Source of the DNA: Emcibacter sp.
GTDB taxonomy: Bacteria; Pseudomonadota; Alphaproteobacteria; Sphingomonadales; Emcibacteraceae
Assembly (NCBI GenBank): GCA_026982375.1
Contig: JALSHF010000215.1
Coordinates: 1 to 40,176 of the forward strand
Length of the DNA stretch: 40,176 bases
Reading direction: 5' to 3'
Shown: piece after piece, positions 1 to 40,176 of the stretch
Position numbering within the stretch: position 1 is the first letter of the stretch
Layout: each line of letters starts with the position of its first letter
Position numbers and translations under genes: made by a program
Notes under the pieces: generated by a model
The model's input: the letters and a program-made list of their open reading frames with translations, nothing else
The model's database searches: none
What the model was told of the DNA's origin: nothing

Positions 1-1
1 T

Positions 2-136
2 ATATCACTGGGTGATGCGCTGGATGTGGAATTTAGCGATGGCCACAGGGGGGTTGTCGCCACGGGCGGGCCAAGCAAACCCAAAAAAACACCAAAGCCA
101 AAAAGCCATGACAATCGGCAGGGGTCATTATTATGA
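2..136 (+). CDS. xseA: Exodeoxyribonuclease VII large subunit, C-terminal end (partial)
   Basis: Only the last 44 codons are present; the gene enters from the left edge. The reading frame starting at base 2 gives a tail beginning ISLGDALDVEFSDGH, then a Lys/Pro-rich stretch, and ends in GSLL. This matches the end of alphaproteobacterial XseA, where a late beta segment (GDxLDVxFxDG) is followed by a basic linker and a terminal QGSLL-type sequence. XseA with XseB forms exonuclease VII, which degrades single-stranded DNA to oligonucleotides. The TGA stop (134-136) overlaps the ATG of the next gene (133-135), so the two are probably translationally coupled. The identification rests on a short tail and is therefore moderate. 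Confidence 0.7.
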   Translation: MSLGDALDVEFSDGHRGVVATGGPSKPKKTPKPKSHDNRQGSLL

Positions 137-978
137 AATTTTTGATGAGTTGTCTTTTATGGTTCAGCCTGATGGTCGCTTTGCCGGCCCAAACCATGGC
201 GCAAAATATCCAGACCATGGCGCAAAATATATTGGGCCTGCCTGATGAATTGACCCAAGGCGGTTTTTATGTGGGAAAAGTTGCCCCGGACAGCGAAGTC
301 TGGTTTGAGGGCCGAAAACTAAGGCTCTCTCCAGAAGGTCATTTTGTTGTCGGAATGAATTGGCAGCAGGGGGTCATGGCGACATTTAAATTGATTGATG
401 CCGCCGGGCAAACCCGCCATCAAAGGCTTGGTGTTAAAAAGCAAAAATATGATGTGAGCCATATTGACGGGCTGCCGCCGAAGATGGTCACGCCGCCCAA
501 GCAAGTTTTGGCAAGAATTGCGCAGGATTCAGCCCGCGTTAAAAAAGCCCGCAAGACCGACAGTGACCGGCAGGAATTTCGCGGGGCCTTTATCTGGCCT
601 GTGCGGGGCCGGATCAGTGGTCATTTCGGCAACCACCGTATTTTGAACGGCACCCCCAAAAGCCCCCACGGCGGCATGGATATCGCCGCCCCCAAAGGCA
701 CAAAGATTATCGCCCCGCTCGGCGGCAGGGTGACCATGGTTTCTGACCTTTATTATACCGGCAATAGCGTGATCATTGATCACGGGCTTGGGGTCAATAC
801 GGTTTTCGCCCATATGGACAGCGTTACCGTGAATATGGGGCAGGTGATTAAGCAAGGGGATCAGATCGGCACCGTCGGCGCCACCGGCCGCGCCACCGGC
901 CCTCATCTGCACTGGGGCCTGAACTGGTACAATGAACGCCTAAATCCCGCGTTGGTGCTGGATCATGGCAATGAGTAA
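133..978 (+). CDS. M23-family murein metallopeptidase (LytM domain), exported
   Basis: A 281-residue protein with an N-terminal signal peptide (hydrophobic residues 4-18) and a C-terminal peptidase M23/LytM domain at about residues 155-275. The zinc-site motifs are visible: HGGMD (the HxxxD motif) and GPHLHWGL (the HxH motif), plus the typical core GxRVTMVSDLYYTGNSVIID. The family cleaves peptide crosslinks in peptidoglycan or, when degenerate, activates amidases. Here the catalytic residues look intact, so an active periplasmic endopeptidase is inferred. The middle region (about 60-150) is a small beta domain often seen ahead of M23. The start overlaps the xseA stop by ATGA, which fixes the start. 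A 21-bp tandem duplication at 193-230 repeats the signal-peptide cleavage region (TMAQNI twice). Confidence 0.9.
   Translation: MKFLMSCLLWFSLMVALPAQTMAQNIQTMAQNILGLPDELTQGGFYVGKVAPDSEVWFEGRKLRLSPEGHFVVGMNWQQGVMATFKLIDAAGQTRHQRLGVKKQKYDVSHIDGLPPKMVTPPKQVLARIAQDSARVKKARKTDSDRQEFRGAFIWPVRGRISGHFGNHRILNGTPKSPHGGMDIAAPKGTKIIAPLGGRVTMVSDLYYTGNSVIIDHGLGVNTVFAHMDSVTVNMGQVIKQGDQIGTVGATGRATGPHLHWGLNWYNERLNPALVLDHGNE
193..230 (+). repeat. 21-bp tandem duplication in the M23 signal-peptide region
   Basis: The unit starting at 193 (ACCATGGCGCAAAATATCCAG) is followed at 214-230 by 17 identical bases. It is in frame and adds seven residues, giving TMAQNIQ followed by TMAQNIL around the predicted signal peptidase site. 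The second copy diverges after ATAT. Confidence 0.85.
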
Positions 979-1052
979 TTTAACAGTTTTTAAAATTTTA
1001 ATAGGATATGATCATGGGTAAATAGCAGGCCTTAGACTATTTGGCGGAAAAT

Positions 1053-1427
1053 TTAAATCAAAAAGCGTTTAAATTCCCTCAGGGCGTAATAGATGATGCC
1101 GATGACAAGGATAAACTCAATGATCGCCCGAGGCCAATAGCCCAGAGTGCTGATGGTGATATAGGTTATGGTGCCGCTCAGTATGAGTATGGCAAGATAG
1201 ATGAGCCCGCCTGACTTTTCTTTCTTTTGCAGGGTCGTGATCCATTGACCACGCGGCGACGCCCGCCAGAGGCGCAGGCCAATATACAGCGCGAGCGCAA
1301 AAGTGATAAATTGCGACCCGATATATTTAAACTGGGCGGGCAGGGGCCAGAATATAACCGATATAAGAATGATCGCCGCCACTATTATGGCTGGTTTCTT
1401 ATAGGCGTGTATTTTCATCATGGACAT
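1053..1427 (-). CDS. Hypothetical four-helix membrane protein
   Basis: A 124-residue protein that I do not recognise. It has about four hydrophobic helices (roughly residues 12-30, 36-53, 75-95 and 98-118). A polar, basic loop between helices 2 and 3 contains RASPRGQW and QKKEKSGG. The start is the ATG at 1427, preceded by AAGGA with an 8-nt spacer; a second ATG lies two codons inside. It stands alone on the minus strand between the M23 peptidase and the TorF-like gene, both on the plus strand. Base composition is like its neighbours. It is probably an inner-membrane protein, and no function can be proposed. Confidence 0.65.
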   Translation of the reverse strand: MSMMKIHAYKKPAIIVAAIILISVIFWPLPAQFKYIGSQFITFALALYIGLRLWRASPRGQWITTLQKKEKSGGLIYLAILILSGTITYITISTLGYWPRAIIEFILVIGIIYYALREFKRFLI

Positions 1428-1591
1428 CCAAAATATCCTTTTTCATAATGCAAATCCTAGGGCCAAAAGGAACAGGGGTAAAGTTTTTTGCGATGAAATG
1501 ACATGAATTATGGGTAATATGGTGACATGGCCCCTATGGCGATATGTCTTTCTTCTTGCCTGAAATATGAGCGGGCATTGATTGGGTTGCT

Positions 1592-1612
1592 GAATATTAT
1601 GGCATAATATTC
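1592..1612. promoter_or_regulatory. Perfect inverted repeat, possible operator
   Basis: The arms GAATATTAT and ATAATATTC are exact reverse complements separated by GGC. It lies about 95 bases upstream of the -35 element of the TorF-like gene and about 165 bases upstream of the minus-strand membrane gene. There is no T-tract, so it is not an intrinsic terminator. The bound factor, if any, is unknown. Confidence 0.35.
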
Positions 1613-1705
1613 TTGTGTCACATTTAGGACAAATTGCGTATTTAATATCTTCTTTTGTATTTAAATGCCAATAATGTATTATTTTACATGGGTTTAGCGA
1701 CTGGC

Positions 1706-1735
1706 TTGGCAAGATGGCATTATGTTGAATATAAA
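1706..1735 (+). promoter_or_regulatory. Sigma70-like promoter of the TorF-like gene
   Basis: TTGGCA at 1706-1711 and TATAAA at 1730-1735 are separated by 18 bases. This would start transcription near 1742 and leave a leader of about 65 bases before the GTG start. Inferred from consensus only. Confidence 0.5.
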
Positions 1736-1807
1736 TTGGCATGATTATTGAAAAGAAGTGATCAGGCAGAAAAATTTTGCCCTGAATCAAAAATTAAGGA
1801 GAGAGAC

Positions 1808-2506
1808 GTGTTCACACGAACAAAGGCATTATTCACCACAGTATTATTTGCAGGAACCTTAAGCGCAGCCCTGCCGGCACAAGCCGAAGAAACAGGATTT
1901 CTTGGCGGCGAATTAAGTGCCAATATTGCCATACTGAATGATTATCGTTTTCGCGGTGTATCATTGAATGGCGGGGATTACGCCCTGCAAGGCGGCATTG
2001 ACTGGAGCCATGAAAGCGGTTTTTATGTTGGCACATGGGCGTCCAATATTTCAGATTTTAACGGTTCTACCATGGAAACGGATTATTATGCGGGCTATGC
2101 CGGTGAAGTGAATGGTATGAGCTATGATGTGGGCGGGGTGCTTTATGCTTATCCGGGCGGCACCAATACTGATTACTTTGAGGTTTATGGTTCTGTTGGT
2201 ATGGATCTTGGGTTTGCGGCGGTGACGCTTGGCAGTAATTATGCCTTTAGCAGCGACAATCTGGCCAATGAAGATAACCTATATATCTATACCAAAGGCG
2301 ATATCGTTATTCCCGATACCCAATTATCGCTCAACCTGCATTTGGGCTATGAAAACGGGGCCTTTGCCAATAAAAAATGGGACTGGATTGTGGGCGCATC
2401 CTATAATTTCCAGGGACTTGACCTTGGTATATCCTATATCGACACGAATATTGTCGGAGAAGCTTCTGATGCAACTGTTGTTTTTAGTGTCGGCGTCAGT
2501 TTCTAG
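1808..2506 (+). CDS. TorF-family (Gcw_chp, TIGR02001) outer membrane protein
   Basis: A 232-residue protein with a signal peptide ending near ALPAQAEE and a beta-barrel-like remainder of alternating aromatic and small residues. The sequence after the signal (LSANIAILNDYRFRGVSLNGGD, then HESGFYVGTWASN) closely fits the TorF / CHP02001 family of putative porins, whose hallmark is SDYxFRGxS near the N-terminus. Family members are exported outer membrane proteins of unknown substrate. The frame is open further upstream from 1748, but the GTG at 1808 is the better start. It has AAGGAG six bases ahead, and the signal peptide begins right after it (FTRTKALFTTVLFAG). A promoter lies at 1706-1735 and a strong terminator follows at 2524-2558, so it is probably monocistronic. 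Confidence 0.88.
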   Translation: MFTRTKALFTTVLFAGTLSAALPAQAEETGFLGGELSANIAILNDYRFRGVSLNGGDYALQGGIDWSHESGFYVGTWASNISDFNGSTMETDYYAGYAGEVNGMSYDVGGVLYAYPGGTNTDYFEVYGSVGMDLGFAAVTLGSNYAFSSDNLANEDNLYIYTKGDIVIPDTQLSLNLHLGYENGAFANKKWDWIVGASYNFQGLDLGISYIDTNIVGEASDATVVFSVGVSF

Positions 2507-2523
2507 CTTTTAAGGACAGTATG

Positions 2524-2558
2524 AAAAAAGCCGGCTGAATATTTCGCCGGCTTTTTTT
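2524..2558 (+). terminator. Rho-independent terminator after the TorF-like gene
   Basis: A perfect 12-bp stem, AAAAAAGCCGGC paired with GCCGGCTTTTTT, with a 10-nt loop, running into seven T residues. Because the stem is flanked by A and T tracts on both sides, it can also end minus-strand transcription leaving pmbA. Confidence 0.9.
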
Positions 2559-2562
2559 ATCT

Positions 2563-2606
2563 ATTTTACTCTCATTTTATTCTCATTTTACTCTCATTTT
2601 ATTCTC
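2563..2606. repeat. 22-bp perfect tandem duplication across the pmbA stop codon
   Basis: The unit ATTTTACTCTCATTTTATTCTC occurs exactly twice (2563-2584 and 2585-2606). Each copy is made of two 11-bp subunits that differ at one base. The pmbA stop codon (2599-2601 on the minus strand) lies inside the second copy. Confidence 0.9.
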
Positions 2607-3963
2607 CGGCGATCATCATGCCATCAATACGCAGGGTCGGGGCGTCGGTGCCATATTTAATCACCAGATCATTGGCGGCGGTCATATTCAGGAACATATC
2701 CTTTAAATTGCCGGCAATGGTCACTTCATTGACAGGGTAAGTAATCTTGCCATCTTCAATCCAGAAGCCACCGGCCCCCCGGCTGTAATCACCGGTAATG
2801 CCATTGACCCCCATGCCAATCAGGTCCGTGATATAAAAGCCCGATTTTATATCCTGCATTAATTCTTCGGGGCTTAAAATGCCGGGGGACATATAAAGAT
2901 TTGTTGATGAGGGGGACGGCGGTGATGACGTGCCGCGGCTTGCCCGGCCATTTGCGGTCAGGCCCAGTTGCCGCGCGCTGGCACTATCCAATGTCCAGCA
3001 TTTTAAGACACCATCTGTGACAATATCCAGCCTGTCGTTGCGGCAGCCTTCGCCGTCAAAAGGTTTCGAGGATGGCCCGCGCATCATATGAGGCTCGTCA
3101 ATGATCGAAATGCCATTTTTGAAAATTTGGGTTTCCATACTGTCTTTCAGGAAACTGGTGCCGCGCGCGATGCCCTGTCCATTGATGGCACCGGCCAGAT
3201 GGCCCAAAAGACTGCGCGATACTCTGGGGTCAAATATCACAGGCACATTACAGGTTTTGGCTTTGCGCGGGCCGAGACGGCGCAGGGCTTTTTCCGCTGC
3301 TTCCTGGCCGATTTCTATGGGCGCCCTTAAGTCGGCGAAATGTCGTTTCGACGAATAGGCATAGTCCCGTTCCATGGTATCATCCTTGCCGGCGATGACC
3401 GATATGCTTAAAGAGAAATGGCTGGATGGGTAACTGCCGGCAAAGCCATTGCTGTTGGCGGTGGCGATGAGGCCTTTGCTGAATGCCGCGCTCGCTCCTT
3501 CTGAATTGGTGATGCCGCTTGTTCCCAGCGCAACATCCTCGATGACGCTTGCCAGCATTTTTAATTCATCGGCGGATTTTTCAGTTTTGTCATACAGGTC
3601 AAGATCAGGTCTATCAGCCGGCTTTATGGCCAAAAGATCGGGGTCGGCAAGGCCGGCATAGGGGTCTTCCGGCGCATTTTTTGCCATGTCAACAGCCCGC
3701 TCGATCAACTGGTCAAAGATATGATTGCCAATATCACTTGACGAGACGATCGCCTGTTTCTGCCCCACCAGAACCCGCAGGCCAAGGTCGGTTGATTCGG
3801 CCCGTTCCACATCCTCGAGCTTGCCAAGCCGCCAGGAGACGGATTCAGACTGGCCCGAATAAATCACCGCATCACAGGCATCCGCGCCGGCCTTTTGCGC
3901 GGCTTTCATCAGATAATCAAGCTTTTCAAGATACTGTTCAGACAGGTCTTTGTAATCAGTCAT
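2599..3963 (-). CDS. pmbA: TldD/PmbA-family metalloprotease
   Basis: A 454-residue protein of the TldD/PmbA (peptidase U62) family, of the usual length (about 450). The N-terminal region ([20 protein letters not shown], then [19 protein letters not shown]) and the C-terminal [21 protein letters not shown] are characteristic. In other bacteria PmbA/TldE pairs with TldD in a heterodimeric protease that matures peptides such as microcin B17 and degrades CcdA. PmbA is the subunit lacking the HExxxH zinc site, and I see no such motif here. No tldD is present in the window. The start overlaps the end of the upstream ubiD by 8 bases, so the two are co-transcribed and coupled. The stop lies in a 22-bp tandem duplication. 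Confidence 0.93.
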
Positions 3964-5479
3964 TTTCGCTCATTTTCCATATGGGTTTGCCCGAGGTTGG
4001 CAGATTAAGATTTTGCCATTTTTCCGTGACGCGGTCGATGATCTCTTGATCCATGGCGATTTCCTCTCCCCATTCCCGATTGCTTTCTCCGGGGAATTTA
4101 TTGGTGGCATCCAGGCCGATTTTGCCGCCAAGGCCCGAGACAGGTGAGGCAAAATCCAGATAATCTATGGGGGTATTTTCAACCAGAGTGGTGTCCCTGA
4201 CCGGGTCCATGCGGGTTGACATGGCCCACATGACATCCTTCCAGTCACGGCAGTTGATATCGTCGTCAACCACGATGATAAATTTTGTATACATAAATTG
4301 CCTGAGATATGACCATGTGCCCATCATGATGCGTTTGGCATGGCCGGCATAGGCTTTTTTGATGGAAATCACTGCGATTCGGTAAGAACATCCTTCCGGC
4401 GGTAACCAGAAATCAATAATTTCCGGAAATTGTTGTTGCAGAAGCGGAATGAAAACTTCATTGAGAGCCTCGCCCAATATTGACGGCTCGTCCGGCGGCC
4501 TTCCGGTATAGGTCGACAGGTAAATGGGGTCTTTGCGCATGGTGATGGCCGAGAGGGTGAAAACAGGGAATTGTTCGACACTATTGTAATATCCCGTGTG
4601 ATCGCCGTAGGGGCCTTCGTCCCGATAATCATCCAGTGACACATGGCCTTCAAGCACAATTTCAGCCGTCGCGGGGACTTTCAGAGGGATTGTCTTGCAG
4701 GCGACAAGTTCGGTTTTTTTGCCGCGCATCAATCCGGCGAACTGATATTCGGACAGGGTGTCCGGCACGGGCGTGACCGCCCCCAATATTGTTGCGGGGT
4801 CCGCGCCAAGCACAACGGCAACGGGCAATGGCTCTGATTTTTTTTCTTTCCAGCGGCGCAGATGCTGCGCCCCGCCCCGGTGCTTTAACCAGCGCATCAA
4901 GGTTTGCGTCTTGTTGAGAACCTGCATGCGGTAAATGCCAAGATTAAAATCATCTTCGCGGGAATTGCTCGGCCCTTTGGTCACCACAAGGGGCCATGTT
5001 ATCAAGGGCGCGGGCTCCCCCGGCCAGCAACCCTGAATGGGCAGCCGGCTTAAGTCAATGTCATCACCCGTCAGGATAATGTCATGAACGGGGGCTTTTT
5101 TAACGGTTTTGGGTTTGGCATTCATGGCCTGTTTTAAGATAGGCAACATTTTAAGGGCATCTTTAAAGCCGCTTGGGGGTTCGGGCTGGCGCAGGAAAGC
5201 CATCGTCTCGCCGAGTGCCCTTAATTCGGACGGTTGCCTGTTCATGCCCCATGCAACCCGCTCGACCGTGCCAAAAAGATTGACCAGAACGGGCATGTCG
5301 CTTTTGCTGCCATCGGCCTTTATGACATTCTCAAACAGGATTGCCGGCCCGCCCTCGGCGAGGACGCGGGTTTGAATTTCGGTCATTTCCAGTTCGGTGC
5401 TGACCTCTTGCGTCACGCGAACCAAACGACCTTCTTTTTCCAGATGGGCAATGAAATCCCTGAGTGATGAATAAGACAT
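3956..5479 (-). CDS. ubiD: UbiD-family decarboxylase (3-octaprenyl-4-hydroxybenzoate decarboxylase)
   Basis: A 507-residue UbiD-family protein. It begins [21 protein letters not shown], typical of the family, and contains the conserved core around [29 protein letters not shown] and [11 protein letters not shown]. UbiD uses prenylated FMN made by UbiX to remove the carboxylate from prenylated 4-hydroxybenzoate in ubiquinone synthesis. The presence of ubiA about 3 kb upstream on the same strand supports that role over other aromatic-acid UbiD substrates. No ubiX is seen here. The gene overlaps pmbA by 8 bases. The upstream ppa ends with its own terminator, so ubiD probably has its own promoter in 5480-5546, though none is clear. 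Confidence 0.93.
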
Positions 5480-5546
5480 AAAATTGTTATAGGGGAAATG
5501 GCATTACGGGAAAAGGGCTTTTGTTTCTTCTGGTAAACTAATGATC

Positions 5547-5580
5547 AAAAAAAGGCCCTCATGGTGATGAGAGCCTTTTT
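5547..5580 (-). terminator. Rho-independent terminator after ppa
   Basis: On the minus strand AAAAAGGCTCTCAT pairs with ATGAGGGCCTTTTTTT across a short CACC loop, with one mismatch/bulge, and ends in a T-run. It lies directly downstream of the ppa stop and separates ppa from ubiD. Confidence 0.8.
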
Positions 5581-5596
5581 ATTCATGACCGGAAGG

Positions 5597-6142
5597 TCAG
5601 TCTTCCTCAGGCGTATTCTTAGCCCGCTCGATGCCTTCAAGAATTTTTTGTTTGGCGACGTCGGGGCCGTGCCATCCGGAAATTTTGACCCATTTGTCTT
5701 TTTCCAGATCCTTGTAATGGGTAAAGAAATGTTCAATCTGGCGAAGCAGAATTTCCGGCAGATCCGTATAGGTGTGAATATCTTTGTAGGTGGGATCTGT
5801 TTTCAGGTCGGGAACTGCCAGAATTTTTTCATCGCCGCCGGCTTCATCTTCCATTAACAGAACGCCGATGGGCCGCGCGCGGATCACGCATCCCGGGACA
5901 AGGGACGCGCCGACAACAACCATCACATCGCAGGGGTCGCCGTCCTCGGACAGGGTATGGGGCATGTAACCATAATTTGTGGGATAACGCATGGGCGTGT
6001 GCAAAATACGGTCAACAAGGATCGCGCCGCTTCGTTTGTGCATTTCGTATTTTACCGGCTCCCCGCCTGAGGGAACTTCGATGATGACATTGATTTCTTC
6101 CGGCGGGTTAAGGCCGGCGTTGATTTTACTGACGAGGGGCAT
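5597..6142 (-). CDS. ppa: Inorganic pyrophosphatase (soluble, family I)
   Basis: A 181-residue soluble family I pyrophosphatase that hydrolyses PPi to two phosphates in the cytoplasm and pulls biosynthetic reactions forward. The family signature [10 protein letters not shown] (metal-binding aspartates) is present. So are [17 protein letters not shown] at the N-terminus, the conserved [14 protein letters not shown], and the C-terminal [16 protein letters not shown]. Length matches the bacterial enzyme. The ATG at 6142 has AGGTGA upstream. It is flanked by terminators (6223-6250 and 5547-5580), so it appears to be a single-gene unit. It sits next to the membrane pyrophosphatase gene hppA, giving two enzymes with the same substrate side by side. 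Confidence 0.96.
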
Positions 6143-6222
6143 TGGGATTCACCTGTTACATGTTAAATTCTATTGCGCCGCAATATAACTATTATAACCG
6201 TTTTGTCAGTATTTTTTTTAAT

Positions 6223-6250
6223 AAAAAAACCCCGCAGGATGCGGGGTTTT
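6223..6250 (-). terminator. Rho-independent terminator after hppA
   Basis: A 10-bp stem, AAAACCCCGC / GCGGGGTTTT, with loop AGGAT on the plus strand. Read on the minus strand it runs into T residues just after the hppA stop. Confidence 0.9.
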
Positions 6251-6281
6251 AATCATAGAATATGGTCGTTGCCTTAAAAGG

Positions 6282-8375
6282 CTACATGAATTTGGCCACG
6301 ATAGCCACCAGAAGAATCGCCACGATATTGACAATTTTAATGAGCGGGTTAATCGCCGGGCCGGCGGTATCCTTGTAGGGATCGCCAACCGTATCGCCCG
6401 TCACGGCGGCTTTATGGGCATCAGAGCCCTTGCCGCCGTGGTTGCCGTCTTCAATGTATTTCTTGGCATTATCCCAAGCGCCGCCGCCGGATGTCATCGA
6501 AATGGCAAGGAATAATCCGGTAATGATCGTTCCCATGAGCATCGCGCCCAGAGCCTGAAAAGCGGAAACCATGTCACCGCTTACCCAGTATGTGACAAAG
6601 AACAAGGCAAAGGGTGCCACAATAGGCAGCAAGGACGGCAGGATCATTTCCTTAATCGCCGCCTTGGTCAACAGGTCAACCGCTTTGCCATATTCAGGCT
6701 TTGCCGTGCCTTCCATGATGCCTTTGATTTCCCGGAACTGGCGGCGAACCTCGATCACCACACTGGCCGCTGCCCGCCCCACAGCCAACATGGACATGGA
6801 GGCAAACAGATAAGGCAACATACCCCCGATAAACAGGCCGATCACGATGAAGGGATTCTGTAATGAGAAGGTTATATCGCTATATTGCGGCAGATAATGG
6901 GTAATCTCTTCGGTAAAGGCTGCGAAAAGAACCAATGCGGCAAGACCGGCTGATCCAATGGCGTAACCTTTGGTGACCGCCTTGGTTGTATTGCCAACCG
7001 CGTCAAGCTTGTCTGTTGTGATGCGCACATCTTCGGGCAGATTCGCCATTTCGGCGATGCCGCCGGCATTATCTGTTACCGGGCCATAAGCATCAAGGGC
7101 AACAACCATACCGGCCAGTGACAGCATGGCGGTTGCGGCAATGGCAATGCCAAACAAGCCCGCCTGACTGAAAGCGATAAAAATACCGCCGCAGATCACA
7201 ATCACCGGCAGGGCAGCTGATTCCATGGAAATGGCCAGCCCCTGAATGACATTGGTGCCATGGCCTGTTTCAGAGGCCTCTGCGATGACACGCACGGGAC
7301 GATATTCTGTGCTGGTGTAATATTCTGTAATCCAGACCACAAGGGCGGTAACGCCAAGGCCGGTCAGAACGCACCAGAATATACTGAGGGTTGACAATAT
7401 GCCGCCGCCGACCAATTCAATATTATTGAAGAAGTCATATTGTGTCAGCATGCCATATATCAACGCCGCAGAAATAACCGCGCTCCAGATCAGGCCTTTA
7501 TACAAGGCCCCCATGATATTCTCCGAGCCTTTTTTCATTTTGACAAAAAAGGTGCCGGCAATGGATCCAATGATGCTTAACGCGCCGATCATAAGCGGCA
7601 GCAGCATCATTTTTTCAACAGAGCCTGCGGCAAAGGCGCTGGCGGCAATGAGCATGGTGGCGACAATTGTCACCGCATATGTTTCAAACAGATCAGCGGC
7701 CATGCCGGCGCAGTCGCCCACATTATCACCCACATTATCCGCGATGGTCGCCGGATTACGAGGATCATCCTCGGGAATGCCGGCTTCGACCTTACCCACC
7801 ATATCGCCGCCAACATCGGCACCTTTGGTAAAGATACCGCCGCCAAGACGCGCGAATATTGAAATCAGGGACGCCCCGAAACCAAGGCCGATAAGGCCTT
7901 CCAGAGTATGGCGCGCATCCATGCCTGCGTTGATCATATAGATATAATAGACGGCAACACCAAGCAGACCAAGCCCAACCACAAGCATGCCTGTCACGGC
8001 GCCAGAGGTAAAGGCGACATCAAGGGCCTTGTTGATATTTTCAGATGCGGCCTGAGAGGTCCGCACATTTGCCCGAACGGAAACATTCATGCCAATATAT
8101 CCGGCCATGCCGGATAAAATCGCGCCGGCGAGAAAACCGATAGAGACATGGTTGCCCAGCAGGAAATGCAGGGCAATGGCCACAATAATGCCGACGATGC
8201 CGATGGCTTTATATTGACGGTTTAAATAGGCGGCGGCCCCTTCCTGAATGGCGGCCGCAATTTCCTGCATGCGTTCATTGCCGGCATCAAAGGCCATGAC
8301 CCGGCGTGTGGCATATATGCCATAAACAAGTGCGACAAGGCCGCACCCTACGATCATTAAATATATATTCGTCAT
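6282..8375 (-). CDS. hppA: K+-independent proton-translocating membrane pyrophosphatase
   Basis: A 697-residue polytopic protein of the H+-PPase family, which couples PPi hydrolysis to proton export. Signature segments are visible: [13 protein letters not shown] and [12 protein letters not shown] (substrate and Mg binding, about residues 185-235), and the C-terminal [17 protein letters not shown] with [20 protein letters not shown]. About 16 hydrophobic helices can be followed. At the determinant of cation dependence the sequence is GNTTKA, with Lys at about residue 465. Members with Lys here do not need K+, whereas K+-dependent ones carry Ala, so a K+-independent H+ pump is inferred. The frame opens 11 codons earlier, but the ATG at 8375 has GAGGGA at good spacing and begins the usual N-terminal helix. 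Confidence 0.96.
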
Positions 8376-8511
8376 ACTTCCCTCTATTTTGTCTGTTGAT
8401 TTTACCATTAATCCGCCTTATATGACGGTATTAAATAAACCTCTCCCTGATATTAGTGGCTTTAGACCCTGCACAATTATGTTGCGGAATGCAAGAGGTG
8501 AATCTGCTTTT

Positions 8512-9453
8512 TTAGAGAAAATGACCGCCAAGAATGCTGACAAACAGGATCAGGCCAAGGGGGTGATTGGACCTGAACAGCCTTAGGCAATTATCGCTGT
8601 CACTCATGGCCAAAGATTTTATTTGCCACAGACAATGACCAGCAATCACGCCCAGGCCAACATAATAGGCGGGACCGATGGCGGCCATATATCCCGCGCC
8701 CACCAATAGCAGAAGCATGGCCCCATAAAAGAATAATAACCATTGCGGCGTATTCTCTTTTAATCTTAAAGCCGTTGACTTCACCCCGATCAGGGCATCA
8801 TCTTCTTTATCCTGATGGGCATAAATAGTGTCATAGCCCAATGTCCAGAAGATACCGGCGGCATAAAGCACTATGGCGGGCCATGCAAGGCTGCCCGTGA
8901 TGGCCGACCAGCCCATCAGAGCGCCCCAGTTAAAGGTAAGTCCCAGCATAAGCTGCGGCCAATAGGTGATCCGTTTCATAAAGGGGTAAATCACCACCAA
9001 TGCCAGCGAAGCTATGCCGAGCCATATGGTAAAAACATTGAATTGCAACAGAATCACCAGACCGATCAGGCATAAAATACCCAGAAAGATCAGGGCCTGA
9101 AGGACGCTGACCCTCCCGCTTGGCAAGGGGCGGCCCCTGGTGCGGGCCACGAGGGCGTCATATTTTCGATCGGCCATATCATTGACCACACATCCCGCCC
9201 CGCGCATGACAAAGGCCCCAATGGCAAAAAGCGCCATAAATTTAAGCGTGATTGGCCATGCTGCATTGATATTATGGCTGGCCAGAGCAAGTGACCAGAG
9301 CCCCGGCCAAAGCAGAAGCCATGTGCCAATGGGCCGGTCTGCCCGCATCAATTGCAGGTAGGGCCAGGCGAAATCCGGTGATAATCGATTGACCCAGCCC
9401 TGTTTCACCGTATCCGTTGGTGCCTCTTTTAATCTATTTTCATTTTTTGCCAT
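8512..9453 (-). CDS. ubiA: 4-hydroxybenzoate polyprenyltransferase
   Basis: A 313-residue integral membrane prenyltransferase that joins a polyprenyl diphosphate to 4-hydroxybenzoate, releasing PPi, in ubiquinone synthesis. Both aspartate-rich motifs that bind Mg-diphosphate are present: NDMADRKYD at residues 91-99 and DTIYAHQDKEDD at 208-219. Between and after them lie seven to eight hydrophobic helices. The opening WPYLQLMRADRPIGTWLLLWP is typical of UbiA. The first roughly 28 residues are polar and may be a cytoplasmic extension. There is no strong ribosome-binding site at the ATG (9453), and a start a few codons further in cannot be excluded. It is divergent from rsmE, with 56 bases between their starts. 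Confidence 0.95.
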   Translation of the reverse strand: MAKNENRLKEAPTDTVKQGWVNRLSPDFAWPYLQLMRADRPIGTWLLLWPGLWSLALASHNINAAWPITLKFMALFAIGAFVMRGAGCVVNDMADRKYDALVARTRGRPLPSGRVSVLQALIFLGILCLIGLVILLQFNVFTIWLGIASLALVVIYPFMKRITYWPQLMLGLTFNWGALMGWSAITGSLAWPAIVLYAAGIFWTLGYDTIYAHQDKEDDALIGVKSTALRLKENTPQWLLFFYGAMLLLLVGAGYMAAIGPAYYVGLGVIAGHCLWQIKSLAMSDSDNCLRLFRSNHPLGLILFVSILGGHFL

Positions 9454-9509
9454 TTGTCTTACTTAAGATAAAAACTTATAATTGGCAAAAATATAGTGAA
9501 AAGGATGTT

Positions 9510-10271
9510 ATGTCGAATAATATTAAAGCCCGCCTTTATGTGGCGCATGATTTAACTACGGGCGGGCAAATATTGCTTGAGGGCAATCAGGGGCATTATC
9601 TGGTCAATGTCATGCGCCTGAAGGCCACAGATCATATTCTGCTGTTTAATGGCCGGCAGGGTGAATGGCTCGCGGAAATAACCAGTACGGGCAAGGGCCG
9701 CGCGGCTGTCGTTGTTGAGCAAATCGTGATGGCGCAGAAGCCGGAACCTGATCTGTGGTATCTTTTTGCGCCCATTAAAAAAGCACGAATTGATTATATG
9801 GTGCAAAAGGCAACGGAGCTTGGCGTGTCGCTCATTCGCCCTGTTCTGACGGCGCGGACCAATCTTGATCGCTTAAAAGAAGATAAAATCCGCCGGCATG
9901 CCATTGAGGCCGCAGAGCAATGCGAACGCTTCACCGTGCCAATTGTGCCGCCGATGATAAAATTACAATCGCTGCTGGATGACTGGCCCGAGGATAGATT
10001 GCTGATGTTTTGTGACGAAGAAGGCAGCGACGATCAAAATACCTTCCCCGTGGGCCGCGCCATTGACGAGGTCGCCGCATGGCAGGAACGTCCCAGAAAA
10101 TGGGCCATCCTGATCGGGCCGGAGGGGGGGTTCACCCCTGATGAACGCCGGCTCATACGCAGCAATGCCAATGTGGTTCCCGTGACATTAGGGCCGAGAA
10201 TCCTGCGCGCGGATACCGCCGCCGTTGCCGCCATTGCCCTGTGGCAGTCTTATGCAGGTGATTGGCAGTAA
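9510..10271 (+). CDS. rsmE: 16S rRNA m3U1498 methyltransferase RsmE
   Basis: A 253-residue SPOUT-class RNA methyltransferase. It has an N-terminal PUA-like domain (about 1-75, RLYVAHDL ... HYLVNVMRLKATDHILLFNGRQGEW) and a C-terminal knotted domain with the family signatures LIGPEGGFTPDE and LGPRILRADTAAVAA. These bind S-adenosylmethionine in the trefoil knot. RsmE methylates N3 of U1498 in 16S rRNA of the 30S subunit. The ATG at 9510 has AAGGA upstream; an earlier in-frame start at 9417 would add 31 residues resembling no RsmE. It sits head to head with ubiA, and gshA follows some 4.7 kb on. In many alphaproteobacteria ubiA, rsmE and gshA lie closer together. Confidence 0.95.
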   Translation: MSNNIKARLYVAHDLTTGGQILLEGNQGHYLVNVMRLKATDHILLFNGRQGEWLAEITSTGKGRAAVVVEQIVMAQKPEPDLWYLFAPIKKARIDYMVQKATELGVSLIRPVLTARTNLDRLKEDKIRRHAIEAAEQCERFTVPIVPPMIKLQSLLDDWPEDRLLMFCDEEGSDDQNTFPVGRAIDEVAAWQERPRKWAILIGPEGGFTPDERRLIRSNANVVPVTLGPRILRADTAAVAAIALWQSYAGDWQ

Positions 10272-10378
10272 GGTAAAATTTCATTGACTCCCACCAAATT
10301 TTTTATCATCATCCGCCCGAACATTTTGTAATGTTTTCCGAGGGGCGTTAGGGGTAAAAGAACATGGAAGATAGATAA

Positions 10379-13078
10379 ATGAAAAATATGAAAAACTCTA
10401 CAGCCATTCTGGCGGGGATATTAGCTCTTGGAATTTCTGGCGCCATGACAGGCCTCAGTCCGGCAGCTTTCGCAGATCAGAAAAATAACATGATCACCTA
10501 TCAAGACGGTGACGACGGTAAAAAACCTGAAGCCAAGCCCGAAGAAAAAAAGGCAGATAAAGAATCTGCTGACAAAGACGATAAAAAAGACAAAAAAGAT
10601 AAAGAGAAAAAAGATAAAACCCTTGCGGAATTTGTCAAAGATCTGGACAAGAGCGAGGGGCTTTTCACCTTCTATCGTGATCCTAAAAAAGGCGATCTTT
10701 TCATGGAGATCAGCGTGGATCAAATGGATGAGGAATTCATCTATTTCATCTATTTACACAATGGCGTTACCGGCGTTCCGGGGCTGGGTTTTCGCGGGTT
10801 GACCGGAAATAATCAGGTTTTCTCCCTCAACAAACATTTCAACCGCATTGAATTCATCGAAGAAAATACCAATTTTTATTATGATCCGGACAGCCCGCTC
10901 AGCCGGTCGGCGGATGCGAATGTGTCTTCTGCCCTGCTTGCCACCGCAGAAATAAAAGCAACCAGCAAAGACAAAAAACGCTTTATCATTCCGGTGAGCA
11001 AATTATTCTTGAGCGAGGCGCTGACAAGGCTGACCCCAAAACCAAATCCCGCTGATAAGAAGGCCGGAAAATTTGGCCCCGGAAAATTAAATAAAGCCAA
11101 ATCCAAGATTGCCAGAATTAACAATTATCCGGAAAATTCGGACGTGATTGTGGATTATGTCTTTGACGATCCGAAGCCTGTGCCCGACAAAAGCAAAGTT
11201 GGCGGCATTCCGCGTTCTGGCACCATGTCCGTGCAACATAGCTTCATTCAAATGCCAAAAAATGACTTCAAGCCGCGGCTGGATGATCCACGGGTGGGTT
11301 ATTTCACGAACCGCGTGACGGATATGACCAGCTATAGCGCCACCCCGTACCGCGATTTGATTGATCGCTGGCCTCTGGTGAAAAAAGACCCTTCGGCTAA
11401 AATTTCCGAACCAGTAAAGCCGATTGTTTTCTGGATTGAAAATACCACGCCCCATGAATATCGCGACACTATTCGGGACGCGTCTCTGGCATGGAATATT
11501 GCCTTTGAAAAGGCCGGTTTCAAGAATGCTGTTCAGGTGAAAATTCAGCCGGATGATGCGGATTGGGATGCCGGCGATATTCGCTATAATGTTATGCGTT
11601 GGACCGCGTCTCCGCGCCCGCCATTTGGTGGTTATGGCCCCAATTTTACCAACCCGAGAACCGGCGAAGTCCTCGGGGCGGATATTATGCTGGAGCAGGT
11701 ATTTGTCACCAACCGCATGGCCCTTGGCAGCATATTTGAAACATCAGGCCTTGGCCTGCCGACCGCAGAAAGTGAAAGCCTGACGGGGGTTTCGGGCGAA
11801 CAATTATCCTGTAGTCTTGGCCATCAATTGCAAATATCTTCTTTATTCGGGCAGGCTGTCCTTGGCGAAAGATCTGCGCCGGATCTGGACAAAGATGAAT
11901 TGATCAAGCAATCGCTTTATTATCTGACCCTTCACGAGATTGGCCATACCCTTGGCCTTAATCATAATATGAAGGCCAGTCAATTGCATGACTTTAAGGA
12001 TGTCCATAATAAAGCGATCACAGGCCCCGTCGGGCTTGCGGGATCCGTGATGGATTATCCGGCGATTAATATTGCCCGCAAGGGGCAGGTTCAGGGTGAT
12101 TTCTATACGACGCGCCCGGGGCCATATGACATATGGGCCATCGAATTTGGCTATTCTCCTGAAATGGAAGATGCCAATGCCCGTAATGCCCTGCTGGCAA
12201 GGTCTGCGGAGCATGCTTTGGCCTTTGGCAATGATGCGGATGATATGCGTTCGAATGGTAAAGCCATCGATCCGCGCGTTATGATCGGCGACATGTCCGG
12301 TGATGCCATTGCCTTTGCGGAGAATGAAATGGCGCTTGCCGGGGAAACCATGGTTGGTCTGCTGGATAAATATACCAAGAGCGGTCAATCATTTCATGAA
12401 CTGCGGGATGCCTTCCTGATCGTCAGCGGCACCAAGGCGCGGGCGGCGGGCGTTGTGTCGCGTTATGTGGGCGGCGTTTATGTGGACCGGGCTTTCGTGG
12501 GCCAGAAAACGGATGCCAAGGCACCGTTTGTGCCGGTTTCGCTCGCCGATCAAAAGCGGGCCATGAATTTGCTGAAAGATCAGTTTTTCAGCCCGAATGC
12601 CTTTGACTATTCCCCTGAATTGATCAGCCATTTGCAGCAACAACGGCGCGGCTTTGATTTCTTCACCATGACAGAAGACCCGAAGATTCATGCCCGCGTG
12701 ATCAAGGCTCAGAGCAATGTCTTAAGCCATCTTACCCATAAAAATGTCTTGCAGCGTTTGACCGACAGCCGCCTTTACGGCAATGAATATTCGGTGGCCG
12801 CCATGCTTGGGGATTTGACCGATGCTGTTTTTGAGGCTGACTTGAAAGGCAATGTGAACAGCTACCGCCAGAATCTGCAAGTGACCTATATGAACCGGCT
12901 CATTGGGATCATTAAGGATAAGGCCGCATCGCATCAGGCCAAGGCAGCGGCATTTGCCAATCTTGATCGTATTCAAGGCTGGATGAAAAAATCGAGGAAA
13001 GGCAATTCAGAAACCCGCGCCCACCGCGCTTACCTGAATTATGCCATTGATCAGGCTTTGTTCCCCGGCAAAGGCTGA
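10379..13078 (+). CDS. Exported zinc-dependent metalloprotease (DUF5117/DUF4953 type)
   Basis: An 899-residue protein with a signal peptide (about 1-32, ending SPAAFA-D). A strongly charged linker of Lys, Asp and Glu follows at about residues 47-82, before a large folded region. The zinc site is HEIGHTLGLNH at about residues 519-529 (HExxHxxGxxH, metzincin-like), followed by SVMDYP near 559 as the likely Met-turn. Layout and length match the large bacterial proteins annotated as zinc-dependent metalloproteases with DUF5117 and DUF4953 regions; physiological substrates are not known. It ends with a terminator at 13095-13128 and seems to be transcribed alone. The second ATG, three codons in, is an alternative start. 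Export to periplasm or outside is inferred from the signal peptide. Confidence 0.88.
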   Translation: MKNMKNSTAILAGILALGISGAMTGLSPAAFADQKNNMITYQDGDDGKKPEAKPEEKKADKESADKDDKKDKKDKEKKDKTLAEFVKDLDKSEGLFTFYRDPKKGDLFMEISVDQMDEEFIYFIYLHNGVTGVPGLGFRGLTGNNQVFSLNKHFNRIEFIEENTNFYYDPDSPLSRSADANVSSALLATAEIKATSKDKKRFIIPVSKLFLSEALTRLTPKPNPADKKAGKFGPGKLNKAKSKIARINNYPENSDVIVDYVFDDPKPVPDKSKVGGIPRSGTMSVQHSFIQMPKNDFKPRLDDPRVGYFTNRVTDMTSYSATPYRDLIDRWPLVKKDPSAKISEPVKPIVFWIENTTPHEYRDTIRDASLAWNIAFEKAGFKNAVQVKIQPDDADWDAGDIRYNVMRWTASPRPPFGGYGPNFTNPRTGEVLGADIMLEQVFVTNRMALGSIFETSGLGLPTAESESLTGVSGEQLSCSLGHQLQISSLFGQAVLGERSAPDLDKDELIKQSLYYLTLHEIGHTLGLNHNMKASQLHDFKDVHNKAITGPVGLAGSVMDYPAINIARKGQVQGDFYTTRPGPYDIWAIEFGYSPEMEDANARNALLARSAEHALAFGNDADDMRSNGKAIDPRVMIGDMSGDAIAFAENEMALAGETMVGLLDKYTKSGQSFHELRDAFLIVSGTKARAAGVVSRYVGGVYVDRAFVGQKTDAKAPFVPVSLADQKRAMNLLKDQFFSPNAFDYSPELISHLQQQRRGFDFFTMTEDPKIHARVIKAQSNVLSHLTHKNVLQRLTDSRLYGNEYSVAAMLGDLTDAVFEADLKGNVNSYRQNLQVTYMNRLIGIIKDKAASHQAKAAAFANLDRIQGWMKKSRKGNSETRAHRAYLNYAIDQALFPGKG

Positions 13079-13094
13079 TTGGCTAAATAAATTG

Positions 13095-13128
13095 ATCCCT
13101 CGGCTGCGTGCAGTCGGGGGATTTTTTT
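13095..13128 (+). terminator. Rho-independent terminator after the metalloprotease gene
   Basis: A 13-bp stem from ATCCCTCGGCTGC to GCAGTCGGGGGAT, with two G-T wobble pairs and a minimal loop, followed by seven T residues. Confidence 0.85.
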
Positions 13129-13136
13129 ATGATTTT

Positions 13137-14030
13137 CTAACGTATGCTCAGGTTATATTTTCCGGGCAGGATTTTGGCGCCGCAGCGGAATTTTTTATGT
13201 CGGTAGCTAAGCTGCCAGTCGCGGGCGCTGGTCAGATTTAAGCAGAATTTGGCGATCAGGTCGCGCTTTTCCGGGCCTATATCAATATATTTCAGGTCGG
13301 CAAGATATAAAAGCGCATCCTTGAAATTCACATTCTGTAATTTTGTCTGGCTAAAATAAGCCCGCGACAGGTCGGCAAAGTAAAAATTCACATGGTCAAA
13401 ATACGTACTTAAGAATTTTGTATGGCTCAGGTCTGCGCCGCTTAAATCAATTTCTGTCAGGCGGCTGTCAATAAAAATGCTCCGCCTTATGGCGGCATTG
13501 TGCATTTTTAAATCCGATAATTCTGATTGCCAGAATTTGGCTTTGTCAAGGCGGCTGCCGGTAAAATCACTGGCCCGAATTTTCACATCCTGAAACAGGC
13601 TGTAGGCCATATCGGCATGGGCAAAGCGGCTGCCGGTAATTTCAACATGGGGCAGGGAAGCCCGCGTCATATTGGCTCCCTCAAAATCACTGTCCTTGAT
13701 ATAGGCCCCGTCAAACCGCGCGCCCGTCAGGTTGGCCCTTTTGAAATTGACCCCCACATTGCGCGTGATGCTCAAATTGGCGTCTGACAGATTGACGTCC
13801 GACAGGTCCAGTCCGGACAGATCCGCATGACATAAATTCAGGCGGCGCGGGTCATTGATATCCGGCGGCAGAACTTCTGTCGCCCATATACGGTGCTCAA
13901 ACAAAAGCTCAGGTAAATTATGCGGCAGCCAGCCCGGCGGATTCGGGCAGTCATCCGCCCATGCGGCGGCGCTTGTTAAATATGCAAGAATCGTAAGTGC
14001 GGCGCATAAGCCGTAGAATTGTTTGAGCAT
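13137..14030 (-). CDS. Exported pentapeptide-repeat protein
   Basis: A 297-residue protein with a signal peptide (MLKQFYGLCAALTILAYL ... AAAWA-DD). The central region (about residues 65-250) is built of pentapeptide repeats of the A(D/N)LxX type. Examples are NLCHADLSGLDLSDVNLSDANL, RANLTGARFDGAY and GADLSHTKF. Such repeats form a right-handed quadrilateral beta helix; their functions are varied and not predictable from sequence. The N-terminal part after the signal (DDCPNPPGWLPHNLPELL) and a C-terminal cap with two cysteines (KFCLNL and KFRCGAK) are not repeats. The signal peptide suggests a periplasmic location, which is less usual than cytoplasmic pentapeptide proteins. Transcribed divergently from the protease gene at 14149. 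Confidence 0.85.
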   Translation of the reverse strand: MLKQFYGLCAALTILAYLTSAAAWADDCPNPPGWLPHNLPELLFEHRIWATEVLPPDINDPRRLNLCHADLSGLDLSDVNLSDANLSITRNVGVNFKRANLTGARFDGAYIKDSDFEGANMTRASLPHVEITGSRFAHADMAYSLFQDVKIRASDFTGSRLDKAKFWQSELSDLKMHNAAIRRSIFIDSRLTEIDLSGADLSHTKFLSTYFDHVNFYFADLSRAYFSQTKLQNVNFKDALLYLADLKYIDIGPEKRDLIAKFCLNLTSARDWQLSYRHKKFRCGAKILPGKYNLSIR

Positions 14031-14148
14031 AAATATGATGCCATTCTTTTTTGTTTGAAGTGACCTATATCATCATATTTCACATAATAATCCAATAAAA
14101 AGATGCCCTTGTCTTTTTATCTTATCACTTGTGCCCTATATTAAGCAG

Positions 14149-14934
14149 ATGAATGATGATGACACACCGCCCTCGCCGTGGGGGCCGCGCCCAGATCCGG
14201 ATAAAGGGTCAAATAAGTCACAAAGGCCGAACAGGCCCCATAAGGGCTCTTTGAAAAAACGCTCCCGGTTGCCAATTTTTCTGGTGGGGGTGATTGGATT
14301 TTTATTTGTTTTATTGATTGCCTCGTGGCTCTTGCCGGACAATATGATTGCGGGAGCATCCATGAGCGGCTTGATGTATGACGGGCTGCTTCTGGCTTTT
14401 GTCGGGGCCGGTCTTTGGGCGCATGTGAGCAGTTCCCCAAGCGCGGCCTTGCGGAATCTGGCCACATGGGTGATAATTTTTGGGGTGCTTGCGCTGGGCT
14501 ATAGTATCTGGACAGGCGGCGGGCGTATTGGCGGCGAACTGGATGTGGCAAAAGGCGTCAGTGTGGGGACAAATATCAGTTACCGCGCGGACCGGAGCGG
14601 TCATTTTTTTGTCAGGGCCAAGGTGAATGGTACGCCGGTGGTCTTCATGGTGGATACAGGGGCGACGGATGTGGCCCTTACCCGCGCAGACGCGGAAAAA
14701 ATAGGGTTGCCCATGGATCAGTTAAGCTTTACAAAACCCTATAAAACGGCCAATGGGACGACTTACGGCGCGCAGGTTATGCTGGCGACCATAGATATTG
14801 GCCCGATCAGAGTAAAAAATATCACAGGCTCGGTTTTGCCGGATGGATTGGGCTATTCTCTGCTTGGCATGAGTTTTTTAAATACCCTTTCGGGCTATAA
14901 AGTGGTGAATGGTGTATTGACATTATACCCTTAA
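14149..14934 (+). CDS. Membrane-anchored retropepsin-like aspartic protease (clan AA, TIGR02281)
   Basis: A protein of about 261 residues. It has a Pro-rich cytoplasmic N-terminus (PPSPWGPRPDPDKG), three hydrophobic helices (about 45-65, 75-93 and 105-123), and then a C-terminal single retropepsin-like domain. The catalytic motif is VVFMVDTGATDVALT (the D-T-G triad at about residues 170-172), and the closing GYSLLGMSFLNTL matches the conserved end of the TIGR02281 clan AA family. Retropepsin-like enzymes work as homodimers. The catalytic domain probably faces the periplasm, after an odd number of helices. The frame is open from a GTG at 14131, but the ATG at 14149 fits the family better; neither has a clear ribosome-binding site. 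gshA begins about 45 bases downstream, so the two may form an operon. Confidence 0.85.
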   Translation: MNDDDTPPSPWGPRPDPDKGSNKSQRPNRPHKGSLKKRSRLPIFLVGVIGFLFVLLIASWLLPDNMIAGASMSGLMYDGLLLAFVGAGLWAHVSSSPSAALRNLATWVIIFGVLALGYSIWTGGGRIGGELDVAKGVSVGTNISYRADRSGHFFVRAKVNGTPVVFMVDTGATDVALTRADAEKIGLPMDQLSFTKPYKTANGTTYGAQVMLATIDIGPIRVKNITGSVLPDGLGYSLLGMSFLNTLSGYKVVNGVLTLYP

Positions 14935-14978
14935 AGGCCCACATGTTTTTATTCCAATGAATGAATAGCGAAAATTTT

Positions 14979-16346
14979 ATGTCGACTGATGAAATATCTG
15001 CCCAAAGCCAACCCATCAAAAATAAACAGCAGCTGATTGATTATATTGCCGCAGGCTCCAAGCCCAAAAGTGACTGGTCCATTGGAACGGAACATGAAAA
15101 ATTCGGTTTTTGTACCGATAGCCTCCGGCCAGTGCCTTATGAGGGGGCAAGAAGCATCCGTGCCATATTAACCGCCATGCAGGAATTTGGCTGGACGCCG
15201 ATGATGGAAGGCGATTACATCATTGGCCTGAAAAAGAACGGCCAGTCGGTGACGTTAGAGCCGGGCGGGCAGCTGGAACTTTCCGGGGCCATGCGTAAAA
15301 CACTTCATGAAACCTGCGGCGAGGTATCCAGCCACCTGAAACTCACTAAAGCCGTGAGCGAAAAGCTTGGCATTAATTTTCTGGGCATGGGATTTAATCC
15401 CAACACACGCCGCGAAGATGTGCCGATCATGCCAAAAGGCCGTTATGTCATCATGCTTGATTATATGCCGAAAAAAGGTAATCTCGGCCTTGATATGATG
15501 CTGCGGACCTCAACCATTCAGGTCAATCTGGATTATTCAGACGAAGCCGACATGGTGAAGAAATTCAGGGTTTCATTGGCCCTGCAACCCATTGCCACCG
15601 CTCTTTTTGCGGCATCCCCCTTCACGGATGGCAAACCCAACGGTTATTTAAGTTACCGCAGTCATATCTGGACCGATACCGACCCGGATCGCTGCGGTAT
15701 TCTGTCGTTTGTTTTCAAGGATAATATGGGCTTTGAGGCTTATGTGGACCATGTTCTTGATGTGCCCATGTATTTTGTTGCCCGAGATGGAAAATATATT
15801 GATGTGGCGGGACAATCCTTTCGGGATTTCCTGAAAGGCGAGTTGCCGGGATATCCGGGTCATAAGCCAACCATGCAGGATTGGGAAGATCATATGAGCA
15901 CGCTTTTCCCCGAAGTGCGCCTGAAGAAATTTCTTGAAATGCGCGGGGCGGACGGCGGGACAGGCAACTGGATTTGCGCCTTGCCAGCCCTTTGGACGGG
16001 GTTATTTTATGACCAGACCAGCCTTGATGCTGCCTGGGATATGGTGAAGGGCTGGAGTCATGACGAGCATGAGTATTTACGGTCAAATGTGCCGCTCAAG
16101 GCCTTGGCCACGCCATTTAGAAATGGCACAGTGCTTGACGTCGCAAAAGAAATGGTCGCTCTTTCGGCAGAGGGCTTAAAGCGCCGCGCCATGCTTAACA
16201 GCACTGGCGAGGATGAAAGAATCCTCCTTAACCCGTTGCATACGGTTATTGACAAAAGAAAAACCGTCGCGGAAGACATGCTGGAAAAATATCATGGTGA
16301 GTGGAAGGGCGATATTTCAAGAATATTCAAGGAGTATGCTTTTTAG
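14979..16346 (+). CDS. gshA: Glutamate--cysteine ligase (alphaproteobacterial/plant type)
   Basis: A protein of about 455 residues in the GCS2-type glutamate-cysteine ligase family found in alphaproteobacteria and plants. It makes gamma-glutamylcysteine with ATP, the first step of glutathione synthesis. Recognisable segments are DWSIGTEHEKFGF, the nucleotide and substrate site LEPGGQLELSGA, and LRTSTIQVNLDY. The N-terminus MSTDEISAQSQPIKNKQQLIDYIAAG resembles orthologues, so the ATG at 14979 is preferred. An in-frame ATG six codons earlier (14961) is possible, and neither has a clear ribosome-binding site. No gshB is present. The stop is only 5 bases from the convergent znuA-like gene. Confidence 0.95.
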   Translation: MSTDEISAQSQPIKNKQQLIDYIAAGSKPKSDWSIGTEHEKFGFCTDSLRPVPYEGARSIRAILTAMQEFGWTPMMEGDYIIGLKKNGQSVTLEPGGQLELSGAMRKTLHETCGEVSSHLKLTKAVSEKLGINFLGMGFNPNTRREDVPIMPKGRYVIMLDYMPKKGNLGLDMMLRTSTIQVNLDYSDEADMVKKFRVSLALQPIATALFAASPFTDGKPNGYLSYRSHIWTDTDPDRCGILSFVFKDNMGFEAYVDHVLDVPMYFVARDGKYIDVAGQSFRDFLKGELPGYPGHKPTMQDWEDHMSTLFPEVRLKKFLEMRGADGGTGNWICALPALWTGLFYDQTSLDAAWDMVKGWSHDEHEYLRSNVPLKALATPFRNGTVLDVAKEMVALSAEGLKRRAMLNSTGEDERILLNPLHTVIDKRKTVAEDMLEKYHGEWKGDISRIFKEYAF

Positions 16347-16351
16347 ATTCT

Positions 16352-17332
16352 TTATCTTAAGTCATTTAAATCGTCGAGCATGCCGCCTTGATCCTGACAG
16401 TCAACAATATTTTGTGCCATCTCGGTCATTAACTGGAAATATAAGTCCGGGCCCTTGTCAATATAAAGGCCGAGCGGATCAACCACATCAAACCCCGCCC
16501 CCGTGCCGCCCATCACCACTGTGGCAATGCGCGGATGCGCGCCCGGCATGCCTAAAACGCAGGTTACCCTTTTTTCTCTGGCCAGCCTTTTCAGCCTTTT
16601 AATATGCTTGGCGCTCGGGTTCTGGTCAGATTTTAACGCAATAGCCCCGACAGCTTTCAGGCCAAAAGATTTCTCGAAATACTGAAAGGCGTCATGATAA
16701 ACGATCATTGATTTTTCGCGCAGCGGCCGTAATTTCTCACGGATATCCTCTTCCATGGCATAGAGGCGGGTGATGGTCTTTGCCGCATTCTGGATATAGG
16801 TCAAGCTGTTCGCAGGGTCCAGTTTTGACAGGGTTGCCTCAATGATCTGCACCATGCGGCGGGCATTGGACGGGTCGAGCCAGATATGCAGGTCCTGGGC
16901 CGCAGGCGCCTTATGATCTTTGGGCTTGCCGTCCTCCATATGCCAGATTTTACTGGTGCGGTAAGCGATAAGATGGATGCCTTTTTGCCGTGCCATGGGG
17001 ACGGCCAGGAAATTAGCATATTTGCGTTTGAGGAGGCTCTTGAGAAATATTTCCATATCGGGATCTATATAAAATATAACATCCGAATTATGAATCTGCC
17101 TGATAATAGAAGGTTTGAGGCGGAAAATATGGGGGTCAAGGCCGCCGCTCACCATTAAGTCCAGTTTGCCCTTATGGCCCATCACGTTCGCGACCAGGGA
17201 ATGAAGCGGCTTGATGGTGGCAATGACCTTTAATTCCTTTGCCACGAGTGTTGTATGCACAGCAGGATTTGCGGCGGAAAAAAAACCGGCAACAAGAATA
17301 GACAATAAAAGATTTCGCGGGCATTTAAACAA
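16352..17332 (-). CDS. znuA: Zinc ABC transporter substrate-binding protein, ZnuA-like
   Basis: A 326-residue cluster A-I (TroA/ZnuA) metal-binding protein that delivers Zn2+ to a periplasm-facing ABC permease. Putative ligand histidines are visible: H44 (KPLHSLV), H68 (GGLDPHIF), H149 (DLHIWLDP) and H213 (YHDAFQYFE). The charged loop at about 120-148, which in ZnuA is His-rich, is short here with only three histidines. The N-terminus is a signal peptide. The only usable start is a TTG at 17332, with GGTGA four bases upstream, because no ATG precedes the mature region. No znuB or znuC genes lie nearby, so its permease must be elsewhere. A weak AT-rich element (TATGTTATGTTATTAC on the minus strand, near 17356-17371) could hold a Zur site, but it is not a clean palindrome. 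Confidence 0.88.
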   Translation of the reverse strand: MFKCPRNLLLSILVAGFFSAANPAVHTTLVAKELKVIATIKPLHSLVANVMGHKGKLDLMVSGGLDPHIFRLKPSIIRQIHNSDVIFYIDPDMEIFLKSLLKRKYANFLAVPMARQKGIHLIAYRTSKIWHMEDGKPKDHKAPAAQDLHIWLDPSNARRMVQIIEATLSKLDPANSLTYIQNAAKTITRLYAMEEDIREKLRPLREKSMIVYHDAFQYFEKSFGLKAVGAIALKSDQNPSAKHIKRLKRLAREKRVTCVLGMPGAHPRIATVVMGGTGAGFDVVDPLGLYIDKGPDLYFQLMTEMAQNIVDCQDQGGMLDDLNDLR

Positions 17333-17540
17333 TATATCACCAAATTTTACAGTAATAACATAACATATGTGGGAAGAGCCATGCTCAAGTCAAGAAATAT
17401 TGTCAAGTAAAGGGCTGCAAGAATGAGAATATAGGTCCGCTGTCTTTTGGGTATTGTTGGGCTCAGTGGATTTTTTTGCCTTAATAATTCCCTATTTGTA
17501 TCATATCTGATAAAGAGGTAATCTAATATATATAAATGCT

Positions 17541-17568
17541 TTGGCTCTTTGTCTGTTTGGCGTATCAT
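17541..17568 (+). promoter_or_regulatory. Possible promoter of bamD-recN-ligA
   Basis: TTGGCT at 17541-17546 and TATCAT at 17563-17568 with a 16-base spacer, about 60 bases ahead of bamD. A fit to the sigma70 consensus only. Confidence 0.35.
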
Positions 17569-17627
17569 ACGGCATAAGATTCGCCGTTAATTAAAAGGCA
17601 GACAGCCTGATAGAATATGGAATAATT

Positions 17628-18422
17628 ATGGTTTTCAAACGAATTTCCCTGAGCGCAGTTAAAATGACAAGGTCGCTGCTTTTGGTGTTAATGACCGTTG
17701 GATTATTGGCGGGCTGTTCTGGTACAGATCGCTTGAAATATCAGGAAAGAAGCGTAACCGAATTATATGATATGGCGCTGGATTACCTGAACAAGGGACA
17801 ATTTAAATTTGCCGCGGTATCTTTTGATGAGGTGGAACGCCAGCATCCCTATTCGTCGTGGGCGCGGCGGTCACAATTAATGTCTGCCTATGCCTATTTC
17901 AAGGCGAATAAGCTGGAAGAGGCCATTTTATCTGCGGAACGTTTTGTTTCGCTTCATCCCGGGAATAAAGATGCCGCTTATGCTTATTATCTGATTGGGA
18001 TATCTTATTATTTACAGATCGCCGATATCAGGCGGGACCAGAAAACAACGGAATTGGCCATGCAGGCACTTAGTGAGGTTGTGCGCCGTTTTCCTTTTTC
18101 CAAATATGCGGCGGATGCCAAGTTGAAAATTGACCTGACCCGCGATCATTTGGCGGGCAAGGAAATGAAAATCGGCCGCTTCTATCAGAATAAAGATGAT
18201 TATTTCGCAGCGATAAGCCGGTATAACCGTGTCATTAAACAATATCAGACCACAAGCCATGTACCCGAAGCCCTGCATCGTTTGACCGAAGCCTATTTAG
18301 CCGTTGGCATCCTGCCCGAAGCCTATAAGTCGGCGGCGGTACTTGGGGCCAATTACCCGGATAGTGAATGGTATAAATACAGTTACGATCTGATGCAGAA
18401 ATATAACGTGAAACAGCCATGA
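17628..18422 (+). CDS. bamD: Outer membrane protein assembly factor BamD
   Basis: A 264-residue lipoprotein of the BamD/ComL family, an essential subunit of the BAM complex that folds beta-barrels into the outer membrane. A lipobox LLAGC places the modified Cys at residue 30, after a basic and hydrophobic signal sequence. The mature part is TPR-like: YDMALDYLNKGQFKFAAVSFDEVERQHPYSSWA, then LSAERFVSLHPGN and SEVVRRFPFSKYAADAK. The start has GGAATAATT before ATG. Order bamD-recN-ligA is the usual alphaproteobacterial one; the ftsZ-lpxC genes that often precede it are absent here, replaced by the convergent znuA-gshA pair. recN begins about 35 bases later. Confidence 0.95.
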   Translation: MVFKRISLSAVKMTRSLLLVLMTVGLLAGCSGTDRLKYQERSVTELYDMALDYLNKGQFKFAAVSFDEVERQHPYSSWARRSQLMSAYAYFKANKLEEAILSAERFVSLHPGNKDAAYAYYLIGISYYLQIADIRRDQKTTELAMQALSEVVRRFPFSKYAADAKLKIDLTRDHLAGKEMKIGRFYQNKDDYFAAISRYNRVIKQYQTTSHVPEALHRLTEAYLAVGILPEAYKSAAVLGANYPDSEWYKYSYDLMQKYNVKQP

Positions 18423-18457
18423 TAGTCGAGGTTTCCTGATTTCGGGGTGTGTCCTGA

Positions 18458-22212
<3,755 letters not shown>

Positions 22213-22413
22213 TATCCCTTCTCTAGCCATGCGCTCACTCGGAAGCTTGGCGGGCAGACATGCGTTAGGTGCAGGGGTGTATTGCAAAAAAACACTCTAC
22301 TCATTTTATGCCCCATAGCCTAAATATAGATCATCACCAAACGGATGAGCCATTTGGTCAATATATTATAGAATTAATATTCAACAGATTTTTTATAAAA
22401 AAGGTTTAGATCA

Positions 22414-22650
22414 ATGACAAATTTTGTATCAACATACAATTTCATGGATCTGTTGAAGGACAAAGGTTTTGCTCCTCAGACAGATGTAACAACAAACGAC
22501 TTACGGTCCATTTTTAATGGATTGGTTGGTGACCTGTCTTCGAAGATAGAGCTGCCGGCCGAGCATTATGACTTTATGGATCTTATGCATGACAAAGGCT
22601 TTGTGCCCGTTCCAAGCAATGACAATGACTTGACTGAAAAAGTCGCCTGA
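22414..22650 (+). CDS. Small unrecognised protein with an internally duplicated motif
   Basis: A 78-residue protein that I do not recognise. It contains two copies of one motif: YNFMDLLKDKGFAP (about residues 8-21) and YDFMDLMHDKGFVP (about 47-60). Both are followed by a short polar Asn/Asp-rich stretch (TTNDL and NDNDL). The linker between them (SIFNGLVGDLSSKIELPAE) looks helical. There is no signal peptide, membrane helix or cysteine. The ribosome-binding site is weak (AAGG about 10 bases upstream), but a strong terminator follows within 20 bases, and the conserved duplication argues for real coding. It lies between ligA (about 200 bases upstream) and the convergent prmA. The duplication is clear; function is unknown. 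Confidence 0.7.
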   Translation: MTNFVSTYNFMDLLKDKGFAPQTDVTTNDLRSIFNGLVGDLSSKIELPAEHYDFMDLMHDKGFVPVPSNDNDLTEKVA

Positions 22651-22668
22651 TTGTCAGGACGCTTATTT

Positions 22669-22704
22669 GCCCGTGATGCGCTATTGCCCGTCACGGGCTT
22701 TTTT
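22669..22704 (+). terminator. Rho-independent terminator after the small duplicated-motif gene
   Basis: An 8-bp stem GCCCGTGA / TCACGGGC with a 14-nt loop, followed by six T residues. It also lies just past the prmA stop on the other strand. Confidence 0.85.
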
Positions 22705-22712
22705 GTGCCCCG

Positions 22713-23633
22713 TTATTTATGCCGTAACATCAGGCTGTGCCACTCGCCGCGCATATATCGCCGGATCAGTTCCATCCCCTCATTCTCATAGGCCGCGCAA
22801 ACGGCGGCTTCCTGCGTTCCCAGCAAGCCCGATAAAATCAAGCTTCCGCCCATGGACAGATTAGCGGCAATATCAGGGGCCATTTCCTGCAGGGGTTTCG
22901 CCAGAATATTGGCAACGATCACATCATAAGGCCCGCCGCCGCCAAGATCAGTATCCTGAAAGCCATCGCTGGTCAATGCGGCAAGCCCCGCCTTGCCAGA
23001 GCCGAGGTCAACGACAGAAATCTGGTTGGCCGCCGCATTCTGAATTGTGGTTTCCGTGGCAATGGGGTCAATATCACTGGCCACGATGGTAATGGGCCAT
23101 AGGCGGCTCATGGCAAGGGCAAGCAGCCCCGAGCCACATCCCAGATCAAGGGCAGTTCTGGGCCCATTCGCGCCTTTAAGTTCCTGCGCCAATTCCCCGA
23201 TGGCCAAAAGACATCCATGGGTGGTTTCATGCTGGCCCGTGCCAAAAGCCTGTCCGGCCTCAACCAGAAGGCTAATCCGGTTATCGGGTATTTTATCGCT
23301 ATCATGGCTGCCGTAAATAAAAAACGGATCGGCCTCTACGGGCCTTAGCAATTTCTGAGATTCCGAAACCCAATCCCTTTCAGCGACGACAGACAGGCCA
23401 AGGTCAGCCTTGATTATGTCAAAATCAGGCAGAATAGCCAAAATTCTTTGTCGCAGCATGGCCAGATCGGGTTTTTGGGTGAAGAAGGCTTCCAATAGGC
23501 GGATTGTTCCGCCTCCGCTTATTTCAAAATTGGATAGGGTCGGGAATTCCTCTGGGTCAAGTCCATAAAGTATTTCTTCCATAAGGGGGATCAGATTTTG
23601 ATCGACCTTTAAATTAATTTTCCAGCTTGTCAT
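22713..23633 (-). CDS. prmA: Ribosomal protein L11 methyltransferase
   Basis: A 306-residue methyltransferase of the PrmA family, which trimethylates ribosomal protein L11. An N-terminal substrate-recruiting domain (about 1-110) is followed by a class I SAM-binding fold. The family motif GQAFGTGQHETT (about 127-138), the SAM loop LDLGCGSGLL (about 162-171), and the catalytic-side motif VANILAKPLQEM are all present. The ATG at 23633 has only a weak AAAGAAA upstream. Convergent with the small gene at 22414. The divergent gene upstream encodes a GIN-domain protein, so the 225-base gap holds promoters for both. Confidence 0.95.
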   Translation of the reverse strand: MTSWKINLKVDQNLIPLMEEILYGLDPEEFPTLSNFEISGGGTIRLLEAFFTQKPDLAMLRQRILAILPDFDIIKADLGLSVVAERDWVSESQKLLRPVEADPFFIYGSHDSDKIPDNRISLLVEAGQAFGTGQHETTHGCLLAIGELAQELKGANGPRTALDLGCGSGLLALAMSRLWPITIVASDIDPIATETTIQNAAANQISVVDLGSGKAGLAALTSDGFQDTDLGGGGPYDVIVANILAKPLQEMAPDIAANLSMGGSLILSGLLGTQEAAVCAAYENEGMELIRRYMRGEWHSLMLRHK

Positions 23634-23800
23634 ATATTTCTTTTAGTCCCTTATTCAGATCAACTACAGAAGTATGGGGAACTATACAGGCTTTATATTT
23701 TTTGCGGCTAATAATCTCTATCGCCATGCTGTTTTTCAATGATTGAAGTGTAAAATGCGACCAGTATCATCGATTCTGAGACAAGCCACCGGCTGGCCTA

Positions 23801-23830
23801 TTGCAAAGACTGGGCCGGCTCCTGTATGAT
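23801..23830 (+). promoter_or_regulatory. Sigma70-like promoter of the GIN-domain gene pair
   Basis: TTGCAA at 23801-23806 and TATGAT at 23825-23830 with an 18-base spacer, about 25 bases ahead of the ribosome-binding site AAAGGA of the first GIN-domain gene. Confidence 0.5.
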
Positions 23831-23858
23831 ATGAGGATTGAGCAAAAGGATACTGACA

Positions 23859-24611
23859 ATGAAATTCTTACTGACGCCATTGATGATGGCCATCGCGGCT
23901 GCCGCCCTTTCCCCCCTTGCGTCGGCAGCGACCAAGGATATGACCCTGCCTGTATTTTCGAAGGTGAATGTTAATGTGCCTATTGATTTTGTTGTCGCTG
24001 TAGGTAAAAAACAGGCTTTTACCATGGAAGGGCTGGATGGATATCTGGAGGCGATCAGTGTCGAAGTCAAAGATGGTACATTGGTCATCAGAAAGAAAAG
24101 GCGTTTGAAAATGATCGAAAAAATCTCTGTGAAAATCACCATGGAAGATTTGACCAAATTCGTTATTAATGGCTCTTCCGATGGCAAAATCAATAATGTA
24201 GACAGTAAAATATTCGCGCTTACGATCAGCGGATCCGGTGATGTGGTTATTGAGGGTAAAAGTGATGAACTGATCGTGACAATCAATGGCGGCGGCAACG
24301 TTAAAAGCCAAAGCTTTCATTCGGCAGAGCTATCGGCAAATATCAATGGCTCGGGCGATATTGCTCTTGCGGGGGAATGTGGCAACCTTGATCTGTCCAT
24401 AAGAGGCTCTGGCATTTTTTCAGGCCGTGACTTGACCTGCGCAAATGTTAACGCCAATATCCGCGGAACTGGGAAGGCGACTTTCTATGCCAGTTCAGCC
24501 TTTGAGCTTCGTACAAACGGCAATTCGGATGTGAATGTTTATGGTAACCCTAAATCCATTCAAAACCGGTCTGGTGGCAGTGCCAACCTTGTGGTTCATG
24601 AGGATAAATGA
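23859..24611 (+). CDS. Exported GIN-domain protein (DUF2807), first of a tandem pair
   Basis: A 250-residue protein with a signal peptide (MKFLLTPLMMAIAAAALSPLASA). A repetitive beta-structured region of the DUF2807 / putative auto-transporter adhesin head GIN type follows. The hallmark turn G-S-G-D recurs (ISGSGDVVIEG, INGSGDIALAG, IRGSGIFSGRD), fitting a right-handed beta-helix-like stack. The family is widespread in Bacteroidetes and Proteobacteria; its function is not established. The start is the ATG at 23859, with AAAGGA eight bases ahead; an upstream TTG in frame is not needed. It ends 57 bases before a clear paralogue, so the two are probably one operon arising from gene duplication. 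Confidence 0.87.
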   Translation: MKFLLTPLMMAIAAAALSPLASAATKDMTLPVFSKVNVNVPIDFVVAVGKKQAFTMEGLDGYLEAISVEVKDGTLVIRKKRRLKMIEKISVKITMEDLTKFVINGSSDGKINNVDSKIFALTISGSGDVVIEGKSDELIVTINGGGNVKSQSFHSAELSANINGSGDIALAGECGNLDLSIRGSGIFSGRDLTCANVNANIRGTGKATFYASSAFELRTNGNSDVNVYGNPKSIQNRSGGSANLVVHEDK

Positions 24612-24668
24612 CATCTTTCTATCTGTGTGTTATAACACGATTTAAAAGGGCTTTAAGCAGGTGCCGCC

Positions 24669-25445
24669 ATGAATTATCTTAAACTTTTTGCTATCGCCGC
24701 CTTTGCCATTGGCGCCATTTTATATCTGGCGGCTGATGATGAGCATGTTGTTGTTGGTGGTGATCAGGACTATGATCTGGGCGAATACGTTAAAATTACC
24801 GTGAATAGCCCGGTAGATTTAAAAATACGCTCGGGCGGTGAGTATGGCCTTAATGTCAAGGCTGATGAAGCCGACCTGAAAAAACTCAAGATTTATGTCA
24901 AAGGCAAAACTCTGGTTATTGAAAACAAGAAGGATATTTTCAATTCATGGAATGGCGCGCCGCCGGAAATTATGATTTCTCTGCCCTTGTTGCAGAAATT
25001 CACGCTCAACAGCTCTTCTGAAGTAGAAATAAACCATATCCACGGCAGTTTTTTCAAGGTTATGCTGAATGGGTCGGGCAGCATTCTTTTTGATGGGGCC
25101 AGTGATGTATTATATGCCAGGATCAATGGTTCGGGCACGATTGACAGCGGCTCATTTGATGTCAGAAAAGAGGCCGTCATCGTTATTAATGGCAGCGGTG
25201 ATATGTCCCTGGCCGGCAAATGCCGTAATCTTGAGGCTGAAATCAATGGGTCCGGCGACTTTACGGGTCGTGACTTTACCTGTGAAAAGGTCGAGGTGGA
25301 TATTGCAGGGTCGGGCGATCTTGATGTTTATGCCAGCGCGGCGCTTGACGTGGATGTCATTGGTTCCGGAACGGTCAATGCTTTTGGCAAGCCCCAAAGC
25401 GTCAAAGACCGTTCACGTAAAGGGACCCATGTGACCATAAAATAA
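24669..25445 (+). CDS. GIN-domain protein (DUF2807), second of a tandem pair, N-terminally anchored
   Basis: A 258-residue paralogue of the gene before it. The same GSGD-type repeat ladder is seen (LNGSGSILFDG, INGSGTIDSGS, INGSGDMSLAG, INGSGDFTGRD, IAGSGDLDVYA). The C-terminal halves align closely: LAGxCxNLxxxIxGSGxFxGRDxTC occurs in both, as does VYASxA. The N-terminus (MNYLKLFAIAAFAIGAILYLAA) looks more like an uncleaved anchor than a signal peptide, so this copy may stay on the membrane while the first is secreted. The start has CAGGTG upstream. Convergent with uvrD; the short gap between the stops carries a 13-bp tandem repeat. Confidence 0.87.
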   Translation: MNYLKLFAIAAFAIGAILYLAADDEHVVVGGDQDYDLGEYVKITVNSPVDLKIRSGGEYGLNVKADEADLKKLKIYVKGKTLVIENKKDIFNSWNGAPPEIMISLPLLQKFTLNSSSEVEINHIHGSFFKVMLNGSGSILFDGASDVLYARINGSGTIDSGSFDVRKEAVIVINGSGDMSLAGKCRNLEAEINGSGDFTGRDFTCEKVEVDIAGSGDLDVYASAALDVDVIGSGTVNAFGKPQSVKDRSRKGTHVTIK

Positions 25446-25472
25446 TGGTGAAATTAATTTTGGCCGCTATGC

Positions 25473-25498
25473 GGGCCAGTTATGTGGGCCAGTTATGT
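25473..25498. repeat. 13-bp perfect tandem duplication across the uvrD stop codon
   Basis: GGGCCAGTTATGT is present twice, at 25473-25485 and 25486-25498. The uvrD TAA (25493-25495, minus strand) lies in the second copy. Confidence 0.85.
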
Positions 25499-27814
25499 GG
25501 GATTGACGAAACTGTCCATGACTTTTCGCCGCGAGCCATTTTCAAAATCAACGTCCAGCTTGTTGCCGTCCAAAGTGATAACCGCGCCATAACCGAATTT
25601 GTCATGGAAGACGCGGTCGCCAGCCTTAAAGGCAGAGGGTGTATTTTTTTCTTTGCGGGCTGTTGATTTAAAGGGCGCGCTTGTGGAAAAGTTACTTTTT
25701 GCCCGGCTGCGATCCAGCTGTGGCTTCGGGCTATTGGGATCATATGTTGTATCATATCCTGCTGCCCAGTTTGGTGGCGCGTTTTCATGGCCGCGACTTG
25801 TTGCCTGACCATACATGCCCTGCGGTCTGTTGAATTCCACATGGGCCACCGGCAGTTCATTGATAAAGCGGGACGGGATGGGGCTGGTGTATTTTCCGTA
25901 AAGATAGCGCGAAGAAACGTGGAAAATATGGGCTTCTTTTTTGGCGCGGGTCAGGCCGACATAGGCAAGGCGCCTTTCTTCTTCAAGTCCTTTTGCGCCG
26001 TGCTCTTCCAGTGATTTTTTGCTGGGAAACAGCTCCTCTTCCCAGCCGGGAAGGAAGATTGTTTCAAATTCCAGTCCCTTTGAGCCATGAAGGGTCATGA
26101 TGTTGACTTTATCCTGAACATCATTCTGTGAATTTTCCATAACAAGCGCGATATGTTCCAGAAAATCTTCCAGCCCTTCAAAAGGCTCCATGGCCCGAAC
26201 CAGCTCATTAAGATTTTCAAGCTTGCCCTGCGAATCAGGCGACTTATCCTGACGCCACATTTGACTGTAACCGCTTTCCTCCAAAATGACTTCGGTCAGG
26301 GCCAGATGATCACCATCCTCTGCCTGTTCCCGCCAGCGGTCAAAATCCTCTAGCAGTTGCCGCAGCGTATTTTTGGCTTTGCCGCGCAAGCCATTGCTGT
26401 CAATGATCATATGGGCGGCCCTGGCAAGGGAGCAGCCTTCAGCGCGTGAAATGGCATGCAGTTTTTTGACGGTCGCCTCCCCAAGGCCGCGTTTTGGCAC
26501 ATTTATGATGCGCTCAAATGCCAGGCTGTCATTGGGGTTGTGAATATGGCGCAGATAGGCCGTTACATCACGGATTTCAGCGCGTTCATAAAAACGAAAG
26601 CCGCCAACTATGCGGTGGGGCAGGCCAAGTGTCAGAAACCGTTCTTCAAATTCGCGGGTTTGAAAGCCGGCCCGAACAAGGATGGCCATTTCGCTTAAAT
26701 TTTGTTTTTTGCGTTGACGGTCTTCGATCATTTCACCAATGTTACGGGCTTCTTCGCGGCCATCCCATACGGGGTTTACGGTAATTTTCTCGCCGCCCTT
26801 CCTGTCGGTCCAAAGGGTCTTTCCGAGCCGGTTCTCATTGGATTCTATCAGGCCGCCGGATGCGCCCAATATATGATTTGTGGAACGATAATTCTGTTCC
26901 AGACGGATTATTTTCGCCCCCTCGAAATCTTTTTCAAACCGCAGGATATTCCCGACCTCAGCCCCGCGCCAGCCATATATGGATTGATCATCATCACCGA
27001 CGCAGCAGATATTTTTGTGATTTTGCGCAAGCAGCCTGAGCAAAAGATATTGCGCCACATTGGTGTCCTGATATTCATCCACCAGAATATACATGAACCG
27101 CCGTTGATAATCCGCCAGAATGTCCGCATGATTTTGAAATAATGTCAGGCACAGTAAAATCAAGTCACCGAAATCCACGGCATTTAAAGCTTTGAGCCTT
27201 GCCTGATAGTCAGCATAAAGACTTATGGCCTTGCCTTCGGCGTAATTATGGGCCTCTTCCGGGGGAACCTGAGAGGCCCGCAGGCCGCGATTTTTCCAGC
27301 CGTCAATCAGGCCGGCCATGACGCGGGGATTCCATCTTTTTTCATCAATATCATGGCTGCGGACGATCTGTTTGACAAGGCGCAGTTGATCATCGAAATC
27401 CAAAATAGTGAAATTGCTTGTCAGGCCTGCTTGCGCGCTGTGTTTGCGCAGGATTTTAACGCCTATGGCATGGAAAGTGCCCAGCCAATACATGCTTTCG
27501 ACCGCATCGCCAATGATCCGGCCAACCCGTAGCTTCATTTCCTGAGCCGCCTTGTTGGTGAAAGTCACCGCGAGAATCTGTCCCGGAAAAGCGCTTCCGG
27601 TGGCCAGAATATGGGCGAGACGCGCGATCAGAACACGGGTTTTCCCCGTTCCCGCGCCGGCCAGAACCAGCAAGGGGCCATCGATGGTTTCAACCGCCTG
27701 TTTCTGGGGCGGGTTTAAGCCATTTAGATATTCAGGCAGAGCGTCCGCTTTTGGCTCTGCTGCAAAGGGGATATCATCGGCGCCGAAATTATCAAGGTCA
27801 AATGGGTCAGACAT
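25493..27814 (-). CDS. uvrD: ATP-dependent DNA helicase, UvrD/PcrA type
   Basis: A 773-residue superfamily 1A helicase. Motifs follow in order: Q-motif region LNPPQKQAVETIDGP, Walker A AGAGTGKT (about 52-59), Ia AVTFTNKAAQEMK, II VDEYQDTN, III GDDDQSIYGWRGA, IV RLEQNYRST, V NIMTLHGSKGLEFE and VI LAYVGLTRAKKE. The C-terminal roughly 50 residues form a Tudor-like end (GDRVFHDKFGYGAVI ... VDFENG), as in PcrA and UvrD, which contacts RNA polymerase in related enzymes. It unwinds 3' to 5' in nucleotide excision and mismatch repair. The N-terminal extension (about 25 residues, acidic) is common in alphaproteobacteria. Ribosome-binding site is weak. Likely follows the thioesterase gene in one transcript, 29 bases apart. 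Confidence 0.95.
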   Translation of the reverse strand: MSDPFDLDNFGADDIPFAAEPKADALPEYLNGLNPPQKQAVETIDGPLLVLAGAGTGKTRVLIARLAHILATGSAFPGQILAVTFTNKAAQEMKLRVGRIIGDAVESMYWLGTFHAIGVKILRKHSAQAGLTSNFTILDFDDQLRLVKQIVRSHDIDEKRWNPRVMAGLIDGWKNRGLRASQVPPEEAHNYAEGKAISLYADYQARLKALNAVDFGDLILLCLTLFQNHADILADYQRRFMYILVDEYQDTNVAQYLLLRLLAQNHKNICCVGDDDQSIYGWRGAEVGNILRFEKDFEGAKIIRLEQNYRSTNHILGASGGLIESNENRLGKTLWTDRKGGEKITVNPVWDGREEARNIGEMIEDRQRKKQNLSEMAILVRAGFQTREFEERFLTLGLPHRIVGGFRFYERAEIRDVTAYLRHIHNPNDSLAFERIINVPKRGLGEATVKKLHAISRAEGCSLARAAHMIIDSNGLRGKAKNTLRQLLEDFDRWREQAEDGDHLALTEVILEESGYSQMWRQDKSPDSQGKLENLNELVRAMEPFEGLEDFLEHIALVMENSQNDVQDKVNIMTLHGSKGLEFETIFLPGWEEELFPSKKSLEEHGAKGLEEERRLAYVGLTRAKKEAHIFHVSSRYLYGKYTSPIPSRFINELPVAHVEFNRPQGMYGQATSRGHENAPPNWAAGYDTTYDPNSPKPQLDRSRAKSNFSTSAPFKSTARKEKNTPSAFKAGDRVFHDKFGYGAVITLDGNKLDVDFENGSRRKVMDSFVNPT

Positions 27815-27843
27815 GGTTCTTATATACTTTATATTGACCTGAA

Positions 27844-28344
27844 TTACAGGATTTTTTTGGGCCTGCGAATAGCAATGGAACGGCCCATTTCGCGGGGAAT
27901 GCCATATATTTTATGTTTTTCCACAGTTTGGCGCAGAATATCCATTTTATCCTGATCAAAGCGGGCGGGCATTCTGCTATCCATATTCACATGGAGAGAA
28001 ATCTGCTCCATGGTGGCGGACAGAATGGCGCTCTGCCCATGAAAAAGCCGCATGAAATAATGGATGAATTTGCTATCCACATCAAGCAATTGGAAGTGAA
28101 CGCAGATCGGATCATCCTGTTTTAATTCATGCTGGTAGGTGACATGATTTTCCAGCACAAAAATCGACTTGCCATTTTCCCTGGTGTAATGTGAACCAAG
28201 GTTAATATCTTCCAGAAAATTGGTCATGGCCTGATCAAATAGAACAGTATAATAGGCCATATTCATATGACCATTAAAATCTATCCATTCTTCCTTAACG
28301 CTTGTTTCAAGAAGAACAGGCCCATATTTTTCTTCTTTAGGCAT
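27844..28344 (-). CDS. Hotdog-fold thioesterase family protein
   Basis: A 166-residue hotdog-fold acyl-CoA thioesterase-like protein. The opening VKEEWIDFNGHMNMAYYTVLFDQA carries the family's D-x-x-G-H-x-N-N/M-x-x-Y motif, where the Asp is probably catalytic. It most resembles thioesterase-like proteins of the 4-hydroxybenzoyl-CoA thioesterase / carnitine-catabolism type. The substrate cannot be told. The start ATG at 28344 begins MPKEEKYGPV. It lies directly upstream of uvrD on the same strand, with which it may be co-transcribed. Confidence 0.82.
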   Translation of the reverse strand: MPKEEKYGPVLLETSVKEEWIDFNGHMNMAYYTVLFDQAMTNFLEDINLGSHYTRENGKSIFVLENHVTYQHELKQDDPICVHFQLLDVDSKFIHYFMRLFHGQSAILSATMEQISLHVNMDSRMPARFDQDKMDILRQTVEKHKIYGIPREMGRSIAIRRPKKIL

Positions 28345-28657
28345 ATTTTATATCTATTATTCGCGGGAATAGTATTTTCTTTCGCGCTGTTATCTCTTAA
28401 GCGTATCAATTTGTCATCTAAATATTTAAAAATTTTATGGAATAATAAGAAAACTATTAATCTCTTTGGGTAATACTGCTTCTATAGTTTGAGACAGGAA
28501 CTTGGTCTGACTTATTTTAACCGTGGCTATAATATATTGAAATAAGTCATATTATGGCCATGGTTATTGTGTCATCTATAGTCCCATTATGATACAAATA
28601 AAAGATAAGATGGTTTTCGGTTGAATGCCGAATTTAAAAGGGTAGGCGGAGAATAAA
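28345..28657. other. Intergenic region with interleaved inverted repeats
   Basis: About 313 bases between divergent genes. The first 130 bases show nothing clear. From 28508 to 28597 lies a dense set of inverted repeats described separately, including a perfect TATAAT at 28528-28533. The ribosome-binding site GGCGGAG of the AsmA-family gene is at 28645-28651. Confidence 0.55.
28508..28597. repeat. Interleaved inverted repeats plus adjacent hairpin
   Basis: Arm A, TGACTTATTT (28508-28517), is an exact reverse complement of A', AAATAAGTCA (28540-28549). Arm B (28518-28535, TAACCGTGGCTATAATAT) pairs with B' (28549-28566, ATATTATGGCCATGGTTA) over all 18 positions as RNA if two G-U wobbles are allowed. 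The order A-B-A'-B' means the two pairings are interleaved. A third hairpin pairs TTGTGTCAT (28567-28575) with ATGATACAA (28589-28597) with one wobble. A perfect -10 hexamer lies inside B, so promoter or operator function is an alternative to RNA structure. Confidence 0.6.
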
Positions 28658-31600
28658 TTGAAAAAGCTGGGCATTGGCTTTGGGATATTGATCACATCAT
28701 TGATTGGGGTAATTTTAATTGTTCCAAGTTTTCTTAATTGGAATGAATATAAAACCCAAATTGAACGAACCGCATCGAATTACACAGGGCGGGACGTAAA
28801 AATTAAAGGCGACATTTCTCTGTCTCTTTTGCCGGTGACAGCGCTTTCCGTAAAAGATGTCACCATGTCCAATATAGAGGGTGGCAAGGCCGAACATATA
28901 CTGTCTCTTAAATCCCTTGATATACAGGTGAGCTTCCCTTCCGCCTTGTCTTCCATGTTCGGGGGGCGGGTGAAGGTGAAGAAATTTATCCTTGTTGACC
29001 CGATCGTTGCCATGGAAGTCTTAAGTGATGGCAGGGTAAACTGGATATTGGATGATCAGAATACCGCTGCGGCAAAACAGCCGACCACGGCTGATATCAG
29101 CCTTGAGAATTTTCAGATCGTTAATGGGCAAATCAGCTTCGAGGATATGACCTCCAGACAGATGGAACTGCTCAGGAGAATCAATGCCAACGTGCAGGCC
29201 GAAAGTATTAAGGGTCCTTTCGTTATTGCCGGCAGTGCGCGTTACAAGGGATTGGGCGTTGATCTGGATTTAAAACTCGGCAAAAACCGGCAAGGCAAAA
29301 AAATGCCCGTAACGCTTGCGCTGTCGATGCTGAACCAGCGTGTTTCCGCCAAAGTGATTGGCGGCATTATGTTTAATGAAAAATCTGATGAAAAGTCTTT
29401 GGCTTTTACCGGAAAACTGGAAATGGCCGCTGGTGAGGCAGGGGATATTTTAAATGCTGCCGACCGTTTTAAAGGATTGAAAAACCCGGGTCATTTAAAA
29501 ATCGGGCAAGCGTTTTCTCTGGATACAATGGTTGAGGTGGGGCATGATAAAATCACCGTCAATGAGGTGAATATGCGCGTTGGCCAGAGCCGCGCGCAGG
29601 GGAATGGGCATATTACCCTTGGGGAAAAAGTTAACATTCAGGCGGCATTGTCTATTAATAAACTGGATATAGATCCGTTATTGCCAGCTTTTGAAGACTA
29701 TCAAAAAAACCGGACGGCTGTGGCGGCCCCCCGCCTGCAAAAGGAAAATGGCGCGGCCGATAATATATTGAGCCGCCTGTCGGGAAATGTTGATCTGAAA
29801 CTTGGCGCGTTAAAATATAATAATAAAATTGCCAGCCAGATTATGTTGAAATTATCTGCCAAGGATGGGGTCATAGCTATTTCGACATTACAGGCCCGTA
29901 TGCCCGGCGGCGCGTCGATCGCGTTTGAAGGCCAGGTCACATCGCCTGATGCAGAAGAAAAAACCGGCATAACCTTAACCGGGGATATGACTGTGAAAGC
30001 CAGTAACCTGCGGGGAATGCTGGACTGGCTTAAGTTGGATACAGCAGATATTCCGGCCGGGCGATTAACGCAATTTTCCTATAAAAGCGGCCTGAAGGTA
30101 ACAGCTGATCTGGTGCAGCTTTATGAAATGAATGGCAAGCTGGATGCCATTCATTATCAGGGGGGCATTTCCTATGCCATTGCCGCGCGGCCCTCTTATG
30201 GTGTCACCCTTGACCTGAAAAACCTCAATCTTGATTCTTATGTGATCCAGGAAAAATCACCGTCTGATGAAAGTATGGATTTAAAAAAGATATTTGAGCG
30301 GCTCAGTGAATTTGATGTCAATTATAACATAATGTTATCAAATATGACGGCTGGCGGCGTTAAAATTCGGTCCGGTCAATTGAATGGGGTTCTCCTGAAC
30401 GGAAATCTTGATGCAAAAACCATAAAATTCAACGATGTTGCCGGCGTGAATATAGAGGCTTCTGGTCGGGGCGTGAATTTTGGCAGCAAGCCAGAATTTA
30501 CGCTGACCCTGTCTGCCGATGCCAAATCATTGGCCGGGATGCAAAGAAACATTAAAAGTGATTATTCCATAGATCTTCGCAAATTGGGCGAAATGAAGCT
30601 GACAGCTTCCCTATCCTCAACATTAGAGAAAATGGATGTGGATTTAAAATCCCGTTTTGGGGTGAAAAAGCTTAATGTGGCCGGGACAATCCGCAGTGCA
30701 ACCCTGAAGAAATTCCCGGAAATTGGCAGCAGTAATCTGAATATAGACCTTCAATCCACAAGCCTTGCCGCATTGGTGGATCAGCTGGATCTTGGCATGG
30801 CTAAACCACGGGCCGTCGATGATCGTCCAATACGCCTGAGAGGCCATATTAAGACAAGTCCCAATATTGTGGATATTGACGGAAAAATTAATATCGCGGC
30901 GGGAGAAATATTGATCACCGGCCGGAAAAAAGGACATGGCAAAGCCGGGACTGTGGATTTAGCCCTTGATTTGAAAGGGGCAGAGACGCGCGAATTCATT
31001 CGCGGTTTGGGTATTGATTTCAAGCCGGCAACAAAGAAACTCGGACCTATCATGCTGAAGATGAATGTGACGGGCGCCCGCGATCACTATGTCATCAAGA
31101 ATATTGCCGGTGATGTGGGGCCGGTAAAACTCAGTGGTTCCGGAAAATTAAATATGGCATCAGAAAAGCCTGTTTTTGATTTTAACATAAAGGCCGGCGA
31201 TATTCCCTTGCATGATTTCCTGGAGCGTTCTGATCACGGGTCAAAAGATTATGGCCAATGGTCGAAATCGGCCATGAATTTGACGTTACTTTCTGAATAT
31301 GAAGGGCATGCCCGTATTTCGGCGGGAAGTTTGGCCTATAATGAATATATTTTTGAAAATCCGGCTTTTGACGTAAATCTGAAGGATAGCCAGCTTTCTG
31401 TAAATAACTTTACGGGCCGATTATTCGGCGGCGATGTGGCGTTATCGGGGACTTTTGGCGGTGCGAACAAGCCTAAAATGGCCCTCAATATGACCTTGAA
31501 AAAGGCCTCATTATCTGCGGCAACCGCATCATCGGCAGGAATCGCCCCTGTGACGGGCTTCTTTGACATGTCCGGGCAGTTTACTGGCGAGGGCAGGAGC

Positions 31601-32257
31601 CAGTATGATATGATTTCCTCTCTTTCCGGAACGGGGGATATCATTGCCAGTTCCGGTATGATCAGGGGTATTGATATTCCCGCCCTAAGCAGCCAGATAT
31701 CTGATATGGCCAGTGATGGTGCCTTTCTGAAGTTATTGGGCAGTGCCCTTTCCGGCGGTCAGACCCCCTATAAAGGCGGGAAAAGCAATCTTGTCGCCAA
31801 GGATGGCAAAATAGAATTCAGCCCGTTTGATATTGAATTGGACGGCGCAAAATCCAATGTGAGGATGGCCATTGATCTTTTAACCTGGACCATTCGTTCC
31901 GATGGCTGGATCGGGCTGGTGGATCATCCGAGTGCCCCGCCCATTGATGTCAGCGTCAGGGGCGATATCAGCAACCCCCGGATTACCTATAAGACGGATC
32001 GCCTGAAAAAATTTGTGGGCGCGAAAATTGCGTCTAACCTGTTGCAGCAGCTTATTGGAAAAGAGGGCGGCCTTGAAGGTATTTTCGGCAATCAACCCAA
32101 AGAAGAAGCCCCTCCGGCTGCTGGCCCAGACCAGAAGCCAGACCAGAAATCAGACCAGAAACCAAAGCCGCCTGCCGAGGATTTTGGCAAACGGATGCTT
32201 GAGAAGCTTTTAGAAAAGACATCGGACGAAAAAGACAAAAAAGCCCCAAAACCTTAA
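28658..32257 (+). CDS. AsmA-family protein, large (inter-membrane lipid transport/assembly type)
   Basis: A 1199-residue protein of the AsmA family. One N-terminal helix (KKLGIGFGILITSLIGVILIVP) anchors it in the inner membrane. The AsmA N-domain follows (SFLNWNEYKTQIERTASNYTGRDVKIKGDISLSLLP ... VTMSN), and then a very long beta-rich periplasmic body of repeated LxxxxGxxxLxDG-like strands. Its C-terminal part (SGxGDIIASSGMIRGIDIPAL, DGAKSNVRMAIDLLTWTIRSDGWIGLVDHPSAPP) is typical of AsmA_2. The last roughly 50 residues are a Gln-Lys-Pro-rich tail with repeated DQKP units. Large AsmA-like proteins in other bacteria form bridges that move phospholipids to the outer membrane; that role is inferred. 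The start is a TTG (28658) with GGAG six bases ahead. Confidence 0.9.
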   Translation: MKKLGIGFGILITSLIGVILIVPSFLNWNEYKTQIERTASNYTGRDVKIKGDISLSLLPVTALSVKDVTMSNIEGGKAEHILSLKSLDIQVSFPSALSSMFGGRVKVKKFILVDPIVAMEVLSDGRVNWILDDQNTAAAKQPTTADISLENFQIVNGQISFEDMTSRQMELLRRINANVQAESIKGPFVIAGSARYKGLGVDLDLKLGKNRQGKKMPVTLALSMLNQRVSAKVIGGIMFNEKSDEKSLAFTGKLEMAAGEAGDILNAADRFKGLKNPGHLKIGQAFSLDTMVEVGHDKITVNEVNMRVGQSRAQGNGHITLGEKVNIQAALSINKLDIDPLLPAFEDYQKNRTAVAAPRLQKENGAADNILSRLSGNVDLKLGALKYNNKIASQIMLKLSAKDGVIAISTLQARMPGGASIAFEGQVTSPDAEEKTGITLTGDMTVKASNLRGMLDWLKLDTADIPAGRLTQFSYKSGLKVTADLVQLYEMNGKLDAIHYQGGISYAIAARPSYGVTLDLKNLNLDSYVIQEKSPSDESMDLKKIFERLSEFDVNYNIMLSNMTAGGVKIRSGQLNGVLLNGNLDAKTIKFNDVAGVNIEASGRGVNFGSKPEFTLTLSADAKSLAGMQRNIKSDYSIDLRKLGEMKLTASLSSTLEKMDVDLKSRFGVKKLNVAGTIRSATLKKFPEIGSSNLNIDLQSTSLAALVDQLDLGMAKPRAVDDRPIRLRGHIKTSPNIVDIDGKINIAAGEILITGRKKGHGKAGTVDLALDLKGAETREFIRGLGIDFKPATKKLGPIMLKMNVTGARDHYVIKNIAGDVGPVKLSGSGKLNMASEKPVFDFNIKAGDIPLHDFLERSDHGSKDYGQWSKSAMNLTLLSEYEGHARISAGSLAYNEYIFENPAFDVNLKDSQLSVNNFTGRLFGGDVALSGTFGGANKPKMALNMTLKKASLSAATASSAGIAPVTGFFDMSGQFTGEGRSQYDMISSLSGTGDIIASSGMIRGIDIPALSSQISDMASDGAFLKLLGSALSGGQTPYKGGKSNLVAKDGKIEFSPFDIELDGAKSNVRMAIDLLTWTIRSDGWIGLVDHPSAPPIDVSVRGDISNPRITYKTDRLKKFVGAKIASNLLQQLIGKEGGLEGIFGNQPKEEAPPAAGPDQKPDQKSDQKPKPPAEDFGKRMLEKLLEKTSDEKDKKAPKP

Positions 32258-32484
32258 ATATGGTTTTTCAGGACAAAGACACGGACGGCGCTGCTTAGGT
32301 TGACACCGGCTTGATCACTCATTCTCCGGGAATCGATTTGTGCCATCAATATATTCAGGCTGATATTTCGGGAATTGGCGATGGCCTTCAAGTGATCCCA
32401 GAAAATATTTTCCAGCGTAATACTGGTTTGATGGCCGGATATGACGATGGAATGCTTTTTCAATATATTGTCATCGCTGGACAA
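32254..32484 (-). CDS. Ribbon-helix-helix domain protein (RHH_4 type)
   Basis: A 76-residue protein. The core HSIVISGHQTSITLENIFWDHLKAIAN and the closing NLSSAVRVFVLKNHI match the RHH_4 ribbon-helix-helix family common in alphaproteobacteria (typically SVxIxGHxTSVxLExxFWxxLK ... NLSSALRVFVL). RHH proteins usually bind DNA as dimers; no target or partner toxin gene is adjacent. No ATG fits: the frame opens after a stop just upstream, and the first usable start is a TTG at 32484 with a poor ribosome-binding site. Its 3' end overlaps that of the AsmA gene by 4 bases (convergent). Downstream of fumarase on the same strand, 38 bases apart, so possibly co-transcribed. Confidence 0.8.
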   Translation of the reverse strand: MSSDDNILKKHSIVISGHQTSITLENIFWDHLKAIANSRNISLNILMAQIDSRRMSDQAGVNLSSAVRVFVLKNHI

Positions 32485-32522
32485 ATTGGGGCTTTCTTAG
32501 TTTCTTTGGCCTGATTTTTTGA

Positions 32523-34133
32523 TTAGAGATTCTGGAAGAAGTCATTGCCCTTGTCATCTATCACGATGAAGGCCGGAAAGTCTTTGACATCTATCTTCCA
32601 GACCGCTTCCATGCCGAATTCTTCAAAGTCCAGTACCTCGACCCTGGTGATGTTATTCAGGGCCAATATGGCTGCGGGCCCGCCGATAGACCCCAGATAA
32701 AAACCTCGGTATTGATGACAGGAGCTTGTTACCTGTTTGCTGCGATTGCCTTTGGCGAGCATGACCATACTGCCGCCGCGTGCTTGAAAATATTCAACGT
32801 AACTGTCCATGCGCCCTGCCGTTGTCGGGCCGAAGGATCCTGATGCATAGCCTTCTGGCGTTTTGGCCGGCCCGGCATAATAGACGATATGATTCTTCAT
32901 GTAACCCGGCATCGCTTCGCCGGCTTCCAGTTTTTTCAGGATGGCCGCATGGGCCAGATCACGGGCAACAATGATGGTGCCGGTGAGCGACAGGCGGGTT
33001 TTTATGGGATGTTTGCCAAGTTCTGCACGCACCTGATCCATCGGCTGGTTCAGGTCAATTTTAACCACCGTCTCATGGAGGTCATCTTCGGATATTTCCG
33101 GCAGATATTTCGCGGGGTTTCTTTCAAGCTCTTCGATAAAAATGCCTTCATGCGTGATTTTGGCCTTGGCCTGACGATCCGCAGAGCAGGAAACGCCGAA
33201 ACCGATTGGTACGGAAGCCCCGTGACGCGGCAGGCGGATAACCCGCACGTCATGGCAGAAATATTTGCCGCCAAATTGGGCGCCAATGCCGAAGTTCTGG
33301 GTCATTCTATGAATTTTGTCTTCCAGTTCCGGAACGCGAATGCCGTGACCATAATGGTTGCCCTCGGTGGGCAGGTTATCCAGATAATGCGCACTGGCAA
33401 GCTTCACTGTTTTTATGTTCATTTCTGCACTCAAGCCGCCGATGACGACCGCAAGATGATAGGGCGGGCAGGCAGATGTCCCAAGCATTTTCAGGGAATC
33501 ATCCAGAAATTCCAGCAGTTTGTCTTCGCGCATTATGGCGGGTGTCTGCTGGAACAGAAATGTTTTATTGGCCGAGCCGCCGCCCTTGGCCATAAAGAGG
33601 AAATGATATTCATTGCCTTCGGTGGCATAGAGGTCAATCTGGGCCGGGGCGTTATTTTTGGTATTGACCTCTTCAAACATGCTGATCGGTGCGAGCTGGG
33701 AATAGCGCAGGCTGGTCTCGGTATAAGTATCCACCATGCCCTGGGACAGGGCCGCGCTGTCATTGCCGTCTGTCCAGACATATTGGCCTTTTTTGCCCAT
33801 GATAATGGCCGTTCCGGTATCCTGACAACCGGGCAGAACCATGCCGGCGGCAATATTGGCATTTTTCAAAAGTTCTGTGGCAACAAATTTATCATTGTCA
33901 GAAGCTTCGTCGTCTTTGAGAATGTTCGAGAGCTGTTGCAAGTGACCGGGCCGTAAAAGATGCGCGATATCCCGCATGGCTTCTTTGGCCAGTAATCGAA
34001 GGCCTTCCGGTTCAACTTTTAATATTGTCTTGCCATCTACCGTGATCACTGAGACAAAATCCGAAGTAATTTTCCGGTAGCACGTATCATCCCCGGTCAG
34101 AGGAAGCATATCAGTGTAATTAATATCGGTCAT
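32523..34133 (-). CDS. Class I fumarate hydratase (FumA/FumB type, iron-sulfur)
   Basis: A 536-residue class I fumarase that interconverts fumarate and malate in the citric acid cycle with an oxygen-sensitive [4Fe-4S] cluster. Three Cys in conserved contexts are the expected ligands: C103 in [11 protein letters not shown]222 in SACPPYH and C316 in GVSCSADRQ. The C-terminal half ([59 protein letters not shown]) is very close to FumA. The frame opens at a GTG (34142), but the ATG three codons later fits better. It lies 24 bases from sspB on the same strand; fumarase next to sspB is a known alphaproteobacterial arrangement. Confidence 0.95.
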
Positions 34134-34157
34134 TACATCCACTCAACTTGGGTTGGG

Positions 34158-34631
34158 TTATTTTTTTCTGAAGGTATCCAGCGTTACCACATTGTTGTCA
34201 TTGTCATCAGCTGGTTTAATATCGGAGGCCGCCTCAACAATAGCGGGCAGGTCATCACTATGGTCATTATTCGGTTCATTGGCGTTGAAATGCAGACCGA
34301 AATCAACGCTCGGATCAAAAAAACCTTCCAGGGCGGCAAAAGGAATATACAGATGTTCCAGCTTGCCACTAAAGCTCAAAGAAAGTTCAAAATGCTCATC
34401 ATCCACCACAAGATCCGCGAATTGATTTTGAACAACAATGGTCATTTCTTCGGGATAACGTTCTTTTAAGTAGGCGGGGATGCTCACCTCTGGGTGAGTT
34501 GTGCTGAAAGTGAGGTAAAAATGATGCTCGCCGGGCAAGCCATCCTTGCTTGCATTGTGTAATACGTCCCTGACGACGGAAAGAAGCGCCGTTTGAACCA
34601 TGGCATCATACTGAATTATGCTATCTGTCAT
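34158..34631 (-). CDS. sspB: ClpXP adaptor SspB (alphaproteobacterial type)
   Basis: A 157-residue adaptor that delivers ssrA-tagged, incomplete proteins to the ClpXP protease. It begins IQYDAMVQTALLSVVRDVL, then GEHHFYLTFSTTHPEVSIP, both typical of the SspB fold. It ends after an acidic, Asn/Asp-rich flexible linker in VVTLDTFRKK, the short ClpX-docking tail. The alphaproteobacterial SspB recognises tags ending FAVAA-like sequences, and the tag gene ssrA lies about 3 kb away at 37579-37837. Start ATG at 34631 with GGAAAA upstream. Next to fumarase on the same strand. Confidence 0.92.
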   Translation of the reverse strand: MTDSIIQYDAMVQTALLSVVRDVLHNASKDGLPGEHHFYLTFSTTHPEVSIPAYLKERYPEEMTIVVQNQFADLVVDDEHFELSLSFSGKLEHLYIPFAALEGFFDPSVDFGLHFNANEPNNDHSDDLPAIVEAASDIKPADDNDNNVVTLDTFRKK

Positions 34632-34695
34632 TTTTCCAAATCTAATATTAATTACGCGAATCTATTCGCGGAAAGTATAACGATTATAGGCGGAA

Positions 34696-34736
34696 GGGGC
34701 GAGTCTAATTTTGGACGGATAATCAGACTTCGCCCC
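34696..34736 (-). terminator. Possible hairpin terminator of the TonB receptor gene
   Basis: GGGGCGAGTCT (34696-34706) pairs with AGACTTCGCCCC (34725-34736) with a single-base bulge and an 18-nt loop. It lies 34 bases past the receptor stop on the minus strand, and a run of eight C (34733-34740) overlaps one arm. No T-tract follows, so termination is uncertain; it could be a 3'-stabilising stem. Confidence 0.4.
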
Positions 34737-34739
34737 CCC

Positions 34740-34775
34740 CTGGTTATAGAGCTGGTTTTAGAACTGGTTCTAGAA
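34740..34775. repeat. Three 12-bp tandem units over the TonB receptor stop codon
   Basis: CTGGTTATAGAG, CTGGTTTTAGAA and CTGGTTCTAGAA follow each other at 34740-34751, 34752-34763 and 34764-34775. The receptor stop TAG (34770-34772, minus strand) lies in the unit nearest the gene. Confidence 0.85.
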
Positions 34776-36929
34776 CTCTGACTGAATCCGGAAATAGAAA
34801 GACCGGCCGGCTTCATTGACCCGTAATGCCGTGGCATCATTCAGACTTTCCCGGTTCAAGTGGTTGGCGTAAAGTTTATCAAGCAGATTGGATATGCCAA
34901 AGCGGAATTTGGTTTGTTTTATAAATTCCACAGAAGCAAATATGTCAATAATGCCATAACCATCCGTTTCACCGGCATCCCGTCCGCTGCCTGTTATGAA
35001 GTTATCGTCCACACGATTTTGTTTTAAAGCACCGCGCAGGCGACTTCCTACGGACCATTTATCCCGGCTGTAGGTCAGGGTGAGGTCATAGCTGAAAGGC
35101 GGGATCTGATAAAGCGGAATATTCAGGTCCTGATTTTGGCCGTTGGTGTATGAAATATTACCAAAGACTTCCAATTTGTCGGTAACCTGAATACTGCCCT
35201 CAACTTCAAAACCCCAGATGCGGGCTTCGATATTGCGATATATCAATGCGTTATTGGTCACAAGAATATTCTCTTGACCATGGGCGCGGTCCCGGAAAAT
35301 ATAATCATTGATATCATCATAATAGGCGGAAAACAGGATGTTCCATTCAGGCTTGCGAATGCCCAGACCTATATCAAACTGGGTATGCTTTTCCGGCGCA
35401 AGACGGGGGTTGCCGATCCAGCTCATATTCATGACTATGCCGGACGGCATTATGCTGCTTCCCCTCAGGCTCGCCATATAGCGTTCGACCGTATTGGCGC
35501 TGCGGTTACTGCGGCTCAGGCCAATATAAAGCGCGGCGTCCGTGGTTAAATCATATTCAAGCCGCAGCAGGCCACCCAGATTATTTTCCGTCTGGTCTGT
35601 GGCACCTGTGCCATAATATAAATTATAGAGCATGTCAGGGCTCATGGGCATCATTCCCGGCATGACAAGGTCATTTTTTATATCAGTATCGTCGGCGGTT
35701 GATTTTACATTGTCATAGCGAATCCCGGCCTTGACCTGCATTTTGTCCGTAACCGGCATAATTGCTTCTGCGAACAGACCGATATTGCGGATTGTGGCAT
35801 CCGGAATCAGGACGGACTGGACAGGCACCATATTGGTCCGGTCCATATTATGGCCGTTCCTCCGGCCGTTATGGTTCAGGTTCTTGATATCCATCCCAAG
35901 GCTGACTTTAGTCTCTTTGATCTGAAGGTCGGCAAGGATTTTTCCGCCGGTGGTATAGGCATCCAGCTCGGCCTGCCGAAACATCATCATCCGGTCACGC
36001 AACGAGAAATTATCCATCCTGTGGTAAGCATGGGACCGGTAGATATCTATTTTCAGGCTTTTCATCGGGCCATCGCTATCAAAATCGTGACGCAGTTTGC
36101 CGCGAATGACGGTGCCGGAACCATCGGGAGAATCCATGCCGGCACCGGGAAACAGCATATCGCGGGTCTCTTCATGGCTTATGCCCAGATTGATCAGGGT
36201 GAATTCATCACTATAGCCAACCTCGGCGCTGCCGCCATATGATGTGAAGGCGCTGTTGACCACATCACTCTGGCCGTCCTGATAGCTTTGCGCATCCTTG
36301 AAATGCCCGTTAAGCCGAAAATAGACTTTGTCAGCGCGGGCGGCAAAATGTCCCGCCATGCTCCATATATTGCCATTGGTTTCATAGGCCCCGTTAAGCC
36401 GGCCCTTGATGTTGCGGCCATCCTGAAAGGTCGGGGCGTGATGTTCGACAATGATCGTACCCCCGCTGCCGCCGGGGCCATATTGCACAGATTGATAGCC
36501 ACGGTGAACAATCACCACATCGGCGGTGTCGATATCCATCCATGCCGCCGCTGTATCCATGCGGTTTGGTCCGGCACCTTCGAGGAACGCCCCGCCATTG
36601 ATGATGTTAAGCTGGCTTCTGCTTTGGCCGCGAATGACCGGTTCCAGTCCGTGGCCGCTCATGCGGCCGCTGGTGACGCCGGGGATATTCCGAAGGTAAT
36701 CTCCGGCATCGGCCGATGGCTGGCCATCGTGATCTTTGGGGACGGATGTGGACAGGGCCGGTTTTTGCAACAGGGTTCCTGTGACGATAATCTCATCTAT
36801 TTTACGATCAGATTCATTATTTTTGGGTGTGATGATAACAGTTTGGGCCGCCGCATTCTGACTAAGGCAGATAAGCGAAGCGCCAGCAGCCGACCATAGG
36901 CTGCGGTTAAGCAATTTCCATGTGGACAT
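34770..36929 (-). CDS. TonB-dependent outer membrane receptor, copper-receptor-like (OprC/NosA type)
   Basis: A 719-residue TonB-dependent receptor. A signal peptide (1-29) is followed by a TonB-box-like DEIIVTGTLL. The plug domain has DAGDYLRNIPGVTSGRMSGHGLEPVIRGQSRSQLNIINGG and VQYGPGGSGGTIIVEHH. A 22-strand-type barrel ends in the aromatic FYFRIQSEF. Plug segments such as GPNRMDTAAAWMDIDTADVVIVHRG resemble TonB-dependent copper receptors (TIGR01778, OprC/NosA). Methionine-rich stretches (VMPGMMPMSPDMLY, MPSGIVMNMSW) and GHNMDRTNMVP fit copper handling. The ATG has AGGGAA upstream. The small HCxxC protein gene upstream (37013-37456) is likely its operon partner. Specificity for copper is inferred. 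Confidence 0.88.
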   Translation of the reverse strand: MSTWKLLNRSLWSAAGASLICLSQNAAAQTVIITPKNNESDRKIDEIIVTGTLLQKPALSTSVPKDHDGQPSADAGDYLRNIPGVTSGRMSGHGLEPVIRGQSRSQLNIINGGAFLEGAGPNRMDTAAAWMDIDTADVVIVHRGYQSVQYGPGGSGGTIIVEHHAPTFQDGRNIKGRLNGAYETNGNIWSMAGHFAARADKVYFRLNGHFKDAQSYQDGQSDVVNSAFTSYGGSAEVGYSDEFTLINLGISHEETRDMLFPGAGMDSPDGSGTVIRGKLRHDFDSDGPMKSLKIDIYRSHAYHRMDNFSLRDRMMMFRQAELDAYTTGGKILADLQIKETKVSLGMDIKNLNHNGRRNGHNMDRTNMVPVQSVLIPDATIRNIGLFAEAIMPVTDKMQVKAGIRYDNVKSTADDTDIKNDLVMPGMMPMSPDMLYNLYYGTGATDQTENNLGGLLRLEYDLTTDAALYIGLSRSNRSANTVERYMASLRGSSIMPSGIVMNMSWIGNPRLAPEKHTQFDIGLGIRKPEWNILFSAYYDDINDYIFRDRAHGQENILVTNNALIYRNIEARIWGFEVEGSIQVTDKLEVFGNISYTNGQNQDLNIPLYQIPPFSYDLTLTYSRDKWSVGSRLRGALKQNRVDDNFITGSGRDAGETDGYGIIDIFASVEFIKQTKFRFGISNLLDKLYANHLNRESLNDATALRVNEAGRSFYFRIQSEF

Positions 36930-37012
36930 TTCTATTCCCTGGTATTTCTTTGAATTATGGGTAAAATATGCAAACCCAGTTGGGCTGCATTATAAATATA
37001 TATTTGACGGGA

Positions 37013-37456
37013 TTAGACTTGCGGCGGCGCGCGGGGCGGGCAAGTTATATTGACCGGCGTTTCAGGAAGATACAAAATATCATAGATGCCGGTAGGCTTG
37101 TTGGAAACCGGACCGACATCAACATAACTGATTTCCACAGAAGTGTTGTTGAGGACTATTTTATGAAAAGGCAGGCAATATATACAATGTTCTGATTTAC
37201 CTTCATCAGGATTTACCGGATTGCCATTTTCGTCCAGAGTAATGCGTTTAAGCCCCTGGGGCGTGCAAATGATATAGCTCTGAATACCGGATAAAAAGTC
37301 ATTTTCCAGGGCATCCTGCAGTCCCCCGTTGGTGGCGGACAAGGCGGCGGCGGAAAAAATATTCAACAGCAGGACAGACAGCATAAGCCGGCCCATTTTT
37401 CGGCCAAGACGCTGAGCTATTAACGTCAGAAAGGCTGTTGATTTTTTGCCGGCCAT
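37013..37456 (-). CDS. Small exported Cys protein, DUF2946-like, upstream of copper-type receptor
   Basis: A 147-residue protein. A basic start (MAGKKSTAFLTLIAQRLGRKMG) and a hydrophobic segment (about 23-42) resemble a signal or anchor. The mature part has IICTPQGLKRI, HCIYCLPF (a H-C-x-x-C motif) and a Pro-rich end (CPPRAPPQV). A single early Cys plus a central HC..C is the layout of DUF2946-type proteins, which are often found next to copper-responsive TonB receptors. That match is from pattern only. It lies 83 bases upstream of the receptor on the same strand, so the two are probably one operon. A metal-binding or chaperone role in the periplasm is inferred. The ATG has GGAAA nine bases ahead. 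Confidence 0.7.
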   Translation of the reverse strand: MAGKKSTAFLTLIAQRLGRKMGRLMLSVLLLNIFSAAALSATNGGLQDALENDFLSGIQSYIICTPQGLKRITLDENGNPVNPDEGKSEHCIYCLPFHKIVLNNTSVEISYVDVGPVSNKPTGIYDILYLPETPVNITCPPRAPPQV

Positions 37457-37565
37457 AGATCAGTTTCCAATTTTGCCCCCATAAAAATATTATATGGCAA
37501 CCTATTCTATATCAGGAGATATATTCTTGATCTAGGGCAAAAAAAGATATTTTGAGGAAATGAGT

Positions 37566-37606
37566 AAAAAATTAAAGTGAAGGGCTTCTGTTGCTAGGTG
37601 CCCTTC
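37566..37606 (-). terminator. Hairpin and T-tract at the end of ssrA
   Basis: On the minus strand GAAGGGC and GCCCTTC (37579-37606) form a 7-bp stem with a 14-nt loop, followed by ACTTTAATTTTTT. The loop also contains ACCTA, which can pair with TAGGT just after the tag stop (37623-37627), as a pseudoknot. The element may therefore belong to the tmRNA itself as well as end transcription. Confidence 0.7.
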
Positions 37607-37837
37607 GGACCCCGCGTAACTAACCTATTAGGCCGCTACAGCAAATGCTTCGTTATTATCGTTTGCATCTACAAATTTTGACCCGTCGCAGCGGTATCAT
37701 ACTGAGCAAAAGTTATATCTTTATTACGCACGTCGATCCTATTTCGCCCCCATAAATGGTGGAGGCGCCGGGTACCGCCCCCGGGTCCGCAACGTCTATT
37801 CCATACATCAGTTTATTGCCGTAGTTGGTTACCCAAC
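37579..37837 (-). ncRNA. ssrA: Circularly permuted (two-piece) transfer-messenger RNA
   Basis: tmRNA rescues stalled ribosomes and tags the unfinished protein. Read on the minus strand, the gene starts at about 37837 with a GTTGG-GTAA-CCAAC hairpin. The acceptor piece follows and ends in CGCCTCCACCA (CCA at 37759-37757). A spacer of only five bases separates it from the coding piece, which begins GGGGGCG (37751). The two ends pair over seven positions, including the G3-U70 pair that alanyl-tRNA synthetase recognises. GGATCGACG follows, the usual D-loop-like motif. The tag frame at 37666-37628 encodes ANDNNEAFAVAA then TAA and TAG. This permuted order (3' half before 5' half) is known from alphaproteobacteria. 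The exact 5' and 3' ends are inferred from the promoter and hairpin. Confidence 0.93.
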
Positions 37838-37843
37838 ATGTTA

Positions 37844-37872
37844 TATATAGGGCATGGAGATTAAAATTTGAA
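37844..37872 (-). promoter_or_regulatory. Promoter of ssrA
   Basis: On the minus strand TTCAAA (37872-37867) and TATATA (37849-37844) are separated by 17 bases. The expected start, six to seven bases on, falls at about 37837, exactly at the first hairpin of the tmRNA. Confidence 0.65.
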
Positions 37873-37934
37873 TAGCTAAGAAAAAATAATTATATAGAGT
37901 GGGAAATAAGTCATTATTAAAGCAGCAGGATTAT

Positions 37935-38729
37935 ATGAAGCAATATCTGGATTTAATGCGCCATGTGCGCGACCATGGCGCCATTAAGGAAGATCGAACG
38001 GGCACCGGAACGCTGAGTGTTTTTGGCCATCAGATGCGCTTTGACCTGTCAGAGGGTTTTCCCATGGTGACCACAAAAAAGCTTCACCTGAAGTCAATCA
38101 TTCATGAGTTGCTGTGGTTTTTGACAGGCGATACCAATATTAAATATCTGCAGGATAACGGCGTTAAAATCTGGGATGACTGGGCGGATGAGCATGGTGA
38201 CCTTGGCCCGGTTTACGGCCATCAATGGCGGTCATGGCCCACGCCAAACGGGGAAACGGTGGATCAGATCAGCAATCTTGTGGGTATGATTAAAAATAAT
38301 CCCGACAGCCGCCGGTTGATCGTCAGCGCATGGAATGTGGCGGATGTGGACCATATGGCCCTGCCGCCGTGCCATTGCCTGTTTCAATTTTATGTGGCCG
38401 ACGGAAAATTAAGCTGCCAGCTTTATCAGCGCAGCGCGGATATTTTTCTGGGCGTGCCGTTTAATATCGCGTCTTATGCTTTATTGACTCAGATGCTGGC
38501 GCAGGTTTGCGGCCTTGAGGCCGGCGACTTCATTCATACATTCGGTGATGCCCATCTTTACCGCAATCATCTGGCACAGGTGGATGAACAGCTTGGCCGC
38601 GCGCCGAAACCCCTGCCGGTCATGAAAATCAATCCTGACGTGACAGATATTTTTGGCTTTACCTTTGATGACTTTGAACTGGTGGGCTACGCGCCTCACC
38701 CGCATATTGCCGCAAAGGTGGCGGTATGA
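37935..38729 (+). CDS. thyA: Thymidylate synthase
   Basis: A 264-residue ThyA, the same length as the E. coli enzyme, which methylates dUMP to dTMP with methylenetetrahydrofolate. The nucleophilic Cys146 lies in [12 protein letters not shown]. Other family segments are [28 protein letters not shown], and the C-terminal [10 protein letters not shown] that closes over the active site. An in-frame start at 37899 is open, but the ATG at 37935 has AGGA and gives the exact family N-terminus [11 protein letters not shown]. The stop overlaps the folA start. It reads divergently from ssrA. Confidence 0.97.
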
Positions 38730-39235
38730 TGGTGAAACTCAGCCTGATTGTGGCCGTAGCGGAAAATGGTGTCATCGGCAGGGACAATGATCTGCCGTGG
38801 AAAATATCGTCTGACTTGAAATATTTCAAGGAAAAGACCATGGGCAAGCCGATTATCATGGGCCGCAAGACGTTCCAGTCCATTGGCCGGCCCTTGCCCG
38901 GACGGGTTAATATTGTCATTACGCGCGATAAAACTTTCGCGCCGGAAGGGGTGATCACCGCCTTTAGCCTCGAGATGGCTCTGGATGTGGCAAAAAATCT
39001 CGCCCTTGCCAAGGGTATGGACGAGGTGATGGTCATTGGCGGGGCCGAGATATATGCCCTCTGCCTGCCCGATGCCGACCGTCTGTATCTGACCCGCGTT
39101 CACGGCGACGTGGGCGGCGACACCCATTTCCCCGCCCTTGATAGCGACGACTGGCTCGAAGCCTCCTCTGAAAAATTCAAACGCGGTGAAAAAGACAGCC
39201 ACGATTATAGTTTGATCGTGCTGGATCGGGTTTAG
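38726..39235 (+). CDS. folA: Dihydrofolate reductase
   Basis: A 169-residue type I dihydrofolate reductase, which regenerates tetrahydrofolate from the dihydrofolate made by ThyA. Visible signatures are [43 protein letters not shown] and [10 protein letters not shown]. The start overlaps the thyA stop (ATGATG at 38726-38731, TGA at 38727), so translation is coupled. The second ATG (38729) may be used; AAGGTGG lies just ahead. The two adjacent genes form the classic thyA-folA operon. Confidence 0.97.
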
Positions 39236-39257
39236 GGCAATGTCAGACCTGTTTGAC

Positions 39258-39728
39258 TCACTTTGATGTCTCTTGAATATTTTTCGTCATAAACAGGCTG
39301 TTGGGATCTTTTCTATATTTATCAAATGGGCCGCATTCGTTAAACCCGAATCTTTCATACAGGGCGCGAGAGGGGATGAAAGCATCCATTGATCCTGTTT
39401 CAAGGCTGATTTTTGTATAAGAACGGTTTTGGGCCTCTTTTAAAATATGGCTGAGGAGTTTTGTGGCTATGCCCTGCCGCAGATGAGAGCGAGAGGTTCG
39501 CAAGGTTTTGATTTCTCCATGGGCATCGTCAATTTCTTTTAAGGCACAGCAGCCTGCCAAACGCTCCTTAACCCATAGGCTCCAGAATGTGATGTCAGGC
39601 CCTCGCAATGCATTTATATCGAGGGTATGAACACTTTCCGGCGGGCTGGTGGACAGCATGTCTGCAAGATGTTCCTGTAATAAAGCCTTTATTTCATCGC
39701 CTTTTAAATCGTCTATTATAATTTTCAA
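39258..39728 (-). CDS. GNAT-family N-acetyltransferase
   Basis: A 156-residue GNAT-fold protein. The acetyl-CoA pyrophosphate loop is LRQGIATKLLSHIL (Q/R-x-x-G-x-A/G). Motif B features are SLETGSMDAFIPSRALYERFGFNECGPF. The substrate is unknown. Such small GNATs (YsnE-like in pattern, with KTLRTSRSHLRQGIA and ETG) acetylate amines or protein N-termini. The ATG at 39728 begins KIIIDDLKGDEI. It is convergent with folA, 22 bases between stops. Alone or with the CoA-binding gene upstream, 37 bases apart, in the same direction. Confidence 0.87.
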   Translation of the reverse strand: MKIIIDDLKGDEIKALLQEHLADMLSTSPPESVHTLDINALRGPDITFWSLWVKERLAGCCALKEIDDAHGEIKTLRTSRSHLRQGIATKLLSHILKEAQNRSYTKISLETGSMDAFIPSRALYERFGFNECGPFDKYRKDPNSLFMTKNIQETSK

Positions 39729-39765
39729 AATATATGTCCGCTATTCACATAATAGAATCATTATT

Positions 39766-40173
39766 TTACAATCCCAGACGTGGAATCTCAATGGCAGGGC
39801 AATGATCCATGACGACTTTCAGACCGGCTTTTTCAGCTTTTTCCGCCGCAATATTATTTATAACGCCGAGCTGCATCCAGATGGTTTTGGCACCTGTGCG
39901 GATGGCTTCGTCAACGATGGGCTCGACGGAATCAGATTTTCGGAAGATTTCGACCATATCTATGGGCGCGGGAATATCAGAAAGGCTTGCGTAAACCCGT
40001 TGACCGAGAAGCTCACGACCAGCAAGGCCCGGATTTACGGGATAGAGGTCATACCCCTGAGAAATCAAGAATTTCATCACCTTGTGGGACGGGCGGTCGG
40101 GGTTCTTGCTGGCCCCGATCAAGGCAATGGATTTTGTCGAGGTTAAAATTTCTTTTATCAGAGCATCTGTCAT
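39766..40173 (-). CDS. CoA-binding domain protein (YccU-like)
   Basis: A 135-residue Rossmann-fold protein of the CoA_binding family. The nucleotide-binding segment SIALIGASKNPDRPSHKVMKFL is at about residues 15-36, followed by GYDLYPVNPG, MVEIFRKSD and the C-terminal KTIWMQLGV ... DHCPAIE. Close relatives are stand-alone CoA-binding proteins of unknown role. The gene is complete: its ATG lies just inside the right edge of the window. Confidence 0.9.
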   Translation of the reverse strand: MTDALIKEILTSTKSIALIGASKNPDRPSHKVMKFLISQGYDLYPVNPGLAGRELLGQRVYASLSDIPAPIDMVEIFRKSDSVEPIVDEAIRTGAKTIWMQLGVINNIAAEKAEKAGLKVVMDHCPAIEIPRLGL

Positions 40174-40176
40174 AAT

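Follow-up and report, generated by a model that had tools for sequence, protein, structure and literature searches.

An intact permuted ssrA gene with a 5-nt intervening segment in an Emcibacter genome

The ssrA locus

The window analysed here, i.e., the whole stretch of 40,176 nt, harbors on its minus strand a permuted tmRNA gene (ssrA) in which, by sequence and by Rfam alignment, the acceptor half lies upstream of the coding half. The gene and its context comprise the following features:

37757–37876, minus strand: acceptor piece of ssrA, making up the 5′ portion of the permuted gene and closing with CCA, the 5′ limit given here being that of the RF01849 match
37768–37784, minus strand: T arm (CCGGG stem, GGCGGTA loop, CCCGG stem), from the sequence, the Rfam structure line and the hairpin fold
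37761–37767, minus strand: 3′ half of the acceptor stem, CGCCTCC, with 7/7 pairing to 37751–37745
37760, minus strand: A73, from the sequence
37757–37759, minus strand: encoded CCA end, from the sequence
37752–37756, minus strand: 5-nt intervening segment TTTAT, which the mature RNA is predicted to lack; its length varies in relatives, the flanks being conserved
Between 37752 and 37751, minus strand: predicted RNase P site, from the A(−2)U(−1) leader end
37745–37751, minus strand: 5′ half of the acceptor stem, GGGGGCG, the predicted 5′ end of the coding piece, from the sequence and the A(−2)U(−1) leader end
37576–37751, minus strand: coding piece of ssrA, from RF01849
37631–37666, minus strand: proteolysis tag ANDNNEAFAVAA, encoded by 12 codons of which the GCA resume codon is the first, from the sequence and ARAGORN
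37625–37630, minus strand: tandem stops TAA TAG, from the sequence
37579–37606, minus strand: 3′-terminal hairpin GAAGGGC...GCCCTTC, then a T run (37571–37566), a possible terminator from the fold
34158–34631, minus strand: sspB, encoding the adaptor for SsrA-tagged proteins (context, outside the RNA gene), Pfam PF04386, 140.8 bits

The alpha_tmRNA model (RF01849) matches over its full length (1–355) at 37876–37576 with 242.9 bits (E 1.7e-69), far above its gathering score of 50, and tmRNA_permuted (RF04321) matches the same locus with 150.5 bits (E 4.8e-30). ARAGORN concurs, calling a permuted tmRNA at 37537–37851. The presence of a permuted tmRNA on this strand, proposed in a sequence-only reading that named a covariance search as the check, is thus confirmed, and its interpretation as permuted ssrA is supported. 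That reading found the right locus, but its span of 37579–37837 falls slightly short of the Rfam match; its positions for CCA (37759–37757), TTTAT (37756–37752) and GGGGGCG (37751–37745) are exact. The source genome (2.63 Mb in 223 contigs, 97.5% complete) contains one RF01849 match, and the whole RNA folds better than its shuffles (z −2.29). The locus is an ordinary, intact alphaproteobacterial two-piece tmRNA gene, the spacer of which is near the lower limit of a wide range of lengths. With the two Rfam families it shares the full-length match, the acceptor–spacer–coding order, the T-loop, the acceptor stem, the resume region and the tag; the difference lies in the 5-nt spacer. An odd T-loop, which had been suspected, is rejected: GGCGGTA equals the RF01849 consensus (GGCgGUA) and is non-canonical only by the standard of ordinary tRNA. 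A promoter scan of 37500–38000 detected nothing resembling a sigma-70 site on the minus strand, and the 3′ hairpin was not called by a terminator scan. A core ribosome-rescue RNA of this kind would be missed by ORF-only annotation and found at once by standard RNA tools, which makes its recognition here of modest importance. Permuted forms have been catalogued, the tmRNA database of 2025 containing 11,946 of them with the intervening sequence marked (PMC11915505).

The tag frame reads GCA AAC GAT AAT AAC GAA GCA TTT GCT GTA GCG GCC TAA TAG, with a GCA resume codon, a hydrophobic A-A tail and stops (ANDNNEAFAVAA TAA TAG), just as first described. The tag called by ARAGORN, DNNEAFAVAA followed by two stops, begins at the third codon, two codons after the start chosen in the sequence-only reading. 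The earlier start is favored because the Rfam alignment has a conserved UGCAAACGA at the tag start and ARAGORN itself calls tags as ANDN... in short-spacer relatives. The NORP63 tmRNA (NVVM01000002.1, L076) has both the TTTAT spacer and an identical ARAGORN tag.

Acceptor stem and covariation

The acceptor stem had been drawn as 7 bp including G3-U70, and all seven pairs do form in the sequence and in the fold, next to A73-CCA. G3-U70 together with A73-CCA constitutes the identity of an alanine acceptor. In the hairpin fold, U(−1) can additionally pair with A73, adding one pair to the stem. Taken alone, the acceptor/T-arm hairpin is not clearly more stable than its shuffles (z −1.32), owing to its shortness and its G+C-richness.

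Comparative evidence for the stem comes from at least 116 short-spacer loci in named contigs, every one of those listed having 7/7 acceptor pairs. The search pattern fixes pairs 1–4, one side of pair 7, G3-U70 and A73, so that pairs 5 and 6 are the main informative ones. Among the matches listed, pair 5 is GC in 87, AT in 16, CG in 9 and TA in 4 loci, and pair 6 is CG in 78, TA in 37 and TG in one. Together, 231 of these 232 pairs are Watson-Crick, compared to an average of 133.4 and at most 155 over 1000 shuffles, a contrast that is inflated by the relatedness of the species. Unless the stem is under selection, the occurrence of all four types at pair 5 is nevertheless difficult to explain.

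Spacer length among relatives and across the class

The brevity of the spacer had been singled out as deserving comparison with relatives, and this comparison removes most of its interest, since spacers of 2–9 nt recur across the class. Among 60 genomes searched, the source genome included, 57 carry the RNA; spacer lengths were taken for 53 genomes from a first parser and added for four that it had missed, and for the 15 of 58 relative loci missed by one regular expression the first-parse values were used. Short spacers (5–9 nt) occur in 5 of the 57 genomes, all belonging to the source genus, the remaining 52 having spacers of 20–110 nt. The short set consists of the source genome (G000), G009 and G006 with TTTAT (5 nt each), G007 with TTTTTAT (7 nt) and G003 with TTAGCTTAG (9 nt); the other ten genomes of the genus with the gene have spacers of 23–35 nt. 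Two tmRNA genes in G006 were considered and rejected, as its two partial matches lie at contig ends and are identical over an overlap of 123 nt. Because spacers range from 5 to 110 nt among relatives with both flanks conserved, spacer length evidently changes readily, the flanks remaining fixed. The long spacers of L003, L041 and L050 have complementary ends and could apparently fold into internal hairpins, which sets them apart from the short, A+T-rich spacers.

A pattern scan for spacers of 0–9 nt, which requires conserved flanks, retrieved at least 116 stretches in named genome contigs. The lengths among the matches listed are 2 nt in 6, 3 nt in 11, 4 nt in 8, 5 nt in 13, 6 nt in 19, 7 nt in 17, 8 nt in 17 and 9 nt in 25; their titles include Devosia, Belnapia, Roseomonas, SAR116, Pelagibacterales, Rhodobacteraceae, Rickettsia and Odyssella. 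The same scan found permuted tmRNA-like genes on 54 viral contigs (IMG/VR, L175–L228), mostly with 8–9 nt (2 nt in one, 3 nt in one, 5 nt in 2, 7 nt in 5, 8 nt in 28 and 9 nt in 17). An even sample of the class (385 genomes) gave 78 matches with a spacer of 0–30 nt and 92 with one of 31–61 nt, the other 215 genomes matching neither pattern, either because the spacer is longer, because a flank deviates or because the gene is absent. Spacers of up to 9 nt account for 16 of the 170 matching rows, and spacers of up to 5 nt for 7 (own genome included), spread over seven different families. On these sequence comparisons the 5-nt spacer is short yet not exceptional, recurring in many relatives and going down to 2 nt; a rare new variant is rejected in view of the short spacers in named contigs, viral contigs and the class sample.

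The shortest spacers found, of 2 nt, occur in L107, L126, L143, L159, L164, L166 and L223 as well as in G120 and G341; none of 0–1 nt appeared among the 116 matches listed, the 54 viral contigs or the class sample, and two order-level searches (1 and 12 genomes) yielded 2–3 nt only. This hints, from an incomplete census, at 2 nt as a lower limit. ARAGORN was run on 24 short-spacer loci, 19 of which have spacers of 2–3 nt; among these 19 it called 16 tmRNAs, missing L164, L102 and L178. Its silence is only weakly informative because it also misses the Rfam-supported relatives L028 and L031. A literature search by title and abstract opening found no paper on very short permuted-tmRNA spacers.

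Proposed processing and function

A permuted precursor has to be cut, since its encoded CCA does not lie at an end. The gene, its fold, its tag, the partners in the genome and the conservation are shown by the present analysis; for transcription, the cutting enzyme and order of cuts, charging and tagging we infer the following route. A single precursor would be transcribed from the minus strand, in which the acceptor half would pair with the beginning of the coding half in the 7-bp acceptor stem, leaving A-CCA-UUUAU as a short closing loop. RNase P would cut before G1 of GGGGGCG, which would give the coding piece a free 5′ end. The UUUAU that remains attached to the acceptor piece would be trimmed back to the encoded CCA, which would then be charged with alanine. 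The two pieces are expected to stay paired and, in trans-translation with SmpB, to add the tag (A)ANDNNEAFAVAA, which is probably handed to ClpXP by the SspB encoded nearby. The joint reading of the locus as the genome's ssrA in its permuted alphaproteobacterial form, with this whole scheme of processing and trans-translation, is given a probability of roughly 0.95. The required partners are encoded in the genome: RNase P RNA is present (316.5 bits), and so is SmpB (PF01668, 194.5 bits, contig C80). A second, partial SmpB match on contig C217 overlaps the first by 285 nt with 98.9% identity at contig ends; two different smpB genes were rejected, this being probably one gene split between contigs.

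Two mature pieces, cut at TTTAT, are predicted. The two-piece tmRNA of Caulobacter likewise stems from a permuted gene, the precursor of which is processed into two paired pieces (PMC3985003), and it has been shown to work in trans-translation (Keiler et al. 2000, as cited in PMC3985003). The comparison with the window is one of Rfam family only, a Caulobacter control genome matching RF01849. In Orientia, northern blotting of the permuted tmRNA detected a precursor along with pieces of ~80 and ~240 nt (PMC7335160). Permuted tRNA genes of algae and archaea resemble the present gene in that an intervening sequence, 1–74 nt in length, joins the ends of the acceptor stem (PMC3978253). In contrast to the two-piece tmRNA, however, these tRNAs are religated into one piece (PMC3978253).

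A leader ending in A(−2)U(−1) is reported to be optimal for the bacterial RNase P of E. coli (PMC9433436). The window spacer ends in AU, and so do 60 of the 116 short spacers listed, compared to 21.1 expected from spacer composition. The AU leader end and the AU enrichment point to RNase P cutting before GGGGGCG, followed by trimming of TTTAT to the CCA, as the simplest and most likely route. RNase P is reported to be inhibited when two leader bases pair with RCCA, and shortening the leader to two bases lowers kcat/Km 5.2-fold (PMC9433436). The window spacer allows one such pair, U(−1)-A73, which is below the reported two-pair threshold (PMC9433436); it nonetheless counts against the RNase P route because leader–RCCA pairing slows the enzyme (PMC9433436).

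Alternatively, the short closed loop might be opened first by another nuclease that cuts within UUUAU in the manner of RNase E or RNase Z, in which case RNase P would act later or never. The A+T-richness of the short spacers (A 0.36, T 0.51 among the matches listed) speaks for such a cut, and a review regards as open both the requirement of RNase P and tRNase Z for linear ends and the way in which a 1-nt intervening sequence is removed (PMC3978253). We consider this order of events unlikely, since spacers of 2–3 nt offer hardly any room for a separate cut and the short spacers are enriched in AU next to the cleavage site, as is typical of RNase P leaders. A different processing order or enzyme is conceivable because the leader is tied to the CCA, so that RNase P would have to act with neither a free leader nor a free CCA. 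That spacers of 2–9 nt arise repeatedly and that their closed-loop precursors are handled by a different cut order or enzyme, with a floor of ~2 nt set by the cutting enzyme, is likewise a doubtful proposition. RNase P cleavage followed by 3′ trimming is thus preferred, and spacers of 2 to 110 nt constitute a natural length series with which this route could be tested on precursor ends joined by a tiny loop.

Genomic neighbourhood and origin

In the window, sspB follows ssrA on the same strand at a distance of 2975 bp. This order and orientation are seen in 43 of 57 ssrA genomes, the distance being less than 1 kb in 27 and 1–5 kb in 16; in the others sspB lies far off on the same contig (4) or on another contig (10). 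This conserved neighbourhood links the tag-encoding RNA with the adaptor for the tag; no paper on an ssrA–sspB linkage was found in a literature search by title and abstract opening. On the other side, a thyA and a DHFR gene (37899–39235, plus strand) are divergent from ssrA, and with short flanks ThyA similarity is detectable beside ssrA at 34 of 56 relative loci.

These neighbours bear on the possibility that the gene came into the chromosome with a phage or another mobile element, as the permuted tmRNAs with 2–9 nt spacers on the 54 viral contigs might suggest. With thyA adjoining ssrA here and at many relative loci, and with sspB downstream within 5 kb in most genomes, the neighbours are kept; the arrangement therefore appears to be a stable chromosomal one, and a phage origin is highly improbable. 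A decayed, non-functional ssrA copy, for which the sole point is a spacer shorter than that of most relatives, is just as implausible given the full-length covariance match, the intact tag and stops, the 7/7 acceptor pairs, the lack of a second RF01849 match in the genome and the sharing of the TTTAT spacer by the related genomes G009 and G006.

Trees were calculated from the tmRNA core (23 rows, none viral) and from thyA (22 rows); G006 (5 nt, gene split) and G015 were omitted from both and G010, G002 and G004 from the thyA tree. The window RNA groups with that of G009, inside the genus, in the tmRNA tree. The two 5-nt forms group together in both trees, with 100/100 support in thyA and, in the tmRNA tree, in a 90/89 group that also holds G010 (24 nt). 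G003 (9 nt) and G007 (7 nt) fall elsewhere with weaker support, and the number of spacer shortenings within the genus is not settled by these two trees.

The stretch between ssrA and sspB (34770–37456, minus strand) contains a gene for a TonB-dependent receptor and an ORF of 147 aa that has no Pfam match. G009 is a near relative, yet its sspB follows ssrA after a gap of only 173 bp; this insert thus comes and goes within the genus. In Pelagibacter, the tmRNA gene has thyX as its neighbour (PMC2704228).
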